The notes under the pieces are model-generated. The model saw nothing but the letters and a program-made list of their open reading frames with translations, searched no databases and was not told where the DNA came from. Of a stretch of DNA of 64,000 nt, positions 1-64,000 are shown piece by piece. The DNA lies in the NCBI GenBank assembly GCA_015709715.1, contig CP054184.1, positions 1,721,001 through 1,785,000 of the forward strand, read 5' to 3'. Made by a program: the position numbers and the translations under genes. The stretch comes from Nitrospira sp. (GTDB lineage Bacteria > Nitrospirota > Nitrospiria > Nitrospirales > Nitrospiraceae). Within the stretch, counting starts at the first letter, position 1. Each line of letters opens with the position of its first letter.

Positions 1-820
1 GAATGTCGCCGTCCATCTGGCCATAGGTCATCACCAGCGACAAGTCTGAATGCTCGTTGAAGGTATATTTGAACTTGCCTAGAAATCGCTGATTCCTCGT
101 GACGGATTGGTCGCGATAACCGCCGTAATCCAAGAACGAATAGTTCGCCATCCAGCTGAACGTGTCGTTCGCCCCGGCGGCCTTCAGACGGTACTTCGAG
201 AAGTCATAGGACCTGAAGACGAGCCGGGGCTCCACATAGCGGTTGTCCTTGCTCCCCTCCTCCAACACATAGTTGATGACGCCTGCCGAGGCGTTGCCGT
301 ACAGGGTCGAGTTAGGTCCGCGCAGCACTTCCACGCGGGCGACGGCGTCCAGATCGATCGGCTCCAACCTGGTCTGCCCGTCGACTTCGGTGAGGGGAAT
401 GCCGTCGATCAGGATGCGCACGCTTCGCACCCCGAATGTGGAGCGGACGCCGCTGCCGCGGATCGAGATGCGCACATCATCAGGCCCGAACCGCCGCTCC
501 GTTTGCACGCCCGGCACGATCCGCAAGGTTTCATCCACCCCGACGGCGGGCCGCCCCTGCAGAATTTGTTTTTGATCGATGACCGACACCGCGCCGGGAA
601 CTTGCGTCAGTTGTTTCGGCGCGCGCGTGGCCGTCACGACCACGGGGTCCATATAGACCAGCGGCGCATCGCGGTCGGCGCTCCGGCGAATTTCCTTATC
701 GTATTCCTCCTGCAAATTCTGACGGGCCGAGCCGGTCGAATCGTCGGCCCACGCGATCCCGACCACCCACGCGAACAGCAGAGCAACCCCGCTGCAGACT
801 CCGATTGAGCGCCTCCGCAT
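1..820 (-). CDS. TonB-dependent receptor, N-terminal part (runs off the left edge)
   Basis: Translating the minus strand from the ATG at 820 gives 273 residues with no stop before the window edge. Residues 1-25 form a signal peptide (basic start, hydrophobic core, cleavage after AWA). A TonB-box-like stretch DPVVVTATR lies near residue 60. A plug domain follows with the family signatures RISIRGSGVRSTFG, ILIDGIPLT and VEVLRGPNSTLYGNASAGVINY, and then the start of the beta-barrel. The product is an outer-membrane active transporter driven by TonB. Its substrate cannot be told from this part. It lies 109 bp downstream of the S9-peptidase-like gene on the same strand and may share its transcript. 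The plug resembles that of the receptor at 7037-9364 (shared RGSGV motif). Confidence 0.9.
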   Translation of the reverse strand, partial: MRRRSIGVCSGVALLFAWVVGIAWADDSTGSARQNLQEEYDKEIRRSADRDAPLVYMDPVVVTATRAPKQLTQVPGAVSVIDQKQILQGRPAVGVDETLRIVPGVQTERRFGPDDVRISIRGSGVRSTFGVRSVRILIDGIPLTEVDGQTRLEPIDLDAVARVEVLRGPNSTLYGNASAGVINYVLEEGSKDNRYVEPRLVFRSYDFSKYRLKAAGANDTFSWMANYSFLDYGGYRDQSVTRNQRFLGKFKYTFNEHSDLSLVMTYGQMDGDI

Positions 821-929
821 CCCTCTCCTCGACTCGAAACGCCGGTTGATGGAAACGGCGCGGAGCGTAGCAAAGCCCGGCGCGGCGCTCTACCGATGGT
901 CGCTCACCGCTGCTACAGATGTGACAGAA

Positions 930-2897
930 TCAATTGAGCTGGGAGGATAGAAAGGATTCGAGTTCGGAGAAGACCTGCAGGCGGTCTTCTTCCCGACTCA
1001 GGTCGTGGTCGGCGAACGGCAGTTCGACGTACCGAGAGGTGGTGACGTGGGCAGCCTTGAGGGATTCGGCCAGCTCGCGACTGTGCTCGACAGGTACGGC
1101 ACGATCCATCGCTCCATGGATCAGCAAAAGGGGTCGGCGCAAGGCCTCGGGATGGGTGATGGGCGAGAGGTCATGCAGGCGATCCCGATCGTGCCACCAA
1201 GATCCGATCCGCGCTTCCACCATCGGTTTCTGGTTCAGGTACCAGCGGCTGTCCGCTGAGAGCTTCCGCAAGTCCGTGATGCCGCCCAGGCTGACCGCGC
1301 AACGGTAGAGATCCGGCGTCTTCACCAGTCCCATCAACGCCGCATAGCCGCCGTAGTCGGAGCCGAGCAGGCAGATCCTATCGGTATCGGCCAGGCCGGC
1401 GTGAATCGCCCACTGGGCCGCATCGCTCAAATCATCCTGCAGTTCCAAGTTCCAGCGCTGGAATCCGGCCCGGAGAAACTGCTCCCCATACCCCTCCGCC
1501 CCACGAAAGCTGACCTGCAACACGGCCCATCCCCGGCTCGCCAGCCATTGGGTCCAATAGTTGAAGGCATCTCGCTCGCGCGAGGCCGAACCTCCATGGG
1601 GGAACAGAATCAGCGGAAGGTGATCGGGCTCCCGGTGCAACGGGATCGTCAGGAGGCCGTGTAATTCTTTCCCGTCACGCGCCGTGAAGGTGACCGGCCG
1701 TGACGCCGGCAGGTCGACCCCTTCCAGGTCCGGATAGGCCTTGCCGAGCAACAGCATCCGTCCGTCCTGTTCGTCATAGATAAAATATTGCGGGGGATGC
1801 GACAGGCCCGCCGACTTCACGATGTGCAGCCGACCGTCGTCGCTGCTGCTATGGATGACGTTGGCCCGGCCGAGAATCGCGCGATCGATCCGCGCCTGCA
1901 GCCGCTGCGCGTCAAAGTCCCAGAACAGGACGCGCAGATCCTCGGCGCTGTACCGCACCCCGATGACCTTGCGACGGCCCGGCGCATAGACGAGTTCGCC
2001 CGCCAAATCGTACTTCGGATCCGACGCCACGAGAATGCGGTCCACCGAGGGGTCGCCGGCAATGTTCACCTTGAAGATCGCCGCCCGTCCTCGGTGCCGA
2101 TCGCGCACGTACAACCAGGTCGGGTCGGCGTCGAACGCGAGGGGTACCAACCCGGTTTCCTGCGCGGCGTCGTATTCGACGAACGTCCGCCAGGTCTTGC
2201 TCTCGGGTGGTTTCACGATCACCCGCACGGTCGTTTCAAATTGACCGACGCCCGCGCGCACCTCCCCCTCCCGATCCGCAATCCACTGCAACACATTGCG
2301 GGGTCCCGGCTTCAGCCCGGGATTCGTCTCTACCAACCGACGTTCGCCGCTGTACACATCCAGCGCATACACATCCGGCGAGTTCGGACGTTCGATGTCG
2401 AGGGCGATCAAGACATGCTTCGCATCACCGGGAATGGTGCCCACGAGGCGATCCTGAAACTGGGGGAGATGTTTCTTGCCGAAAATCGAGGTGAAGGAGG
2501 TCTGCCGGAGGAGATTGCCGTTCTGCTCTGTGCCGTCTCGATTGATCGCCAGAAGCCTGGTCTCCACCCACTCGATCCTGTCACGGCTGTCGGCGAAGGA
2601 CACGGTCACGAGCACCCGTTCGTCATTGATCCAGCGGAAGGAGGTGATGAGAGAGTCCCGATTGTCGGTCGAGACGAGTCGATGGACATCCTGTCCGGTG
2701 ACGGTTTGCGTGCCCAGGTAGGTCTTGCCGTCATGGTTGCGGAGCACCGCCAGATGACGACCCGACGGGGAGATCTGGATGGATTCGATGCGCGGGAGCG
2801 AGGCAAAGGCCGCCGTAGGCGGGAGGCCGCTCGGCTGGTCCGCTTGCGCGGTACCCAACCCTACGACAAGGAACAACAGCACGACGAGTCCATACAT
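930..2897 (-). CDS. S9 (prolyl oligopeptidase) family protein with Asp in place of the catalytic Ser
   Basis: The protein has 655 residues. I start it at the ATG at 2897, because MYGLVVLLFLVVGLGTAQA is a good signal peptide and the upstream in-frame extension looks non-coding. An N-terminal beta-propeller-like region leads into a C-terminal alpha/beta hydrolase domain (about residue 400 to the end), the architecture of acylaminoacyl peptidase and DPP-IV-like enzymes. The nucleophile elbow reads LLGSDYGGYAALMG, where the family normally has GxSYGGYA, so the nucleophile position is Asp514. The other triad members appear intact: Asp598 in HGAMDRAVP and His631 in FADHDLS. Human DPP6 is inactive because of the same Ser-to-Asp change. 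The protein is periplasmic or secreted. It may bind peptides without cleaving them, or use Asp in different chemistry. It sits just upstream of a TonB-dependent receptor. Confidence 0.85.
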   Translation of the reverse strand: MYGLVVLLFLVVGLGTAQADQPSGLPPTAAFASLPRIESIQISPSGRHLAVLRNHDGKTYLGTQTVTGQDVHRLVSTDNRDSLITSFRWINDERVLVTVSFADSRDRIEWVETRLLAINRDGTEQNGNLLRQTSFTSIFGKKHLPQFQDRLVGTIPGDAKHVLIALDIERPNSPDVYALDVYSGERRLVETNPGLKPGPRNVLQWIADREGEVRAGVGQFETTVRVIVKPPESKTWRTFVEYDAAQETGLVPLAFDADPTWLYVRDRHRGRAAIFKVNIAGDPSVDRILVASDPKYDLAGELVYAPGRRKVIGVRYSAEDLRVLFWDFDAQRLQARIDRAILGRANVIHSSSDDGRLHIVKSAGLSHPPQYFIYDEQDGRMLLLGKAYPDLEGVDLPASRPVTFTARDGKELHGLLTIPLHREPDHLPLILFPHGGSASRERDAFNYWTQWLASRGWAVLQVSFRGAEGYGEQFLRAGFQRWNLELQDDLSDAAQWAIHAGLADTDRICLLGSDYGGYAALMGLVKTPDLYRCAVSLGGITDLRKLSADSRWYLNQKPMVEARIGSWWHDRDRLHDLSPITHPEALRRPLLLIHGAMDRAVPVEHSRELAESLKAAHVTTSRYVELPFADHDLSREEDRLQVFSELESFLSSQLN

Positions 2898-3013
2898 GGC
2901 CGGCACGGTGTCTATCCCTGATACCACCAGGACATGCCCATCCGGGTACGCCAATACCAGCCCAGTTATCACATGTTCGTACGGCGGGCGTCCACCCCCT
3001 TGCTTGGCCCGAA

Positions 3014-3067
3014 GGGGCACATGATGCCCCTCCGGGCACAGCAGGCTCCGGCACGATGTCGTGCCGG
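3014..3067 (-). terminator. Tandem hairpins downstream of the TonB-dependent receptor gene
   Basis: Directly after the receptor stop codon at 3075 there are two inverted repeats. CCGGCACGA at 3048-3056 pairs perfectly with TCGTGCCGG at 3059-3067. GGGGCA at 3014-3019 pairs with TGCCCC at 3025-3030. Neither is followed by a clear T-run on the minus strand. They may terminate transcription weakly or stabilise the 3' end. They separate the receptor operon from the S9-peptidase-like gene. Confidence 0.45.
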
Positions 3068-3074
3068 CTCTCGA

Positions 3075-5333
3075 TTAGAACTTATACTCCACGCCCGCAA
3101 ACCCGCTGATCCCCAGAGCCGGATTGGCATAACGGTTGAGCGAATCGTTCACCACGACCGCACCGGCATAGGTCTTGTCGGTGAGGTTGCGCCCCTCGGC
3201 GAAGAGGATCCAGTGGTCGTTGATGTTATAACCGGACCGCAGGTTGACGACGAAATAGGACGGGTTCTTCACCGTGTTCTGGTAGTCGACGTAGAAACCC
3301 GACAGCGACCATTCAAAATTCGGCGCGATCCACCAGCCGGCCGGATGGTCGTAACGCAGTTCCAGGCTCATGCTGTGTTCCGGCGCCCCGGCGACCGTAT
3401 TGCCGTCCTTCGCGATCAGGACGTTCGGGCCCACCGCGCCGCCCGCGCGCACGTCGTCGGTGAATTTGAAGCGCGACCAGGTATAGGCCACACGGGTTTG
3501 CAGGCTGTCTTCCCGCCCTGCGCCGCCCTGCGCGAAGAGGCCCTTCTTCAGGGCCATGGCGCCGCCGGCCTCGACACCGGTATGCCGCGTACCATTCGCG
3601 TTTTGGAACGTGCTCTGGTTGTTGATGACGGAGGCCAAGATCTCCTTCTGCATTTCCAGGTTATAGACCGTCAGGTCCCAGCTATAGCGCCGATCGGCTG
3701 AGGTGCCCCGGTGTCCCAACTCCACCTGCCAGGCGCGCTGCGCATCAAGGTTGAGAAATCCCGTATTCGGCGTGCCGTTCGCATTGACCGAGGAGAGCAG
3801 CTCGAGGTTGAGCGGCGCCTCGTAGGCCCGGCTGGCGTTGAAATAGAGTTGCGAGGTCGGTGTCGTGCGGTAGACGAACCCGATCTTGGGACTGATCGCA
3901 TCGAAATGTTGCAGCGGTCGATTCGTGCCGGTCGGTGAGGACGGCGTATTGGGGTTGAACGGACTCCCGGCCGGCCCGAAGTTGTCGACCGTCGCCTGGC
4001 GGCCGGTGTAATCCCACCGCCCGCCGATCACGATCGTGAAGTCTTTGGTGGCATCGAAGGCATCTTCCGCATACATGCCGAAGTACGTCGTCTTGGCCGT
4101 GTAGTTCTGCGTCATCGCGCCGATGTTGCCGTTGATGTTCACGAATCGCTGCTGCCGTTGATTCCCATATCGCGGTTGGAAACCCATGACGAACGAGTTG
4201 TTCTTGCCGAACAGCGGATTCGTGTTCACGTAGCGGAATTCTCCGCCGACGTTGTTGTTTTCCTGCCGGATGGTCTGGAAGATCGGATGGTCCACGTACT
4301 GATTCGAGAAGTAGGGAATGATTTCGAAGTATTGATTGGGCGCGAACTCGTTGTGATAGGCGATGCCGATCCGCTGGAGGTTGTAGTAACGCCCGTAATT
4401 ACAGGTCTGATTGTTCAGGTTACAGGCGAAGAAGGGCGGGGTGCCCGCCGGGCTCTGTCCGCCTGCCTGCTGCCGGTTGAAAAACAGCTGCTGGGTGGTG
4501 AGGGAGCCCGGAATCCGCTCCGCCACGTTCGCCTGCAGAAAGTAGGCGCGGATTTCCTGATGGTTACCGAGTTGGATGCCGATGTTCGCGTTCACCCGCT
4601 CGCGCGCCTGCTGACTGTTGTCCTGAAAGCCGTCCTGCCGGTTGCCGGACACGCTGATGTAGTAATCCATGGTCGCGCTCATGTTGCCGACCTTGAAAGG
4701 TTGGGTCACCTTGCCGCTCGACACCTGGCCGCTCACCATGCCGAAGCTGCCGGCCAACATGCGCATCTGCAATGTCGAGGCGTTGTACCCGGTGCGAGGC
4801 ACAAGGTTGATGGCGCCGCCGATGCTGTTCGCGCCGTAACGCAGAGCGTTGGCGCCCTTGTAGATTTCGATCCGCTCATAGGCCAGCAGATCGATGGACT
4901 CGAAATCCGAAAACCCATCCGCATCGCCGAAGAAGATGCCGTTGATCAGGATGTTGATGCCGCGATGGTGAAAGTTGTTGCGCAGCGACGTGCCTCGGAT
5001 TTGGAACTGGCCTTCGTCGGCCCCGAAGCGCGATTGGAACCGAACGCCCGGCGCGAATTGCAACACATCCTGCAGGTTGACCGCCCGTGACTCCGTGATC
5101 TGCTTTTCCTCGATCAGGATATTGCTGCCGGGACGGCGGGCGAATTCCCGCTTCACGTCCTCGACGTTCTCGATCCGTTTTCCGCTCACCTCCACCGGTT
5201 CGACCGCGATGACCGGCACGTCCTGCTCCAACGGCTTCTCGGCCGCCCACGACGCACCAGGCAGCGCTCCCACCAACAACAGGGCTGCCAGGCAGCCGAC
5301 TCCCGCCGCGCCTCGATAATGTCCCCGCCTCAT
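3075..5333 (-). CDS. TonB-dependent receptor (siderophore/metal-type outer-membrane transporter)
   Basis: The protein has 752 residues. I chose the ATG at 5333 because it follows an AGGAAGGAG ribosome site and begins a signal peptide ending ASWAA; the longer upstream frame is arginine-rich and looks non-coding. Next come a TonB-box region (VIAVEPVEVSGKR) and a plug domain with FQIRGTSLRNNFHHRG, ILINGIFFGDADG and IEIYKGANALRYGANSIGGAINLV. The long barrel ends in an aromatic outer-membrane signature, GFAGVEYKF. It should move a large or scarce ligand across the outer membrane using TonB energy. It is the last gene after the HTH protein and lipoprotein amidohydrolase (71 bp gap), so ligand import and hydrolysis may be linked. 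Ligand unknown. Confidence 0.9.
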   Translation of the reverse strand: MRRGHYRGAAGVGCLAALLLVGALPGASWAAEKPLEQDVPVIAVEPVEVSGKRIENVEDVKREFARRPGSNILIEEKQITESRAVNLQDVLQFAPGVRFQSRFGADEGQFQIRGTSLRNNFHHRGINILINGIFFGDADGFSDFESIDLLAYERIEIYKGANALRYGANSIGGAINLVPRTGYNASTLQMRMLAGSFGMVSGQVSSGKVTQPFKVGNMSATMDYYISVSGNRQDGFQDNSQQARERVNANIGIQLGNHQEIRAYFLQANVAERIPGSLTTQQLFFNRQQAGGQSPAGTPPFFACNLNNQTCNYGRYYNLQRIGIAYHNEFAPNQYFEIIPYFSNQYVDHPIFQTIRQENNNVGGEFRYVNTNPLFGKNNSFVMGFQPRYGNQRQQRFVNINGNIGAMTQNYTAKTTYFGMYAEDAFDATKDFTIVIGGRWDYTGRQATVDNFGPAGSPFNPNTPSSPTGTNRPLQHFDAISPKIGFVYRTTPTSQLYFNASRAYEAPLNLELLSSVNANGTPNTGFLNLDAQRAWQVELGHRGTSADRRYSWDLTVYNLEMQKEILASVINNQSTFQNANGTRHTGVEAGGAMALKKGLFAQGGAGREDSLQTRVAYTWSRFKFTDDVRAGGAVGPNVLIAKDGNTVAGAPEHSMSLELRYDHPAGWWIAPNFEWSLSGFYVDYQNTVKNPSYFVVNLRSGYNINDHWILFAEGRNLTDKTYAGAVVVNDSLNRYANPALGISGFAGVEYKF

Positions 5334-5404
5334 TTCCGCACTCCTTCCTCTGTCCAGACCGTATAAATGAATGACTGCCGCGATGCCGGTTGAGGACATC
5401 GCGC

Positions 5405-6778
5405 CTACTGCGCCCGATGACCGTCCACGACGACCCCTTGCTTGAACCTGATCCGAATGTTCTGCACCTGGGAAAAATCTTCGACCGGATCCCCCCCTAA
5501 CCCCAGGAAGCTCGCTTCGTAGCCTTCTTCGAATCGCCCGATCGCCCGGCCGGGAAAGATGGCCGCCGGTGTCGCCTCGCACCAGAGTTTCACCAACGTA
5601 AGGTTGTCGAACAGATCGAGCGAATGAAGGTGGAGCGCCTCCGCCAACGGCGTGTCGGCATGGTCGCTGCCGATCGCCAGGGACACGCCCGCCTGGTGGA
5701 GCAACCGAAGGTTGTCCTTGAGCACCTGCGTGACAAACTCCTCCAGAACCGGTCGTCCATGCCCCCCCTGCGCCGCCTGGTGACCATAGGCATGGTGCGC
5801 CGCGGCTCCCGGCATGGCACGGCCGGCAACGGTCGTGGTGACCACGCGTACCTTCCGTTCCGCCGCCGCACGCGCATCCGCCTCTGTCAACCGAACGCGG
5901 TCCACATCGGCCGCCTGCTCGACCAACCAGCCCGGTACATGCGCGACTTCATCCACGCCCGCCCGAATCGCGTGACGAAAGTCGGCCGCAGTTTCCACAT
6001 GGGCCGTCACCTGTAGCCCCATCGCATGGGCCTTGGCCACGATGGCGGGGATCAACCTCGGATCGAGGCCGGTACGCCCCGTGCCCGGTGTGCGAGCGTG
6101 CGCCTCCCCATCCGAATGGACGAGGTAGACCTTCAGAAAATCCGGCCGCCCGCTCGTCACCGATGCCCACTTCTCCTCCACGTCGTGTTCGCTCTCGATC
6201 ACGACGTAGGCTCGATTCTCGAACCACCCGCGCGGGAGCGGACCCACAGCCGGCTCATAACGGCTCGTGCGCAACACATCTTCGTACAGAAGGATCGGGT
6301 GACCGCCGCGTCCGGTGAGGCCCGCGTGGGCAAACACCACGTCCGGGCTCGCCATCCCCTTCAGCACCTCCCGGCTGACCAGCGCATACTCCCGCACGTT
6401 GTTCGGAATCTTCACGTAGAACACTCCGTCATGCAGGTATCGGTCGGCTACCGGCGCGAGATTCCAGCTTCCCTCGATGTTATGGTTGTGGGCTTCGCCG
6501 AACGGCGGCACGATGAACAACCGTGACAGGTCGATGACCTCCAGTCGGCCCTGCGGCGGATTGCGCGTGAGGCGACCCGCGACCGAGTACCAGGTGGCGG
6601 GCTCAAACCCCGTGCCGTTAAACCATCGACCGTTGACCAACGCATACTGCCTGGCCGCAGGCTGTGTCGCAGCCTGGGCCGCAGCAGGCGGCGCCACCCC
6701 GGAAGGAGTCGCGCAGCCGGCCAAGAGGACGAGGAGGCCGGCAAAGACGAGCGGCCATCGCCTACACACACCCTGCAT
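5405..6778 (-). CDS. Amidohydrolase-superfamily lipoprotein
   Basis: The protein has 457 residues. The start at 6778 gives MQGVCRRWPLVFAGLLVLLAGC, a signal peptide with a lipobox (LLAGC), so the mature protein should be lipid-anchored. The metal-ligand set of amidohydrolases is visible in order: HNH in FGEAHNHNIEG, Lys in PDFLKVYL (usually carboxylated), His in VTAHVET, His in EVAHVPG and Asp in GSDHADTP. All needed ligands are present, so it should be an active metal-dependent hydrolase of imidazolonepropionase/dipeptidase type. Its substrate is unknown. It starts 2 bp after the stop of the small HTH gene and is followed by a TonB-dependent receptor, which suggests a periplasmic step on an imported compound. 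Confidence 0.85.
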   Translation of the reverse strand: MQGVCRRWPLVFAGLLVLLAGCATPSGVAPPAAAQAATQPAARQYALVNGRWFNGTGFEPATWYSVAGRLTRNPPQGRLEVIDLSRLFIVPPFGEAHNHNIEGSWNLAPVADRYLHDGVFYVKIPNNVREYALVSREVLKGMASPDVVFAHAGLTGRGGHPILLYEDVLRTSRYEPAVGPLPRGWFENRAYVVIESEHDVEEKWASVTSGRPDFLKVYLVHSDGEAHARTPGTGRTGLDPRLIPAIVAKAHAMGLQVTAHVETAADFRHAIRAGVDEVAHVPGWLVEQAADVDRVRLTEADARAAAERKVRVVTTTVAGRAMPGAAAHHAYGHQAAQGGHGRPVLEEFVTQVLKDNLRLLHQAGVSLAIGSDHADTPLAEALHLHSLDLFDNLTLVKLWCEATPAAIFPGRAIGRFEEGYEASFLGLGGDPVEDFSQVQNIRIRFKQGVVVDGHRAQ

Positions 6779-6780
6779 GT

Positions 6781-6975
6781 TCACACCGTCAGTTTGAGTT
6801 CTTGTGTCTTGTTGTTCTGCACCAAGCGGTCGAGCGAGGCACGAAACACCCGCAGGCTCCCACGCCCGATCTTCGTGCCTTCCAGCCGACCCTCCTCGAC
6901 CCAGCGATAGATCGTCCATCGGCTGACCGCCAAGGCATCCGCCGCTTCTCCGACCCGCAAGAGTTGTTTCGTCAT
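6781..6975 (-). CDS. Small excisionase-type helix-turn-helix protein
   Basis: The protein has 64 residues. The start at 6975 is supported by a strong AAGGAGGT ribosome site just upstream. The sequence LLRVGEAADALAVSRWTIYRWVEEGRLEGTKIGRGSLRVF is the classic MerR-like/excisionase (HTH_17) fold: an N-terminal HTH that chooses a site and a wing with RGSLRV. It should bind DNA. It has no ligand-binding domain. No phage or integrase genes are nearby. Its 2-bp spacing to the amidohydrolase gene suggests it regulates this operon, though that is inference. Confidence 0.8.
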   Translation of the reverse strand: MTKQLLRVGEAADALAVSRWTIYRWVEEGRLEGTKIGRGSLRVFRASLDRLVQNNKTQELKLTV

Positions 6976-7036
6976 GGCGACCTCCTTCTCGAATAGGGGC
7001 ACGGGAGCACCGGCCTGGGCCCCTCGTGCCGCAGAG

Positions 7037-9364
7037 CTAAAAGAGTCCCAACGTCACGCCCGCATACACCGCCCGTCCGTAGCCCGCGAAGAACAGGGTT
7101 TTGTTCGCATCCGCGGTGCTGTCCGCCACCACGTTGCCGGACGCCGCGTACTTCTTGTCGGCGATGTTGTCCACCTCCGCGAAGAACTTCGCGAACCGCA
7201 CCCATTTGTTGTTCGGAAACTCAAAATTCTTGTGGACGTTCAGGTTGACGATCCAATAGGCGGGAATGCCTACGGTGTTGTTGTTGTTCAGGAAATAGCT
7301 GTTCATGTAGTTGGCTTCGACCCAGCCGCCCCAGCCGGTTCCTCGATGGTCGTACTCTTCCTTGAAATTGAGGACGTCGGTCGGCACGTTCGGCACAAAT
7401 TTGCCGTCCCGCACGAAGGCGGTCGGCACGCCGCCCACAAGAAACCTGTCGCTGAAATTGATATAGCGGGCGTCGATGTGGGTGTAGGCGCCCGACAGCC
7501 GCAGGCCGTCCAGAGGCCGCCAGTCGTAGAACAACTCGATGCCGCGGTATTGGGAAGAATCAGCATTGATCGACGCGGTGCCGCCCGTGGTCGAGACGAC
7601 CTGAGTGATGATTTCATCCTTCACGAAGGTCACAAACCCCACCAATTGAACCAGGAAGGTCTTGTGCAGCCGTGACTCCGTGCTCAACTCCACATTCAAA
7701 TTCTTCTGCGGTTTTAAATCGAAGTTCGCGCCGGCCAACCCGGTGAAGGGGTTGGTCAACAGATTGCCGAAACCCGGGATCGCGTAGCCGGTCGACGCCC
7801 TCGCCCAGTGGCGATACCCTTCCGCCGGCTTCCACGTGATCGACATTTCCGGCGCCCAGTTGCTGAAGCTCCGGTCCGCGTTGGCGCGACCGCTCACGGC
7901 GCCGCCCGTATAGCTGATCGTCTGCACACTCACCTGCGACTGCTCGAAACCCAGCCCTGCGGCCAACGTCCACTTCGGGATGAATTCCAATTCTTCCCGA
8001 ATGCGTCCGCCGATATTGCGGATCGTGCCCCGGCTGTTCTGCGCCAGCGTGCCGCGAGTGCCGAAGAAGTCCTGCAGGTTGTTGAATGTCTGCCCTTCCT
8101 GCTCCATCTGGTTGACGAAGAACCCGACGTAACTGCGCAACGGCATGTCGAAGATCCGACCGTCGTGACGCAGGTCGGTGTAGTGCTTGTAGTTCGGATT
8201 GATGTTGTCCGAGATCTGCGTGAAGGTCTGATTGATGTCCTTCACGTCGTAATCGGCTTCCATCGTCAAGACGGTGTTGGCGTCGAGCTGGCGCTCGTAC
8301 ATACCGCCGATGATGTTCCGACGATCCAATCGTCGTTGCGCCAACAACACGGCATTGGTCGCGTTGCTGATGCCGCCGGCCTGCCGGTGGTCGGCGTTGA
8401 ACTGATTGATCGTCAGCCTGGTCGGCACACGCGCGTCCAACCAGTTCGTGATGGCCTTGAAGTAGAGGTTCTGTTTGTCGTCGACCTTCACACGAAAATT
8501 GAAGTTCAGCGTTTGCGTGCTGTAGTCGCTATGCCGAATGAAACCGTCTTCGATGACGTTGCTCGCGAAGAGGGACACGTCCACGTTGGTGTACTGCTTG
8601 CCGACGGCAAATCCGTATTTCTGGTAGCCGAACGATCCGCCGCTGAAGAAGGCTTCCATGCCGTTGATGTCCACCCCGCGCTTGGTGCGGAAATGCACCA
8701 TGCCGCCGAGCGCGTAATTGTCGTACAGCGAGGACGAGGCCCCGCGCATCACTTCGACACTGCGCATGAACCAAGGATCGTGGATGTCCAGGCGCGACAG
8801 ACCGTCCGACTGCGTCTGGATGAACCCGTCCTCGTACATTTTGATTTCCCGCACCGCGAAGGTCGTCTTCACGCCGGATCCGCGAATGGAGATGCTGAAG
8901 TCGCGCGGGCCGTTGGCTTGGCGCAAGACCACGCCGGGCAAGGATTCCATCGATTCCTTGAGGGTCCTGGTGGGCTGGGAATCCGTTTCCGACTGCTCGG
9001 TCGCCGAGAGCGTGATGCCCTCCGGCCGCCGCTGCACCCGGCTGCTGACGATGCTCACGTCGGCCAACTCATACTGGGGAATCGCCTCCGGCGATGATTC
9101 CTCGGCAGCCCCCGTCGTCTCCTGCACCACGGACGGTTGGACCGGCGCCGCGGTGGCTCCCGCAGCCGGCTGCTGGAGTTCTTCCAGTTCATGCAGGATC
9201 TTCTGCATCTGTTCCCTGAGTTCCTGTTCGCGCGCCCCCTTGTCCACGACCGATCCCGACGCCCCCTCCTGCGCGAGGGCCGGCGGCGCGACGGCCTGTG
9301 CGCCTAAGACCACGAGGGCGATAACCACGAATGATGTAGTGAATGAATACCGAGCACCGCACAT
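7037..9364 (-). CDS. TonB-dependent receptor with N-terminal coiled coil
   Basis: The protein has 775 residues. The ATG at 9364 follows a CAGGAGG site and starts a signal peptide ending PPALAQ. The mature N-terminus has a short charged coiled coil (EQELREQMQKILHELEELQQ) before the TonB-box/plug region. The plug shows ISIRGSGVKTTFAVREIKMYEDG and VEVMRGASSSLYDNYALGGMVHF. The barrel ends with a phenylalanine, as outer-membrane beta-barrels do (AGVTLGLF). It is the last gene of the run that includes TonB, TlpA and two BNR-repeat proteins, and is probably the uptake pore of that system. The coiled coil is unusual for a receptor and may contact periplasmic partners. Substrate unknown. Confidence 0.9.
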   Translation of the reverse strand: MCGARYSFTTSFVVIALVVLGAQAVAPPALAQEGASGSVVDKGAREQELREQMQKILHELEELQQPAAGATAAPVQPSVVQETTGAAEESSPEAIPQYELADVSIVSSRVQRRPEGITLSATEQSETDSQPTRTLKESMESLPGVVLRQANGPRDFSISIRGSGVKTTFAVREIKMYEDGFIQTQSDGLSRLDIHDPWFMRSVEVMRGASSSLYDNYALGGMVHFRTKRGVDINGMEAFFSGGSFGYQKYGFAVGKQYTNVDVSLFASNVIEDGFIRHSDYSTQTLNFNFRVKVDDKQNLYFKAITNWLDARVPTRLTINQFNADHRQAGGISNATNAVLLAQRRLDRRNIIGGMYERQLDANTVLTMEADYDVKDINQTFTQISDNINPNYKHYTDLRHDGRIFDMPLRSYVGFFVNQMEQEGQTFNNLQDFFGTRGTLAQNSRGTIRNIGGRIREELEFIPKWTLAAGLGFEQSQVSVQTISYTGGAVSGRANADRSFSNWAPEMSITWKPAEGYRHWARASTGYAIPGFGNLLTNPFTGLAGANFDLKPQKNLNVELSTESRLHKTFLVQLVGFVTFVKDEIITQVVSTTGGTASINADSSQYRGIELFYDWRPLDGLRLSGAYTHIDARYINFSDRFLVGGVPTAFVRDGKFVPNVPTDVLNFKEEYDHRGTGWGGWVEANYMNSYFLNNNNTVGIPAYWIVNLNVHKNFEFPNNKWVRFAKFFAEVDNIADKKYAASGNVVADSTADANKTLFFAGYGRAVYAGVTLGLF

Positions 9365-9472
9365 ACCAAACCTCCTGACAGCACGACACACACGGCAGTG
9401 GAGACACACCCCTCCCGCCCCTGCCCGATGGGACAAGAAGAGGGCTAGCCCGACTAGCGATAATGGATGGAC

Positions 9473-9793
9473 TTACGAGAGCGCGGGAGGCGCACGAGAG
9501 GCGGCGTGGAACAGGCCTCGGCCAGTGAAGACACTCGGGCTCTGCTCGACGAGCAAAGCGACTGCGGGAAGCGAATGGAAAACAAATGCGGAGGGTCCGG
9601 CATCCGATGGGGGGTTAACCTGACAGGCCCAGGCGCAGACATCGGAGTGGGAAATGACGCCCCCATGGTGATGACCAGGCGGACGCGACTGGTCATGCTC
9701 GAAGGCGCAGGAGATCGCAAACAGGGAGAGAACCAGATGGGTCAGAGCCAGGATCGAGGCAAGGCCGCTGAACGATTTCGCGCGACGGGTCAT
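9473..9793 (-). CDS. Small His/Cys-rich membrane or secreted protein (DUF2946-like)
   Basis: The protein has 106 residues. The start ATG at 9793 overlaps the stop of the thioredoxin gene (ATGA), so translation is probably coupled. An N-terminal hydrophobic segment (about residues 12-32) is a signal peptide or membrane anchor. It is followed by a His cluster (PPGHHHGG..SHSD) and the motif CAWAC. The same order, His cluster then CxWxC, occurs in the small protein at 14750-15055, so the two are probably paralogues. Spaced His and Cys suggest metal binding. The resemblance to DUF2946 proteins is from memory and uncertain. No function can be assigned. Confidence 0.65.
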   Translation of the reverse strand: MTRRAKSFSGLASILALTHLVLSLFAISCAFEHDQSRPPGHHHGGVISHSDVCAWACQVNPPSDAGPSAFVFHSLPAVALLVEQSPSVFTGRGLFHAASRAPPALS

Positions 9794-10332
9794 GGCACCA
9801 ACCCTTGCAACCATTCCACCGTCTGGGGCGCATCCCACTCGCGCGGCCCCACGGCGCGCCCGACCAGGAACCCCTGTCCGTCGATCAACACCGTCGTGGG
9901 CAGAGCGCGCACCAGGTAGGCACGAGATACGTCTTGCTCCTCGTCGAACAACACGGGCAATTGTACGTTCAGGCTGGCCAAGAACTGCCTGATCCCTTCT
10001 CGCTGCAGATCGGTGGTGATCGAGAGCAGCGCCACCCGTTCCGGATCCAGCTGCCTCCGCAACCGCTCGAAGGCAGGCATCTCTTCTTTACAGGGTCCGC
10101 ACCACGTGGCCCAGAAATTCACCACGAGCACCTTGCCCTTGAAGTCGGACAACTGCACCGACCGCCCATCCAGCGACTGCAGGACAAACGGCGCCGCGAC
10201 GGTTCCCGGTTGAACACGGGTGATTTTCAATGCCGTCATGGCATCCGCCGCCCACCCCGGCAGGGCGAGCGACCACAGGATCAGCGCCACCAGCGCCATG
10301 CCTGCCACGCTCTGTCGCAATCGACCGTCCAT
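9790..10332 (-). CDS. TlpA/ResA-type thiol-disulfide oxidoreductase
   Basis: The protein has 180 residues. An N-terminal signal peptide or anchor (about residues 8-29, ending GWAA) is followed by a thioredoxin fold. The fold carries the active-site motif NFWATWCGPCKEEMPAF and the cis-proline region ALPTTVLID. It should act in the periplasm, reducing specific disulfides or protecting thiols, as TlpA and ResA do. It lies 12 bp after the first BNR-repeat protein, which has a CxCC motif, and overlaps the Cys/His-rich small protein. Those neighbours are natural candidates for its substrates, which is an inference from position. Confidence 0.9.
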   Translation of the reverse strand: MDGRLRQSVAGMALVALILWSLALPGWAADAMTALKITRVQPGTVAAPFVLQSLDGRSVQLSDFKGKVLVVNFWATWCGPCKEEMPAFERLRRQLDPERVALLSITTDLQREGIRQFLASLNVQLPVLFDEEQDVSRAYLVRALPTTVLIDGQGFLVGRAVGPREWDAPQTVEWLQGLVP

Positions 10333-10344
10333 CGTCGTTTCCGC

Positions 10345-11625
10345 CTACCGGGTCGCCTCGGACGCCGCCAGCGCCGACGGCAGCCGCAAGGTCTGGGTCA
10401 CGATCTTGTGCCCCGGCATGCCGTGCTCCATCCAGGCCAAGGCAAAGAGGCCCTGACGGTTCACCGCCACTACCGGCGTCTGGCTTTTCTTGTCATTGAG
10501 TTTCTGCGGCTTGGAGAAGGTCTGCCCGCGGTCCGTGGAGACGCTCACAACGACATCGCGCTTCACCGGCGCCTGTTCCTCCCACACCACCACGATCCGC
10601 CCGTCCGAATCGACGGCGATCTGCGGATGGTCGGGAAAGGTGTTGCGGGCCACATTGAGCGGCCGCTTCCCTGAAAAGGTCTGCCCGCGATCATCGGAAT
10701 AGGCGAGGTAGACCGCAGGAATTTCCTCCGTCCCTTCGCTGTACCAGACCACATAGAGGCGGCCCTGCTTGTCCACGCCCATCGAGGCCGGGCGATGCGG
10801 ACAGGCCGGGAACACCCACCGATCGTTTCCAACGATCACCGGCGCACCGAACGTCTCGCCCTGGTCGGTGGAGCGAGCAACGACGGTTTCGCGCACATTG
10901 CCCTCGAAAATTTTCCGCCAGGCGACATAGACCGTCCCGTCGGGACCGCTGGCCAGCGCCGTACGGCAACAGACGCAGGTCCCTTCATCCACTTTCAGGT
11001 TCTTCGTAACGCTCAGGCCCTTGTCCAACGACCGAGCCACATAGGTGCCCGGCTCCTTCTTGCCTTCGCGCGCGTCGATCCACGACAGGTGCAGACGGCC
11101 CGCGGCATCGCGATGCAACGCATCGAAGGTATGTTGAATGACCCCGGGATCGTCGTTCACCAACACCGACGCCTCGAACGTCCGCCCTCCATCGGTCGAG
11201 CGGCTCAAACGCAGCTCGGTCGCCAGCGGTTGCTGCGGCGTGGCATTGGGATGAGCTAGGCCCCAGGTCACGAACACCTCGTCGCCCGCGACCGTCAACG
11301 CCGGCGCCTCTTGTCTCCAATACGGGATTTCTTCCGAGCGATTGATCCGCACCGGCGTACCCATCGGCCCGCCAGGCGCCGTGCTGCGGGCGTACAAGAC
11401 CGACCGCACGTCCTTGTCTTCTTCCATCCAGGCCAAGGAGATGATCCCGGCCTCGTCGATCTGAATGGAGGGGCCGACCAGGCTCTTCACCCTATGTTCC
11501 GTCACGAGCTTGGAACCCAGCTCGCCGGGCACGGAGGCGTCTGCGTAGACGAGCGACGCCGTCGAGAGCAGGCCCAGTAACAGCCCCGTGAGGTGACGCT
11601 TGGCCATGATGGAGGGGTGACGCAC
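10345..11625 (-). CDS. BNR/Asp-box repeat (sialidase-like fold) exported protein with CxCC motif
   Basis: The protein has 426 residues starting at a GTG (11625) preceded by GGAG; an internal ATG at 11607 is an alternative but lacks a ribosome site. A signal peptide ends near VYADA. At least four Asp-box repeats are visible (STDGGRTF, STDQGETF, SDDRGQTF, STDRGQTF), predicting a six-bladed sialidase-like propeller. The arginine triad of true sialidases was not identified. Distinctive motifs are GTCVCCRTAL and VFPACPHR, both repeated in the paralogue at 13383-14660. The clustered cysteines suggest metal or redox chemistry rather than sugar hydrolysis. It lies 12 bp after tonB and 12 bp before the TlpA-type gene. 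Confidence 0.8.
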   Translation of the reverse strand: MRHPSIMAKRHLTGLLLGLLSTASLVYADASVPGELGSKLVTEHRVKSLVGPSIQIDEAGIISLAWMEEDKDVRSVLYARSTAPGGPMGTPVRINRSEEIPYWRQEAPALTVAGDEVFVTWGLAHPNATPQQPLATELRLSRSTDGGRTFEASVLVNDDPGVIQHTFDALHRDAAGRLHLSWIDAREGKKEPGTYVARSLDKGLSVTKNLKVDEGTCVCCRTALASGPDGTVYVAWRKIFEGNVRETVVARSTDQGETFGAPVIVGNDRWVFPACPHRPASMGVDKQGRLYVVWYSEGTEEIPAVYLAYSDDRGQTFSGKRPLNVARNTFPDHPQIAVDSDGRIVVVWEEQAPVKRDVVVSVSTDRGQTFSKPQKLNDKKSQTPVVAVNRQGLFALAWMEHGMPGHKIVTQTLRLPSALAASEATR

Positions 11626-11637
11626 GGCTCGCTCCGA

Positions 11638-12849
11638 CTATCGATTCAAGCTGTAACTCACCGGCAAATGCAGCACGACCATCGGCGCGGCCAATTCGTG
11701 CTTCATGTGCAACGGACAGGCGCGGCGCACCGCTTCCATCGCCGCCTGGTCGAGCGCGTCATATCCGGAACTCTTTACCACTTCGACATCCTTCAGTTGG
11801 CCGTCCTTCTTGATGGACACCTTCAGGACGACCTTCCCTTCCCACCCGTTCAATCGCGCCGTGCTGGGATAGTGCCGCAACTCGATGATGCGGCGGTGCA
11901 GGGATTCCGCCAACCAACCATAATCGGCCTTGGTGGCCGGTCTCGGCGTGGCCATGCGGGCAACCACCTGATGTTCCTGCAACGTCGCAGGATCAGGCTG
12001 CGCCGCCACGGCAGGGGCCGGCGGTGCGGTAACCGGTTCCACAGGAGCCGGAGGAGCCGCGACCGGCTCGCTCGGGGCAGCGGCCACCGCCTCAGCCACC
12101 GGGGCCGGAGCCGGTTCGGTCGGCGTCGACGCAGGCAGGGTCGGATCGGAAGGCGGAGCGGTCCGCTCCACCGGCGCACTCGCCGTCACGACCGGTTCAG
12201 ACCTTGTTTCCACGGCAGCCGGCGCCGTCACCACCGGCTGAGCGGCATAGGTCTGCGCCGTGACAGGCGCCGATTCGACTAGGGTCTTTTCAACCGCCGC
12301 CACCGTTTCCCGCGTGACTTCCGCCGGGGCCGTCGCCTGCATCACCGGTTCGACCTGACGGGTTTCTTCACGCTCAACGTGCTTGACCGCTTCCCGTTGA
12401 ATCACTTCCTTCGGCGGCTGGACCTGCTCCTGCGGGCGCACCGCTTCCACGACCGGCTGCGGTTCCCGCTGCACCGCCTGCACCACCCGCTCCACCGGCT
12501 GCACGACCCGTTGAACCGGCTGCGGCTCGACCCTGGTTTCGACTTGCCGTTGCACTGGTTGCGGTGTCGGTTCGACCGTCTTCACCGGCTCGCGCCGCGG
12601 CTTCACGGGGGCCGGGGCAGGAGGCTGCACCTGCGCGACGGGGGCCGGCTCTTCCTGACGCACGACCTCGCGCGGCGGCTCGACCATCGCGACGTCCCAC
12701 TTAAAGGGTTCCTGCTGCACCAGGACGGTCATTTTCGGCATGAGGCTCAGCGCGACCATCGCGAGGCCGGCATGCAATAGGCAGGACACGCCCCACCCCT
12801 TCATCCTGTGCCGGGAGTCCCAGGTTTGCGCCGTGAGTCCTTGGTTCAT
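11638..12849 (-). CDS. tonB: TonB energy-transducing protein with long proline-rich linker
   Basis: The protein has 403 residues. A single N-terminal membrane helix (about residues 19-37, GWGVSCLLHAGLAMVALSL) anchors it. A linker of about 250 residues rich in Pro, Val, Glu and Gln carries degenerate repeats of the type PQPVQR/PVERVVQ (about 12400-12620). The C-terminal TonB domain (YPSTARLNGWEGKVVLKVSIKKDG) contacts receptors. The linker is longer than in E. coli TonB (239 residues in total), consistent with reaching across a wide periplasm. No exbB or exbD is in the window. Its place inside the receptor operon suggests a TonB dedicated to the receptor at 7037-9364. Confidence 0.9.
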   Translation of the reverse strand: MNQGLTAQTWDSRHRMKGWGVSCLLHAGLAMVALSLMPKMTVLVQQEPFKWDVAMVEPPREVVRQEEPAPVAQVQPPAPAPVKPRREPVKTVEPTPQPVQRQVETRVEPQPVQRVVQPVERVVQAVQREPQPVVEAVRPQEQVQPPKEVIQREAVKHVEREETRQVEPVMQATAPAEVTRETVAAVEKTLVESAPVTAQTYAAQPVVTAPAAVETRSEPVVTASAPVERTAPPSDPTLPASTPTEPAPAPVAEAVAAAPSEPVAAPPAPVEPVTAPPAPAVAAQPDPATLQEHQVVARMATPRPATKADYGWLAESLHRRIIELRHYPSTARLNGWEGKVVLKVSIKKDGQLKDVEVVKSSGYDALDQAAMEAVRRACPLHMKHELAAPMVVLHLPVSYSLNR

Positions 12850-12881
12850 GTGCAGCCCCCTTCCGATTCGAGAAACCTGCC

Positions 12882-13340
12882 CTACTTGAAGACCACCTTG
12901 GAGATGGAACTGACCGGCACCTCGACCTGCCCGAAATCCGAATCGCCCTTGAAGCTCCCGCTCACCGCCGGCACGAAGTCTCCGGTTTTGCCGTTGGTCA
13001 AGGTCACGCTCATGCTTGGCATGGCCTTGTCGGCGCCGGGCTTCATCTCGATCTGCTTGATCTGATCGAACTTGATATTGACCGTGGCCGTGCCCCGCTT
13101 GGCCGGCAGGTGCCGGAGTTCATGGGGAACAAATGAGGTTTCGCTCATTTTCTCTTCCCAATAGAAGATGCCGTTTTTGAGTTCGGTTTCGACGCCCTGC
13201 TGGTCCGTCACCACGATCTGGAACGCCTTCTCGCCCTTGTTGTCGGCCAGCGACAGACCCGGCATCCAGACCGACAAGACCAACGCCGCCAGTCCACAGA
13301 TTCCGCCCCACTTCCCACTCCGAGACCACTGTGTCTTCAT
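12882..13340 (-). CDS. Secreted protein of unknown function
   Basis: The protein has 152 residues. The ATG at 13340 follows GGAGGAGTC. Residues 1-33 form a signal peptide (cleavage near SLADN). The mature part is predicted to be beta-rich, with alternating hydrophobic residues and no cysteine. Phrases such as DQIKQIEMKP and SSISKVVFK suggest a small beta-barrel or sandwich. I do not recognise the family. It lies between the second BNR-repeat gene (42 bp) and tonB (32 bp), so it is probably co-transcribed and acts in the periplasm with them. Confidence 0.75.
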   Translation of the reverse strand: MKTQWSRSGKWGGICGLAALVLSVWMPGLSLADNKGEKAFQIVVTDQQGVETELKNGIFYWEEKMSETSFVPHELRHLPAKRGTATVNIKFDQIKQIEMKPGADKAMPSMSVTLTNGKTGDFVPAVSGSFKGDSDFGQVEVPVSSISKVVFK

Positions 13341-13382
13341 GACTCCTCCACATCCTCCCGCGAGATACAGGCGCAGCCCCGC

Positions 13383-14660
13383 CTAGGGCGCCGCCGCGCC
13401 CCGCCATCGGCCCTGTTGCACTACGATTCTGTTATGGGGAAACGCATGTTCGGTCCAGCCGATTGCGACCTTCCCGTCCTCATGGAGGGCCACCACCGGA
13501 TGTTCGGCCTTGGAGCCGCCGGTCAAGGTCTGCATCGGCGCGAAGGTCTCGCCCCGATCCGTCGAGACCCGCATCACCACTCGTTTACGCACCCCGGTGG
13601 CCTCTTCCCACACGGCCACCACCAGCCCGTCCCGCTGAACGGCCAGGTGCAGATTATCCGGCAGAGACGTTGCGGCCGTGTGCAACACAACCGGCTGGGA
13701 AAAGGTCGCACCCTGATCATCCGAATGGGAGACGAACAGGCGCGGCTGCTCATCCTTGCCTTCCGTGTACCATCCGACATAGAGACGCCCCTTGCCGTCG
13801 AAGGCGATCGATGGCCCTCGATGGGGACAGGCGTCGAACACCCAGCCATCCTGACTCACGAGGATGGGCGGCGAAAAGGTGCGCCCCTGGTCGGTCGACC
13901 GAGCGACCACGATATCCCGCACATTGCCTTCGAACGTCTTGCGCCAGGCGACCCATAACGATCCATCCGGCGCCTGGGCCAACATGGGGCGACAGCAAGG
14001 GCAGGCCATTCCGTCCACCACTAGATTCTTGTCCATCGTCGCACCGCCATCCCGGGAGCAGGCGAACAGGAGACCGGCACCGCTGCGGTCCTTGTTGCGA
14101 CCGTCGAGCCAGGAGAGATATAGGTCGCCGTTCCGGCCGACCAACACATCCTCGAAGGTGTGCGAGATGGCCAGCCCGTCGTCGTTGACCTTCACCGGCG
14201 ACTGAAACGTCGTCCCGCCGTCGGGCGACTTCGTCAATGTGAGGTCCGACGCGAAGAGGGCGCCGGGAGCCCGGTTGGCGACAGACCACGTGATATAGAG
14301 CGCTCGGTCGGACCCGATGGCAAAGCCCGGTGATTGGTGGATGGCCTCCGGCCCGCCGCCGACGGAACGGCTCTGGGCCGAACCGGCTGTCGATTCTCCG
14401 CTTGCGATGACCGCGGTCTTGACCTCTCCCGTCTGCCCCTTCTTTTCGACCCAGGTGGCATGGAGAACCCCGGCGGCGTCATACCGCAAGGCGGGCGGAG
14501 AAACCGTAGTGGTCGTTTCCACTATCTTGGTGGGCGGCGTGAGGACCAGGGCGGAGGGAGCCTCGTCGCCGGCCCGGACGGGAGCAACCACAAGGCCCAG
14601 CAGACAGAGACTACCGGTGACCTGCCGCATCGCCTGTCGATGAAATGACGTAAAGAACAT
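13383..14660 (-). CDS. BNR/Asp-box repeat exported protein, paralogue with CPCC motif
   Basis: The protein has 425 residues. I start it at the ATG at 14660 (AGGA upstream), which gives a signal peptide ending APVRAG; the longer frame upstream is low-complexity and arginine-rich. Asp-box repeats include KSPDGGTTF, SRDGGATM, STDQGRTF, SDDQGATF and STDRGETF. The motifs GMACPCCRPML and VFDACPHRG match GTCVCCRTAL and VFPACPHR in the protein at 10345-11625, and the stretch between them is nearly identical in layout (WRKTFEGNVRDIVVARSTDQG). The two are duplicated members of one family. Sialidase activity is doubtful. A thiol or metal role is possible, given the nearby TlpA-type gene. Confidence 0.8.
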   Translation of the reverse strand: MFFTSFHRQAMRQVTGSLCLLGLVVAPVRAGDEAPSALVLTPPTKIVETTTTVSPPALRYDAAGVLHATWVEKKGQTGEVKTAVIASGESTAGSAQSRSVGGGPEAIHQSPGFAIGSDRALYITWSVANRAPGALFASDLTLTKSPDGGTTFQSPVKVNDDGLAISHTFEDVLVGRNGDLYLSWLDGRNKDRSGAGLLFACSRDGGATMDKNLVVDGMACPCCRPMLAQAPDGSLWVAWRKTFEGNVRDIVVARSTDQGRTFSPPILVSQDGWVFDACPHRGPSIAFDGKGRLYVGWYTEGKDEQPRLFVSHSDDQGATFSQPVVLHTAATSLPDNLHLAVQRDGLVVAVWEEATGVRKRVVMRVSTDRGETFAPMQTLTGGSKAEHPVVALHEDGKVAIGWTEHAFPHNRIVVQQGRWRGAAAP

Positions 14661-14749
14661 GCGCCCTATCCTGCCGATGAAACGCCGAATGAAAGCGGAC
14701 CACCCTACGCCGTCACGGGCGAGGGGGACCGACTCGGGAACGTTCAGGG

Positions 14750-15055
14750 TTAGGCGGAAACGGGCGGCGCGCGAGGCAGACTGGGAAGGGGCCGCGGCGT
14801 GAGGAAGATGCCGTCGGAGGATACGGGCACGTGGCCGACGACTTCGAATACCTGGGTCAGGTGGACGGGCGTGACGACGTGGACGCCGGCTGTCGCGCAC
14901 ATCCATGAGCAAATGCTCGAAGCATGCATGCCGGCCCCGTGGTGGGCGGCATGTTGCAACTCATGCGCGACCGCCCCGCCGGTCGTCGTGGCCAACAAGA
15001 GGACCACGGTCCCGACGAGCACCCACACGATCGTCTTGAACGATTCGTATCGCAT
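14750..15055 (-). CDS. Small His/Cys-rich membrane or secreted protein, paralogue
   Basis: The protein has 101 residues from the ATG at 15055 (a TTG at 15091 is possible; no strong ribosome site precedes either). One hydrophobic segment (about residues 6-26) is followed by HELQHAAHHGAGMHASSICSW, a His-rich stretch leading to the motif CSWMC. The matching CAWAC and His cluster at 9473-9793 mark the two as a pair. Each accompanies a BNR-repeat protein, so a small His/Cys protein plus BNR protein seems to be a repeated unit. Metal binding is suggested by composition only. Confidence 0.6.
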   Translation of the reverse strand: MRYESFKTIVWVLVGTVVLLLATTTGGAVAHELQHAAHHGAGMHASSICSWMCATAGVHVVTPVHLTQVFEVVGHVPVSSDGIFLTPRPLPSLPRAPPVSA

Positions 15056-15121
15056 AACAAACCAGAAGAAACCAGGTCGGTATGCTAACAAAACGCTTTG
15101 TGAACCGTCAACGCACGTTTC

Positions 15122-16174
15122 TCAAGGCCCTCCCCCGATGATTCGCTCCACCCGCTCGTCTCGTCCGCCGAGATCACGATACCGGCGATATTGGGCCAGG
15201 GCCTTGCCCATGTCCCGGCGTTGCAGCTCGTAAAACACGCCGAGATTGTAATGGGCTTCGGCGGAATTGGGCTTGAGCGCCACCGCCCGCTCGTGCTCCT
15301 TCTCCGCTTCGTCCAGACGATTGAGGCTCGTATAGACCATCCCCAAATTCAGGTGGGCTTCGGCATACTCCGGTCTGTACCGAATGACTTCCAGGAATTC
15401 GCGTTCAGCCTCGGCGAGCCGGCCTTGACTCCGGTAAACGAAGCCCAAGTTGTAATGGGCGTCCACGAAGTCCGGTCTCGCGGCGATTGCCTGCTGAAAG
15501 GACGCCGCTGCTGCATGGAGGTCGTTGCCACGCTCGGCCAGACGCCCTTGCAGGTACCAGGCATCGGCATGGCGGGGGTTGGCCTGGGTGAGATGCGCGA
15601 GTTGCTCGCGGGCCATCTTGATATCGCCTTGGCTGTCGTAGAGATTTGCCAGGTGATAGAGGGCCTCGGCATGGTCAGGACGGACACGCAGCAGAGACTG
15701 GTACATTTTCACCGCGTTCGGGAGGTCGCGCCGCTCCTCGTAGAGTCGAGCCAGGTCGAGATGCGCCTCTTCGTTCCCCGGCGCAAGATCGAGCACCTGG
15801 CGCAGGGCCTCTTCCGCCTCGGAGCCACGCCCCTGGGCCAGGTAGACATCGGCCAAGTCGTTGAACAATTCTCCGGAAGGCGGCCCCACCTTCAACGCCT
15901 GTTTGAAGGCTTTGATGGCTTCGTCGGGATTCCGTTTGCTCTGGAAATAGACCAGGCCCAGGACGTGATAGGCCTCCGCGAAGCGGGGATTTTGCGCCAC
16001 GGCCTTCTTGAGCGCCTCGATGGCGGCATCGGCATCTCCCTCGCGGAAGAGCGCGACACCCTGTTCATAACTCCGTCTGGCCGAATCCGATGGAGGTGAG
16101 GAGGCAGCCGGCGCCGCTTGGGGACCACAGAGCGCCAACACCATGAAGAGCGAAAGGCTCGCCGCTCGTCGCAT
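15122..16174 (-). CDS. Exported tetratricopeptide (TPR) repeat protein
   Basis: The protein has 350 residues. A signal peptide (residues 1-24, ending APAAS) is followed by about nine TPR units of 34 residues, recognisable by phrases such as AEAYHVLGLVYFQSKRNPDE, AEALYHLANLYDSQGD and AEAHYNLGVFYELQRRD. Such arrays form a superhelix that holds protein partners, so this is probably a periplasmic scaffold. No enzymatic domain is present. It is the first gene of the minus-strand block, divergent from secA across 242 bp, and 66 bp upstream of the small His/Cys gene. It could belong to that operon or stand alone. Confidence 0.85.
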   Translation of the reverse strand: MRRAASLSLFMVLALCGPQAAPAASSPPSDSARRSYEQGVALFREGDADAAIEALKKAVAQNPRFAEAYHVLGLVYFQSKRNPDEAIKAFKQALKVGPPSGELFNDLADVYLAQGRGSEAEEALRQVLDLAPGNEEAHLDLARLYEERRDLPNAVKMYQSLLRVRPDHAEALYHLANLYDSQGDIKMAREQLAHLTQANPRHADAWYLQGRLAERGNDLHAAAASFQQAIAARPDFVDAHYNLGFVYRSQGRLAEAEREFLEVIRYRPEYAEAHLNLGMVYTSLNRLDEAEKEHERAVALKPNSAEAHYNLGVFYELQRRDMGKALAQYRRYRDLGGRDERVERIIGGGP

Positions 16175-16416
16175 CCAAACCCGTGGTGGAGTGTGGAGAT
16201 GATGAACGTCGCCGGCGGCGGCGACCTGTCCGCCCCACTATAGACGCCGAGGGAATCGAAAGCAACGACGGAGCCGCGCGAGCGGACCGAGACGGCCGCA
16301 CAGTTGAGACCATCGCCGCGGTTTGGGTAGGATTCCCATATGAATTCCTGTATACTCCGCCGCCGAACGAGCGGCTGGCTTTCGAGCCCGGCTCGAAAGA
16401 ATGAGGGTCTGCCTGC

Positions 16417-19119
<2,703 letters not shown>

Positions 19120-19179
19120 GCGGAAGAGGACAGCTCCCGTCACTCACCGTTTCTTCATGCCGTATGGGGTCTTTTCGCC

Positions 19180-19209
19180 TTGACTTGCCGCCGAGCCAGC
19201 GGCTAATCT
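19180..19209 (+). promoter_or_regulatory. Candidate sigma-70 promoter of the midA-nuo operon
   Basis: TTGACT at 19180-19185 and TAATCT at 19204-19209 are separated by 18 bp. This is the best -35/-10 pair in the 184-bp gap after secA and lies about 95 bp before the methyltransferase start. Everything from 19304 to 36259 is on this strand with short gaps, so this could drive the whole complex I operon. Confidence 0.4.
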
Positions 19210-19303
19210 AACCCCCTCTTTTCCCTAAAGAATCCGGTAGCAGAGCCATTGCCTACGACAACCTGCGTAGCCCGGCTCCACTACCGACAAGGGTGGTGTC
19301 ACT

Positions 19304-20473
19304 TTGAGCGGCGGACATCCACAACTCGTGGCGGACATCAAGGCCGAGATCGCGGACGAAGGCGCGATTTCCTTTGCCCGTTTCATGGAGTTGGCCCTGT
19401 ACCATCCGCAATATGGCTATTACGTGCGCCCCGCCGACGATCCCGAACAGGAACGGATCGGCTGGTCGGGTGACTTCTATACCAGTTCCGACGTTCATCC
19501 GCTGATCGGCCAGGCTCTGGCCACCCAAGCCCTGCAACTGGATGCGATCCTGGGGCACCCCGATCCCTTCACTGTGGTGGAAATGGGACCGGGAAAGGGC
19601 CTGCTGGCGCGCGACTTTCTCAAGGCGGCCTGCCGAACCCCGTTGGGGGAGCGGCTGCGGTATCTGCTGATCGAACGAAGCGCCGCCATGCGCGCGGCCC
19701 AGCAGCACAGCCTGGCGCCCTGGATCGGGCAGGCAGGATGCGTGACTTGGATCGATCGGTTGGCCGACCTTCCCCCGGAAAGCGTGACCGGGCTGTTCTT
19801 CTCCAACGAACTCGTGGATGCGTTCCCCACACACCGCATCGCCGTGATGGACGGCATTCCGCAAGAAGTCTGCGTTGAGGTACGCGAAGGGCGATTCTGT
19901 GAAGTCTACCGACCGCTGTCCCCCGAACTGACGGCCTATTTGCGCGAGGCCGACCTCACGCTCCCCGACGGCTACCGCACCGAAATCAACCTCGACGCGC
20001 CCAAGTGGATGCAGCAGGTCGCGCAGGCCATGGCGCGGGGTCTGGTCATCACGATCGATTATGGCCATACGGCCGATGATCTCTACGGACCGGAGCGCAG
20101 GAACGGGACCTTTCTCTGTTACTACCATCAGACCGCTTCGGAAGATGCCTACCAGCGCATCGGTGAACAGGACATGACGGCCCACGTCGACTTTACGGCG
20201 CTGGCCCGTGTCGGGCAACGGAACGGACTGGAGGTCACGGGCTATACGAACCAGATGAGTTTCCTGATCGGCCTGGGTGCGGAGCAGATCCTGGAGTCAC
20301 TGCCGCCGGAGTCGCCGGAGTTTTATGCCGCCATTCACCTGTTGCGGCCGGAAGGCATGGGCCGAACGTTCAAAGTGCTGGTCCAGCACAAGGGCATGGA
20401 CAAGCCGGACCTGGACGGCCTCAAGTACCAACCCTTCTTCGGATCGGTCTTGGCGGCCAAATCGGCCGCGTAA
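19304..20473 (+). CDS. MidA/NDUFAF7-family SAM-dependent methyltransferase
   Basis: The protein has 389 residues starting at a TTG (19304) preceded by AAGGGTGG. Family features include ISFARFMELALYHPQYGYYV at the start, GDFYTSSDVHPLIGQALA, the SAM-binding glycine loop VVEMGPGKGLLARDFL, and VITIDYGH. The mitochondrial member NDUFAF7 dimethylates an arginine in the complex I subunit NDUFS2 during assembly. Here the gene ends 12 bp before nuoA, and the equivalent arginine in the NuoD part of NuoCD is conserved (GYLHRGVEKL). The neighbourhood therefore supports a complex I assembly role in this bacterium. That is inference; no bacterial activity is shown by sequence alone. Confidence 0.85.
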   Translation: MSGGHPQLVADIKAEIADEGAISFARFMELALYHPQYGYYVRPADDPEQERIGWSGDFYTSSDVHPLIGQALATQALQLDAILGHPDPFTVVEMGPGKGLLARDFLKAACRTPLGERLRYLLIERSAAMRAAQQHSLAPWIGQAGCVTWIDRLADLPPESVTGLFFSNELVDAFPTHRIAVMDGIPQEVCVEVREGRFCEVYRPLSPELTAYLREADLTLPDGYRTEINLDAPKWMQQVAQAMARGLVITIDYGHTADDLYGPERRNGTFLCYYHQTASEDAYQRIGEQDMTAHVDFTALARVGQRNGLEVTGYTNQMSFLIGLGAEQILESLPPESPEFYAAIHLLRPEGMGRTFKVLVQHKGMDKPDLDGLKYQPFFGSVLAAKSAA

Positions 20474-20485
20474 GCAGGGAGCCCC

Positions 20486-20857
20486 ATGGGGAGTGAAGCA
20501 GCACCGCTGAATTACATTCCGATCCTGATCTTCATCGTGATCGCGTTTGCGTTCGGCGCGGTGCAGTTGCTGGTCGGACGCATCGTCCGCCCGAGCCGCC
20601 CTTACCGAGCCAAGCTCGCGCCCTACGAGAGCGGCAGCCCGCTGTTTTCAGATGCGCGCGTCCAGTTTCCCATCCGCTATTACATCATCGCGATGTTGTT
20701 CGTGATCTTCGATATCGAGATCGTCTTCATGTTTCCCTGGGCGGTGGCCTTCAAGAAGCTAGGGTTGGTGGGGCTGATCGAAATGGCCCTGTTCATCGCG
20801 ATCCTGGTGGTTGGCTTCTGGTATGCGTGGAAGAAGGGGGCGTTGGAATGGGATTGA
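20486..20857 (+). CDS. nuoA: NADH-quinone oxidoreductase subunit A
   Basis: The protein has 123 residues with three membrane helices, as in the family. The conserved loop KLAPYESGSPLFSDARVQFPIRYY and the acidic helix VIFDIEIVFMFPWAV are typical of NuoA/ND3. It sits in the membrane arm next to the quinone site. It is the first nuo gene, 12 bp after the methyltransferase. Confidence 0.95.
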   Translation: MGSEAAPLNYIPILIFIVIAFAFGAVQLLVGRIVRPSRPYRAKLAPYESGSPLFSDARVQFPIRYYIIAMLFVIFDIEIVFMFPWAVAFKKLGLVGLIEMALFIAILVVGFWYAWKKGALEWD

Positions 20858-20941
20858 GTGGGTCCCTTTCGTGCGGGCGGATGGGCGCCCTGGTCGATGC
20901 CGCCCAATCAATCCCGTCCCAGATGTGGGGGTAAACGGAAG

Positions 20942-21421
20942 ATGAGCTTTTTAGAGCGACAGCTGGATGCGAACGTGCTGACGACGAACCTGGACGCGTT
21001 CGTGTCCTGGGCCAGGAAGTCGTCGCTGTGGCCCATGACCTTCGGCTTGGCCTGTTGCGCCATCGAAATGATCGCCAGCGTGTCGTCGCGCTACGACATC
21101 GACCGTTTCGGCGCCGGCGTCTTCCGCGCCTCCCCGCGCCAATCCGATCTGATGATCGTGGCCGGCACGGTCACGCGCAAGATGGCCCCGGTCATCCGCC
21201 GCATTTATGACCAGATGGCAGAGCCGCGGTACGTGATCTCCATGGGATCCTGCGCCACCTCGGGCAACCACTACAACAGTTATGCGGTCGTGCAGGGTGT
21301 GGACCAGATCGTCCCGGTCGATGTGTACATTCCCGGCTGTCCCCCACGCCCCGAGGCGTTGTTGGACGGCTTGCTGAAATTGCAGGAAAAAATTCAACGC
21401 GAGAAGGTATTCGTGCGCTAG
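20942..21421 (+). CDS. nuoB: NADH-quinone oxidoreductase subunit B (N2 cluster)
   Basis: The protein has 159 residues. I use the ATG at 20942 ([18 protein letters not shown]), the family's usual beginning, instead of an upstream in-frame ATG at 20858 that abuts the nuoA stop. The four ligands of the N2 [4Fe-4S] cluster are present: the double Cys in [10 protein letters not shown], the Cys in [15 protein letters not shown] and the Cys in [11 protein letters not shown]2 passes electrons to quinone at the interface with NuoCD. Confidence 0.96.
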
Positions 21422-21439
21422 TCCGTTCCAGGCTCTTCG

Positions 21440-23200
21440 ATGAGTGCGATGCAACCGTTGCTCCAACGACTGATGACGGAATTTCCCGACGCGATTCGCG
21501 CCGTGGAGGCCGATACGGCCAGGAACGAAGTGACCGCTCGCGTGGCGGCCTCGCGCATCGTCGATGTGGCGCGCTGGCTGCACGATACGCCGGAGGCCGC
21601 GTTCGACCACATCACCGACATCTGCTCCGTGGATTACCCGGACGACCCGGAACGGTTCGAGGTGGTCTATCAACTACTCTCGTTGCCGCACCGTCGCCGC
21701 ATCCGGTTGAAGGCCCGCGTCACCGAGGACAAGCCGGAAATCGCTTCCGTCACCGGCATCTGGAAGGGCGCCGAGTTCATGGAGCGGGAGGTCTACGACT
21801 TGATGGGGATTACCTTCGTGGGCCACCCCGACCTGCGCCGCATCCTCTTGCCCGACGACTACGAAGAGGGCCATCCGCTGCGGAAGGATTTCCCCGCCGA
21901 AGGGCGCGGCTGGCGCAGCTCATTTCCATTCATTCCACGGCTGGACGAAGCCCCGATGGAACAGACGGAAGGCGAGTTCACCGAACAGGAAAAACAAACC
22001 TTCCTCGCCACCGAGCCTCAAACACCGAATCGACGGCGCGAGGAGCTGCTGTTGAACATGGGCCCCCAACATCCCAGTACCCACGGCGTGCTGCGGGTGG
22101 TGCTCGAACTGGACGGCGAACGCATCGTGAAGGCCACGCCGGACTTGGGCTACCTACATCGCGGCGTCGAAAAGCTCGCCGAGGGCCTCCATTACATGCA
22201 AGTGATTCCGCATACCGACCGGCTGGATTACGTCTGCGCCATGGCGAACAACTATGCCTATGTGCGCGCGGTGGAGAAGCTGCTGGCCATCAGCGTACCG
22301 GAACGGGCGGAGTACATCCGCACGATCGTGGCGGAGATGCAGCGCATCATCGGCCACCTGTTCTGGCTGGGAACGCAGGCCCTGGACATCGGCGCGATGA
22401 CGGTCTTCTTCTGGACCTTCCGCGAGCGCGAAGTGTTGCTGGACATGTTCGAGAAGTTGTGCGGAGCACGCCTCACGCTGAACTACTACCGCATCGGCGG
22501 CGTGGACAGCGACTTTACGCCCGACCTGGCCGCGAAGCTCAAGGCGTTTTTGAAGACCTTTCCCGACAAGGTCAGCGAATACGACCAACTGTTGCTCTCG
22601 AACCGCATCTGGGTGGGCCGCACGAAGAACATCGCGGTCATCTCGGCGGAAGATGCCATCAACTTCGGCCTGACCGGTCCGACGCTGCGGGGCTCCGGCG
22701 TGGATTACGACATCCGCAAGTACGAACCCTACGGCGTCTACGACAAGGTCGACTGGGAAGTGCCGGTGGGCAAGCAAGGCGACACCTACGATCGGTACTG
22801 GGTGCGGATGGAGGAAATGCGGCAGAGCGCCCGGATCATCTCGCAATGCCTCGACCAGATGCCCGAAGGGGCGATTATGGCCGATGTCCCCCAGGTCATC
22901 CCTCCGCCTAAGGCCAAGGTCATGCGGGACATGGAGAGTCTGATCCACCACTTCATTATTTTCACGCAGGGCTTCAAGCCGCCGAAGGCCGAAACCTACT
23001 GTGGAACGGAAGCGCCGAAGGGCGAGCTCGGCTTCTTCATCGTCAGCGACGGGAGTCCCCGTCCCTATCGATTGAAGATTCGCGCGCCGTCGTTCATCCA
23101 CATGGGCGCCTTCGACCACATGGCGCGGGGCTACCTGATTTCGGACATCATCACGATCTTCGGAACCTACGACATCGTGATGGGAGAATGTGATCGGTGA
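21440..23200 (+). CDS. nuoCD: NADH-quinone oxidoreductase fused subunit C/D
   Basis: The protein has 586 residues. The NuoC part (about residues 1-180) contains [22 protein letters not shown] and [28 protein letters not shown]-like sequence; the NuoD part follows with [19 protein letters not shown]. C and D are fused as in E. coli, not separate as in mitochondria. Residues near the quinone site are conserved: His in PSTHGVLR, Arg in [10 protein letters not shown], and [11 protein letters not shown], which supplies the family's quinone-binding Tyr. It lies 18 bp after nuoB. The Arg in LHRG aligns with the one methylated by NDUFAF7 in mitochondria. Confidence 0.96.
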   Translation: [586 protein letters not shown]

Positions 23201-23323
23201 GTCGATGAGCCGTTTACTTCCTGTGCTCGCGCAACGCGCGGTCTCAGAAGACCCTCGTTGGACGCGCGCAGGCGGAAGCACCCGGCTCACGCCTCACCGG
23301 AGCTGAAGCGTGGAGTGAGAGAG

Positions 23324-23860
23324 ATGTTGAAGGAAAAATATCAGGCGGAAATTGATGAGATTCTCTCCCGCTATCCGGTGAAGCGGTCGGCGTTGCTGCC
23401 GTTGCTCTACCTCGCGCAGCGCGAGCTGGGCTACATCACCGAGGCGGCCATGCAGGAAATCGCCGCCATCTTGAAGCTGACACCGCCGCAAGTGTATGAA
23501 ACGGCCACCTTCTACACGATGCTCAACTTGAAACCGGTGGGCAAGTTTCACATTCAGGTCTGCAAGTCCCTGATGTGCGCGCTGGTCGGCTCGGATACGG
23601 TCATCGGGTGGATCGGCAAGAAACTCGGCATCAAGCCGGGAGAGACGACGCAGGACAAACTCTTCACGCTGAGCGCGGTGGAATGTTTGGCCGCCTGCGG
23701 GACCGGCCCCATGATGCAGATCAACGACGACTATTACGAGCGGTTGACCGAGGAAAAGGTCGATCGCATTCTGGCCGACTTGCGGCAGACCGGCAGCTGC
23801 ACATTGAAGACCGGTCCCTTTATGTGGCCGGAACCGGCTGGAACCCAAAGCCAAGGGTAA
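23324..23860 (+). CDS. nuoE: NADH-quinone oxidoreductase subunit E
   Basis: The protein has 178 residues from the ATG at 23324 (MLKEKYQAEIDEILSRYP); a longer frame from 23258 has no family support. It is a thioredoxin-like [2Fe-2S] protein with CKSLMC and CLAACGTGP, the four ligands of cluster N1a. The helical N-terminus ends in VYETATFYTMLNLKPVGK, typical of NuoE. It works with NuoF in the NADH-oxidising tip. The 123-bp gap after nuoCD is the largest in the operon except for nuoA-nuoB-size gaps, and holds no convincing gene. Confidence 0.95.
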   Translation: MLKEKYQAEIDEILSRYPVKRSALLPLLYLAQRELGYITEAAMQEIAAILKLTPPQVYETATFYTMLNLKPVGKFHIQVCKSLMCALVGSDTVIGWIGKKLGIKPGETTQDKLFTLSAVECLAACGTGPMMQINDDYYERLTEEKVDRILADLRQTGSCTLKTGPFMWPEPAGTQSQG

Positions 23861-23870
23861 TCGCGACACT

Positions 23871-25178
23871 ATGCCGACGTACGAACCGATCCTGCTGAAA
23901 AACATGTTGCAGCCCGGGTACCGCGGATCGCTCGCGGACTATGAACGGGTGGGCGGCTATCAGGCGCTGCGCAAGGTGCTGGGCAAGGTCAGCCCCGCGG
24001 ACGTGACCGCAGTGGTGATGAAGTCGGGCTTGCGCGGACGCGGCGGCGCCGGATTCCCGACCGGCGTGAAATGGGGCTTCTTGCCCAAGGATTACCAAGG
24101 GCCGCGTTATCTCTGTTGCAACGCCGACGAAAGCGAGCCGGGTACCTTCAAGGATCGGCAGCTGATCGAGCGGGATCCCCACCAACTCATCGAAGGTATC
24201 CTGATCGCCTGTTACGCCATTGGCGCAGCCAGTTCCTACATTTACATCCGGGGCGAATTCGTCCTGGGGGCGAAGATCCTCGAACAGGCGATCGCGGAGG
24301 CGCGGGCGGCTGGGTATGTCGGCAAGAACATCCTCGGTACCGGCACCTCCGTCGACGTGTGGGTCCACCGCGGGGCCGGCGCCTACATCTGCGGCGAGGA
24401 AACGGCGTTGCTGGAATCGCTCGAAGGGAAACGCGGCCTCCCGCGCGTGAAGCCGCCCTTTCCGGCGACACACGGCCTCTACAACAAGCCGACCGTCGTC
24501 AACAACGTCGAGACGCTCGCCAACCTGCCGCACATCCTGATGCGCGGAGCCGAATGGTTCGCCTCCATCGGCTCGCCGCCCAAGAGCACCGGCACCCGGG
24601 TGTTTTGTGTGAGCGGCCACGTGGCGCGCCCCGGCAACTACGAAGTCCCGATGGGGATCACGTTCCGTGAGTTGATTTACGAGCACGCCGGCGGCATGCG
24701 GGGCCAAAAGGCTCTCAAGGCGTTCATTCCAGGCGGCGCCTCTGCGCCGTTCCTGACGCCCGAGCATCTGGACGTGAAGATGGACTTCGAGTCCGTCGCC
24801 CAAGCCGGATCCATGTTGGGATCTGGCGGCGTGACGGTCATGGAAGAGGGCACGGACATGGTGTGGGCCGCCCTCCGGCTGATGGAGTTTTTCTATCACG
24901 AGTCTTGCGGCAAGTGCAGTCCCTGCCGAGAGGGCAGTTCCTGGCTGGTCCAAACGATGCGCCGGATCGTCAACAGGCGCGGCCGCATGGCCGACCTCGA
25001 AACGTTGACCGACCTGTGCAACCACATCGCCGGACGCACGGTCTGCGCCTTCGGGGACGCGGAGGTCTCGCCGATCTTGAGCACGTTGAAACATTGGCGA
25101 CATGAATACGTTACCTATATCCACGCCGCGGAGGCCGCAAACTTGATTCGGCCGGAACCGGTCGGCACGAAACAGTAG
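23871..25178 (+). CDS. nuoF: NADH-quinone oxidoreductase subunit F (NADH/FMN binding)
   Basis: The protein has 435 residues. The FMN/NADH-binding loop GLRGRGGAGFPTGVKWGF, the second glycine-rich part HRGAGAYICGEETALLESLEG, and the N3 [4Fe-4S] motif ESCGKCSPCREGSSWL with a distal Cys in GRTVCAFG are all present. It oxidises NADH and passes electrons through FMN to the iron-sulfur chain. It lies 10 bp after nuoE. Confidence 0.97.
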   Translation: MPTYEPILLKNMLQPGYRGSLADYERVGGYQALRKVLGKVSPADVTAVVMKSGLRGRGGAGFPTGVKWGFLPKDYQGPRYLCCNADESEPGTFKDRQLIERDPHQLIEGILIACYAIGAASSYIYIRGEFVLGAKILEQAIAEARAAGYVGKNILGTGTSVDVWVHRGAGAYICGEETALLESLEGKRGLPRVKPPFPATHGLYNKPTVVNNVETLANLPHILMRGAEWFASIGSPPKSTGTRVFCVSGHVARPGNYEVPMGITFRELIYEHAGGMRGQKALKAFIPGGASAPFLTPEHLDVKMDFESVAQAGSMLGSGGVTVMEEGTDMVWAALRLMEFFYHESCGKCSPCREGSSWLVQTMRRIVNRRGRMADLETLTDLCNHIAGRTVCAFGDAEVSPILSTLKHWRHEYVTYIHAAEAANLIRPEPVGTKQ

Positions 25179-25198
25179 GGCCTCGAACCGGTCACATT

Positions 25199-27868
25199 AT
25201 GCCCGATTCCAAACCAGACACTGTCCGCCTGACCATCGACGGCACCACGATCGCGGTCCCCAAGGGAACGCTCGTGATCGAAGCGGCGCGCCGCGTGGGC
25301 GTGATGATTCCGCATTTCTGTTACCACCCCAAGCTAAAGCCGGACGCCAATTGCCGGATGTGCCTGGTCGAGGTCGAGAAGATGCCGAAGCTGCAGACCG
25401 CCTGCAGCACGCCGGTCGCCGAAGGCATGGTCGTCCGCACTGCCACCACGGTGGTGGATGACGCCCACAAGTCGGTGCTGGAATTCATCCTGGCCAACCA
25501 CCCGCTCGATTGTCCGGTGTGCGACCAAGGCGGTCGCTGCGACCTGCAGGACTTCTCGCACCAATACACGCCCACGACCAGCCGCTTCATCGAGACCAAA
25601 CGGATTTTCCAAAAAGAATACTTCAGCCCCGTCATCGAAACGCAGATGAACCGCTGCGTGCAATGCCTGCGTTGCGTCCGGTACTGCGACGAGGTGATGG
25701 ATGTGAAGGCCCTGGCCCCGGTCGGCCGCGGCACCATGACCGAAATCAAACATTTCGGCCCTCACGAGCTCGATTGCGAGTTCTGCGGCGGCTGCGTGCA
25801 GATCTGTCCGGTCGGCGCCATCACCAGCCGGCTGTCGATGTATGAATATCGCCCCTGGATGCTCAAGCGGGCCGACACCATCTGCACCTACTGCGGCGAC
25901 GGCTGCCGTATCACCGTGCAGACGAAGGACAACCAGCTCATCGAGGTAAATTCCTCCCATGGCGCCGGCCGGAACAACGGCGACCTCTGCGCCAGAGGGT
26001 TCTTCGGGTACCACGCAACCAGCCATCCGGATCGGCTCCAACACCCCCTAATCCGTCGGGATGGAACGTTGGTCGAAGCGACCTGGGAAGAGGCCCTCGA
26101 ATACGTGGCCGAACAGGCCACCCGCTTGAAGCTCGCGCATGGGGCCGACGCCTTCGGCGGGCTCATCACCTCCCGCTGTACCAACGAAGACCTCTACGTC
26201 TTCCAAAAGTTCATGCGGCTGGTGATCGGCACCAACCACATCGACAGCGGCGCGCGCTACGGCCACCTCCACGGCATCCAGGCCTTGCGTCGAGTCCAGG
26301 GCACCCACCGCTGGACGGTCGCCTTCGAGGACATCATCTCCGCCGACACGCTCCTCCTGGTCGGCACGAACGTCACGGAAACGAGTCCGATCACCGGACT
26401 CAAGGTCAAGGAAGCGGTCAAGAAACGGCAGGCCACCTTGGTCACGATCGAGACCCTCCAGCCCGCAGTGGATACCCTGAGCAACATCGTGAATCTGGCC
26501 ACGCATCACTTCCCCACGCATCCGACGCAGTTCGGCAACCAGGTGCTCGGCCTGACCAAGGCCCTGCTCGAACAGAACCTCGTCGAGCCGACCTTCGCGC
26601 AGCACGCGCCGGAGTTCCTCCAGAAGATCACGGCGGCGCTGCAGAACGTTGCCTGGGAAACCCTGGAGGCAGCGACAGGGCAGACGAAGACCCACTGGAG
26701 CGAGGCGGCACGGGCCTTGGCGTCAGCCAAACGGCTGGTCGTCCTGGTCGGTCCCGGCGTGTTGCGCCATCCCGGCGCGCAGGGCACAGTCACCAATCTG
26801 TTGGACCTGTTGCTGCTGCTCGGCAAACTCGTGACACCGGGGTGCGGCGTCGCGCCGTTGGCCGAAGAGAACAACGACCAGGGCGCGGTGGAAATGGGCG
26901 CGGTGGCGGAATTCATCCCGGGCCCTGCTCCGGCCGGTGACCAGGCGGCGCGGGACCGTGTGGCTTCATTGTGGCGCGAGGACCTGCCTCGCACGCCGGG
27001 AGCCTCCTTGCTGCCCATGTTGGCCTCCGCAGACAAGGGCACCTTGAAGGCCCTGTTCGTGGTCGGAGAAAACCCGGTGGGCACGTTGCCCGCCGCAGCC
27101 AAGGCCAAGGAAGCCCTCGCCAAATTGGATCTCGTGGTCTGCCAGGAACTGTTCCTCACCGAAACCGCGGCCATGGCCCACGTGGTCCTGCCCGCCTGCT
27201 CGTACTTGGAAAAGAACGGCACCTTCACGAACTCAGAAGGGCATGTCCAAACCGTGCGCCAAGCCATCGACCCGGTGGGAGAAAGCCGCCCGGATTGGGA
27301 AATGTTCTCCGCCCTCTCGGTCCTCATGGGGACGCCCCTTGAATATGGAGACGCCCGGGAAATCCTGAAGGAGATTCGGAACGTCATTCCGGGATACGCG
27401 CTCTTGGGACCGACTCCGACCTCTCCCAAGGTGGACCAGGTCCAGTTGCAGCGCTACCTGGCCGAGGGCTTCGCGCCGGATGTCGCCGCGCGGTATACCA
27501 CGGCTCCGGCCCCGCCTGCGGGACAGGATGCCTTCACGCTGTTGTTCGTCCAGACGCTGTTCCACTCGGGGAAGCTCTCGACCCGTTCCAAAGGCCTGCT
27601 CCAACTGCAGCAGGAGGGTTTCCTGTCGATCAACCCGGCCGATGCCGCTCGCTTGGGCTTGGCCGACGGCGGACAGGTGCGGGTCTCGAACGAGCGCGGC
27701 TCGTTCACCACCACGGTGAAGCTGCGTGAGCGGGTGCCGGCCGGCGTCGTCTGGTTCCCGGAACATTTTGACGGCGAGGCCAAGCAGCTTGCCGATTGGA
27801 CGATTGATCCTCAGACACAAATCCCCTATTTTAAGCGCGCGCAGGTGTCCCTCGCGAGGGTCTCGTAG
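25199..27868 (+). CDS. nuoG: NADH-quinone oxidoreductase subunit G
   Basis: The protein has 889 residues. The N-terminal ferredoxin domain carries CYHPKLKPDANCRMC and a distal Cys for N1b. HPLDCPVCDQGGRCDLQD gives the His/Cys N5 site, and CVQCLRCVRYC with CEFCGGCVQICPVG gives further 4Fe-4S motifs. From about residue 225 a molybdopterin-oxidoreductase-like domain begins with CTYCGDGC and a later Cys in GDLCARG, the extra N7 cluster found in some bacteria. The C-terminal domain has the molybdopterin dinucleotide-binding fold but probably no cofactor, as in other NuoG. It is part of the peripheral arm. Confidence 0.95.
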   Translation: MPDSKPDTVRLTIDGTTIAVPKGTLVIEAARRVGVMIPHFCYHPKLKPDANCRMCLVEVEKMPKLQTACSTPVAEGMVVRTATTVVDDAHKSVLEFILANHPLDCPVCDQGGRCDLQDFSHQYTPTTSRFIETKRIFQKEYFSPVIETQMNRCVQCLRCVRYCDEVMDVKALAPVGRGTMTEIKHFGPHELDCEFCGGCVQICPVGAITSRLSMYEYRPWMLKRADTICTYCGDGCRITVQTKDNQLIEVNSSHGAGRNNGDLCARGFFGYHATSHPDRLQHPLIRRDGTLVEATWEEALEYVAEQATRLKLAHGADAFGGLITSRCTNEDLYVFQKFMRLVIGTNHIDSGARYGHLHGIQALRRVQGTHRWTVAFEDIISADTLLLVGTNVTETSPITGLKVKEAVKKRQATLVTIETLQPAVDTLSNIVNLATHHFPTHPTQFGNQVLGLTKALLEQNLVEPTFAQHAPEFLQKITAALQNVAWETLEAATGQTKTHWSEAARALASAKRLVVLVGPGVLRHPGAQGTVTNLLDLLLLLGKLVTPGCGVAPLAEENNDQGAVEMGAVAEFIPGPAPAGDQAARDRVASLWREDLPRTPGASLLPMLASADKGTLKALFVVGENPVGTLPAAAKAKEALAKLDLVVCQELFLTETAAMAHVVLPACSYLEKNGTFTNSEGHVQTVRQAIDPVGESRPDWEMFSALSVLMGTPLEYGDAREILKEIRNVIPGYALLGPTPTSPKVDQVQLQRYLAEGFAPDVAARYTTAPAPPAGQDAFTLLFVQTLFHSGKLSTRSKGLLQLQQEGFLSINPADAARLGLADGGQVRVSNERGSFTTTVKLRERVPAGVVWFPEHFDGEAKQLADWTIDPQTQIPYFKRAQVSLARVS

Positions 27869-27883
27869 GACGGGACGAGGAGT

Positions 27884-28960
27884 ATGGCTGTTATGGAAAT
27901 CGGATTGCGACTGGCAGTGTCGTTAGCTCAAATCGCCGCGGTCATGGGCGTGGTGATGTTGACCGTGATGGTCCTCACACTCGCCGAGCGCAAGGTCCTC
28001 GGCTGGATGCAGGACCGCATGGGCCCCATGGAAGTCGGCCCCTACGGCGTGCTGCAACCGATCGCCGATGGCTTGAAGCTCTTCTTCAAGGAAGACATCG
28101 TCCCGGCGGGCGCCAACAAATTCTTGTTCAGCCTCGCCCCGATCCTGGCGCTGGTCCCGGCCATGATCGGGTTTGCGGTCATTCCGTTCGGGCCGAGCCA
28201 CACGGTCGAACTGTTCGGTCTGCAGATCAAGCCCTTCATCATCAGCGACATCAATATCGGCATCCTCTACATCCTGGCCTTCGCCTCCATCGGCGCCTAT
28301 GGGATCATCCTGGGCGGCTGGGCTTCCAACAGCAAGTATTCGCTGTTGGGCGGCCTCCGGTCCGCGGCGCAGGTCATCAGTTACGAATTGAACGTCGGCC
28401 TGGCGATCGTGGGCGTCATCCTCCTGTCCGGCTCCTTGAGCCTGGTGAAAATCACCGAAGCACAAGCCGGAGGGTTCTGGAATTGGTACGTGCTGGCCCT
28501 GCCGTTTCCGCAGATCTTCGCCTTCGTGGTGTATGTGATTTCTTCGGTGGCGGAAACCAACCGCGTCCCGTTCGACTTGCCGGAAGCGGAGAGCGAACTC
28601 GTGGCCGGCTTCTTCACCGAATACAGCGGCATGCGGTTCGCGTTCTTCTTCATCGCCGAATACGCGAACATGATTCTGGTGTCTTGCGTCGCGGCGGCGC
28701 TCTTCCTCGGGGGCTGGAATGCGCCCTACCCCGGCACCCTCCTGGGGCACCTGGGGCTGGAGAGCATCGCCTGGGTGGAAAACGTCGTCTGGTTCGCCGC
28801 CAAGGTCTACTTCTTCCTGTTCCTGTTTTTCTGGCTGCGGGCGACCTTGCCGCGCCTGCGGTATGACCAACTCATGCGGTTCGGCTGGAAGGTTATGCTG
28901 CCGATCGCGCTAGGCAACATTGTGCTGACCTCGATTGCGGCCTACATCTTCCCGCGGTAA
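27884..28960 (+). CDS. nuoH: NADH-quinone oxidoreductase subunit H
   Basis: The protein has 358 residues with about eight membrane helices. Conserved family loops are [21 protein letters not shown] at the start, [20 protein letters not shown], and the acidic loop [21 protein letters not shown], which lines the quinone channel. NuoH joins the peripheral and membrane arms. It starts 15 bp after nuoG. Confidence 0.96.
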
Positions 28961-28969
28961 GGGAGCGGC

Positions 28970-29545
28970 ATGAACGGAGCGCTGTCCACAGGGGCCGGGC
29001 GAAAACTCTCCTTCAGCGACTGGCTGAAGACGTTGACCTTCTACGAACTCCTCGTGGGGATGAAGGCCACGTTGAAACATTTGCTGAACTACAAGCCGAT
29101 CACCCTGCAATACCCCCATGAGAAGCGTCTGCTGCCCGACAACTACCGCGGCATGTTGTCCCTGCTGCGGTACGACGACGGCACCGAAAAGTGTGTGGGC
29201 TGCGACCTCTGCGAGGCCGCCTGTCCGTCGCGGGTCATCCGGGTCGTGAGCGCCGAGGTGCCGGGCGAACCGACCAAGCGGTATTCCAAGGAATACTATA
29301 TGGACATGACGCGGTGCCTCTTCTGCGGGCTCTGCGTCGATGCCTGCCCCGTGGATGCGCTGGCCATGACCAGGGAATTCGAGTGGTCCGTCTACGACAA
29401 GCGCCAGCTACACCTGAACAAGCAGCAACTGCTCGCCATCGGCGACCGCGCCTTTCCCGTCAAGGAAAAGCGCATCGAGCTGCAACACCCGAACGTGGCG
29501 TTTTTCAACGTCACCTTCAAGCATCTTCCGCAAAAGGAGCACTGA
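28970..29545 (+). CDS. nuoI: NADH-quinone oxidoreductase subunit I
   Basis: The protein has 191 residues. Two ferredoxin-type 4Fe-4S motifs, CVGCDLCEAACPSR and CLFCGLCVDACPVD, bind clusters N6a and N6b that lead to N2. The N-terminal amphipathic part (SDWLKTLTFYELLVGMKATL) lies on the membrane. It starts 9 bp after nuoH. Confidence 0.96.
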   Translation: MNGALSTGAGRKLSFSDWLKTLTFYELLVGMKATLKHLLNYKPITLQYPHEKRLLPDNYRGMLSLLRYDDGTEKCVGCDLCEAACPSRVIRVVSAEVPGEPTKRYSKEYYMDMTRCLFCGLCVDACPVDALAMTREFEWSVYDKRQLHLNKQQLLAIGDRAFPVKEKRIELQHPNVAFFNVTFKHLPQKEH

Positions 29546-29626
29546 CCGGGTGTCGGCCAACTCTTGCGGCATCCCGGGAGGCCGGACGATGGAACGGTGC
29601 GCCCGTTCCTGATCGATCGACGGACT

Positions 29627-30136
29627 ATGGACCAGCTTTTCTTTTTCTACTTCGCCGGCATCATCGCAGCGACCTCGCTGCTGGTGGTGGCGTTACGCAA
29701 CCCCGTCTACAGCGCGCTGGCCCTGTTGATCATGTTTTTCCATGTCGCCGGGCTTTACGTGACGCTGCATGCGGAGTTTCTCGCCGCGGTCCAGATCATC
29801 GTCTACGCAGGCGCCATCCTGGTGCTGTACCTGTTCGTCGTCATGTTGCTGAACGTGAAGCGGGAGGAGCGCTACCACAACCAGCTGCCGGTCGCCGGCC
29901 TGCTGGGGGTCATGCTGTTCTCCGAGGTGCTGCTGCTGCTCATCCAATCCCGCACGGCCGCCTCGACCACGGCCGCCGCGGATGCCGCCGAGACGGCGGG
30001 CAATACGGAAACGCTCGGCGAGGTCCTCTATTCGACCTATTTGTTTCCCTTCGAAGTGGCGTCCTTGATTTTGCTCGTCGCGATGATCGGCGCGATCATC
30101 CTGGCGAAGAAAGACATCTTTGAACGGGCCGATTAA
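29627..30136 (+). CDS. nuoJ: NADH-quinone oxidoreductase subunit J
   Basis: The protein has 169 residues from the ATG at 29627 (MDQLFFFYFAGIIAATSLLVV), where the membrane helices begin; the longer frame from 29564 adds a polar stretch not seen in the family. Five membrane helices are expected. The pi-bulge helix region AAVQIIVYAGAILVLYLFVVMLL is conserved. It is a membrane-arm subunit involved in coupling. It sits 81 bp after nuoI and 13 bp before nuoK. Confidence 0.94.
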   Translation: MDQLFFFYFAGIIAATSLLVVALRNPVYSALALLIMFFHVAGLYVTLHAEFLAAVQIIVYAGAILVLYLFVVMLLNVKREERYHNQLPVAGLLGVMLFSEVLLLLIQSRTAASTTAAADAAETAGNTETLGEVLYSTYLFPFEVASLILLVAMIGAIILAKKDIFERAD

Positions 30137-30149
30137 CCGGCGGTGACCC

Positions 30150-30455
30150 ATGGCTGTGCCCCTGTCGTACTACCTGATCCTGAGCGGCTTCGTGTTCCTC
30201 ACCGGCGTGGTGGGGGTGCTGATTCGACGGAACATCATCGTCATCCTGCTCTCGGTCGAGCTGATGTTGAACGCCACGAACATCAACTTCGTGGCCTTCT
30301 CGGAATATTTCCACCATGTGGCCGGACAGGTGTTCGTCTTTTTCGCCCTGACGGTGGCGGCAGCGGAAGTGGCCGTCGGCCTGGCGATCATCATCGCCCT
30401 GCATCGAGCCAACTCGACGATTTACGTCGATGAACTGAAGTTGTTGAAGTGGTGA
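30150..30455 (+). CDS. nuoK: NADH-quinone oxidoreductase subunit K
   Basis: The protein has 101 residues with three membrane helices. The two membrane-embedded glutamates of the family are visible in [18 protein letters not shown] and [12 protein letters not shown]. It forms part of the proton path. Its end overlaps the nuoL start by 7 bp. Confidence 0.95.
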
Positions 30456-32347
30456 TCTACGCCCTTATCCCGTTGCTGCCCCTGTTCGCCTTTGTGATCG
30501 TCGGCATCGGCGAGCAGTGGGTCAAGGACCGCGCGCACCTCGTCGCGGTGCCGGCCATGATCGGCTCATTCCTGCTCTCCCTGTCGGCGCTGTACGACGT
30601 CGCCACCGGCTCCCCGATCCACGTCCCCCTCTACACCTGGCTCACGTCGGGCACCCTCGACATCCACATCGGCATCATGATCGATCGGCTCACCGCCGTC
30701 ATGCTGGTGTTAGTGACGACGGTCAGCATGCTGGTGCACATCTACACCATCGGCTACATGCAGGGGGAACCGGGGTACGCCCGCTTCTTTTCCTATATCG
30801 CCCTCTTCACCTTCTCCATGTTGATGTTGGTGATGGCGGACAACCTGCTGCAGCTCTTCGTATTCTGGGAGGCGGTGGGCCTCTGCTCCTACCTGCTGAT
30901 CGGCCATTGGTACGACCGCCCCAGCGCCTGCGCCGCCGCGACCAAGGCCTTTCTGGTCAATCGCGTGGGAGATTTCGGGTTCATTCTCGGCCTGTTCCTC
31001 GTATGGTTGACGTTCGGTTCGCTCGACTACGCCGCGGTCTTCGCCCAGGTCGAGGGAGCGGCAGGCCAGACCCTCAATCTGCTCGAGCCGTTGGGCGGCA
31101 GCTGGACGGTCTCGGTCATGACGCTGATCTGTCTCCTGCTCTTCACCGGGGCGGTGGGAAAGTCGGCCCAGGTCCCGCTGCATGTCTGGCTGCCCGACGC
31201 CATGGAAGGCCCGACGCCGATCTCAGCCTTGATCCACGCCGCGACCATGGTCACCGCGGGCGTCTTCATGGTGGCTCGGCTCGCGCCGCTCTACAACCTC
31301 TCGCCCACGGCCATGACCGTGGTGGCGCTGGTCGGCGGCCTGACGATGATGCTGGGGGCGACCATCGCCCTGACCCAAACCGATATCAAGCGCGTGGTGG
31401 CCTATTCGACCATGAGCCAGCTCGGCTACATGGTAATGGCCTGCGGCCTAGGCGCCTACAGCGCGGGCATGTACCACCTGCTTACGCACGGGGCCTTCAA
31501 GGCCCTGCTGTTCCTCGGCTGCGGCTCCGTCATCATCGCGCTCCACCACGAACAGGACATGCGCCGCATGGGCGGCCTGAAGGACAAGCTCCCGTTGACC
31601 TATTGGACGTTCCTGGTCGGCTCCCTGGCCTTGGCCGGTTTTCCGCTCACGGCGGGGTTCTTCAGCAAGGACGACATACTGGTCTCGTCTTGGTCGGCCG
31701 GTCCGCTGGGCCAGGTCCTCACCGTTTGCGGATTGCTCACGGCGGGCCTGACCGCTTTTTATAGTTTCCGCCTGGTGTTCGTGACCTTCTGGGGCGCATC
31801 CCATGTCGATCCGCACCACGCCGGTCACGTCCATGAGCCTTCGACCACGATGACCGCGCCGCTGATGGTATTGGCGGTCCTGAGCATCGTGGCGGGCTAC
31901 CTCGGCATCCCCTCGTTCTTGGAGCCGGTGTTTCACGGCGAAGGCGGCGGCCACCACGAGAGCGCGGCGGCCTACGGCATCATGGGACTGGCCACGTTGA
32001 TGGGTTTTGCCGGCATCGGCGCCGCCTACTATCTCTATGTGCTGAATCCCGGCCTGCCGGATCGGCTGGCGCAACAATGGCGTGCCGCCTACGAATTGTC
32101 GCTCCACAAGTGGTATGTCGATGAGGCGTACGATCGGCTGTTCGTCCGTTCGACCATGACGGCGGCCACCCAAATGTGGCGACATGTGGACGTCGCGATC
32201 ATCGACGGTGCCGTCAACGGCGTGGCCCGGGCCATCGCCTGGAGCGGCTGGTTGATGCGCCTGACGCAGAGCGGGCAGACCCAACATTATGCCTTGGGCA
32301 TGACCCTGGGAGCCGTCGTCATTTTAACCGTCTACCTGTTGATGTAA
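30449..32347 (+). CDS. nuoL: NADH-quinone oxidoreductase subunit L (antiporter-like)
   Basis: The protein has 632 residues. It starts at a GTG (30449; the next codon is also GTG) that overlaps nuoK, suggesting coupled translation. It has about 16 membrane helices. Family motifs are [53 protein letters not shown] with the key Lys and His, and [17 protein letters not shown]. The C-terminal helix region should form the long lateral helix along the membrane arm. It pumps protons. Confidence 0.96.
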
Positions 32348-32360
32348 GGGATCGATCGAC

Positions 32361-33929
32361 GTGAGCGCCTTTCCCTGGCTCAGCCTCATCGTCTTCGTGC
32401 CGCTCCTCGGGGCGCTGATCTGCCTGTTCGTGAAGGCGGAGTCGGCCCGCTGGGTCGCCTTGGGGTTCACCCTGGCCGATCTGGTGATTTCGCTGCCGCT
32501 CTGGTGGCTCTTCGACCCGTCGACGGCGGCCATGCAGTTCGTGGAACGCGCCTCCTGGATCACCTCGCCGCCGGTGCAATACAGCCTCGGGCTGGACGGC
32601 ATCAGTTTCCCGCTCGTCCTGATGACCACCGTCCTCATGCCCTTCTGCGTCACGGTCTCCTGGTCGGCCATCGAACAGCGTGTGCCGCTGTTCATGTCGA
32701 TGCTCCTGGTCATGGAGACGGCCATGCTGGGGGTCTTCGTCGCGCTGGACTTCATCCTGTTCTACGTGTTCTGGGAAGCCATGTTGATCCCGATGTACCT
32801 GCTGATCGGGGTGTGGGGCGGGCCGAATCGGCTCTATGCGGCAATCAAGTTCTTTCTCTATACCTTGGCCGGAAGCGTCTTGCTGCTGGTCGCCATCCTG
32901 GTCCTGTACTTCCAAGGCGGTCACACCTTCGACATCCTGGCCTTGAGCCGCGGCAGCTACAGCGCCACCCTGCAAATGTGGCTGTTCCTCGCCTTCTTCG
33001 CCGCGTTCGCGGTGAAGGTCCCGATGTTCCCGTTCCATACGTGGTTGCCGGACGCGCACGTCGAGGCCCCCACCGCCGGGAGCGTAATCCTTGCCAGCGT
33101 CCTGTTGAAGATGGGCACGTACGGCTTCCTGCGTTTCAGCCTGCCGATGTTGCCCGACGCCACGGTGCTGTTCACGAAGCCGATGATCGCCCTCTCCATC
33201 ATCGCGATCATCTACGGGGCCTACATGGCGCTGGCCCAGGCGGACATGAAGAAACTGATCGCCTATTCTAGCGTGAGCCACATGGGCTTCGTCACCCTCG
33301 GCATCTTCGTCTTGAACATCCAAGGCATCGAAGGCGCGGTGATGCAGATGATCAACCACGGCATCACCACCGGCGGCCTGTTCCTCTGCGTGGGGATCAT
33401 CTATGAACGGACCCACAGCCGTCAGATCATGGACAACACGGGCTTGGCCGGCCCCATGCCTCGTTATGCGGTCTTCCTGATGATCTTCGCCCTGTCGTCC
33501 TTGGGTCTGCCCGGCACCAACAGTTTCGTAGGTGAGTTTCTCGTGCTGGCCGGCACCTTCGTCTGGAGCAAAGGCGCCACGGCGCTGGCGGCCCTCGGGG
33601 TCATTTTGTCGGCAGCCTACATTCTGTGGCTCACCCAGCGGGTGGTCTTCGGCACCCCGGCGCCGGCCCATCGCGCGCACCTGCTCGACCTGAATGCCAG
33701 AGAGACCGCGACGCTCATTCCCCTGATCGTCCTGGTCTTCGTCATCGGGATCTTCCCCAACCCGCTCTTGAGCCGCATGCATGCCAGCGTCACGCAGCTG
33801 CTCGCGGGACAGAAGGCACCGGCCGTCGCGACACAAGCGACTCCGGCTCCCGGCCAACCACGACCGGCCACTGCCTCTCTGGCCACAGCGTTCTCCGCTT
33901 CCCCTTCCAACCAGGCTGTGACGAAATGA
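32361..33929 (+). CDS. nuoM: NADH-quinone oxidoreductase subunit M (antiporter-like)
   Basis: The protein has 522 residues from a GTG at 32361. It has about 14 membrane helices and the motifs YVFWEAMLIPMYLLIGVWGG, AVKVPMFPFHTWLPDAHVEAPTAGSV and DMKKLIAYSSVSHMGFV, which carry the Glu and Lys of the proton channel. The C-terminus has an extra Ala/Pro/Thr-rich tail (about residues 485-522). Its stop overlaps the nuoN start (ATGA). Only one nuoM copy is present. Confidence 0.96.
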   Translation: MSAFPWLSLIVFVPLLGALICLFVKAESARWVALGFTLADLVISLPLWWLFDPSTAAMQFVERASWITSPPVQYSLGLDGISFPLVLMTTVLMPFCVTVSWSAIEQRVPLFMSMLLVMETAMLGVFVALDFILFYVFWEAMLIPMYLLIGVWGGPNRLYAAIKFFLYTLAGSVLLLVAILVLYFQGGHTFDILALSRGSYSATLQMWLFLAFFAAFAVKVPMFPFHTWLPDAHVEAPTAGSVILASVLLKMGTYGFLRFSLPMLPDATVLFTKPMIALSIIAIIYGAYMALAQADMKKLIAYSSVSHMGFVTLGIFVLNIQGIEGAVMQMINHGITTGGLFLCVGIIYERTHSRQIMDNTGLAGPMPRYAVFLMIFALSSLGLPGTNSFVGEFLVLAGTFVWSKGATALAALGVILSAAYILWLTQRVVFGTPAPAHRAHLLDLNARETATLIPLIVLVFVIGIFPNPLLSRMHASVTQLLAGQKAPAVATQATPAPGQPRPATASLATAFSASPSNQAVTK

Positions 33930-35401
33930 CGATCCCTCTACAGGACCTGCTGGCCATCCTCCCCGAACTGATCGTCATCGGGGCGGCTTGCCTTATCCTG
34001 GCCCTAGATCCTGTTCTTGAGGCCTCCAAGAAGGAGGTCTTGGCCTGGCTCACGTTGGGTACGCTCGCCATCTGCATCGGCTACACGTCCTCGCACATGA
34101 CCGGCCGTGTCACCGCGTTCAGCGACTTGGTCATCATCGATTCCTATGCCGCCTTCTGGAAGTTGCTGATCTACATCGTCACCGGGCTCACCGTGTTGTT
34201 GTCCTTGGCTTACCTCAAGGCGGAGCGGCTCAACATCGGCGAATATTACGGCTTCATCCTGCTGGCCTTGGCCGGCATGATGGTCATGGTCTCCGGCGCG
34301 GACCTGCTGACGATCTACCTCGGCACGGAATTGATGTCGCTCTCGCTCTATGTCATGGCCGGCCTCAAACGGAGCGAGAACCAGTCGCTCGAAGCCTCTG
34401 CCAAGTATTTCGTGCTCGGCGCCTTTTCCTCCGGCATCCTGCTGTACGGTATTTCCCTGCTCTTCGGTCTGGCGGGCAGCACGCGCCTGCCGGTCATCGC
34501 CGAGGCGATCGCCGCCCAAGGTACCGGCAACCCAATGCTCTCGCTGGCCCTGGTGCTGTTGGCCGTGGGCTTCGGCTTCAAACTCGCTGCGGTGCCGTTC
34601 CACATGTGGACCCCCGACGTGTACCAGGGCGCGCCGACCTCCGTCACCGCCTTCATGGCCGTCGCCTCCAAGGCCGCGAGTTTCGGCGCCTTCCTCCGAG
34701 TCTTCACGGAAGGGTTGGGCGGCGTGAGCGCCGACTGGTCGGTACTGTTCACGATCATCTGCCTGGTAACCCTGGCGTTGGGCAACCTAGTGGCGATCGT
34801 CCAGACCAACATCAAACGCATGCTGGCCTACTCCAGCATCGCCCATGCCGGGTATGCGCTCATCGGGGTGATCGTCGCAGGGAAGCAGGGCGGGGAAGCG
34901 GCCTCCACCGGCTTTGCCACCGTCTTGCTCTACATCGCGATCTATTCCTTCATGACGTTGGGGGCCTTCGCCTTGGTCGGCATGTTGCGCAAGCAGGGGC
35001 AGGAAAGCGACCAGATCGAAGACTTCGCCGGGCTCGCCAAGCGGGAGCCGCTGGCCGCCTTCTTCATGCTCATGTTCCTGGTGTCGTTGGCCGGCATCCC
35101 GCCGACCGCCGGCTTCATCGGCAAGTTCTACATCTTCATGGCCGCCGTGCATGCCGGGCTGGCTTGGTTGGCCGTCGTCGCGGTCATTTTTGCCGCCGTG
35201 TCCGCCTTCTACTACCTGCGGGTGGTCATGGTCATGTACATGCGCGAGGCCGACGGCGCCGCCGAGACCCACTCACGGCTGGAAACCTCGCCGGCCCTGT
35301 CCTTCGTCTTGGCCTGCGCGCTCGCAGGCGTCGTGCTCCTGGGCCTGTTCCCGAACGGCCTCTGGTCCTTGGCCACCCAGGCCGCACCGCTGCTGAAATA
35401 G
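33926..35401 (+). CDS. nuoN: NADH-quinone oxidoreductase subunit N (antiporter-like)
   Basis: The protein has 491 residues from the ATG at 33926, which overlaps the nuoM stop by four bases. Motifs include LTIYLGTELMSLSLYVMAGL, FKLAAVPFHMWTPDVYQGAPTSVTAFMAVASKAASF and NIKRMLAYSSIAHAGYALIG. It is the third antiporter-like subunit and ends the nuo set. Confidence 0.96.
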   Translation: MTIPLQDLLAILPELIVIGAACLILALDPVLEASKKEVLAWLTLGTLAICIGYTSSHMTGRVTAFSDLVIIDSYAAFWKLLIYIVTGLTVLLSLAYLKAERLNIGEYYGFILLALAGMMVMVSGADLLTIYLGTELMSLSLYVMAGLKRSENQSLEASAKYFVLGAFSSGILLYGISLLFGLAGSTRLPVIAEAIAAQGTGNPMLSLALVLLAVGFGFKLAAVPFHMWTPDVYQGAPTSVTAFMAVASKAASFGAFLRVFTEGLGGVSADWSVLFTIICLVTLALGNLVAIVQTNIKRMLAYSSIAHAGYALIGVIVAGKQGGEAASTGFATVLLYIAIYSFMTLGAFALVGMLRKQGQESDQIEDFAGLAKREPLAAFFMLMFLVSLAGIPPTAGFIGKFYIFMAAVHAGLAWLAVVAVIFAAVSAFYYLRVVMVMYMREADGAAETHSRLETSPALSFVLACALAGVVLLGLFPNGLWSLATQAAPLLK

Positions 35402-35434
35402 CGACGCCGTCCGGAAGGGTTCCCGCGGACGCAC

Positions 35435-36259
35435 ATGATGGGCTGGTCGTTCCTCTCTCGGGTGTTCGACACCTTCCGCCGTCGCGGCTGCCCGAGCCTT
35501 GCGGCCTCACTGGCCTTCTATTCGCTCTTGTCGCTCTTTCCCCTCGTGTTCTTGCTGCTCTACGGCATCAGCTTCATCGTGAGCCAGGATGTGATCGGCT
35601 ACCAGTTTCTGCTGGGGTTTCTGAAGGGATTCCTGCCGAGCTTGGGGGAACGGTTGGCGGTGGATATTCGGCGGGTGGCCGAACAAAATGAAGTCCGTTG
35701 GGTGGTGTTTTTGACCTTCGGCTGGTTCAGCGCCCTGGTGTTTTACGAACTGGATTATGCGGTGAATGCCGTCTTCGGCACGGCGGCGAAACGGCATCCG
35801 TTGATTTCGACGTTGGTAGCCATCGCGTTGATCTGGATGCTGGGCTTCCTGACGCTCATCTCCTTCGTGGCCACGCAGGCCATCGAACTTATGACCGCCT
35901 ATGCCCCGCGCCTCTGGGGCCTGAACTTCATGGCGCTCTCCGCCCACGACTTCCTGATCGCCTATTCCCTCCCCTTCCTGCTGGCCTTCGCCTCGGTGAC
36001 CTGCCTCTATCGCTACCTGCCGCACCAGCGCCCGACCTGGCGCGGCGCCACGATCGGGGGCGCGGTGTTCAGCCTCTTGTGGATCGCCGCCAAGGCCCTG
36101 TTCGTCACCTACCTGGAAGACGCCGCCCTCTACACGCAGCTCTACGGCTCGTTGCTGGAGGTGGTGCTGCTCTTGCTCTGGGTCTACTATTCCTCAACCC
36201 TGGTGCTGTTGGGCGCAGTGGTCACGCACGAATACCAGACCGTCGAACCGCCGGCCTGA
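35435..36259 (+). CDS. YihY/BrkB-family inner-membrane protein
   Basis: The protein has 274 residues with about six membrane helices. RRRGCPSLAASLAFYSLLSLFPLVFLLL is the family's first helix, and RGATIGGAVFSLLWIAAKALFVTYL lies near the end. The family was once called RNase BN by mistake; its members are membrane proteins of unclear function. It starts 33 bp after nuoN on the same strand, so it may ride on the nuo transcript. It converges with hsdR, leaving a 28-bp gap. Confidence 0.85.
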   Translation: MMGWSFLSRVFDTFRRRGCPSLAASLAFYSLLSLFPLVFLLLYGISFIVSQDVIGYQFLLGFLKGFLPSLGERLAVDIRRVAEQNEVRWVVFLTFGWFSALVFYELDYAVNAVFGTAAKRHPLISTLVAIALIWMLGFLTLISFVATQAIELMTAYAPRLWGLNFMALSAHDFLIAYSLPFLLAFASVTCLYRYLPHQRPTWRGATIGGAVFSLLWIAAKALFVTYLEDAALYTQLYGSLLEVVLLLLWVYYSSTLVLLGAVVTHEYQTVEPPA

Positions 36260-36287
36260 TGTGATGAGCCTTGAGCGAGATCGAGCC

Positions 36288-39200
36288 TCACGCCGCCAAG
36301 GCGGTGGCGCGCACGGCTTCCAGCGCACGCAAGAGATCGTCCAGCTCTCCGGGCTTGAATAACGCGTCGGGCCCATGCGGACTCAGATCGATGAAGGGTG
36401 ATTCGTAGAGCCGAGCAGGTTCCATCACCCCGTGCTCGGTCAGGTGGTCCACAACCAGATTGATGAACTCAAGTTGGTTTGCAGTGAAGGTTTTGCCTGC
36501 GATGAATCCCGCGAGTGCCTCCTTGGCCGCACTCCGCTCCATCCCCACCAGCGATCGCACGAAGAGGCCTAGGCCTTGGGCTTCATCTGCTGCCCAACGG
36601 ATGTCGTCCGGCCCGCCCGTGCCGCTTTCTGCAAGCACGCGCTCCAGCTCGGACAGGTCGGTGGCGGTGAGCGGCTTGTTCGTGCGAAGCTTGGCAATTA
36701 CGACGTGATCGAGGTGTTGACACAAAAAGGCTCGCACTTTTGCGAGAAACTTGGCGTGATCAGTTCCCACCGCAAACCCGGGCAGGGTGACGGTACTCTC
36801 GCTCCCCATCAGGTCCTCGAAATCTGTGTACACGGGCTTGCGCTGACGCCTGTCGATGAACTGCACCAACCCGCGCAACCGGCGGCGCATGGCCTCCAAC
36901 ATCGGCACCGTGATGTCTTGCCACCATTCATCGCGCTGCACGTCCTGGATCAACGCCATCTGCCCGCGGACCATCGGGGTCGCGCGCTTCTCTTCAAGGA
37001 GTCCCGCAATCTCCTTGACGCGGTCGCGCAAGCGCGGGAATCCCGGCTCAGCGCGGAGCAAGGCAAGCTGAAGGCTCAGAGCCAGGAGGTCGAACCGCTT
37101 GGCCTCTTCCTTTTCGGGATCGAGCTCAGTAGGTAATCCGGCTACCTCGCGGGAGAGTTCAGCCAGGGCTTCCTTCGAGAGCACCACCCAGGACCCGGGC
37201 TTCGCATACTGTTCGACCAGGCGCCGATGTGGACGGACCACGAAGTTATTCACGTTCATCGCCGCCACCTCGACTTGCAACAGCTCCGCGACGGATCGAC
37301 GCACCTCTTCCTTCGTCGCCGGATCTCCATAAGTTGGCAGCACCTCGTGAGTCGCCGAGACCGGCGGCTCGTGGGTAGCGCCATCCAGCGCAGCGATCAG
37401 TTCCAGCCGTGCATTGAAGAGCCGCTTGCCAAGTGACTCTGCCGCCGCGCCCTCAGTGGCGGGAAGGTCCTGACTGAAATATTCCAGGTTCTGGCAATAG
37501 TCGAAGAGGTAGAAGCACTCTTTGTGCTGATCCGGCCCGAACAGATCCGGACACAGCCGCGTGCCGCGACCGACCATCTGCCAGAACTTCGTCTTGGATC
37601 GCACCAGCTTGAAGAAAACGAGATTCACCACCTCCGGCACGTCGATCCCGGTATCCAGCATGTCGACCGAAATCGCCAGATGAGGCGCCTTGTCCTTCTG
37701 TGAGAACCTGTCGATCACGCTTTGTGCATACTCGGTCTCGAAGGTGATCACCCGCGCAAACTCTCCCTTGAAATGCGGATAGTTGGCGTTGAAGCGCTCG
37801 GCAATGAAGTCCGCATGTTGCTGATTCTTCGCGAAGACGATGGTCTTGCCGAGTCGGTCGCCGCCGGCCACCTTGAGGCCCCTGGTCATCACATGCGCAA
37901 GGACCTTATCCAGGGTATCTTTATTGAAGAGCCACTTGTTGACCGCCTCAGCCTCCACCCTGGTAGGGACCGTACCGTCGTCGTTCCACTCAAGCGCATC
38001 CCATTGATCCTTCTCGTCTTCCGACAGTTCGTCGTACGTGATGCCTTGGCGCTGAAACCTGAGCGGGACCGAGACCGCTCGTGGCGGCACGAGAAAGCCG
38101 TCGCGCACGGCCTCCTCAAGCGAGTAGGCGTCGGTCGGCACCCCGTTCTCAAGGTCAAACAGGCCATAGGTGTTACGGTCGACTTCGTCCTTCGGCGTCG
38201 CGGTGAGCCCCACGAGGAGTGAATCGAAATAGTCGAATATGGCGCGGTACTTCTGGAACACCGAGCGATGCGCCTCATCGATGATCACCAGATCGAAATG
38301 CCCCACACCGAAACGTCGCTGGCCGTCAGCCGCCTCATCGATCAGTCCCATCATCGTGGGGTACGTCGAGACATACACGCGGCCCTCGCCGTCTTTCTCC
38401 GCGACCAGATTCACCGGTGATGCATCGGGCAGATGGGTCTTGAACGCATTCACGGCCTGGTTCACGAGTGCCACGCGGTCGGCGAGGAAGAGGACCCGCT
38501 TGGCCCAGTTGCAGCGCATGAGCAAATCTGCCAGCGCGATGACCGTGCGTGTCTTGCCGGAACCAGTGGCCATCACGAGTAACGCCTTGCGGTCGTGGTC
38601 GCGCTCGAACGCCTCGGCGACACGGCGAATGGCGCGAGTCTGATAGTGCCGCTCGACGATGGTTGAGCTGATGGGCGCCTGTGCCGGTGAGCGCCGGGTC
38701 TCGCGCCGATGGATCAGGAGTTCGAGTTCGGCCTTCTTGTAAAACCCCTGCACCCGGCGCGGCGGGTAACTGGTATCGTCCCAGAGCCAATGTTCGTAGT
38801 CGTCTGAATAGAACATGACCGGCCTCTGGCCGTACTGCCGCTCCAAACAATCGGCATAGAGCTTCGCCTGCTGCTGCCCCACCCGGGGATCTCGCCGGGT
38901 ACGCTTGGCCTCCACCAGCCCCAGCGGTTTACCGTCGTCGCCCCACAGCACGTAATCAATGAAGCCATGTCCCTCCTGATTGGGCATGCCGCTGACCTCA
39001 TACTCTCGATCGCGAGGTTGGTCGAGCGGCCAGCCGGCCTCCTTGAGCAGCAGGTCGATGAAGTAGTCGCGGGTCTCGGTCTCCGAGTAATCATGTGGGT
39101 CGGCCTGGGCGGTTGCCGCCTTCTTTGCCTCAGCCACCTCGGCGCGCAGCCGCTTCAGCTCCTCATCGAGTGCGGTCTTGCCGGTCAGCAGAGCCGCGAG

Positions 39201-39701
39201 GCTCTCGTCCTTTTCTCGCAGGCGCGCGTCCAGCGTCTGCAACTGCTCGGCCGTCCGCGCCGTCATCGTGGCCAAACGCGGAAGCGCGGCGGCCTCGAAC
39301 GTGAGCGTCGGCGCAGGCCGTCCTGCCCGTGCATAGGTACGCGCGAACCAATAGGCGACGTGGAACAGCTCGCGGACAGCAGCAAGCGCATCCGACTCAG
39401 GCACCGGGCGATGGCTGTGTACGGCGCGGTTGCCGAGGGTGTTGATCACCCGTGCTTTGCTGAACACGGCCTCCCCAGCCGACTGTTTGAAACTGGGGTC
39501 GTGGATCAGGGCGGAAAGGTTGTCCTGGTACGGGAGCCTGAGGAAAGCGTCATGCTTGTAGGCCCAGCGTACCGCCAGTTCCAACGCTCGGCGGGTATAG
39601 AAGCAGGCCGCCCGAGGATCGCCGTACACTGCCGCTTCCGCCTTCGATGCGGCCTCGAACACAGCGGCCCATTCGCGCTGAAGGAAGGTGAACTGGCTCA
39701 T
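36288..39701 (-). CDS. hsdR: Type I restriction enzyme, R (DNA translocase/endonuclease) subunit
   Basis: The protein has 1137 residues. Domains in order: an N-terminal DUF4145-like region (about residues 10-120), a coiled-coil stretch, a nuclease domain (about 215-300) with the PD-ExK residues in FIDYVLWGDDGKPLGLVEAKR, and a superfamily 2 helicase with Walker A VMATGSGKTRTVIAL, DEAH box VIIDEAHRSV, TATP and QMVGRGTRL. The C-terminal part contacts the methylase. It translocates and cuts DNA lacking host methylation. The start overlaps the fic stop (ATGA), so its translation may depend on ribosomes that reach the end of the now broken fic. Confidence 0.95.
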   Translation of the reverse strand: MSQFTFLQREWAAVFEAASKAEAAVYGDPRAACFYTRRALELAVRWAYKHDAFLRLPYQDNLSALIHDPSFKQSAGEAVFSKARVINTLGNRAVHSHRPVPESDALAAVRELFHVAYWFARTYARAGRPAPTLTFEAAALPRLATMTARTAEQLQTLDARLREKDESLAALLTGKTALDEELKRLRAEVAEAKKAATAQADPHDYSETETRDYFIDLLLKEAGWPLDQPRDREYEVSGMPNQEGHGFIDYVLWGDDGKPLGLVEAKRTRRDPRVGQQQAKLYADCLERQYGQRPVMFYSDDYEHWLWDDTSYPPRRVQGFYKKAELELLIHRRETRRSPAQAPISSTIVERHYQTRAIRRVAEAFERDHDRKALLVMATGSGKTRTVIALADLLMRCNWAKRVLFLADRVALVNQAVNAFKTHLPDASPVNLVAEKDGEGRVYVSTYPTMMGLIDEAADGQRRFGVGHFDLVIIDEAHRSVFQKYRAIFDYFDSLLVGLTATPKDEVDRNTYGLFDLENGVPTDAYSLEEAVRDGFLVPPRAVSVPLRFQRQGITYDELSEDEKDQWDALEWNDDGTVPTRVEAEAVNKWLFNKDTLDKVLAHVMTRGLKVAGGDRLGKTIVFAKNQQHADFIAERFNANYPHFKGEFARVITFETEYAQSVIDRFSQKDKAPHLAISVDMLDTGIDVPEVVNLVFFKLVRSKTKFWQMVGRGTRLCPDLFGPDQHKECFYLFDYCQNLEYFSQDLPATEGAAAESLGKRLFNARLELIAALDGATHEPPVSATHEVLPTYGDPATKEEVRRSVAELLQVEVAAMNVNNFVVRPHRRLVEQYAKPGSWVVLSKEALAELSREVAGLPTELDPEKEEAKRFDLLALSLQLALLRAEPGFPRLRDRVKEIAGLLEEKRATPMVRGQMALIQDVQRDEWWQDITVPMLEAMRRRLRGLVQFIDRRQRKPVYTDFEDLMGSESTVTLPGFAVGTDHAKFLAKVRAFLCQHLDHVVIAKLRTNKPLTATDLSELERVLAESGTGGPDDIRWAADEAQGLGLFVRSLVGMERSAAKEALAGFIAGKTFTANQLEFINLVVDHLTEHGVMEPARLYESPFIDLSPHGPDALFKPGELDDLLRALEAVRATALAA

Positions 39702-40321
39702 GGCGCGGCCGATGGGCCTTCGTTGAACAATGCGATGTAGGAGGCGTAGCGGAAACGTCGGTTGCGGGCATAACCCGTCATCTCGCTGAGCACCCCAACT
39801 TTGGCAAGGCGTGTAACCAGACTGTTCGCTGCGGCGAAGGTGGTCCCAGTGATCTTGCGCACATCGCTGACGGAAACGATCGGACGATCGAACAACGACT
39901 CAAGCACCTTATGGCCGTTGCCGGCCGCGCGTCCGAGATGCTCGGTGATCGCACGGCGATGCTCCTCGCGTACGGACAGTATGTTTCGCGCGGTGACAGC
40001 CGCCTGCTCGGCAACCTCGGTCACGCCGCGCAGAAAGAACGCAAGCCACTCTTCCCAGGCGCCGTGAACGCGTACGGCCTGCAAATGATCGTAGTAAGCC
40101 TGCCGATGCGCTTTGAAATAGTGCGAGAGGTAGAGCACAGGTTTGTGGAGCACGCCACGCTCGGTCAGCAGGAAGGTGATCAGCAGCCGGCCCACCCGCC
40201 CGTTGCCGTCGAGAAAGGGATGGATGGTCTCGAACTGCACATGCGCGAGCCCGATCTTCACGAGTGGTGGTAGCTCGTCCTTCGCATAGAGGAATCTCTC
40301 CAGGTCGCCGAGCGCCTCTGG
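39698..40321 (-). pseudogene. fic: fic 3' fragment (Fic catalytic core), cut off by an IS
   Basis: This is the C-terminal half of a Fic-domain protein. It contains the complete AMPylation motif HPFLDGNGRVGR and a C-terminal winged-helix-like region (VSVSDVRKITGTTFAAANSLVTRL). Coding begins at the IS3 boundary (40322); an in-frame start inside the IS at 40555 is possible but would add a random leader. Joining it to 43038-43589 after removing the IS and one TGG target copy restores a 391-residue reading frame with no stop (junction FVPPPHHVVPEALGDLERF). It overlaps hsdR by four bases. The fragment lacks the first helices of the Fic fold and the inhibitory motif, so it is probably inactive. Confidence 0.9.
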
Positions 40322-40348
40322 TGACCTTCCCCCGATTTCAGAGACACC
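40322..40348 (+). repeat. IS3-family left inverted repeat
   Basis: This 27-bp end matches the complement of 43008-43034 at 22 of 27 positions. It starts with TGA, as IS3 ends do, and is preceded by the TGG target copy. Confidence 0.85.
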
Positions 40349-40366
40349 TGTATAAGGAGGAACAGG

Positions 40367-40681
40367 ATGAAATCGGAGGACAGCGTGACCACCAAGACAC
40401 GACGGCGATACACGGAAGAATTTAAAGCCGAAGCAGTCCGATTGGTACGAGACTCGGCACAGCCTGTCGCACACGTGGCCAGAAATCTGGGCATTGCCGA
40501 CCATCTGCTCTACCGCTGGCGGGCGGAGCAGCAACAGGCGGAACACCAGGGGCACACACGCCAGTCGATGCGTGCGGGACAGGAGGAACTCGCACGGCTA
40601 AGACGAGAAAACGCGACCTTGAAACAGGAACGGGATTTTTTACGACGTGCGGCGGCGTTCTTCGCGAAGGAGTCGCGATGA
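40367..40681 (+). CDS. IS3-family transposase OrfA
   Basis: The protein has 104 residues. The ATG at 40367 follows ATAAGGAGG. It has an HTH domain (RRRYTEEFKAEAVRLVRDSA, then VAHVARNLGIADHLLYRWR) and a C-terminal leucine-zipper-like helix (EELARLRRENATLKQERDFL). It binds the IS ends. Its last codons overlap orfB (ATGA). A slippery T-TTT-TTA heptamer at 40636-40642 could shift ribosomes into the orfB frame to make the OrfAB transposase. Confidence 0.92.
   Translation: MKSEDSVTTKTRRRYTEEFKAEAVRLVRDSAQPVAHVARNLGIADHLLYRWRAEQQQAEHQGHTRQSMRAGQEELARLRRENATLKQERDFLRRAAAFFAKESR
40636..40642 (+). promoter_or_regulatory. Candidate -1 programmed ribosomal frameshift site (T TTT TTA)
   Basis: The heptamer T TTT TTA lies in the orfA frame as GAT TTT TTA, fitting the X XXY YYZ rule. 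A -1 shift here enters a frame that stays open through the orfB start at 40678. IS3-family elements commonly make OrfAB this way, although A-rich heptamers are more usual. I did not identify a downstream pseudoknot. Confidence 0.5.
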
Positions 40682-41267
40682 GATATCACGCCATTCAGGA
40701 ACACGACCGTCGCTATCCGATCCGCTTGATGTGCCGCGCACTGGCGGTCTCCCCCGCGGGGTATTATGCCTGGCGGGGACGGCCCGAGAGTCGACGGGCG
40801 GTGGCCAATCGAGACCTGCTCACCGCGATTCGTCAGTTTCACCACGACAGTCGCCAGACCTATGGGAGTCCCCGGATCTGGCGGGCTCTCCGCGAACAGG
40901 GCCATCGGGTTGGGGAACATCGCGTGGCGCGGCTGATGCGCCACGATGGTCTCCGGGCTAAGGCCGCGAAGAAATGGCAGGCCACAACGCATTCGTCGCA
41001 CTGCTTACCCGTGGTGGCGAACACGCTTCAACGCCAATTTACGGTGTCGCAGCCCAACCGGGTCTGGGCAGGCGATATTACCTACGTCTGGACCATGGAG
41101 GGGTGGTTGTATCTGGCCGTGTTGTTGGACCTGTACTCACGTGCCGTCATCGGCTGGGCGATGGGCCCTCGCTTGACCGGAGATTTAACCGAACAGGCCC
41201 TCCGCATGGCGCTCAAAACCCGACAGCCCCAAGCCGGCCTCCTGCATCACTCCGACCGAGGGAGTCA
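40678..41267 (+). pseudogene. IS3-family transposase OrfB, 5' fragment
   Basis: This encodes the first 196 residues of the DDE transposase, with the HTH_21-like region (YGSPRIWRALREQGHRVGEHRVARLMR) and the first two catalytic Asp residues (WAGDITYVWT and HHSDRGSQ). It is broken by the IS30-family element at 41268. The 3' part resumes at 42731. Joined, they give 287 residues in frame, so the gene was intact until this second insertion. Confidence 0.9.
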
Positions 41268-41268
41268 A

Positions 41269-41295
41269 GGTGGACTCAAGTGGTCGTCGCAACAT
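41269..41295 (+). repeat. IS30-family left inverted repeat
   Basis: This 27-bp end matches the complement of 42702-42728 with one mismatch (C/T at the seventh base). It lies 19 bp before the transposase start. Confidence 0.9.
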
Positions 41296-41314
41296 CTTGA
41301 CGAAGGAGGTTGCG

Positions 41315-42688
41315 ATGAACATTCGAAAGCGGCGTTCGGATCGGTCTGGGCGGCCACCCTTGCGGTCACCAGGTCGACCGCCGGTGGCAGGAGGAGAGGT
41401 GCGGCGACGGTTCTGGGCGGCGATCGCGGCAGGCATGGCCAGTGAGGATGCCGCAGTCAAGGCCGGGGTGTCGCAGCCGGTAGGAACACGATGGTTCCGG
41501 AAAGCAGGCGGCATGCCCCCAGCAATGTTTGGACTCTCGGCGCGGCCACTCTCCGGCCGGTATCTCTCGTTTGCAGAGCGAGAGGAGATCGCGCTCCTTC
41601 GCGTGCAAGGCTACTCGATGCAGGAGGTCGCTCGCCGACTCGGGCGGGCAGCATCGACGATCTCCCGGGAGTTGCGGCGCAACGCCGCCACCCGAAGTGG
41701 CGGGCTGGAATATCGCGCGACCACAGCGCAATGGCACGCCGAGCGAGCCGCTCGCCGTCCCAAACAGGCGAAGCTTGCACAAAACGCGAGATTGCGGGCT
41801 TATGTGGAGGAACGACTGGCTGGCGTCGTCGTCGCGCCAAACGGTACTCCTGTGCCCGGCCCGGCCGTGCTCTGGAAAGGCCGTCGGCATGGAGCGCGGC
41901 AGGATAGGCGGTGGGCACACGCATGGAGCCCGGAGCAGATCGCCCGTCGCCTGGCGGTCGACTTCCCGGAAGATGAGACCATGCGCATCAGCCATGAAGC
42001 CATCTATCAAGCGCTGTTCGTTCACGCTCGAGGTGCGCTGCGCCGCGAGCTGGCGGCCTGTTTGCGCACCGGGCGAACGTTGCGGATGCCGAGGGCGCGT
42101 ACGCACAGGAGAGGCAAGGCCTTCATCTCGCCCGAGATCATGATCAGTCACCGTCCGGCAGAGGCAGCCGATCGCGCCCTGCCGGGCCACTGGGAAGGGG
42201 ACCTCATTCTGGGGCTGAGCAGCTCCGCGATCGGCACCTTGGTGGAGCGTACGACGCGCTTCACCCTACTGCTGCACCTACCTCGCATGATGGGCCATGG
42301 CCATGAGGCTCGTGTGAAGAACGGGCCCGCGCTCGCCGGACACGGTGCCGAGGCCGTGCGTGACGCCATCACGCGCACGATCATCACCTTGCCCGAGCAG
42401 CTTCGCCGGTCGTTGACTTGGGATCAAGGGGCTGAGATGGCCCAGCACGCACGCCTGACGATCGACGCAGGCGTGCAGGTCTACTTCTGCGATCCTCACA
42501 GCCCATGGCAACGCGGCACCAACGAAAACACCAATGGGTTGCTGCGCCAGTACTTCCCGAAAGGCACCGATCTCAGCGTACACAGCGCCGAGGAGGTTGC
42601 GGCCGTGGCGGCTGCCCTCAACGCCAGGCCTCGAAAAACGCTGGATTGGAAAACGCCTGCAGAGGCGCTTGACCAGTTGCTCCGATAG
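41315..42688 (+). CDS. IS30-family transposase
   Basis: The protein has 457 residues. The ATG at 41315 follows a perfect GAAGGAGGT site. An extended, basic N-terminus precedes an HTH domain (YLSFAEREEIALLRVQGYSM through STISRELRRNA). The DDE catalytic residues are visible: Asp in GHWEGDLILG, Asp in LTWDQGAEM, and Glu in GTNENTNGLLRQYFPKGTD. It cuts and joins the IS ends. The frame is complete, so the element may still transpose. Confidence 0.94.
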   Translation: MNIRKRRSDRSGRPPLRSPGRPPVAGGEVRRRFWAAIAAGMASEDAAVKAGVSQPVGTRWFRKAGGMPPAMFGLSARPLSGRYLSFAEREEIALLRVQGYSMQEVARRLGRAASTISRELRRNAATRSGGLEYRATTAQWHAERAARRPKQAKLAQNARLRAYVEERLAGVVVAPNGTPVPGPAVLWKGRRHGARQDRRWAHAWSPEQIARRLAVDFPEDETMRISHEAIYQALFVHARGALRRELAACLRTGRTLRMPRARTHRRGKAFISPEIMISHRPAEAADRALPGHWEGDLILGLSSSAIGTLVERTTRFTLLLHLPRMMGHGHEARVKNGPALAGHGAEAVRDAITRTIITLPEQLRRSLTWDQGAEMAQHARLTIDAGVQVYFCDPHSPWQRGTNENTNGLLRQYFPKGTDLSVHSAEEVAAVAAALNARPRKTLDWKTPAEALDQLLR

Positions 42689-42701
42689 GCCAACAAAGAA
42701 T

Positions 42702-42728
42702 ATGTTGCGACGACCACTTGAATCCACC
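42702..42728 (-). repeat. IS30-family right inverted repeat
   Basis: Read on the minus strand it begins GGTGGATTCAAGTGGTCG, matching the left end. The CA target copy follows at 42729-42730. Confidence 0.9.
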
Positions 42729-43004
42729 CAGTATGCCGCCACGAGCTACCAGCGGCGACTCACGGAGTATGGCCTCATCCCCAGTATGAGCCGCAAAGGC
42801 AATTGCTGGGACAACGCCTGCGTCGAGAGCTTCTTTGGCACCTTAAAACGGGAACTCATTCATCATCGACAGTACCCCACACGAGACGAGGCCAAGCAGG
42901 AGATCTTTGAATATCTCGAAGTGTTTTATAATCGGCAACGCCGCCACTCCACCCTCGGCTATCAGTCCCCTGCCGAGTTTGAAGCACGGGCGGCTGTCGC
43001 GTAA
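42729..43004 (+). pseudogene. IS3-family transposase OrfB, 3' fragment
   Basis: The last 91 residues of OrfB, from the point of the IS30 insertion. It holds the catalytic Glu (NCWDNACVESFFGTLKREL) and the C-terminal signature YNRQRRHSTLGYQSPAEFE. In frame with 40678-41267 when the IS30 element and one CA copy are removed. It has no start of its own in the native frame and should be inactive. Confidence 0.9.
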
Positions 43005-43007
43005 CCC

Positions 43008-43034
43008 GGTGTCCACGAAATCAGGGGAAGATCA
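43008..43034 (-). repeat. IS3-family right inverted repeat
   Basis: Read on the minus strand it begins TGATCTTCCCCTGATTTC, pairing with the left end at 40322-40348. The second TGG target copy follows at 43035-43037. Confidence 0.85.
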
Positions 43035-43589
43035 TGGCACGACGTGATGTGGGGGTGGAACAAACGTCGCTGTGTTGAGCGTGCAGCCAGTGGGGCCAAC
43101 CCAGTTCTGGCTTGTGCGCAGCTCACCGGGTTGAAGGCGCCCGCCGCGAACGCCCTGCAAGAGCTTCTCGTGGATCTCGCGAATGAGGCGCACGGAGACC
43201 GGCAGCTCGGGAAGGCGGGCGAGCCCGTGATTCATCGCATGCACATAATTGATGACCGCATCTACGTCTTTCGGCAGGTCTTGATCGAACAACTTCGCTT
43301 CCGCGGCGAGGAGATCCTGCAGCGAACTCTGCGTTCCCTCGATCTGGCTGGAGAGCACGGCTTCCTTACGCACGTACATGAACACGAAGAGGTCTGGATT
43401 GGGCAATGTGAGCACGGACCCATCAAGTCGCCCAAGGGCGCGATCGGCGGCCGACAGCAGCCCTTGTAGATCGCCGGTTAGCGAAAGAGGGGGTTGCGGG
43501 GGGAGCGGCGCAGGGACGAATGCCCGATAGCCTGTGGGCTGATCGACGTAGCGACCCACGCGTATCGAGGCATTTGACTTCGCCGCCAT
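43035..43589 (-). pseudogene. fic: fic 5' fragment (N-terminal half with inhibitory motif)
   Basis: This is the N-terminal 185 residues of a Fic-domain protein, from the ATG at 43589. It has the Fic_N-type start (YRAFVPAPLPPQPPL), the inhibitory-helix motif LSSQIEGTQSSL matching (S/T)xxxE(G/N), and GELRTSQNWVGPTGC, and it runs to FVPPPHHVV at the IS3 boundary. The catalytic motif is on the other side of the IS. The intact protein would have been a class II Fic AMP-transferase. It lies between hsdS (221 bp gap) and hsdR in the type I restriction operon. A TTGACA hexamer on this strand (43712-43717) may mark a promoter in that gap, but no good -10 follows at the right distance. Confidence 0.9.
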
Positions 43590-43810
43590 GCGTCTTGCTC
43601 CCTTTCATAAGGGATGGAACGGAGGCCATATGATAGGTAGCCTTTAACAAGACTGCAAGGGGCGGCGCTTATTTTAGTTTCTTATGAGCTTGAAAGACTT
43701 GTCTGTTGGTCTGTCAAAAACAGGGCAGGTTTTCTGGCATGAATGGGCGCTGAGCATAGGTTAAGACATCGCCAAACCTTAACTTTGTGACCGAAGATCG
43801 CCATAGAGAG

Positions 43811-45013
43811 CTACAGCTCTCCCCGGAAGGCGCGGTGTTGGAGAGAGGCGAATGCATCATCGAACCTTGATAGCGAATTGCGCTGTGCTGCTCCTACAAG
43901 GTCGATCTCGGCGAGACGCGTCGCAAACCGTCGCTGCAACTCTACGGGTGGAAGCAGGAGCGGAAAGCTTCGAAGCTGGGTCATATTGATGGTGGCTATG
44001 CCTGTGGTTTGCTTCGCAGAACGAAGAAAATATCGTTTCCCCCGCGTGCTACCGATAAGCCACTCAAGAAAGGTAGGCTCGACCGCGTCAGACGTGAGCC
44101 GGACACGGAAGACATGGTTCTGATGAATGCATTCTGGCAACTCGTTGTCCCAAAGCGTGCCGCGGCCGAGTTTGTCGGGATCTCCTCCCTCAGTAAGCAA
44201 CAGATCACCCTTCTGTAGACGATACCGCCTGATCTCTTCCTCCGTAGCCTCGATCGTTTTTACCGTCGCGAGATTGAGCGCTCGGTCCTGGACATTGATT
44301 ACGGCAAGATACGGCACTACCCGCGTCGTCTTTCCGTTGAGCTGCCGACCCTTGGTGATTCCTGAGACAATGTCGGCGACTTCCCCCAGGCAGGCGATCT
44401 CTGACCACCCCTTTGGATTCGTGGCTGGGTCGCCAAACATGTCGAGGAAAATAGACTGGGTAAGGCGGTCGAGCTTGGCGAGGGCGGCGCGGCGTTTGCG
44501 TCGCAGTTCGTCTGCCTTGTCTAGGATCGCCGCAATCCGCCGCTGCTCGAGAAGCGGCGGGAGAGGAAGTCGAAGATTCGCCAGAAAGTGCTCCGGGACT
44601 CTGCGCTGACCAGCGCTGCCAGTCATCTTCCGTTCACCGTCCTTCCGAACGCGTTCCTGCCTTAAAAAATGCACGAGGTAGCGCGGGTCGAGATCATTGA
44701 CGTGCGGTCGAATGACGTGAAACTCGGTGGACCCGAAGCCAAATCGACGCGTAGGCTTCGCCTGCGCAATCTTTCCATTTTCAAAGCAGGGCGTGATCTT
44801 CGCGACCAATACATCGTCGAAGATAAAAGGCGTGTAGCCCTTGCTCACCTCGTTGAACAGTCGAGTCTCACCGTCAACCGCCTCAACTTCTTCAGCATCG
44901 ACCGCTGACATTGGAAGGAATGAGACGACTTCGTCCGTTGCGGGTACCGCGCTTAGTGGTGGATTGATAGCCGCCACGTCCTGAAGCCGAGCCAGCGGTT
45001 TGGCCGTCTTCAT
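43811..45013 (-). CDS. hsdS: Type I restriction-modification specificity subunit
   Basis: The protein has 400 residues with two target-recognition domains, about 1-160 and 190-375. Each is followed by a conserved helical spacer: PPLLEQRRIAAILDKADELRRKRRAALAKLDRL after the first and PPVELQRRFATRLAEID after the second. The two domains read the two halves of a bipartite DNA site. The start overlaps the hsdM stop (ATGA), so expression is coupled. The recognition sequence cannot be predicted from this alone. Confidence 0.94.
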   Translation of the reverse strand: MKTAKPLARLQDVAAINPPLSAVPATDEVVSFLPMSAVDAEEVEAVDGETRLFNEVSKGYTPFIFDDVLVAKITPCFENGKIAQAKPTRRFGFGSTEFHVIRPHVNDLDPRYLVHFLRQERVRKDGERKMTGSAGQRRVPEHFLANLRLPLPPLLEQRRIAAILDKADELRRKRRAALAKLDRLTQSIFLDMFGDPATNPKGWSEIACLGEVADIVSGITKGRQLNGKTTRVVPYLAVINVQDRALNLATVKTIEATEEEIRRYRLQKGDLLLTEGGDPDKLGRGTLWDNELPECIHQNHVFRVRLTSDAVEPTFLEWLIGSTRGKRYFLRSAKQTTGIATINMTQLRSFPLLLPPVELQRRFATRLAEIDLVGAAQRNSLSRFDDAFASLQHRAFRGEL

Positions 45014-46563
45014 CCCAGCATCCCCTCCAGCTCCTTCATCCCCCGCTGAATTTCTTCTTCCAGTTTCGCCAGCTCGGCCAGGATCTCTTTCGGCGGGCGG
45101 TGTTCGACGACCTCGTGCACCACTTCCTTGTAGCGGTTGAGTGACAAGTCGTAACCCTGCGCGGCGATGTCGGCCTTGCGCACGCAGAAACTCTGTGCGG
45201 TGCGCTCTCGCGCTCGTTCGCTACCTGAGCGCTTGACCCAGCGCGCGAGTACGTCGGGCAGGTTGTTCTTCGCGTGCTCGTCGGCGGCGAGGGGTATCGT
45301 GGGCACTGGCCCAAGCTTGTCCTCTGACAGGAGCGGCGTGCGCTTGTCGTCCAGGCTCCAGCCGTCGGCCTCCACATCGTAGAACCAGACGAAGTCGGTG
45401 CCGCCGGAGTTGGTCTTGGTAAAGACGAGGATGGCGGTCGAGACGCCTGCATAGGGCTTGAACACTCCGCCGGGCAGCTTGATCACGGCGTCGAGCTTCT
45501 GGTCTTCCACGAGGATGCGGCGCAGCTCCTTGTGCGCCTTGCTGGAGCCGAACAACACGCCGTCCGGCACGATGACGGCGGCGCGTCCACCGGGTTTGAG
45601 CAGCCGTAAAAAGAGCGCGAGGAAAAGCAACTCGGTTTTCTTGGTCTTGACGATTTGGAGCAGATCCTTGGCCGTATTCTCGTAGTCGAGGCTGCCGGCG
45701 AAGGGCGGATTCGCCAGCACCAGCGTGTACCGCTCCTCTTCACCCGCGTGGTCCTGCGCGAGCGAATCGCGGTAGCGGATGTCGGGGTTTTCCACGCCAT
45801 GCAGCAGCATGTTCATGCTGCCGATGCGCAACATCGTATTGTCGAAGTCGAACCCGTGGAACATCTTGTGATGGAAGTGCTCTCGTTGCTTCGCGTCGCG
45901 CAAGAGTTTTGGATGCCGCGCTCGCAGGTACTCTCCCGCCGCCACCAGAAAACCGGCCGTCCCGCAGGCCGGGTCGCAGATCACGTCGGTGGGCTGCGGC
46001 GCGGTCAGCTCGACCATGAGCCGGATGATGTGACGCGGCGTACGGAACTGGCCGTTCTGCCCGGCGCTGGCGATCTTGGCCAGCATGTACTCGTACACAT
46101 CGCCTTTGGTGTCGCGCTCTTCCATGGGGACGTGGTCAAGCAGGTCCACCACCTTCGCCAGCAGCGCCGGCGTGGGAATGGTGAAGCGCGCGTCCTTCAT
46201 ATGGTGCGCGTAGGTGGAATCGCCGGTGCCGAGCTGGCGTGCGAGATCGGAGCGGAGGTAGGGAAAAAGATGTTCTCCGACCAGGCTGTACATGTCAGCC
46301 GGCGCACAGTGCTTGAAGCGCGACCAGCGGTAGTCTTCGTAGGAACGGCCCTTCCCATCCTTCCCTGTTGGGAAGATGCGCCGGGCCATCGGCTGCTTCA
46401 GCCGGTTCGCCTTGTTTTCTTCCAGTGTATGGAGATCGTCGAGACGGCGGATGAACAGCAGGTAGGTGATCTGCTCGATCACCTCCAGCGGGTTTGAAAT
46501 GCCGCCTGACCAGAACGAGTCCCAAATACGATCGATTTGGCTCTTGATGTCGCCCGTGATCAT
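45010..46563 (-). CDS. hsdM: Type I restriction-modification DNA methyltransferase subunit
   Basis: The protein has 517 residues. The N-terminal helical HsdM_N domain (SQIDRIWDSFWSGGISNPLEV) precedes an N6-adenine methylase domain with the SAM loop VICDPACGTAGFLVAAGEYL and the catalytic motif LVLANPPFAGSL. A C-terminal helical tail should bind HsdS. It protects host DNA and forms the M2S core. The ATG at 46563 has no clear ribosome site, and a TATTCT hexamer on this strand lies about 10 bp upstream, so the message may be almost leaderless. Confidence 0.95.
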   Translation of the reverse strand: MITGDIKSQIDRIWDSFWSGGISNPLEVIEQITYLLFIRRLDDLHTLEENKANRLKQPMARRIFPTGKDGKGRSYEDYRWSRFKHCAPADMYSLVGEHLFPYLRSDLARQLGTGDSTYAHHMKDARFTIPTPALLAKVVDLLDHVPMEERDTKGDVYEYMLAKIASAGQNGQFRTPRHIIRLMVELTAPQPTDVICDPACGTAGFLVAAGEYLRARHPKLLRDAKQREHFHHKMFHGFDFDNTMLRIGSMNMLLHGVENPDIRYRDSLAQDHAGEEERYTLVLANPPFAGSLDYENTAKDLLQIVKTKKTELLFLALFLRLLKPGGRAAVIVPDGVLFGSSKAHKELRRILVEDQKLDAVIKLPGGVFKPYAGVSTAILVFTKTNSGGTDFVWFYDVEADGWSLDDKRTPLLSEDKLGPVPTIPLAADEHAKNNLPDVLARWVKRSGSERARERTAQSFCVRKADIAAQGYDLSLNRYKEVVHEVVEHRPPKEILAELAKLEEEIQRGMKELEGMLG

Positions 46564-46601
46564 GCGGTCAGAAGAATACCGACTTTGCGGGGAGAAATCA
46601 T

Positions 46602-46620
46602 CCCGAGCAGCCAGCCCGGG
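46602..46620 (-). terminator. Possible hairpin between the site-2 protease gene and hsdM
   Basis: CCCGAGC and GCCCGGG can pair with one mismatch around a 5-base loop. It lies just past the protease stop at 46624 and before hsdM. No T-run follows. Weak evidence for separation of the two transcripts. Confidence 0.25.
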
Positions 46621-46623
46621 CAG

Positions 46624-47808
46624 TCAGGAGGACGCTGAGGTCGAGGAGCCCTTGCCCGAAGGGTGGCGCTGTTCGATGAAATGACCGATAGAGGCTCTCG
46701 TGAGCAGGCCCAGCAGCCGGCCGTCTTGGACGACCACCAGACGCTCCGCGCCCATCGCCATCATCTGTTCCAAGGCCTGCATCGCGGAGAGGTCGGGCGA
46801 GACGAACATGTGCTCCCCGGTCTGCTGCATGACCTCGTCCACGCGGCGAAAGCCCCACAGGTTATTCCGGATCGCCTGCACGTCGCGCACCGCCAGCACG
46901 CCCACCAACCTGCCCTCGTGCGCCACGGGAAATTCCCCATACCCATAGGGCAGAAAATACTGGTTCACGGCCTCTTCCAAGGTGAGGTCCGGCGTGAGGG
47001 CGATCACGTTCGTCACCATCAGTTCACGTACCGGCACGGAGGCCAACGAGGCGCGGATGACGGCCTGCTTCCGACTGCCCTTCGCTGCGGCAAAGAGGAA
47101 GGCCCCCAGGAGAATGATCCAACCTCCGCTGCTTCCGGCGGCGTTCGACAATTGACCGGAAATGGATCCGGCCAAAAGAAAGGCCCCGAACAGGCCGAAG
47201 CAAAGCCCGAAGAGCAGCCCCACGAGAGCCGCCTGACTCGTGGCGCGATAGAAATCCTTGGTCCAGGCCCAAAGGCCGGCCCGCAGCGCGCGCCCACCGT
47301 CCAACGGAAACCCCGGGATGAGGTTGAACAGCCCCAGCTGTGTGTTGACCGTCCCCAGCAGGGCGCCCAAGGCCAGGAGTCCGCGCATCGACGGTTCGGC
47401 TGATGTCGATTCGACCCAGGCCACCAGCCCGAGACAGATCCCGGCCAGGAGAAAACTCACGATCGGACCGGCAATCGCAATCAGGAACTCCGCGCGGGGG
47501 TGCGGCGGCTCCTTGCGCATCTGCGCCACGCCCCCGAAGATGAAGAGCGTAATTTGGCCGATGGGAATACGGTACCGTAGCGCGACCACCGAATGCCCCA
47601 ACTCATGGAGCAGGACGGACCCGAACAAGAGCAAGGCCGACACCCCGCCCATCGCCCAATAGCGAGGCTCGGAAAGGCCGGGCAACATATCCGGCAAATA
47701 CCCGGTGGCAAGCGACCAGGTGACGAAGAAAAACACGAACAGCCACGAGGCGTGAACGCGAATGGGAATGCCGAGAATGCGGCCGATCTGCCAGTCTGGT
47801 CCTTGCAT
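46624..47808 (-). CDS. Site-2 protease (M50) with C-terminal CBS domains
   Basis: The protein has 394 residues from the ATG at 47808 (MQGPDWQIGRILGIPIRVH), the usual family start; a TTG at 47844 is less likely. About six membrane helices carry the zinc motif HELGH (LLFGSVLLHELGHSVVALRY) and the second-site motif NLIPGFPLDGGRALRAGLW. Two CBS domains follow (about residues 265-390), which in relatives sense adenine nucleotides. It should cleave membrane proteins within the bilayer. It is divergent from the polysaccharide deacetylase gene with 74 bp between starts. Confidence 0.92.
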   Translation of the reverse strand: MQGPDWQIGRILGIPIRVHASWLFVFFFVTWSLATGYLPDMLPGLSEPRYWAMGGVSALLLFGSVLLHELGHSVVALRYRIPIGQITLFIFGGVAQMRKEPPHPRAEFLIAIAGPIVSFLLAGICLGLVAWVESTSAEPSMRGLLALGALLGTVNTQLGLFNLIPGFPLDGGRALRAGLWAWTKDFYRATSQAALVGLLFGLCFGLFGAFLLAGSISGQLSNAAGSSGGWIILLGAFLFAAAKGSRKQAVIRASLASVPVRELMVTNVIALTPDLTLEEAVNQYFLPYGYGEFPVAHEGRLVGVLAVRDVQAIRNNLWGFRRVDEVMQQTGEHMFVSPDLSAMQALEQMMAMGAERLVVVQDGRLLGLLTRASIGHFIEQRHPSGKGSSTSASS

Positions 47809-47882
47809 GGGGTCACGGTAGCAGCCGCTCGGACAAAGCGTCAACTATCACCGCCGCGCGCCTTCGGGTATACTCTCCGGCG

Positions 47883-48599
47883 ATGACACGCGCGACATTC
47901 ATGCTGGCGGTAGGGCTCGTCTGCGGGCTCTCGCTCGTGCCACGCCAGACCGTAGCCCAGGTCATCAAGGCCGGTCCCGCCTCCTGCCCGGCGGTGGCCC
48001 TGACCTATGACCTCTGCCCTGTCCGCTCCGCCTCGGGATTCGATGCCGAATTGATCGACTTTCTGATCACCAACAAGATTCCCGCCACCTTTTTCATGTC
48101 CGGCCGGTGGATGGCAAAACATGACGCCGAGGTGAAGCGGCTGCTGGCGGTTCCCTTTTTTGAGGTCGGGACGCACGGCGAGGTCCATGCCCATCTCCCC
48201 CTGCAGGAGGTCGAGGAACAGCGGCGGGAAATCATGGGGCCGGTCAAGGCCCTCCGAAGCAAGTATGGACGCACCGCCCTGCTCTTCCGCCCGCCCTACG
48301 GGGAATATGACGATCGCACGGTAGACACCGTCAATGCGCTGGGCCTTCAATTCATCCTCTGGAATATCGAGTCAGGCGATCCCGACCCGACGCTCTCGGC
48401 CGAGGCCATTCAGGCGCGCATCCAGAAGCGGCTCAAGCCCGGCAGCGTGATCGTGCTGCATGCCAACGGCAAGGGCACACATACACGCGCCGTCACCGAA
48501 GCCCTGGCGGCCACCCTCTTACCGGCCAAGGGCCTCACCCCCATGACCGTCTCGGATCTTTTGCGATGCCACCAAGCGACAGCCGCCCACCAGCCCTAA
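47883..48599 (+). CDS. Polysaccharide deacetylase (NodB-like) with variant metal motif
   Basis: The protein has 238 residues. Residues 1-26 form a signal peptide (ending QTVAQ), so it is exported. NodB motifs: motif 1 is LTYDLCP rather than TFDDG, keeping the first Asp but replacing the metal-binding second Asp with Leu; motif 2 is THGEVHAHL, with HxxxH intact; motif 3 is RPPYGEYD; a later His lies in VIVLHANGKG. The enzyme family removes acetyl groups from peptidoglycan or other sugars. With the second Asp missing, metal binding may be altered. A TATACT hexamer lies at 47870-47875. Its end overlaps the next gene by 34 bp. Confidence 0.85.
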   Translation: MTRATFMLAVGLVCGLSLVPRQTVAQVIKAGPASCPAVALTYDLCPVRSASGFDAELIDFLITNKIPATFFMSGRWMAKHDAEVKRLLAVPFFEVGTHGEVHAHLPLQEVEEQRREIMGPVKALRSKYGRTALLFRPPYGEYDDRTVDTVNALGLQFILWNIESGDPDPTLSAEAIQARIQKRLKPGSVIVLHANGKGTHTRAVTEALAATLLPAKGLTPMTVSDLLRCHQATAAHQP

Positions 48600-49057
48600 T
48601 TCGCGAGATGCGGGCGGATGATCGCGACGCCGTCGTCCGCATCCTGGTCGATTCCGACCCCTGGAAACGCCTCGGCTTCACCGCCGCGGACTGGGACCGC
48701 ATCTTTACGCCGCTCCCCCAAGGGCGCGACACCTTCGTCATCGGACAGGACGGCCCGGCACTCGGCATCGCCATCGTCCGGAGAAAGTTCCTCTTCGGCG
48801 ATTACCTGGAACTCCTCGGCATTGCCCCCTCAGCCGTCGGTCAGGGCCTGGGAAGCCGCCTGCTGTCCCATGTCGAATCGCTGACCTTCGCGCGCGCCAA
48901 GAATCTGTTCGCCTGCGTGTCGGATTTCAACGAGGGCGCCCGCCGCTTTTATCGCAAGCAGGGGTATCAGGAAATCGGCCCCATGCCGAACTTTCTCATT
49001 CCGGGGTATGCTGAGGTTCTGCTCCGCAAAACCATCGGCCCAGCAAGAACCACGTGA
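48566..49057 (+). CDS. GNAT-family N-acetyltransferase
   Basis: The protein has 163 residues. It has the acetyl-CoA-binding motif A (LELLGIAPSAVGQGLGSRLLSHVES, Q/GxGxG type) and motif B (FYRKQGYQEIGP). It transfers an acetyl group to an unknown amine. Its start lies inside the end of the polysaccharide deacetylase gene in another frame, so the two are probably co-translated. Confidence 0.85.
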   Translation: MPPSDSRPPALIREMRADDRDAVVRILVDSDPWKRLGFTAADWDRIFTPLPQGRDTFVIGQDGPALGIAIVRRKFLFGDYLELLGIAPSAVGQGLGSRLLSHVESLTFARAKNLFACVSDFNEGARRFYRKQGYQEIGPMPNFLIPGYAEVLLRKTIGPARTT

Positions 49058-49076
49058 CGGCGAAGGAGTCCCGGCC

Positions 49077-49475
49077 ATGAAGGTCACCAAACTGTTGCAC
49101 ACCCGCATGCGGGTCAGCGATATGGACCAAACCATCCGCTTTTACCAGGACGTGTTGGGCCTGGAGGTGCTGGAGCGCAAGGTCTCCCCGCGCGGCTCGC
49201 AGCTGGCTTTTCTGAAGGTCCCGAACAGCGAGGAACTGATCGAACTCTGCAGCTTTCCCGCGAGCGGCGCGGTGAAGGTGCAGGAAGATTTGGTGCACCT
49301 GGCCTTTCAGGTGGAGAACCTCGATCGGACGATCGAGGCCCTCAAGGCCAAGCAAGTCCCCATCACCGACGGCCCGACCAGCACCTCCTCAGGCAGCCGG
49401 TTCATCTTCATCGACGCGCCGGACGGATATGAAATCGAACTCATCGAACGTCCGCCCGGCAGCGCGCTGGTGTAG
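49077..49475 (+). CDS. VOC-superfamily protein (glyoxalase I-like)
   Basis: The protein has 132 residues. The ATG at 49077 follows GAAGGAGTC. It has two beta-alpha-beta-beta-beta modules with the likely metal ligands His in KLLHTRMRV, Glu in EELIELCSF, His in EDLVHLAFQ and Glu in GYEIELIE. This matches glyoxalase I (lactoylglutathione lyase) and relatives, so it may detoxify methylglyoxal. Many VOC proteins do other chemistry, so the exact reaction is not certain. It lies 19 bp after the GNAT gene. Confidence 0.85.
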   Translation: MKVTKLLHTRMRVSDMDQTIRFYQDVLGLEVLERKVSPRGSQLAFLKVPNSEELIELCSFPASGAVKVQEDLVHLAFQVENLDRTIEALKAKQVPITDGPTSTSSGSRFIFIDAPDGYEIELIERPPGSALV

Positions 49476-49579
49476 GGGCCGGTCGGCGCCTCGTCCCCAT
49501 TGACGAATCGCGTGCGGGCCACGTATTGTTCCTCCGCTTTCCGATCCATCACCAACAGGCGACGAAAAGGAGTGTGCCG

Positions 49580-50449
49580 ATGAAGAACGGGTTTTTTCGC
49601 GGGCATGGGCTGGGCAACGACTACGTGGTCATGGACCCCACGGAGCTGACCTTCAAACTCACCCCCGGGAAAATCCGCGGCATCTGCGATCGCCATTGGG
49701 GCCTCGGCAGCGACGGCATCCTGGCCCTGGTCCCGTCGAAGAAGGCCGACTTCGGCCTGCGCATTTACAATCCCGACGGCAGCGAAGCCGAAAAGTCCGG
49801 CAACGGCCTGCGGATCTTCGCGCGGTATCTCCATGCGACCGGCAAGACGAAGAAGAAACAGTTCACTGTCGAGACCAAGGGCGGCCTCGTCTCGATCACC
49901 CTGCATGTCGATCGCCACGGCGACGCCTCGGCGGCCACCGTGGAAATGGGCCAAGCGACCTTCCGACCAGCGGCGCTGCCCTGCACCCTGTCCGTCGAGG
50001 AACTCATCCAGGCGCCGATCGAAGCGGTGGGCCGCTCACTCCAGTTCACGGGCGTCAGCGTGGGCAATCCCCATTGCGTGCTGTTCAAGCCCACGGGCCA
50101 GACCTGGAGCCGGGAGGACCTGCTGACCCTGGGACCGGCCTTGGAGAACCATTCCCTCTTCCCCAAACGCACCAACGTGCAGCTCGCCGTACCGACCGGC
50201 CCCAAGGAAATCTACATCCTCATTTGGGAACGGGGCGCGGGAGAAACACAGGCCTCGGGGTCGTCCTCCTGCGCGGCGGCCAGCGCCGCCGTGAAACTGG
50301 GACTCGTCAAGAGTCCGGTGACGGTAAAAATGCCCGGCGGGATCTTGAACATCGACGTGGCTGCCGACTTCAGCCTCACGATGAAGGGTCCTGTGGCGGA
50401 AGTGGCGCGCGGCTCGCTGAGTCCCTCGTTCGTGCGTACGCTCAAGTAA
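49580..50449 (+). CDS. dapF: Diaminopimelate epimerase (DapF) homologue lacking both catalytic cysteines
   Basis: The protein has 289 residues from the ATG at 49580, which follows AAAAGGAGT. It has both halves of the DapF fold: FFRGHGLGNDYVVMD, RIYNPDGSEAEKSGNG and VSVGNPHCVLF in the first part, and WERGAGETQASGSSSCAA in the second. In true DapF the acid/base pair is Cys in NG(A/L)RCFAR and Cys in GETxACGxGxC. Here the first is Ile79 (NGLRIFARY) and the second is Ser226 (QASGSSSC). A normal two-base epimerisation is therefore not expected. It may catalyse another isomerisation, as PrpF and PhzF do on the same fold, or be inactive. Confidence 0.85.
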   Translation: MKNGFFRGHGLGNDYVVMDPTELTFKLTPGKIRGICDRHWGLGSDGILALVPSKKADFGLRIYNPDGSEAEKSGNGLRIFARYLHATGKTKKKQFTVETKGGLVSITLHVDRHGDASAATVEMGQATFRPAALPCTLSVEELIQAPIEAVGRSLQFTGVSVGNPHCVLFKPTGQTWSREDLLTLGPALENHSLFPKRTNVQLAVPTGPKEIYILIWERGAGETQASGSSSCAAASAAVKLGLVKSPVTVKMPGGILNIDVAADFSLTMKGPVAEVARGSLSPSFVRTLK

Positions 50450-50513
50450 GTCCCGCTGCCGCCTGCTGGAGCCGCAGGCTTGGTTCCTGTTATCCTGCCA
50501 CGATGGTGACGGC

Positions 50514-52331
50514 ATGATGACGGAACAGCTGCAATCCAAGCTCGCGCGCCTGCCGGAGCAGCCGGGCTGTTACCTGTTCCGAAACGAGAAAAAGGACATC
50601 CTCTACGTCGGGAAGGCCGCCGTCCTGGCGGACCGGGTCCGCTCCTATTTCCAAAAGGGCAGCGACCAAAGCCCTAAGACCGCCCTCCTCGTCAACGAGG
50701 TCGCCGATCTCGAAACCATCGTCACGCGATCCGAACTCGAAGCTCTGATCCTCGAAAGCAACCTCATCAAGCGCCATCGCCCGCGATTCAACATCGTCTT
50801 GCGCGACGACAAGCAGTATCCCTACCTTCGCTTGCCGATCAAGGAAGACTTTCCCCGCCTCTCCATCGTCCGGCGGGTCCAGAAGGACGGCGCGCTTTAT
50901 TACGGCCCCTACACCCCCGCCGGTGCCCTGCGTGAAACCCTGAAGGTGATCCGGAAGGTGTTTCCGCTGGCCACCTGCGAGATCGACATCGACGGCCAAG
51001 CCGACCGCGCCTGCATCGAGTTCGAGATCAAACGCTGCATGGCGCCCTGCATCGGCAACCAGTCTCGGGAGGAGTACCATGCCATCGTGAGACAGGTCCG
51101 CCAATTCCTGGAGGGGCGCGATCGCGAATTGCTCGACGGTCTGCGGGCGGAAATGGAACGGGCGGCGGAACGGGAGGCCTTCGAGGAGGCCGCAAGGTTG
51201 CGGGACCGGCTGTTCAGCGTCGAGCGGACCTTGGAGAAACAACGCATCACCCAGATCACCGCCGTCGACCAGGACGTGGTCGGCCTCGCCCGCCAAGGAA
51301 CCGCCACCGACCTGCAGCTGCTCTTCGTGCGCGGCGGGCTGCTGATCGGGCGCAAGGACTTCTTTTGGCCGCAGTCCGATGAGACGAGCGACGAAGAATT
51401 GGTCCGCTCCGCAATCGAGCAATTCTATAACAAGGAGGGCCAGCCGCCCAAAGAACTCCTGCTGCCCACGGCACTCGACGACACGCCCCTGATCGAGCAA
51501 TGGTTGAGCGACAAAAAAGGCGAGGCCGTCCGCATCGTCGCGCCGGAGCGGGGGACCAAGCATCAGTTGGTGCTGCTGGCCGAAGACAATGCCCGTGCCG
51601 CAATCGCCGCCCACCTGCGCAACGAAGCGCTGGATCGCCAGGCCACGGCGGAACTGAAGCGGCTGCTTCGCCTCGACCAGGCTCCGAACCGCATTGAGGG
51701 CTTCGACATCTCGAACATCATGGGCAACCAGTCCGTCGCCTCGATGGTCGTGTGGGAGGACGGACAAGCAAAGAAATCGGACTACCGCAAATTCCGAATT
51801 CAGACCGTGGAAGGCGCCAACGACTTCGCCAGCATGCACGAGGCCGTGGTGCGCCGGTACGGCCACACGGAAGACCTTGCCAGGCCGGACCTCATCTTGA
51901 TCGACGGCGGCCTCGGGCAACTGAGCGCCGCCCTGGAAGGCTTGAAGCAGGTGGGGCAGGAGCACATCCCGATCATCGGCCTGGCCAAGGCCCGGGGCGA
52001 AAAGGAAGAACGCATCTTTTTGCCAGGCCGAAAAAATCCCATCTGGCTCCGGCCCACCTCTCCCGCCACCCACCTGGTCCAGCGCATTCGGGACGAGGCC
52101 CACCGGTTCGCCCTCACGTATCACCGTACCCTTCGCGGCAAGGCCCTTCTGGCCTCGCAGTTGGATGAGATCCCGGGCATCGGCGCAGTCCGCCGGCGAC
52201 GACTCTTGAAACAATTCGGCAGCCTGCAACACATCGCCGAGGCCGGCGATGCGCAACTCAAGACGGCAGGTCTCAGTCCCGCCACGATCGCAGCCCTTCG
52301 CAAGGCCCTCGTTCCCTCCTCCGTGGAGTGA
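50514..52331 (+). CDS. uvrC: Excinuclease ABC subunit C
   Basis: The protein has 605 residues. In order: a GIY-YIG nuclease domain (residues 10-95, GCYLFRNEKKDILYVGKAA), a UVR motif (about 205-240), an RNase H-like nuclease domain (IEGFDISNIMGNQSVASMVV, LILIDGGLGQLSAAL), and two C-terminal helix-hairpin-helix motifs (LDEIPGIGAVRRRRLLKQFG). It makes the two cuts of nucleotide excision repair with UvrA and UvrB. It starts 64 bp after the dapF-like gene. Confidence 0.97.
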   Translation: MMTEQLQSKLARLPEQPGCYLFRNEKKDILYVGKAAVLADRVRSYFQKGSDQSPKTALLVNEVADLETIVTRSELEALILESNLIKRHRPRFNIVLRDDKQYPYLRLPIKEDFPRLSIVRRVQKDGALYYGPYTPAGALRETLKVIRKVFPLATCEIDIDGQADRACIEFEIKRCMAPCIGNQSREEYHAIVRQVRQFLEGRDRELLDGLRAEMERAAEREAFEEAARLRDRLFSVERTLEKQRITQITAVDQDVVGLARQGTATDLQLLFVRGGLLIGRKDFFWPQSDETSDEELVRSAIEQFYNKEGQPPKELLLPTALDDTPLIEQWLSDKKGEAVRIVAPERGTKHQLVLLAEDNARAAIAAHLRNEALDRQATAELKRLLRLDQAPNRIEGFDISNIMGNQSVASMVVWEDGQAKKSDYRKFRIQTVEGANDFASMHEAVVRRYGHTEDLARPDLILIDGGLGQLSAALEGLKQVGQEHIPIIGLAKARGEKEERIFLPGRKNPIWLRPTSPATHLVQRIRDEAHRFALTYHRTLRGKALLASQLDEIPGIGAVRRRRLLKQFGSLQHIAEAGDAQLKTAGLSPATIAALRKALVPSSVE

Positions 52332-52499
52332 TCGCCCTCCGTCAACACCTGTATTGCCTTCGATACACCCGTATCGGATTGGGTACGCCGTCGGGCCGAT
52401 CCCCTGGACCGTCTCAATCCTGATCCACCGCGGATTTCCCGCTTGCAGCGTGGAATTTCTCCGGCTACCCTGGCGAAGCCATTGCGGCTGGTTACCAGG

Positions 52500-52520
52500 T
52501 ACGTAGCTTGCCTCTACGTA
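52500..52520. promoter_or_regulatory. Perfect inverted repeat upstream of the lipoprotein cluster
   Basis: TACGTAG at 52500-52506 and CTACGTA at 52514-52520 are perfect inverted copies with a 7-bp spacer. It lies 40 bp before the start of the first lipoprotein gene and could be an operator or an mRNA hairpin in the leader. Confidence 0.35.
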
Positions 52521-52559
52521 GCGCTGTCTGACCCACGACGTTCACTGGGAGGCGTCCCG

Positions 52560-53192
52560 ATGAGGATGTTGCGCATATTCAGTCTCTTCCTGCTCGCCTC
52601 GGTCGCCGCCTGCACCACCCCGCCCGAAATCAAGCAGGCGTTGGCGGTCAAGGACCAGGCCTACGCCGAGAACGAACAACTCATGCAGCAGTACCGCGAG
52701 CTCGTCAGCCGGATCACCACGCGCCATCAGCTCTGGTACCGCCATATTCAAACCAGGCTCAAGCTCAATTTGGCGCTCCAGTGGGCGACGACCAACCCGA
52801 GACTCATCGAGGTGGCGGACCCCGACCTGGCGCTGGATGATGCCGCTGTGCTGGGGCCCGAGGTCATGGCTGTGGTCAACGATATCCGCCTGAAATCATT
52901 GCCGGAACGCAAGGGCCCGAACGGACAGCCGCTCTTCCTGGCCGGCACGGGCGACATGAGCAATCTGGTTCAGAAACTGCCTGAACTGATTTCCAGAGTG
53001 GAGCAGCTGGTGGAGCAGGATTCCAAAAAGCCCTCCACCCTCGACCTCTCCGCCTTCGACCGGTACCGCACCAACGTCCAGGCCCTGCGCCGGATCAACG
53101 GCATGATCAAACATTACCTCGATATCGACGTCACCCTTGACCGGAGCGAAGTCCAATCCCTGGGCGAAGCGCTGCAGCAGGTGCGCCGATGA
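52560..53192 (+). CDS. Lipoprotein of unknown function
   Basis: The protein has 210 residues. The ATG at 52560 follows GGGAGG. The signal peptide MRMLRIFSLFLLASVAAC ends in a lipobox, so the mature protein is lipid-anchored. The rest is helical and charged (EIKQALAVKDQAYAENEQLMQQYRELV). I do not recognise a family. It is the first of five genes on this strand with short gaps, followed by another lipoprotein. Confidence 0.75.
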   Translation: MRMLRIFSLFLLASVAACTTPPEIKQALAVKDQAYAENEQLMQQYRELVSRITTRHQLWYRHIQTRLKLNLALQWATTNPRLIEVADPDLALDDAAVLGPEVMAVVNDIRLKSLPERKGPNGQPLFLAGTGDMSNLVQKLPELISRVEQLVEQDSKKPSTLDLSAFDRYRTNVQALRRINGMIKHYLDIDVTLDRSEVQSLGEALQQVRR

Positions 53193-53227
53193 TCCTGCGA
53201 ACCTCGCGCGCGCGGAAGGAGTCTCCG

Positions 53228-53938
53228 ATGGTCGGACGCAATCTGTCCCTGGTCGCCCTCCTTGGGCTGCTCCTCACGGCCTCCGGGTGCCACTCGATCC
53301 ACAGCGGGTCGGTCCGCGACCTCATCCAACTCGAAGGCACGAAGATCGACGCGGCCCAAACCAACATCGACACCTTTCAGAAGGAAACGGAAGAGCGCAT
53401 CAAACTGCTCGAGCAGGCGCGTGCCCAGCTGCACGTGAGTTTCAAATCCCTGCAGACCATGGAAGCCAAACATCGCTTCGCGCTCGGCGCGTTTCGGAAT
53501 GTGACCAACCGAAAGGGCGAAGCTGCGTTTGCCGCCGCCTATCTCTTGAGCCTCATCCACATGGCCGACGCGCAGGGGCTGGAGAAGGCCGTGTGGGATC
53601 AATTTGAGGAGGACTTCTGCGGGCTCCGAGACACGGCCAATGCGCTCAACGATTCTTGGAAACGGACCGCCACCCTCCACGCCGAGATCCAGCGTTTCGC
53701 GAAACAGTCGGCCCTGGCTTCCGTGGATCCCGAACTGGTATCCGCCCTGCTGGATCAGGCCCCCGGCAGCTCGGAACGGATCATGGAAGTCCTGGACCAT
53801 TCCCGCACGGTCAATGACGCACTGGAGGAAGTGGTCGGGGCACGGATTCTTCGCATCGGCGGCTTGGAGCGCGCGCAGGGCCTGACCGCCGATCTCGTGG
53901 AACTCCTCGACCGAATGCAGCGAGAAGAGGGACAGTAA
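53228..53938 (+). CDS. Helical lipoprotein of unknown function
   Basis: The protein has 236 residues. The ATG at 53228 follows GAAGGAGT. The signal peptide ends in LLLTASGC, a lipobox. The mature part is largely helical with heptad-like regions (TNIDTFQKETEERIKLLEQA). I recognise no family. It starts 35 bp after the preceding lipoprotein and ends 11 bp before the coiled-coil gene, so the three are probably an operon and may form a complex. Confidence 0.75.
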   Translation: MVGRNLSLVALLGLLLTASGCHSIHSGSVRDLIQLEGTKIDAAQTNIDTFQKETEERIKLLEQARAQLHVSFKSLQTMEAKHRFALGAFRNVTNRKGEAAFAAAYLLSLIHMADAQGLEKAVWDQFEEDFCGLRDTANALNDSWKRTATLHAEIQRFAKQSALASVDPELVSALLDQAPGSSERIMEVLDHSRTVNDALEEVVGARILRIGGLERAQGLTADLVELLDRMQREEGQ

Positions 53939-53949
53939 CGGAGGCCTCC

Positions 53950-54471
53950 ATGAACCGCAGCATCGAGGGTGTGGTTACCTTTCTTCAAGACAACGACAAT
54001 CTCATCAAGCAGTTGATGGAGACCGCCGAGTCCGCCACGACGCAGGTCGAGCAATTGGCCACGCAGGTGGACCATGCCCGCGAGGAAGCGCGCGTGCTCG
54101 TGGACCAGCTCGGAGCGGTGGAATTCAGCGTCGGACGGGAAGACGACACCAAGGTCCGGCAGACGGCGCTGCTTGAAGCCGTGGCCGCCCTGCGCAAGAA
54201 GTTCGAAACCTACAAGAACGACCCTCTACGGCGCGGCATCTATGCGGCCGAAATTGCGAACCTGTACCTACAGCTGGCCAATACCTTCAACAACGAGACC
54301 GTCGCGCGCATCGTGCCGTTCGAAGCAGAGGAAATCACCGGCTACAAAGATCTTTTGAGCAAGGCCGTGCTGGATGCGGCCACGCGCAAGCGGCGAGCCG
54401 CGGTGATCAAGGCCGCCGCGCAGGTCTCCAAACTCGCCCTCGGCGTCGCCGGGAAATTGGCGCTGGCCTGA
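53950..54471 (+). CDS. Coiled-coil protein of unknown function
   Basis: The protein has 173 residues and no signal peptide. The first half is a coiled coil (DNDNLIKQLMETAESATTQV, EQLATQVDHAREEARVLVDQL). The C-terminus ends in a hydrophobic Ala/Leu/Val-rich stretch (AAQVSKLALGVAGKLALA) that may be amphipathic. I do not recognise it. It is followed 1 bp later by the next lipoprotein gene, so it could be a cytoplasmic partner of the lipoprotein set. Confidence 0.7.
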   Translation: MNRSIEGVVTFLQDNDNLIKQLMETAESATTQVEQLATQVDHAREEARVLVDQLGAVEFSVGREDDTKVRQTALLEAVAALRKKFETYKNDPLRRGIYAAEIANLYLQLANTFNNETVARIVPFEAEEITGYKDLLSKAVLDAATRKRRAAVIKAAAQVSKLALGVAGKLALA

Positions 54472-54472
54472 C

Positions 54473-55261
54473 ATGATGAGAACTCACCTCGCCATGTGGA
54501 TATACCTATCGTTCCTCCTGGTCGTCGGCGCCGGCTGTACGCTCGATGCAGGCTCGCGGGGGCCGTTCGGCCCCGAAGACCCTGAAACCGCCATCCCGAA
54601 ACAAGCGCTGCCCGCGCAGGTGCCGGCCAGACATGGGGTCGCCTTCACCGCCGATGAAACACCGGGACAGCATCTGAAACCAGCGATGGCCGGCACGGTT
54701 GCAGCGCCGCTGCTGACACGATCCCCGAAGACGAACGCGATGCTCACCGCCGCCGAGATCGCCGCCCTCAGAAAAGCCGCCGAGGCCGATCCGCGCGTGG
54801 CCTCGCTCCTGGGAGCCCGTTGGGGCTTCATCGAGGCGGATCGAATCGCGCCTGACGGCAAAGCCTCATTCGGTTGCTGCCGAGACGACGCGCAGTTCGC
54901 CAGACTCCTCTACTTCAGCTACAGCGGAAATGTCGCGGTCGAGGTCAGGTTGAAGGAGCAGCGGGTCATCGAAGCCACGCGCCGAGATGGGTACCTCCCG
55001 CCGGAAGGGCCGCAAGATGTCCAGCGAGGCATTGACTTGGCTCGCGCCGACTCGCGGCTGGCAGGCAAGGTGCAGACGCTGCAGGGTCATGGTCTGCTGA
55101 TGCAGCCGGATAAGGGCTTCTTCAAGAACGATCCGGGGTACGGGCACCGCACGATCTGGATCACGTTTTCGCAGGGGCAGGCTGGAGATCCGAAGTTCTG
55201 GGCCGTCGTGGACCTGACCGACGACCGCGTGTTGGAGGCGGGCGAAGAGCCGCCGCGTTAG
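54473..55261 (+). CDS. Lipoprotein resembling the N2/N3 domains of copper amine oxidases
   Basis: The protein has 262 residues. The signal peptide (MMRTHLAMWIYLSFLLVVGAGC) ends in a lipobox. After a Pro/Thr-rich linker, two alpha/beta modules resemble amine oxidase N2 and N3 domains: LTAAEIAALRKAAEADPRV with VAVEVRLKEQRVIEA, then QRGIDLARADSRLAGKVQ with KFWAVVDLTDDRVLEAG. A di-cysteine (FGCCRD) is unusual. It lies 15 bp before a gene for a catalytic-barrel-like protein, so the two together resemble a copper amine oxidase split in two. The match is by eye and should be checked by profile search. Confidence 0.65.
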   Translation: MMRTHLAMWIYLSFLLVVGAGCTLDAGSRGPFGPEDPETAIPKQALPAQVPARHGVAFTADETPGQHLKPAMAGTVAAPLLTRSPKTNAMLTAAEIAALRKAAEADPRVASLLGARWGFIEADRIAPDGKASFGCCRDDAQFARLLYFSYSGNVAVEVRLKEQRVIEATRRDGYLPPEGPQDVQRGIDLARADSRLAGKVQTLQGHGLLMQPDKGFFKNDPGYGHRTIWITFSQGQAGDPKFWAVVDLTDDRVLEAGEEPPR

Positions 55262-55276
55262 GCGAAAGGAATCGGC

Positions 55277-56257
55277 ATGAGACGGATGACATTCGGCCTC
55301 CTCCTGGGGCTCGCACTCCTCACACTTCCCCCGACCGGCTCCGCAGAAACGACGGCGGAACATCTGGAATGGGGCCGCTGGACCCTCGACTACGAGGTCA
55401 GGGACAACACCGGCCTCGCCCTGCGCAACGTCTCTTATGGCGGCGAGCTGGTGTTGGGCAAGGCCAGTATGCCGGTCGTGCGGGTCAAGTACGTCAAGGA
55501 GCGCGTGTGGTGGAATCCGTTTACGTGGTTCGGATCGCGCGCCGATAGCGGCCGCTGCGGGCCCTTCCAGGACCGGCTGCGATGGCAAGATCTGGCCCCG
55601 ATCGCCAATTGCGCCGACAACAAGGTGTGCATCGAGAGCGCCACCGTGAACGGCGTGAAGTGGCTGGAGTTGGGCGTCTACGCGAGGATCGGAGAATACC
55701 ACCTCTACCAGGCCTGGCACCTCTCCGAAGACGGCGAGATACGTCCCGTCCTGCATAGCCGAGGGCTGTCCTGTAACACCGACCACCATCATCACCCGTA
55801 CTGGCGGCTGGATTTCGACGTGAACGGCAACGGTCTGGATCAGGTCTTCGTGCGCGATGACGGAGGGCCGGACATAGGCTGGGGACCAGGCTGGCGGAAA
55901 TATACGAATGAACGGAACGATGTCAAAAGCCCCGCGACGCACCGAGTCTGGTTCGTCCGTGACCAACCGACCAGGCACGGGGTGTGGATTCTCCCTGGTG
56001 ACGGCTATCTGCCCCTCAAGGACGACGGCGAACGGGACGAATTCGGTGATCACGACGTGGCCATTCGCCGAGCGAAGCCGACCGAAGATGTACCGTGGAC
56101 CTTCGGCGCCAGAGGTCAACTCGGATACGACGAAGACAACCAAGGCGTACAGGAGCAGGACATTGTCTTCTGGTACGTCGCACACCTCCCGCACATGGCC
56201 GCACTCGGCCCCACCAAGTGGCTGACCCTGGGGCCGACCTTGAAAATTCAGCGCTAG
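55277..56257 (+). CDS. Exported copper amine oxidase catalytic-barrel-like protein without canonical TPQ motif
   Basis: The protein has 326 residues. A signal peptide (residues 1-23, ending TGSAE) precedes a beta-rich domain. DHHHHPYWRLDFDVNGNG resembles the copper-ligand region (HxH..RLDLDVDG) of copper amine oxidases, and QEQDIVFWYVAHLPHM resembles the end region with the third copper His (EDIVLWYTVGFHH). The cofactor motif should be TxxNY(D/E); the aligned stretch reads RIGEYHLYQAWHL, keeping the Tyr but not Asn or Asp. It may therefore bind copper without forming topaquinone. The canonical enzymes are about twice as long; the preceding lipoprotein supplies N2/N3-like domains. Confidence 0.65.
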   Translation: MRRMTFGLLLGLALLTLPPTGSAETTAEHLEWGRWTLDYEVRDNTGLALRNVSYGGELVLGKASMPVVRVKYVKERVWWNPFTWFGSRADSGRCGPFQDRLRWQDLAPIANCADNKVCIESATVNGVKWLELGVYARIGEYHLYQAWHLSEDGEIRPVLHSRGLSCNTDHHHHPYWRLDFDVNGNGLDQVFVRDDGGPDIGWGPGWRKYTNERNDVKSPATHRVWFVRDQPTRHGVWILPGDGYLPLKDDGERDEFGDHDVAIRRAKPTEDVPWTFGARGQLGYDEDNQGVQEQDIVFWYVAHLPHMAALGPTKWLTLGPTLKIQR

Positions 56258-56287
56258 GTTCGCCCTTCTCCCTCCTGCTTTCTTCCA

Positions 56288-56317
56288 TTGCCGTTCCTAC
56301 CTTAGGCACCTTATACT
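56288..56317 (+). promoter_or_regulatory. Candidate promoter of the LuxR-type regulator
   Basis: TTGCCG at 56288-56293 and TATACT at 56312-56317 are 18 bp apart. An interrupted inverted repeat, TAGGG (56317-56321) and CCCTA (56330-56334), overlaps the likely start of transcription and shares its half-site core with the palindrome at 57353-57370. This is compatible with autoregulation. It leaves a leader of about 155 bases. Confidence 0.35.
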
Positions 56318-56478
56318 AGGGTCGAATGGCCCTATATACGGATTGCCATCGACAGTACAATCGGGTAGGGCTATCCGGTCGTAGTTGTTTGATTGTGACG
56401 CATCATCACTCCTGTGGAAGCACCGTGTTGAAACGTCTTCTCTATCATGAGTCGCCGCACTGACCGGGAGAGCACCAG

Positions 56479-57267
56479 ATGAGCCAGGCCGCGTTTTCCC
56501 CAAAGGAATTTCAACGCCTCGGGGAAATCATGTATGAAGCCCGCGCCCTGAGCCGACCGGAGGGCGTGTGGCAGTTGGTCACAGCCGTACAACAGGTCGT
56601 CCCGTTCGAATTCTCCGGATGCGGCGCCGTCAACCTCCTACACGGCATTCAACCCTCCCTCGGCCACTCTACGTATCCCAAGGAGTTTTGTCAGCTCTAC
56701 ATGGGGCAAGGTCTGGCGACGGATCCCGCCGTGCATCGGCTCATCACATCCGGACAAACGGTCACGTCGAGCGCGGATCAGCCGGCCGCCGCCGAATCGA
56801 GAGAAGTGGCCTCCCTCAAGCTCGATTATGGCATCAAGACCTGCCTGTCCTCCGGAGTCCGCGGAGCCACCGGCACCTGCTCCTATTTCGCCTTCAGCAA
56901 CTTCGAGCCCACACAAACGGATAGGCTCCGGCTGCTGCTCGACATCCTGACGCCGCACTTCCATCTGAGTTTCCAACGCTGCCTCTCTACGTGGAAGCCA
57001 CAGGCCCCCGCCACGGTCCTCCTCAGCAAACGCGAGGAGGAGATTCTGCGCTGGGTCGCCGCAGGCAAAACAAACTGGGAAATTTCCGTCATTCTCAAGG
57101 TCAGTCTGAACACCGTCAAATTCCACCTGAAGAACATCTTTCAGAAAATCGGCGTCGAAAATCGGTGGAGCGCCATCGCCTATTGGCAGAACGGCGAACA
57201 ACACCGAGCCACGCCCCTGTCGCCGTCGAGCGACGATCGCTTCGCCTCACCCGACCAACCCAACTAA
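56479..57267 (+). CDS. LuxR-type regulator with autoinducer-binding-like domain (LuxR solo)
   Basis: The protein has 262 residues. The N-terminal domain matches the LuxR autoinducer-binding fold: YPKEFCQLYMGQGLATDPAV keeps Tyr74, Asp82 and Pro83, positions that contact acyl-homoserine lactones. Phe70 stands where Trp is usual, and the later conserved Trp is absent. YGIKTCLSSGVRGATGTCSY follows, as in the family. The C-terminal HTH (about residues 178-235, LSKREEEILRWVAAGKTNWE) binds DNA. No luxI-like synthase is in the window, so it is a LuxR solo that may recognise a different ligand. It lies upstream of the nitroreductase-like and ketosynthase genes and may control them. Confidence 0.85.
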   Translation: MSQAAFSPKEFQRLGEIMYEARALSRPEGVWQLVTAVQQVVPFEFSGCGAVNLLHGIQPSLGHSTYPKEFCQLYMGQGLATDPAVHRLITSGQTVTSSADQPAAAESREVASLKLDYGIKTCLSSGVRGATGTCSYFAFSNFEPTQTDRLRLLLDILTPHFHLSFQRCLSTWKPQAPATVLLSKREEEILRWVAAGKTNWEISVILKVSLNTVKFHLKNIFQKIGVENRWSAIAYWQNGEQHRATPLSPSSDDRFASPDQPN

Positions 57268-57352
57268 CGCACGCGAGCCTCAGTGATTCGTTCTCCCCCG
57301 CCCGTCACCCAGTGACCGATCCGGGGAGGCGGAACCGGCCCACTCCTGTCGG

Positions 57353-57370
57353 CCTACCCCGACGGGTAGG
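57353..57370. promoter_or_regulatory. Perfect 7-4-7 palindrome, candidate operator for the LuxR-type regulator
   Basis: CCTACCC at 57353-57359 and GGGTAGG at 57364-57370 are perfect inverted copies around CGAC. The site touches a candidate -35 element and would be centred near -43 relative to the expected transcription start, the position where LuxR-type activators bind. It lies between the LuxR-type gene and the operon it probably controls. Confidence 0.45.
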
Positions 57371-57398
57371 TGACGTCTACCCGCGCCTCTAGTAGGGT
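57370..57398 (+). promoter_or_regulatory. Candidate weak promoter of the nitroreductase-like/ketosynthase operon
   Basis: GTGACG (57370-57375) and TAGGGT (57393-57398) are separated by 17 bp. Both are poor matches to consensus, as is common for activator-dependent promoters. The start codon is about 100 bp downstream. Confidence 0.3.
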
Positions 57399-57500
57399 GC
57401 GTCCACGAGAGCTTGTGCTTCGTGGAACGCATCAAGTCCCCAACGATTGAAGAACCCGGACCGGCCCGGAAGGCCTTCACAGCCCGGGAAGGAGGACCCT

Positions 57501-58772
57501 ATGAAACAACTCGCGACGCATCCTGCCTCCATGGAAGCCACGTTCACGCTCCTCGATCTACTGCAGCAACGAAAGACCCGACGATTCGGCCGCGGCATGA
57601 CGCTGCCCGACGGCCCTCTTCAGTATGTGAGCCGGCACGAACCGCTGCCGCTGAGCCGGGAAGAGGAGCGGTATCTGATTTATGCCGCAGTCGGTAAGAC
57701 GGGCCGCAATCTGGGCGACATGCACTTCACCGGTCGTCCCGGCGCCAACCACGGCCAGGGCAACGCCTTGATGAACTTCCGGAGCCGCACGGTCCCCAGC
57801 CCCTGTGCCGCCCATACGACCCAGCTCTTCTACACCAACGACGACGGCGTCTTCTTCGTCGCCGAGTCCGCATCCCCCGACCACCCCTGGGATCTGGAGG
57901 TGGTACAACTGCAAGACTCGCGGCTGGAGATCCCGCGGCAGGCGCCCTTCATGCTGCCGTTCAATCAGTGGTACACGAACCGTCCCGGCACAACCCTCTT
58001 CATCCCCGTCACGAACCTCGCGCTCCTGTACCTCAACCTGCTGTTGATGATGTTCAGCGAAGAAAGCGGGTACTTCATCGTCGACACCGACAACGGCAAC
58101 GCCGCCTGCGGGCTCGATGCGTTCCGGAAGAGCGCCGGCGGGCACCTGCACGATGATCTCGCCATGCGCCGCATGTTCAGCCTGCGCGAATTGGAGGCTG
58201 CCATCAGCGAAACGGCGGTTCAGGAACAAGGCATCATCTGCGAGCACATCGTGCTGATGCAGCAGGCGCTCGGCTTGGGCGGCGGCATTCAAAGCGTCGG
58301 CAGCGGGCGTCATCTGCTGGGGCTGGAGCCACACCTCTATCCGGGTCTAGGCTTCCGCTTCGTGGTGCCGCCCGGGAAACCCTTGCGCGCCAATCCGGTT
58401 GGTTTGCCAGACCTGTGGGAGGGGCCCACGCCGCCCTTCGTCCCTTCGATGACCGAGGCGGTGACCCGCTTGGTGGAGGCGAAGTTCGGACCGGAAGGCA
58501 CCTATCGCAAAGCCGGCCAACAGCCGTGGACCGGCGCGGCCTCCGCCAGCCGGGTCCCGCAACATTCCGAGCGAGCGGTCGCCGCCACGATCGCCTTTGC
58601 CGAATATGTGCAGGCGACGTACGGACGATTCCCGGCGCACGTCGACGCGTGCAAGTCGGTCGTGGCCTGTCAAACGCACCATCTCGACGAAGACTTTTAC
58701 GCTACCTTTTATCCTGAATCGGCCTTGCCGGAGGCGCATCGCGAACACATGCACGTCTGGCACGCGTCATGA
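57501..58772 (+). CDS. Nitroreductase-like protein of unknown function
   Basis: The protein has 423 residues. The ATG at 57501 follows GGGAAGGAGG. LLQQRKTRRFGRGMTLPDGP and LSREEERYLIYAAVGKTGRN look like the start of nitroreductase-fold flavoproteins (RRSxRxF, then an exposed helix). EHIVLMQQALGLGGGIQSVG resembles their later conserved helix. It is longer than ordinary nitroreductases, with an inserted middle and a C-terminal part I cannot place. No signal peptide is seen. It lies 42 bp before the ketosynthase-like gene, suggesting joint action, perhaps a flavin-dependent redox step on its substrate. The family assignment is tentative. Confidence 0.6.
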   Translation: MKQLATHPASMEATFTLLDLLQQRKTRRFGRGMTLPDGPLQYVSRHEPLPLSREEERYLIYAAVGKTGRNLGDMHFTGRPGANHGQGNALMNFRSRTVPSPCAAHTTQLFYTNDDGVFFVAESASPDHPWDLEVVQLQDSRLEIPRQAPFMLPFNQWYTNRPGTTLFIPVTNLALLYLNLLLMMFSEESGYFIVDTDNGNAACGLDAFRKSAGGHLHDDLAMRRMFSLRELEAAISETAVQEQGIICEHIVLMQQALGLGGGIQSVGSGRHLLGLEPHLYPGLGFRFVVPPGKPLRANPVGLPDLWEGPTPPFVPSMTEAVTRLVEAKFGPEGTYRKAGQQPWTGAASASRVPQHSERAVAATIAFAEYVQATYGRFPAHVDACKSVVACQTHHLDEDFYATFYPESALPEAHREHMHVWHAS

Positions 58773-58814
58773 CGACACACAACCTTTCCTCTCTTGAACA
58801 CACAGGAGGACATT

Positions 58815-60140
58815 ATGAAGCGCTCTGCATCACGTCGAGTCGTCATCACGGGGATGGGCGTCGTCTCTCCCCTGGGCTGCACCGTCGATCTGTTTTGGCA
58901 TCTGTTGAGCCGGGGCGAGAGCGCGGTGAAACCGATCACGTCGTTCGACACCTCTCCCTTTCAGGCCTGTCTGGCCGCCGAGGTCCAGGATTTCGACCCC
59001 GAAGACTTTTTGCACCGGAAACAGGCGCGCCGCATGGGGCGCGCCACGCAATTCGCTGTGGCTTCCGCCATGATGGCGGCCCGCGACTCGGGCATTGATT
59101 TGGAGCACGAAGATCGTGCCGCCATCGGCATCAGCATCGGCACCTCCATCGGCGGGTTAAAGGAAGCTTTCGATTTCCATGACGCCGCCAGGCAAACGGC
59201 CTATGGACGGGTAAATCCCTTTACCATGGGCATGACCTTCCCCAACGCCATCTCGTCCGAGGTGGCCATCGTGTTGGGACTGCACGGTCCCTGTGAAACC
59301 TATTCCATCGGCTGCTCCTCGACGGCCAATGCCATCGGCCGCGCCTACGAATGGATCAAGTCCGGCCAGTCCGCAATCGTGGTGGCGGGAGGCACGGAAG
59401 CTCCGCTGCATCAAAGCATTTATGCCGCGATGGATGCCGGCCGCGCGCTGGCGCCGGATGGTCGCGGAACCATCCGCAATCTCCCACGCCCCTTCGACAA
59501 GACACGCTGCGGCATGGTGCTGGGGGAAGGGGCCGGCTGCTTCATTCTGGAGGAGTACGAGCACGCGCGCGCCCGAGGCGCCAAAATGTACGCCGAGCTC
59601 GAAGGGTGGGGCTTCACCTGCGACGCCCATTCGATGATCAAGCCGGCGGCCGACGGGCACGAGCAACGTCGAGCGGCGGCGCTGGCCCTGTCGACGGCCC
59701 ATTGGTTCCCTGAGGAAGTCGATTATGTCAATGCCTGCGGGCTCGGCACGATGGAGTTGGATGCGCTCGAGACCGAAACCTTGAAGCAGGTCCTGGGGGA
59801 CCACGCCTACCGTGTCCCGGTCAGCTCGTTCAAGGCGGCGCTGGGACATGCCTTCGCGGCCAGCGGAGCCTTCCAAGTCATTGGCACCGCCAAAGCCATG
59901 GAGCACCAGTTCATTCCTCCTACCCTGAACCTGACAACGCCGGACCCCACCTGTGACCTCGACTACGTCTCGGGACGGGGACGCTCGGTCCACCTCGACC
60001 GGGCGCTGATCAACAGCTTTGGATTCGGGGGCAAGAATATCGTCCTCGCGCTCTCGCGTGTGGATGTGGGCGTCGCGGGCACCGCCCCGATGGCCGCCAC
60101 ACAATCCCACCATATGAGCCACTTGGTCGGAGTGTCCTAG
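58815..60140 (+). CDS. Beta-ketoacyl synthase (FabF-like) with His-to-Cys change in the active site
   Basis: The protein has 441 residues. The ATG at 58815 follows CACAGGAGG; a TTG at 58794 is less likely. It has the KAS I/II fold start RRVVITGMGVVSPLGCTVDLFW, and the nucleophile Cys167 in YSIGCSSTANAIG. The His in the family motif NAHGTST is Cys308 here (VNACGLGTMELDALE). The second catalytic His is kept as His345 (SFKAALGHAFAASGAF). C-H-H is needed for decarboxylating condensation, so this C-C-H enzyme may do other chemistry, such as acyl transfer or priming. It has no nearby acyl carrier protein, so it is probably not general fatty acid synthesis. Confidence 0.88.
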   Translation: MKRSASRRVVITGMGVVSPLGCTVDLFWHLLSRGESAVKPITSFDTSPFQACLAAEVQDFDPEDFLHRKQARRMGRATQFAVASAMMAARDSGIDLEHEDRAAIGISIGTSIGGLKEAFDFHDAARQTAYGRVNPFTMGMTFPNAISSEVAIVLGLHGPCETYSIGCSSTANAIGRAYEWIKSGQSAIVVAGGTEAPLHQSIYAAMDAGRALAPDGRGTIRNLPRPFDKTRCGMVLGEGAGCFILEEYEHARARGAKMYAELEGWGFTCDAHSMIKPAADGHEQRRAAALALSTAHWFPEEVDYVNACGLGTMELDALETETLKQVLGDHAYRVPVSSFKAALGHAFAASGAFQVIGTAKAMEHQFIPPTLNLTTPDPTCDLDYVSGRGRSVHLDRALINSFGFGGKNIVLALSRVDVGVAGTAPMAATQSHHMSHLVGVS

Positions 60141-60146
60141 GTGCGC

Positions 60147-60308
60147 ATGGCAGAGACCATCAGCAAGACAGCGACGAGCGGCCGGGAACGGGATCGGACG
60201 GGGCGGCGGCATCACCGTCGCCGCTCCGTGACGGGCCCGGCCCGGAGCATGCAATCATTCACTGGAGCAGAAGGAGACCATCCACAAGAGTTGGGTACCA
60301 CATCATGA
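60147..60308 (+). CDS. Possible small Arg-rich protein overlapping the next regulator gene
   Basis: This is a 53-codon frame (MAETISKTATSGRERDRTGR start) with AGGTG upstream. It ends with a TGA that overlaps the ATG of the following regulator, an arrangement typical of coupled genes; the regulator itself lacks a good ribosome site. No homologue is known to me. It could simply be a coupling leader or a chance frame. Confidence 0.3.
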   Translation: MAETISKTATSGRERDRTGRRHHRRRSVTGPARSMQSFTGAEGDHPQELGTTS

Positions 60309-60961
60309 CCATGACACAAACCAAGACCACACAGGTATTCATCGTCAATCCCCAGGAACTCGTTCGAGTCGGACTGCGTACGCTCTTGGCGACGCAGGAC
60401 GATTTCGCCGTCGCCGGCGAATCGTCCTCCCGCGGGGAGGCGCTGCCGCTCCTCCTTCACACCAAGCCCGACATCGTCATCCTGGACCTCCGGGCCCAGG
60501 ACGGGAAGAGCATCAACACCGCCAAGGAAATCCTGGCGCATCTCCCGCACACACGGCTCCTCTTCCTCGCGGACAACCTCAACGACACCATTCTCCTGTC
60601 CGCCGTCGCGACCGGGGCACATGGGTATGTTCTACAAGACGCAGGCAACGAGACCCTACTCCAGGCCCTACGCTCGCTGGCCAAGGGGCAATCCTTCCTC
60701 GATCCGGGAGCGACGCGCCAGACGTTCGCCTATCTTCGCAAGATTGCAGACCGGGAACCGGAATGGGGGCAACATCTGCTGTCGCCGCAAGAGCGACGAC
60801 TCTTGCCGCTCGTGGCCCAGGGGAAGACCAACAAAGAAATCGCCGCCGAACTCGGGTTGAGCGACAAGACGGTCAAAAATTACCTCGCGAACGTCTACAC
60901 CAAACTCCATCTGACCAGGAGGTCCCAAGCCGCCGCCTTCTATCTGAAACATTTGTCCTGA
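60305..60961 (+). CDS. NarL/LuxR-type regulator with degenerate receiver domain
   Basis: The protein has 218 residues. The N-terminal receiver (about residues 8-125) keeps the phospho-acceptor Asp (PDIVILDLRAQDG), but the acidic pair that binds magnesium is Asn-Pro (VFIVNPQELVRVGL), and the conserved Lys near the end is Gln (GAHGYVLQDAG). Phosphorylation by a kinase is therefore doubtful. The C-terminal HTH (about residues 155-215, LSPQERRLLPLVAQGKTNKE) is normal. It may respond to protein partners or ligands instead. It follows the ketosynthase gene by about 165 bp and precedes a multi-PAS sensor gene. Confidence 0.88.
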   Translation: MTMTQTKTTQVFIVNPQELVRVGLRTLLATQDDFAVAGESSSRGEALPLLLHTKPDIVILDLRAQDGKSINTAKEILAHLPHTRLLFLADNLNDTILLSAVATGAHGYVLQDAGNETLLQALRSLAKGQSFLDPGATRQTFAYLRKIADREPEWGQHLLSPQERRLLPLVAQGKTNKEIAAELGLSDKTVKNYLANVYTKLHLTRRSQAAAFYLKHLS

Positions 60962-60986
60962 GCGGCGGCGTTCCGCGCCGTCGCTC
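60960..60986 (+). terminator. Hairpin just after the regulator gene
   Basis: GAGCGGCGGCG (60960-60970) pairs with CGCCGTCGCTC (60976-60986), with one G-U, around a 5-base loop, overlapping the stop codon. The following sequence has a few Ts but no strong run, so termination may be incomplete. Confidence 0.4.
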
Positions 60987-61056
60987 AAGTTCGCCTTTCT
61001 CACTGCCGACAGAGTAGCCACACAGCCCCTCGGCCTTCACGAGGCACTCTGTCGGC

Positions 61057-64000
61057 ATGTACCATTTCCCCTCTTTCCATCTCGGCGACATGACGGCCTG
61101 CAGCGCGGCCCTGCGCCGGCTGGGCGACGATGCAACCGGCCTCCAGGACGTGGCCGGCCGCATCGTCGCGCATCTGTACCGCTCCTTCACCATACTCGGC
61201 ACCGATCAGCCCGCCTGCGTACTCGTTCGGTTGTTCAAAACCATCCGCTACGACCGGCTCGCACCCGAACTGCAGCGCCTGGCCGCCCAACGGATAGGCG
61301 GCGCGCCTGCCGATCCCTCCATCGCCTGCCTGACCCTGCTGGGCAGCGCGGGAGTGATCCCCGGCTGGAATGATCCCACCCAGTCCGGTCGATTTCGGGT
61401 GATCCCGCTCAGTTCTCCGGAGGAAGTCGATCGGCTGCCCATGTTCAGCCAACTCTTTCATCAAATCGGTTGGTCCCTTCCCTCTCGCACCCAGCCGTCC
61501 GCCGACCTCTTGGTCGATCGGCAGGAACACGCCTTCAATGTGTTCCATATTCTCCAGGCCGCCGGCAGCCCCTATGTGCCGGCGCAGGAGGAGTTTGTCG
61601 GACCGTTCGGCGTCCGTTCCGTGCTGGGATTCGGTGCCGTCCTGCCCGACAACGAACTGTTCACCGTCATCCTCTTCAGCAGAGATACGATTCCTGAGAG
61701 CGTCGCCCAACTGTTCAAATCCCTCGCCCTCTCCGTACAAGTTGCGCTGGCTCCCCATGTCGATGGAACGGCGGCCCCCGAGAACCGCGCCGGCTCATCC
61801 GTCCGCGGCGCCCAGCCCATCAACGCCCTGTGCGGCGCCGATCCGAAACAGGCGCGCATCGACGAGTTGGAACGACTCCTGAGGGTGCACGAGGAAACCG
61901 CCAGAACCCAAGCCGAACAGATCGACATGATCGTGAAGGGCTCCGGAATCGGCACCTGGGATTGGCACATTCCCAGCGGCCAGGTGGTCTTCAACGAGCG
62001 GTGGGCGACAATGCTGGGGTACGAGCCGGCGGAGATCGAACCGCATGTGCGGGCCTGGGAGCGGCTGGTCCATCCCGACGATAAACCGGCAATCATGCAA
62101 GCCGTGGCCGCTCACCTGCGAGGAGAAACCCCGGTATATTGCAGCGAACATCGATTGCGTCACAAGTCGGGAGCTTGGCACTGGGTCTACGATAGCGGGA
62201 AAGTTCTGGTACGCGATGCCGGCGGAGCCCCCATTCGCGCCGCCGGCATCCATCTGGACGTTACCGAACGCAAACAACTTGAACAGGCACAGGCCAGGGC
62301 GCAACAGGAGATTCGCGATCAGCAGCAGGCGCTCCACCATGCGCAAGCGTTGGCCCATCTAGGCTCCTGGGAATGGGATATCGTCACAGGGGCCGAACGC
62401 TGGTCCGATGAACAGTTCCGGGTCTTCGGCTATGCGCCGAACCAAATCTCCCCCACGTACGATCTTTTTCTCCGCGCGCTCCATCCGGATGATCTGCTGC
62501 GGGTGCGAGAGGCGGTCGACGCTGCCCTCCATCGGCACGTCTCCTACAATATCGACTGCCGCATCATCCGTCCTAGCGGTGAGGTTCGCCATGTGAATTG
62601 CCGCGGCCTCGTCCACCGCAATGCCGAAGGGCAGCCGATCCGGATGGCGGGCACCGTCCTGGACCTGACCGAATCGAAGCAGGCGGAGTCGGCCCTGCGC
62701 GCCAGCGAGACCCAGATCCGCTCGATTTTTGAGACGGCGATCGAAGGAATCGTCGTCATCGACGACCATGGCAAGATCGAACAGGTCAATCCCGCCCTGG
62801 TCACTCTCCTGGGATACGAAGAACAGGAGTTGGTCGGACAGAACATCAGCATGATCATGCCTTCGGCGCACCGCGGGGACCACGACGAGTACCTCGCCAA
62901 CCATCTGATCATCGGCAGAGGGTCCATCATCGACATAGGCGGGGAAGTCGTAGCTAAAAGAAAAGACGGTCTCTGTATCGACATTCATCTGTCGGTCAGT
63001 GAAATGCAGGTGGGGAGCGCGCGCAAGTATACCGGGATGATCCGCGACATCACGGGACGGAAACGGATCGAGGCCAATCTCCGAAAAAGTGAGGAGCGGT
63101 TCCGTCAACTCGCCGAACATATCGATGCCGTCTTTTGGCTCACGACCCCGGACAAGCATGAAGTACTGTACGTCAGCCCGGCGTTTGAAACGATCTGGGA
63201 ATGTCCGCGGGCCACCCTCTACGCCAGAGCGGATTCTTGGCTCGAACATGTCCATCCCGATGATCGGGAACGTATCGCAAACGCCTCAGCCTGTCAGGCC
63301 TCCTTCCCCTACGACGAGGACTACCGCATCGTGACACCGAGCGGAGCCGTCCGCTGGATTCGAGACCGCAGCTTTCCAATCAGGGATGAGAAGGGTACGG
63401 TCTCTCGCCTGGCCGGAATCGCAGTCGACATCACCGCCGCCAAAACCATGGCGGAGAAGGTGGGGGCCAGCGAAGCCCGATACCGCGCCCTGGTGGAGCT
63501 CTCCCCCAACGCCATCTTCGTCAACTGCGGGGGACAGATCGTCTTCGCCAACCAAGCCTGCCTGCAATTGCTGGGCTGCAAGACCGCACACGACCTCCTG
63601 GGAAAACCCGTCATGCACATCGTCCATCCCACCTTCCGTTCGCGGGTGGCAGAACGGATCGTGGCAATGGAATCCGGCCGGCAAGTAGCTTCCCCCATCG
63701 AGGAGCAATTGGTGCGACTCGACGGGACTGTCATCGATGTGGAAGTAACCGCCGCCGCGATCACCCACGAGGGGCGACCCGCCATACAGGTCATCGCGAC
63801 GGACATCAGCGCCCGCAAACATCTTGAGCAAGCCCTGCTCTCCACGAACCTGCAACTGACCGCCATCCTCAACGGCGCAACCCACGAATCCATCATCGCC
63901 ACCGATCCGAAGGGCCTGATCACCACCTTCAACGCCGGAGCGGAACACCTCTTGGGGTATGCCGCGTGCGAGATAGTCGGCGAGCGATTCTTGCCCCACT
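61057..64000 (+). CDS. Multi-PAS sensor protein, N-terminal part (runs off the right edge)
   Basis: Translation from the ATG at 61057 gives 981 residues with no stop before the window edge. Residues 1-265 form a domain I do not recognise (it begins MYHFPSFHLGDMTACSAALR). A short coiled coil leads to PAS domains starting near residues 291, 434, 554, 680, 807 and 934; the last is cut by the window end. PAC-type ends such as DVTERKQLEQ, DLTESKQAES, DITGRKRIEA and DISARKHLEQ separate them. The architecture suits a sensor histidine kinase or diguanylate cyclase, but the output domain lies outside. No membrane helix is visible, so it is probably cytoplasmic. It may pair with the neighbouring regulator, though that receiver seems degenerate. 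Confidence 0.85.
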   Translation, partial: MYHFPSFHLGDMTACSAALRRLGDDATGLQDVAGRIVAHLYRSFTILGTDQPACVLVRLFKTIRYDRLAPELQRLAAQRIGGAPADPSIACLTLLGSAGVIPGWNDPTQSGRFRVIPLSSPEEVDRLPMFSQLFHQIGWSLPSRTQPSADLLVDRQEHAFNVFHILQAAGSPYVPAQEEFVGPFGVRSVLGFGAVLPDNELFTVILFSRDTIPESVAQLFKSLALSVQVALAPHVDGTAAPENRAGSSVRGAQPINALCGADPKQARIDELERLLRVHEETARTQAEQIDMIVKGSGIGTWDWHIPSGQVVFNERWATMLGYEPAEIEPHVRAWERLVHPDDKPAIMQAVAAHLRGETPVYCSEHRLRHKSGAWHWVYDSGKVLVRDAGGAPIRAAGIHLDVTERKQLEQAQARAQQEIRDQQQALHHAQALAHLGSWEWDIVTGAERWSDEQFRVFGYAPNQISPTYDLFLRALHPDDLLRVREAVDAALHRHVSYNIDCRIIRPSGEVRHVNCRGLVHRNAEGQPIRMAGTVLDLTESKQAESALRASETQIRSIFETAIEGIVVIDDHGKIEQVNPALVTLLGYEEQELVGQNISMIMPSAHRGDHDEYLANHLIIGRGSIIDIGGEVVAKRKDGLCIDIHLSVSEMQVGSARKYTGMIRDITGRKRIEANLRKSEERFRQLAEHIDAVFWLTTPDKHEVLYVSPAFETIWECPRATLYARADSWLEHVHPDDRERIANASACQASFPYDEDYRIVTPSGAVRWIRDRSFPIRDEKGTVSRLAGIAVDITAAKTMAEKVGASEARYRALVELSPNAIFVNCGGQIVFANQACLQLLGCKTAHDLLGKPVMHIVHPTFRSRVAERIVAMESGRQVASPIEEQLVRLDGTVIDVEVTAAAITHEGRPAIQVIATDISARKHLEQALLSTNLQLTAILNGATHESIIATDPKGLITTFNAGAEHLLGYAACEIVGERFLPH

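Follow-up and report, generated by a model that had tools for sequence, protein, structure and literature searches.

A nearly genus-wide branch of S9-family proteins in Nitrospira that lacks the catalytic serine and is probably maintained as a pseudoenzyme beside TonB-dependent receptors

Introduction

Bacterial proteins annotated as 'S9 family peptidase' are usually taken to be enzymes. What, then, keeps an exported S9 homologue in the genome when its catalytic serine is gone and its gene sits beside a TonB-dependent receptor? This question is raised by one gene in a 64,000-nucleotide stretch of a Nitrospira sp. genome (contig CP054184.1; the whole stretch is called the window below), which belongs to a branch of this nitrifier genus without the nucleophile Ser and mostly without the triad His. 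What an S9 fold does when it does not cut is also the question that DPP6 and DPP10 have raised in animals.

An intact S9 protein with Asp at the nucleophile position

The gene (Table 1) is an intact frame of 655 codons and a stop. Its product can be placed in the S9 family by a Pfam Peptidase_S9 domain (PF00326) at residues 445–654, with an E value of 4.7e-36 and 124.7 bits against a curated cut-off of 22.6. In the AlphaFold2 model, made from an alignment of 37 homologues (mean pLDDT 80.8, pTM 0.84; segments 468–483 and 549–569 below pLDDT 50), a beta-propeller (residues ~25–390) precedes an alpha/beta-hydrolase domain (~396–655), and this order, which is that of the S9 fold, is also seen in PDB alignments over residues 25–655. 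By sequence and by fold, the protein is matched best by bacterial and archaeal acylaminoacyl peptidases and their S9 relatives (5l8s, 1ve6 and 8wt1), with an E value of 1.5e-30 for 5l8s and best VIA Z scores of 29.8 (2hu8) and 29.5 (1ve6). Unlike 5l8s, 1ve6 and 8wt1, which were deposited as peptidases, the window protein has no Ser at the nucleophile position. Lasso-peptide isopeptidases (SpI-IsoP, Atxe2) have an S9-like fold as well and appear at Foldseek rank 22; the window protein scored 35.5 bits with their NCBIfam model NF033523, whose cut-off is 400.

The elbow of the window protein reads GSDYGGYA, with Asp514, Asp598 and His631 at the triad places, and with Asp514 the Ser-Asp-His triad of an active S9 serine peptidase is absent. 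Reading the codons confirmed every coordinate and residue number that an earlier, sequence-only reading of this DNA had given for the elbow and these three residues. A promoter and terminator scan of positions 600–3200 was uninformative (no promoter-like and one terminator-like site, where 0.6 and 1.5 were expected).

Table 1. Positions of the S9 gene, its key codons and the genes around it in the window, together with an S9 gene remnant of another genome
Feature	Position	Strand	Evidence or comparison
Part of a gene for a third TonB-dependent receptor, on the downstream side of the S9 gene; the gene extends beyond position 1 of the window	1..820	(-)	L070:7590-9821 (-)
Predicted exported (signal-like N-terminus) S9 prolyl oligopeptidase family protein, probable pseudoenzyme, 655 aa	930..2897	(-)	Open frame, PF00326, AlphaFold2 model
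Codon 631, CAC = His, triad His	1005..1007	(-)	Genus: His 6, Gln 12, Glu 8 (n = 26)
Codon 598, GAT = Asp, triad acid	1104..1106	(-)	Asp in 26/26 genus orthologues
Codon 514, GAC = Asp, nucleophile position	1356..1358	(-)	Gly in 25/25 other readable genus orthologues
Codon 463, AGC = Ser	1509..1511	(-)	Asn in all 13 Ser-nucleophile homologues; genus: Arg 19, Asp 5, Ser 1, Asn 1
Hydrophobic signal-like N-terminus of the S9 protein	2841..2897	(-)	Judged by eye
TonB-dependent receptor TBDR1, upstream neighbour of the S9 gene	3075..5399	(-)	Pfam PF00593 and PF07715
Amidohydrolase-family protein, putative lipoprotein (motif by eye)	5405..6919	(-)	Pfam PF01979, 25.7 bits (cut-off 25)
Second TonB-dependent receptor TBDR2, PqqU/YncD-like	7037..9436	(-)	Pfam; PDB 6v81/9c4o, E about 7e-41
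Thioredoxin-like (ResA/TlpA-like) protein	9790..10332	(-)	Profile matches
BNR-repeat (sialidase-type propeller) protein	10345..11625	(-)	Pfam PF13088
TonB protein	11638..12849	(-)	Pfam PF03544, TIGR01352
S9 gene remnant that keeps just the C-terminal third and follows a TBDR2 orthologue immediately	L069, about 8340-8810 (G047:C1:3032369-3032800)

Glycine takes the place of the nucleophile across the genus

Among 29 Nitrospira genomes, the window's own included, an S9 match was found in 28, and in 27 of these the window gene has an orthologue; the two exceptions are G006, which lacks any match, and G015, whose match is a different paralogue with Ser. Since the genus homologues are 64–74% identical to the window protein across its whole length, what is seen here is not a product of chance, and the nearest named relatives are nearly all Nitrospira, including Candidatus Nitrospira defluvii (71% identical). 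All orthologues but one cover the nucleophile position (26 of 27), the contig of G025 stopping short of it.

At position 514, 25 of these 26 orthologues have Gly, the window protein has Asp, and none has Ser. The sequence-only reading had spoken of a Ser-to-Asp change and had envisaged that Asp might be conserved among close homologues, or else that these might all have Ser; the alignment bears out neither, with Asp in the window genome only (1/26), Ser in no orthologue (0/26) and Gly as the state of the genus. The triad His is lost in 20 (Gln in 12, Glu in 8) and kept in six, five of which are Gly orthologues, and the Asn at 463 is lost in 25 of the 26. What the genus orthologues retain is Asp598 (26/26), the elbow glycines, Tyr470 and the HGG at 434–436 (with one Tyr for His in 26). 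Thirteen homologues with Ser were compared (seven paralogues, L050 from another genus and five class-level outgroups), and Ser, Asp, His and Asn463 are kept in every one of them. The adjoining position 513, considered as the site of a substitute nucleophile, varies between Ser (17 of the 26) and Ala (9) and is not conserved.

Codon route and probable repeated loss of the serine

A single transition separates GAC, the codon in the window, from GGC, the commonest codon of its relatives at this position, and the Ser codons used in the family (AGC, AGT, TCC and TCG) differ from GAC by at least two changes. For this reason, a base error at the window Asp would most probably hide a Gly and not a Ser. 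Since Gly is genus-wide, the Asp appears to have arisen from Gly after Ser had been lost; the loss of Ser is, by this reckoning, the older event, and the Asp a later step in a lineage already without Ser. Asp514 is thus quite likely to be a secondary change, so far private to one genome and irrelevant to catalysis.

Outside the genus, further states are found in the family: Asn at the nucleophile with Tyr at the His position (L049, genome G039), Gly with the His kept (L051, genome G102) and an intact Ser-Asp-His triad (L050, genome G119). The S9 sequence of G033, which is of another genus by its group code, was merged with that of G016 and has Gly. In the tree, the Ser-bearing L050 and the Gly-bearing L051 are sisters (support 98/100), and the topology test rejects a tree that gathers every non-Ser row into one clade (p-AU 0.00162, for 30 rows comprising 28 non-Ser rows and two with the nucleophile uncovered). 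On these two grounds Ser would have been lost at least twice in the family, provided that the ancestral residue was Ser, to which all outgroups point. The window branch is weakly placed, grouping with the Gly orthologues at 58/97 and outside all of them at 41/79, and the deep branching order of the tree is poorly supported.

The gene of L050 lies behind a TBDR2 orthologue, and the same stretch holds thioredoxin, BNR and TonB homologues, so an S9 protein with the full triad was once part of this locus. The C-terminal remnant in G047 (Table 1) shows that the S9 gene has decayed elsewhere.

Selection and domain conservation

We have compared the selection on the Gly orthologues with that on the Ser-bearing paralogues by pairwise Nei-Gojobori dN/dS. 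The Gly orthologues gave a median of 0.139 (range 0.086–0.234; 22 full-length sequences of 25, based on those pairs whose dS was under 1, 76 out of 231), and the paralogues gave 0.172 (range 0.147–0.214; seven sequences, 11 of 21 pairs counted). Purifying selection on the pseudoenzyme is therefore as strong as on the Ser paralogue, and constraint did not collapse. The window's own pairs are near saturation (dS 1.3–1.5), with dN/dS about 0.14. In same-species comparisons, the pseudoenzyme evolves neither uniformly faster nor uniformly slower than the paralogue, and inner stops were seen in none of the genus orthologues.

In the Ser paralogues, mean column entropy is lower in the hydrolase domain than in the propeller (0.41 vs 0.58), with 58% and 46% invariant columns, respectively. 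In the Gly rows the two domains stand at 0.59 and 0.60, with 37% and 39% invariant columns. The absence of extra hydrolase conservation in the Gly rows is what would be expected if catalysis was lost and a function retained, and we use it as supporting evidence only, the sets being unequal in size (22 Gly rows, 7 paralogues) and in depth.

A minor observation concerns the S9 genes of L012 and L030, which are 99.7% identical in the propeller and 88.8% in the hydrolase domain; this looks like recombination near the domain border, and the L011/L021 pair displays a milder form of the same contrast.

Association with TonB-dependent receptors

The S9 gene starts 177 nt downstream of the receptor gene TBDR1, on the same strand (the TBDR1 start codon was picked by eye, and its open frame reaches 5582). 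TBDR1 orthologues are 79–95% identical. A receptor orthologue lies immediately upstream of the S9 homologue, on the same strand, in each of the 26 loci that extend far enough (21 with TBDR1, 5 with TBDR2; six further loci without room upstream are left out of this count). Among the 175 genomes of the family, TBDR1 is found in 42, TBDR2 in 83 and S9-type matches, paralogues counted, in 34. An obligatory receptor subunit is ruled out by the many family genomes that have the receptors without the S9 gene; since the receptors are so common without it, the S9 protein would be an accessory and no required part of the receptor.

The Ser-bearing paralogue

The window genome also encodes a complete Ser paralogue with the full triad (G000:C1:643730-645610; L062:7689-9944 (-)), which is 49% identical to the window S9 protein over 633 aligned positions. 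It has a lipoprotein-like N-terminus and lies in a cluster with a PepSY_TM protein, an ECF sigma factor, FecR, its own receptor, ExbD and TonB. The paralogue is present in 7 of the 29 genus genomes, compared with 27 for the pseudoenzyme, and 21 genomes have the pseudoenzyme alone. The copy of G010 is broken by a stop and a frameshift. That of G015 (L044) has the elbow GGSYRGYA, with Arg for the conserved elbow Gly.

A probable pseudoenzyme kept for another job and its alternatives

The window S9 protein very likely has no serine-peptidase activity. It is also likely, judging from the sequence comparisons, that its gene encodes a selectively maintained exported pseudoenzyme, dead as a serine peptidase and kept for a non-catalytic job, because purifying selection on it is strong and its place behind a TonB-dependent receptor is constant. 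In the other readable Nitrospira orthologues Gly stands where Ser would be, and His631 and Asn463 have drifted. The propeller-covered cavity may still bind a peptide or peptide-like ligand in the periplasm, or the surface of the protein may bind a partner there, and the pseudoenzyme could in this way be an auxiliary to uptake at the TonB locus, for instance holding a ligand brought in by the receptor. We put forward such a binding or accessory role tentatively, as a plausible proposal that falls a little short of probable. Given the retained HGG, Tyr470, elbow glycines and Asp598, and the Asp-His-Asp set of the window protein, catalysis by some unforeseen route may also take place.

Four other explanations have to be weighed, two of which concern the Asp. 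Haloalkane dehalogenases and epoxide hydrolases use an Asp-His-acid triad, and the sequence-only reading had considered an Asp nucleophile of the dehalogenase kind. On that account, Asp514, His631 and Asp598 would work together, the nucleophile having been regained by a single Gly-to-Asp change in a long-dead pseudopeptidase; a pseudoenzyme would have turned back into an enzyme in nature, under a peptidase propeller. All three residues are indeed there, the elbow has the form G-x-D-x-G, and the window protein keeps the His that 20 of 26 orthologues have lost. Pfam places the protein in S9 first. However, the support goes no further than one sequence with these three residues: the combination occurs in the window protein only (1/26), five Gly orthologues keep the His too, so that its retention needs no Asp, and DPP6, which has the same fold with Asp, is described as inactive (PMC4350108). 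We regard a working Asp514 as very unlikely. It is rather unlikely, though less far-fetched, that the Asp is a sequencing error or a strain-private mutation, Gly being the usual residue of the species and the pseudoenzyme unchanged. The occurrence in one genome and the single G-to-A step from GGC to GAC agree with this, but the genome is one contig of 4,156,062 bases, 99.97% complete, and the frame is intact. Since an error or private mutation would touch only the Asp, it is compatible with a pseudoenzyme kept for a non-catalytic job.

The two remaining explanations concern the function itself. The pseudoenzyme might be the inactive partner in a heteromer that modulates the Ser paralogue of its own genome, which is complete, 49% identical and keeps its triad; this is very improbable, given that the paralogue is so much rarer in the genus than the pseudoenzyme, is broken in one of the seven genomes that have it and lies in a separate cluster with a receptor and TonB of its own. 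Alternatively, the gene may be on its way out, catalysis being gone and the rest decaying slowly under residual constraint. The many family genomes without the gene, and the remnant left behind a receptor in G047, are what slow decay would leave, but dN/dS stays at 0.09–0.23 in all 76 close pairs, the genus orthologues have no inner stops and 25 of the 26 readable ones share Gly at position 514, which makes it improbable.

For a pseudoenzyme kept for a non-catalytic job, the closest functional parallel would be human DPP10 (DPPY) and DPP6 (DPPX) of S9B, a parallel rather than membership. Both combine a propeller with an alpha/beta-hydrolase domain and have Gly (DPP10, elbow GKGYGG) or Asp (DPP6) in place of the catalytic Ser, the same two states as are seen in Nitrospira; both are described as inactive (PMC4350108, PMC4873792), and in the experiments recounted in PMC4350108 putting Ser back restored activity in neither. 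They are eukaryotic membrane proteins that bind Kv4 channels, whereas the Nitrospira side has no ion channel. DPP10 is only distantly related to the window protein (PDB 4wjl, E 1.6e-9), and the latter falls outside S9B, its best sequence matches being acylaminoacyl peptidases and other S9 enzymes; the absence of DPP10 among the 50 VIA matches listed excludes nothing. The idea in the sequence-only reading of a non-catalytic exported S9-fold protein beside a TonB-dependent receptor, comparable to DPP6, gains support from the PF00326 domain, the genus orthologues and the 26/26 loci.

Fly DPP10 is an active peptidase and a channel subunit at once (PMC4873792). Although it is an animal protein and, unlike the window protein, catalytically active, it sets an example of binding alongside catalysis, a role that could persist once catalysis is gone, and such coexistence would fit the repeated later loss of Ser.

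The Nitrospira branch is, as far as these alignments indicate, a new and well-delimited group within a kind already known, the S9 'non-peptidase homologues' (in the usage of MEROPS, PMC5753285), nearly genus-wide, selectively kept and tied to receptors. A literature search, which most subscription journals lay outside, found no earlier report of such a Nitrospira S9 pseudoenzyme. The family, in which Gly, Asn or Asp can stand in for Ser and one relative with Ser intact has comparable gene neighbours, offers a tractable system for following what an S9 fold does after cutting stops.

Other genes of the locus

For both TBDR1 and TBDR2, the nearest solved structures are PqqU/YncD, and both receptors score below the PqqU family cut-off. 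The window genome has no PF13360 (PQQ_2) match and no PqqE match above cut-off, so import of PQQ is not claimed as the job of this locus in spite of the PqqU/YncD-like receptors.

Beyond the TonB gene, positions 12882–13340 of the window encode a 152-aa protein without a Pfam or NCBIfam match; in six loci, a homologue with 57–66% identity is found next to a TonB homologue in the neighbourhood of the Ser paralogue. The BNR-propeller proteins at 10345–11625 and 13383–14912 are related to each other and flank the TonB gene, and in L014 and L073 the S9 gene is followed by another BNR-propeller copy.

Follow-up and report, generated by a model that had tools for sequence, protein, structure and literature searches.

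A natural Nitrospira DapF homologue with serines in place of both catalytic cysteines, probably the organism's only DAP epimerase

The DapF homologue encoded at positions 49580-50449 of the window (the whole stretch of DNA analysed, 64,000 nucleotides of Nitrospira sp. contig CP054184.1) carries serine at both positions where the family has its catalytic cysteines, and it is probably this organism's only DAP epimerase, a protein of DapF fold that would work with Ser73 and Ser226 as its acid/base pair instead of Cys73 and Cys217. Judged by its sequence, the protein is a DapF by homology, yet it lacks the cysteine pair expected of the family, and standard models give such proteins the name DapF with no check on what stands at the catalytic positions. 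How cofactor-free amino-acid epimerases remove a proton with a pKa near 29 is explained in textbooks by the Cys/Cys thiolate-thiol pair; DapF is the model enzyme for this pair as well as an antibacterial target, and Nitrospira are globally important nitrifiers. No natural DapF with serine at the catalytic sites is reported in the open-access literature searched, which likewise held no described precedent for a serine pair doing epimerisation.

The reading frame is open and intact, as the original prediction held, and gives a product of 289 aa; since residues M1-K2-N3 are unvarying among 36 relatives, translation probably begins at the ATG at 49580. The product matches TIGR00652 (DapF) over its full length at 228.5 bits (cut-off 114.65) and PF01678 at 179.2 bits (cut-off 34.7), the latter being its sole Pfam match, so that it falls outside PF05544 (proline racemase superfamily, Ser/Cys type). 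Among solved structures, DapFs come nearest, with about 38% identity, and each of the 20 best PDB matches is a DapF, with E-values down to 2e-23. An AlphaFold2 model built from a shallow alignment was of moderate confidence (pLDDT 67, pTM 0.60), adequate for the fold and not for active-site distances. On the same strand, the neighbouring genes encode a polysaccharide deacetylase, a GNAT acetyltransferase and a glyoxalase-fold (VOC) protein, with uvrC downstream; no lysine-pathway gene is among them, and the remaining pathway genes lie elsewhere on the chromosome. Upstream of this neighbourhood, frames on the minus strand of the window (43811-46563) resemble the specificity and methylation subunits of a type I restriction-modification system, as read by eye from the ORF list.

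The DapF catalytic pair consists of Cys73 (first Cys of the motif QCGNGAR) and Cys217 (first Cys of ACGTGAC) in H. influenzae/E. coli numbering; the E. coli DapF frame used for alignment has one extra Met, and Cys73 is C74 there. Alignment to E. coli and other solved DapFs gave Ser/Ser for the protein described here (Table 1), in agreement with the original prediction that neither catalytic cysteine is present. Of the two positions it had named, Ser226 does align with Cys217; Ile79 lies at no catalytic position, and aligns with the Cys that closes NGARC, the second and non-catalytic one of the motif; all 69 C/C sequences compared have Cys there. Catalytic Cys73 aligns with Ser73. The PROSITE DapF signature N-x-[DN]-[GS]-x-x(4)-C-[GI]-N-[GA]-x-R, in which the first catalytic Cys precedes GN (PMC8225329), is broken here by Ser73 at the place of that Cys, and the second catalytic Cys is likewise missing, with Ser226 in its place. 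For C. glutamicum DapF, residues N15, N74, N85, N159, N194, E212, R213 and T223 have been described as essential, their change to Ala abolishing activity (PMC5296763); these DAP-contact residues correspond to N13, N64, N75, N163, N199, E217, R218 and S228 here, and all are kept, with T223 replaced by Ser228. Several residues are fixed throughout the Ser/Ser clade and seldom seen in Cys/Cys proteins, among them Lys72, Tyr15, Ser44, Leu77, Ile79 and Ser229. All Ser/Ser proteins of Nitrospirota have Lys72, and none of the Cys/Cys proteins compared has it; since the Ser/Ser proteins of Streptomyces and A. vitis carry Met and Arg, respectively, at position 72, a basic neighbour of Ser73 is not universal.

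Table 1. Coordinates of the dapF homologue and its active-site features, in window positions
Feature	Position	Strand	Basis
dapF homologue, Ser/Ser type, 289 aa	49580..50449	+	genome's only PF01678/TIGR00652 gene
First active-site motif NPDGSEAEKSGNGLRIF, residues 64-80; canonical NADGSEVxxCGNGxRCF	49769..49819	+	alignment to solved DapFs and Nitrospirota homologues
Lys72 codon	49793..49795	+	alignment; directly before Ser73
Ser73 codon TCC, in place of catalytic Cys73	49796..49798	+	alignment
Ile79 codon ATC, in place of second, non-catalytic Cys of NGxRC	49814..49816	+	alignment
Second active-site motif ERGAGETQASGSSSCA, residues 217-232; canonical ERGxGETxACGTGxxA	50228..50275	+	alignment to solved DapFs and Nitrospirota homologues
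Ser226 codon TCG, in place of catalytic Cys217	50255..50257	+	alignment

Ser73, Ile79 and Ser226 were present in 80 of the 80 Nitrospira-type loci fetched, in all examined members of the related family f3, and in family f21, from another class of the phylum, so that the conservation of Ile and Ser in relatives, on which the original prediction had set store as a check, holds without exception across the Ser/Ser clade of Nitrospirota. Pairwise dN/dS against relatives was 0.04-0.14, indicating strong purifying selection. The Ser73 codon is TCN in most genes and AGC in 11 of 131, and because both spellings occur within the clade, the serine has been retained across a switch of codon family. Sequencing errors, which had been raised for 49814-49816 and 50255-50257, or a local mutation in one strain, are refuted by this codon pattern and by identical residues in more than 100 loci of independent assemblies, cultured N. 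moscoviensis (L093) and Ca. N. defluvii (L059) included; nothing was found in favour of such an error.

The complete genome, one contig of 4,156,062 bases, was searched for a second copy and for the genes of the lysine/peptidoglycan pathway. No second dapF was found in it with PF01678, the gene described here being the only PF01678/TIGR00652 gene in 4.16 Mb, which gives no support to the suggestion that a true dapF exists elsewhere; same-genus genomes with a TIGR00652 match have exactly one each. DapL is present (TIGR03540, 622 bits, cut-off 593; gene near 1.87 Mb), as are DapA, DapB and LysA, in the order lysA-dapA-dapB near 1.885 Mb, and MurE is of the DAP-adding type (NF001126, 595 bits, DNPR motif). 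Of the two enzymes proposed for look-up, DapL was thus recovered, and the meso-DAP dehydrogenase Ddh (PF16654) was absent from this genome. In some relatives PF16654 gave weak and partial matches, limited to the first 50 or so positions of the model. The acyl DAP route was set aside, there being no DapE above cut-off and DapL being present instead. With Ddh absent, and DapL, DapA, DapB, LysA and a DAP-type MurE present, L,L-DAP must still be epimerised to meso-DAP. DapL yields L,L-DAP, LysA and DAP-type MurE use meso-DAP, and mineral media support the growth of cultured Nitrospira; therefore an epimerase must exist, and the dapF homologue is the only candidate found. The first of the readings originally offered, another lysine/peptidoglycan route together with a paralogue of new chemistry, thus fails as to the route, since no route that avoids DapF is encoded, and survives in altered form as to the chemistry, the protein probably carrying out the same reaction with a serine pair as acid/base in place of a cysteine pair. 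Seven nearly complete Nitrospirota genomes (G056, G106, G172, G182, G187, G257 and G267) were without a TIGR00652 match, which reflects either an assembly gap or loss of DapF.

The same survey bears on two further explanations. In the first, the protein would be a catalytically dead pseudoenzyme with a structural or regulatory role, as might be thought from the loss of both textbook catalytic residues and from E. coli DapF, which doubles as a partner of RppH (PMC4227774). This is highly improbable, as the lysine/meso-DAP pathway would be left without an epimerase, the replacing residue is specifically Ser at both sites, and the whole protein is strongly constrained. In the second, it would be both a DAP epimerase and a glutamate racemase, an arrangement described for Chlamydia trachomatis DapF (PMC5885031). 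An Asp/Glu racemase-family (MurI-type) gene was sought with PF01177 and gave no match in the complete genome, despite the presence of MurC, MurD, MurE, MurF and Ddl; however, the protein scored 52.7 bits against a cut-off of 350 on the bifunctional DapF/glutamate racemase model (NF038284), and a D-amino acid transaminase or a MurL-type epimerase could supply D-glutamate; such a double role is quite unlikely.

The reading that we favour is that the Ser/Ser protein would convert DapL-made L,L-DAP to the meso-DAP used by LysA and MurE. Ser73 and Ser226 would flank the alpha-carbon and alternate as base and acid: one serine would remove the alpha-proton on its own face, and its partner would give a proton back on the opposite face. 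There is a serious objection from chemistry. Cysteine is favoured over serine in this role, the pKa of Ser being much higher and Cys being more easily desolvated (PMC8142540). In PddB, engineered single Cys-to-Ser changes leave less than 0.1% activity, and Cys-to-Ser forms of Mt-DapF and other racemases with faint residual activity are described in the same paper (PMC8225329). Because engineered mutants keep so little activity, a Ser/Ser enzyme would need compensation, and clade-specific neighbours, namely Lys72 next to Ser73, Ser44 and the ASGSSS turn, may tune the serines, with Lys72 as a possible activator of Ser73. The activity on DAP is inferred from the pathway around the gene and from its being the sole copy, and the role of the serines as acid/base pair and their tuning by neighbouring changes are proposed. 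Slow growth of Nitrospira could also put up with a slow enzyme.

For the history of the family, a maximum-likelihood tree was computed from 96 proteins with both catalytic columns removed, and DapFs were typed by which residue stands at each catalytic position; outside Nitrospirota, the search covered plasmid and viral collections. Ser/Ser proteins form a single clade on this tree (support 98/96). Ser/Cys arises at two places in a Nitrospirota branch of canonical enzymes, in families f1 (L015, L016, L161-L163 and L201, with an AGC codon) and f9 (L238, L241 and L243, with a TCC codon), and well supported branches force two separate changes. Cys/Ser occupies one place, with three contigs of the viral collection. 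The tree thus shows at least four replacements of a catalytic Cys by serine, one giving Ser/Ser, two Ser/Cys and one Cys/Ser. Family f1 has Ser/Cys in some genera and Ser/Ser in others; in the same order, families f2 and f4 are Cys/Cys. There are genomes scored 98-100% complete in which a Ser/Cys or a Ser/Ser copy is the sole DapF, the Ser/Cys gene being so in G102, G151 and G214 (genomes scored up to 100% complete), and Nitrospira and its relatives keep the Ser/Ser gene with no Cys/Cys copy.

More than one copy per genome was seen in a few cases. Two genomes of family f18, G066 (L176/L177) and G075 (L178/L179), each have two dapF genes, one Cys/Cys and one Ser/Ser, the latter adjoining rpe-like and LON-domain-like genes, and this coexistence allows a different role for the Ser/Ser protein in these two genomes. 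Tandem Ser/Ser gene copies lie in G195 (C22:829946-832121, L225), and two Ser/Ser copies in G085 (L233, L249).

Scanning with the Ser/Ser alignment found no Ser/Ser relatives in viral contigs. A scan of the viral collection with a mixed DapF alignment gave five contigs, of which three, the IMG/VR contigs with L263, L264 and L265, encode Cys/Ser DapFs with an ASGSxSC motif. In L263, dapF is followed by an mtaB-like gene, which suggests bacterial flanking DNA, presumably of Rhodobacterales, and all three contigs are likely bacterial DNA at a prophage edge. Among plasmids, Ser/Ser DapF-like genes that belong to the Ser/Ser clade were found in Streptomyces sp. NBC_01216 (L274) and Agrobacterium vitis (L275). 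Both lie in biosynthetic-type operons of one kind, with genes for an iron-containing redox enzyme, a 2OG-Fe dioxygenase, a molybdopterin oxidoreductase and an aldo/keto reductase, a gene content that would perhaps fit a specialised metabolite with an epimerised amino acid.

These operons, with their oxygenase, oxidoreductase and aldo/keto reductase, point to other substrates, and together with the joint occurrence of Ser/Ser and Cys/Cys types in G066 and G075, the near-dead state of Cys-to-Ser mutants, and the fact that a Ser/Thr member of a related superfamily is a dehydratase, they speak for an explanation in which the Ser/Ser protein binds a DAP-like amino acid for another function, such as an elimination or some different epimerisation, and DAP is epimerised in Nitrospira by an enzyme of some other family, so far unrecognised. 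We consider this unlikely for the Nitrospira protein. Its genome has no other DapF-family gene, no Ddh and no Asp/Glu racemase-family gene, and a single alanine racemase; the sole further candidate of DapF fold seen, L258, is a weak match to Pro_racemase (PF05544), the only one in the genome, and reads by eye from its sequence as a PhzF-like protein. All DAP-contact residues are kept, with the one change of Thr to Ser, and Nitrospira and relatives keep the Ser/Ser gene and have no Cys/Cys copy.

A wider proposal appears somewhat favoured, namely that DAP epimerases can run on a Ser/Ser pair, that replacement of the thiol pair, at least four times, has given working Ser/Ser, Ser/Cys and Cys/Ser enzymes, and that local changes such as Lys72 enable a serine to remove the alpha-proton of an amino acid with no cofactor. 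If true, a natural, essential-looking Ser/Ser enzyme would mean that the thiol pair is not required, such proteins would be ready-made enzymes for learning what tunes a base of this kind, and resistance to thiol-directed DapF inhibitors would be expected.

Compared with canonical DapF (TIGR00652, PF01678; H. influenzae, E. coli, C. glutamicum), the protein is alike in whole-length homology, fold, DAP-contact residues and place in the pathway, and differs in Ser for Cys73 and Cys217, Ile for the Cys of NGxRC, and Lys72 before the first catalytic position. The engineered H. influenzae DapF forms C73S and C217S (PDB 2q9h, 2q9j) share the fold and have Ser at the same two positions, but those are single laboratory mutants made for structural work, whereas both serines here are natural and occur together in the sole copy. 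The Chlamydia bifunctional DapF/glutamate racemase (NF038284, PMC5885031) is of the same family, and the present protein lies far below the cut-off of its model (52.7 vs 350 bits). Outside the DapF family, the proline racemase superfamily contains a Ser/Thr trans-3-hydroxyproline dehydratase that catalyses elimination, not epimerisation (PMC4113996); it too has no Cys at either position, but it differs in this reaction, in the non-catalytic orientation of its Thr, and in substrate and family. The same superfamily contains a natural Ser/Cys 4-hydroxyproline epimerase of known crystal structure (PMC4113996), which resembles the protein described here in its related two-domain fold and its natural Ser at the first acid/base position while still being an epimerase, and differs in having Cys as second residue, another substrate and another sequence family. 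By analogy, this enzyme offers a precedent for serine as a competent acid/base in a related fold.
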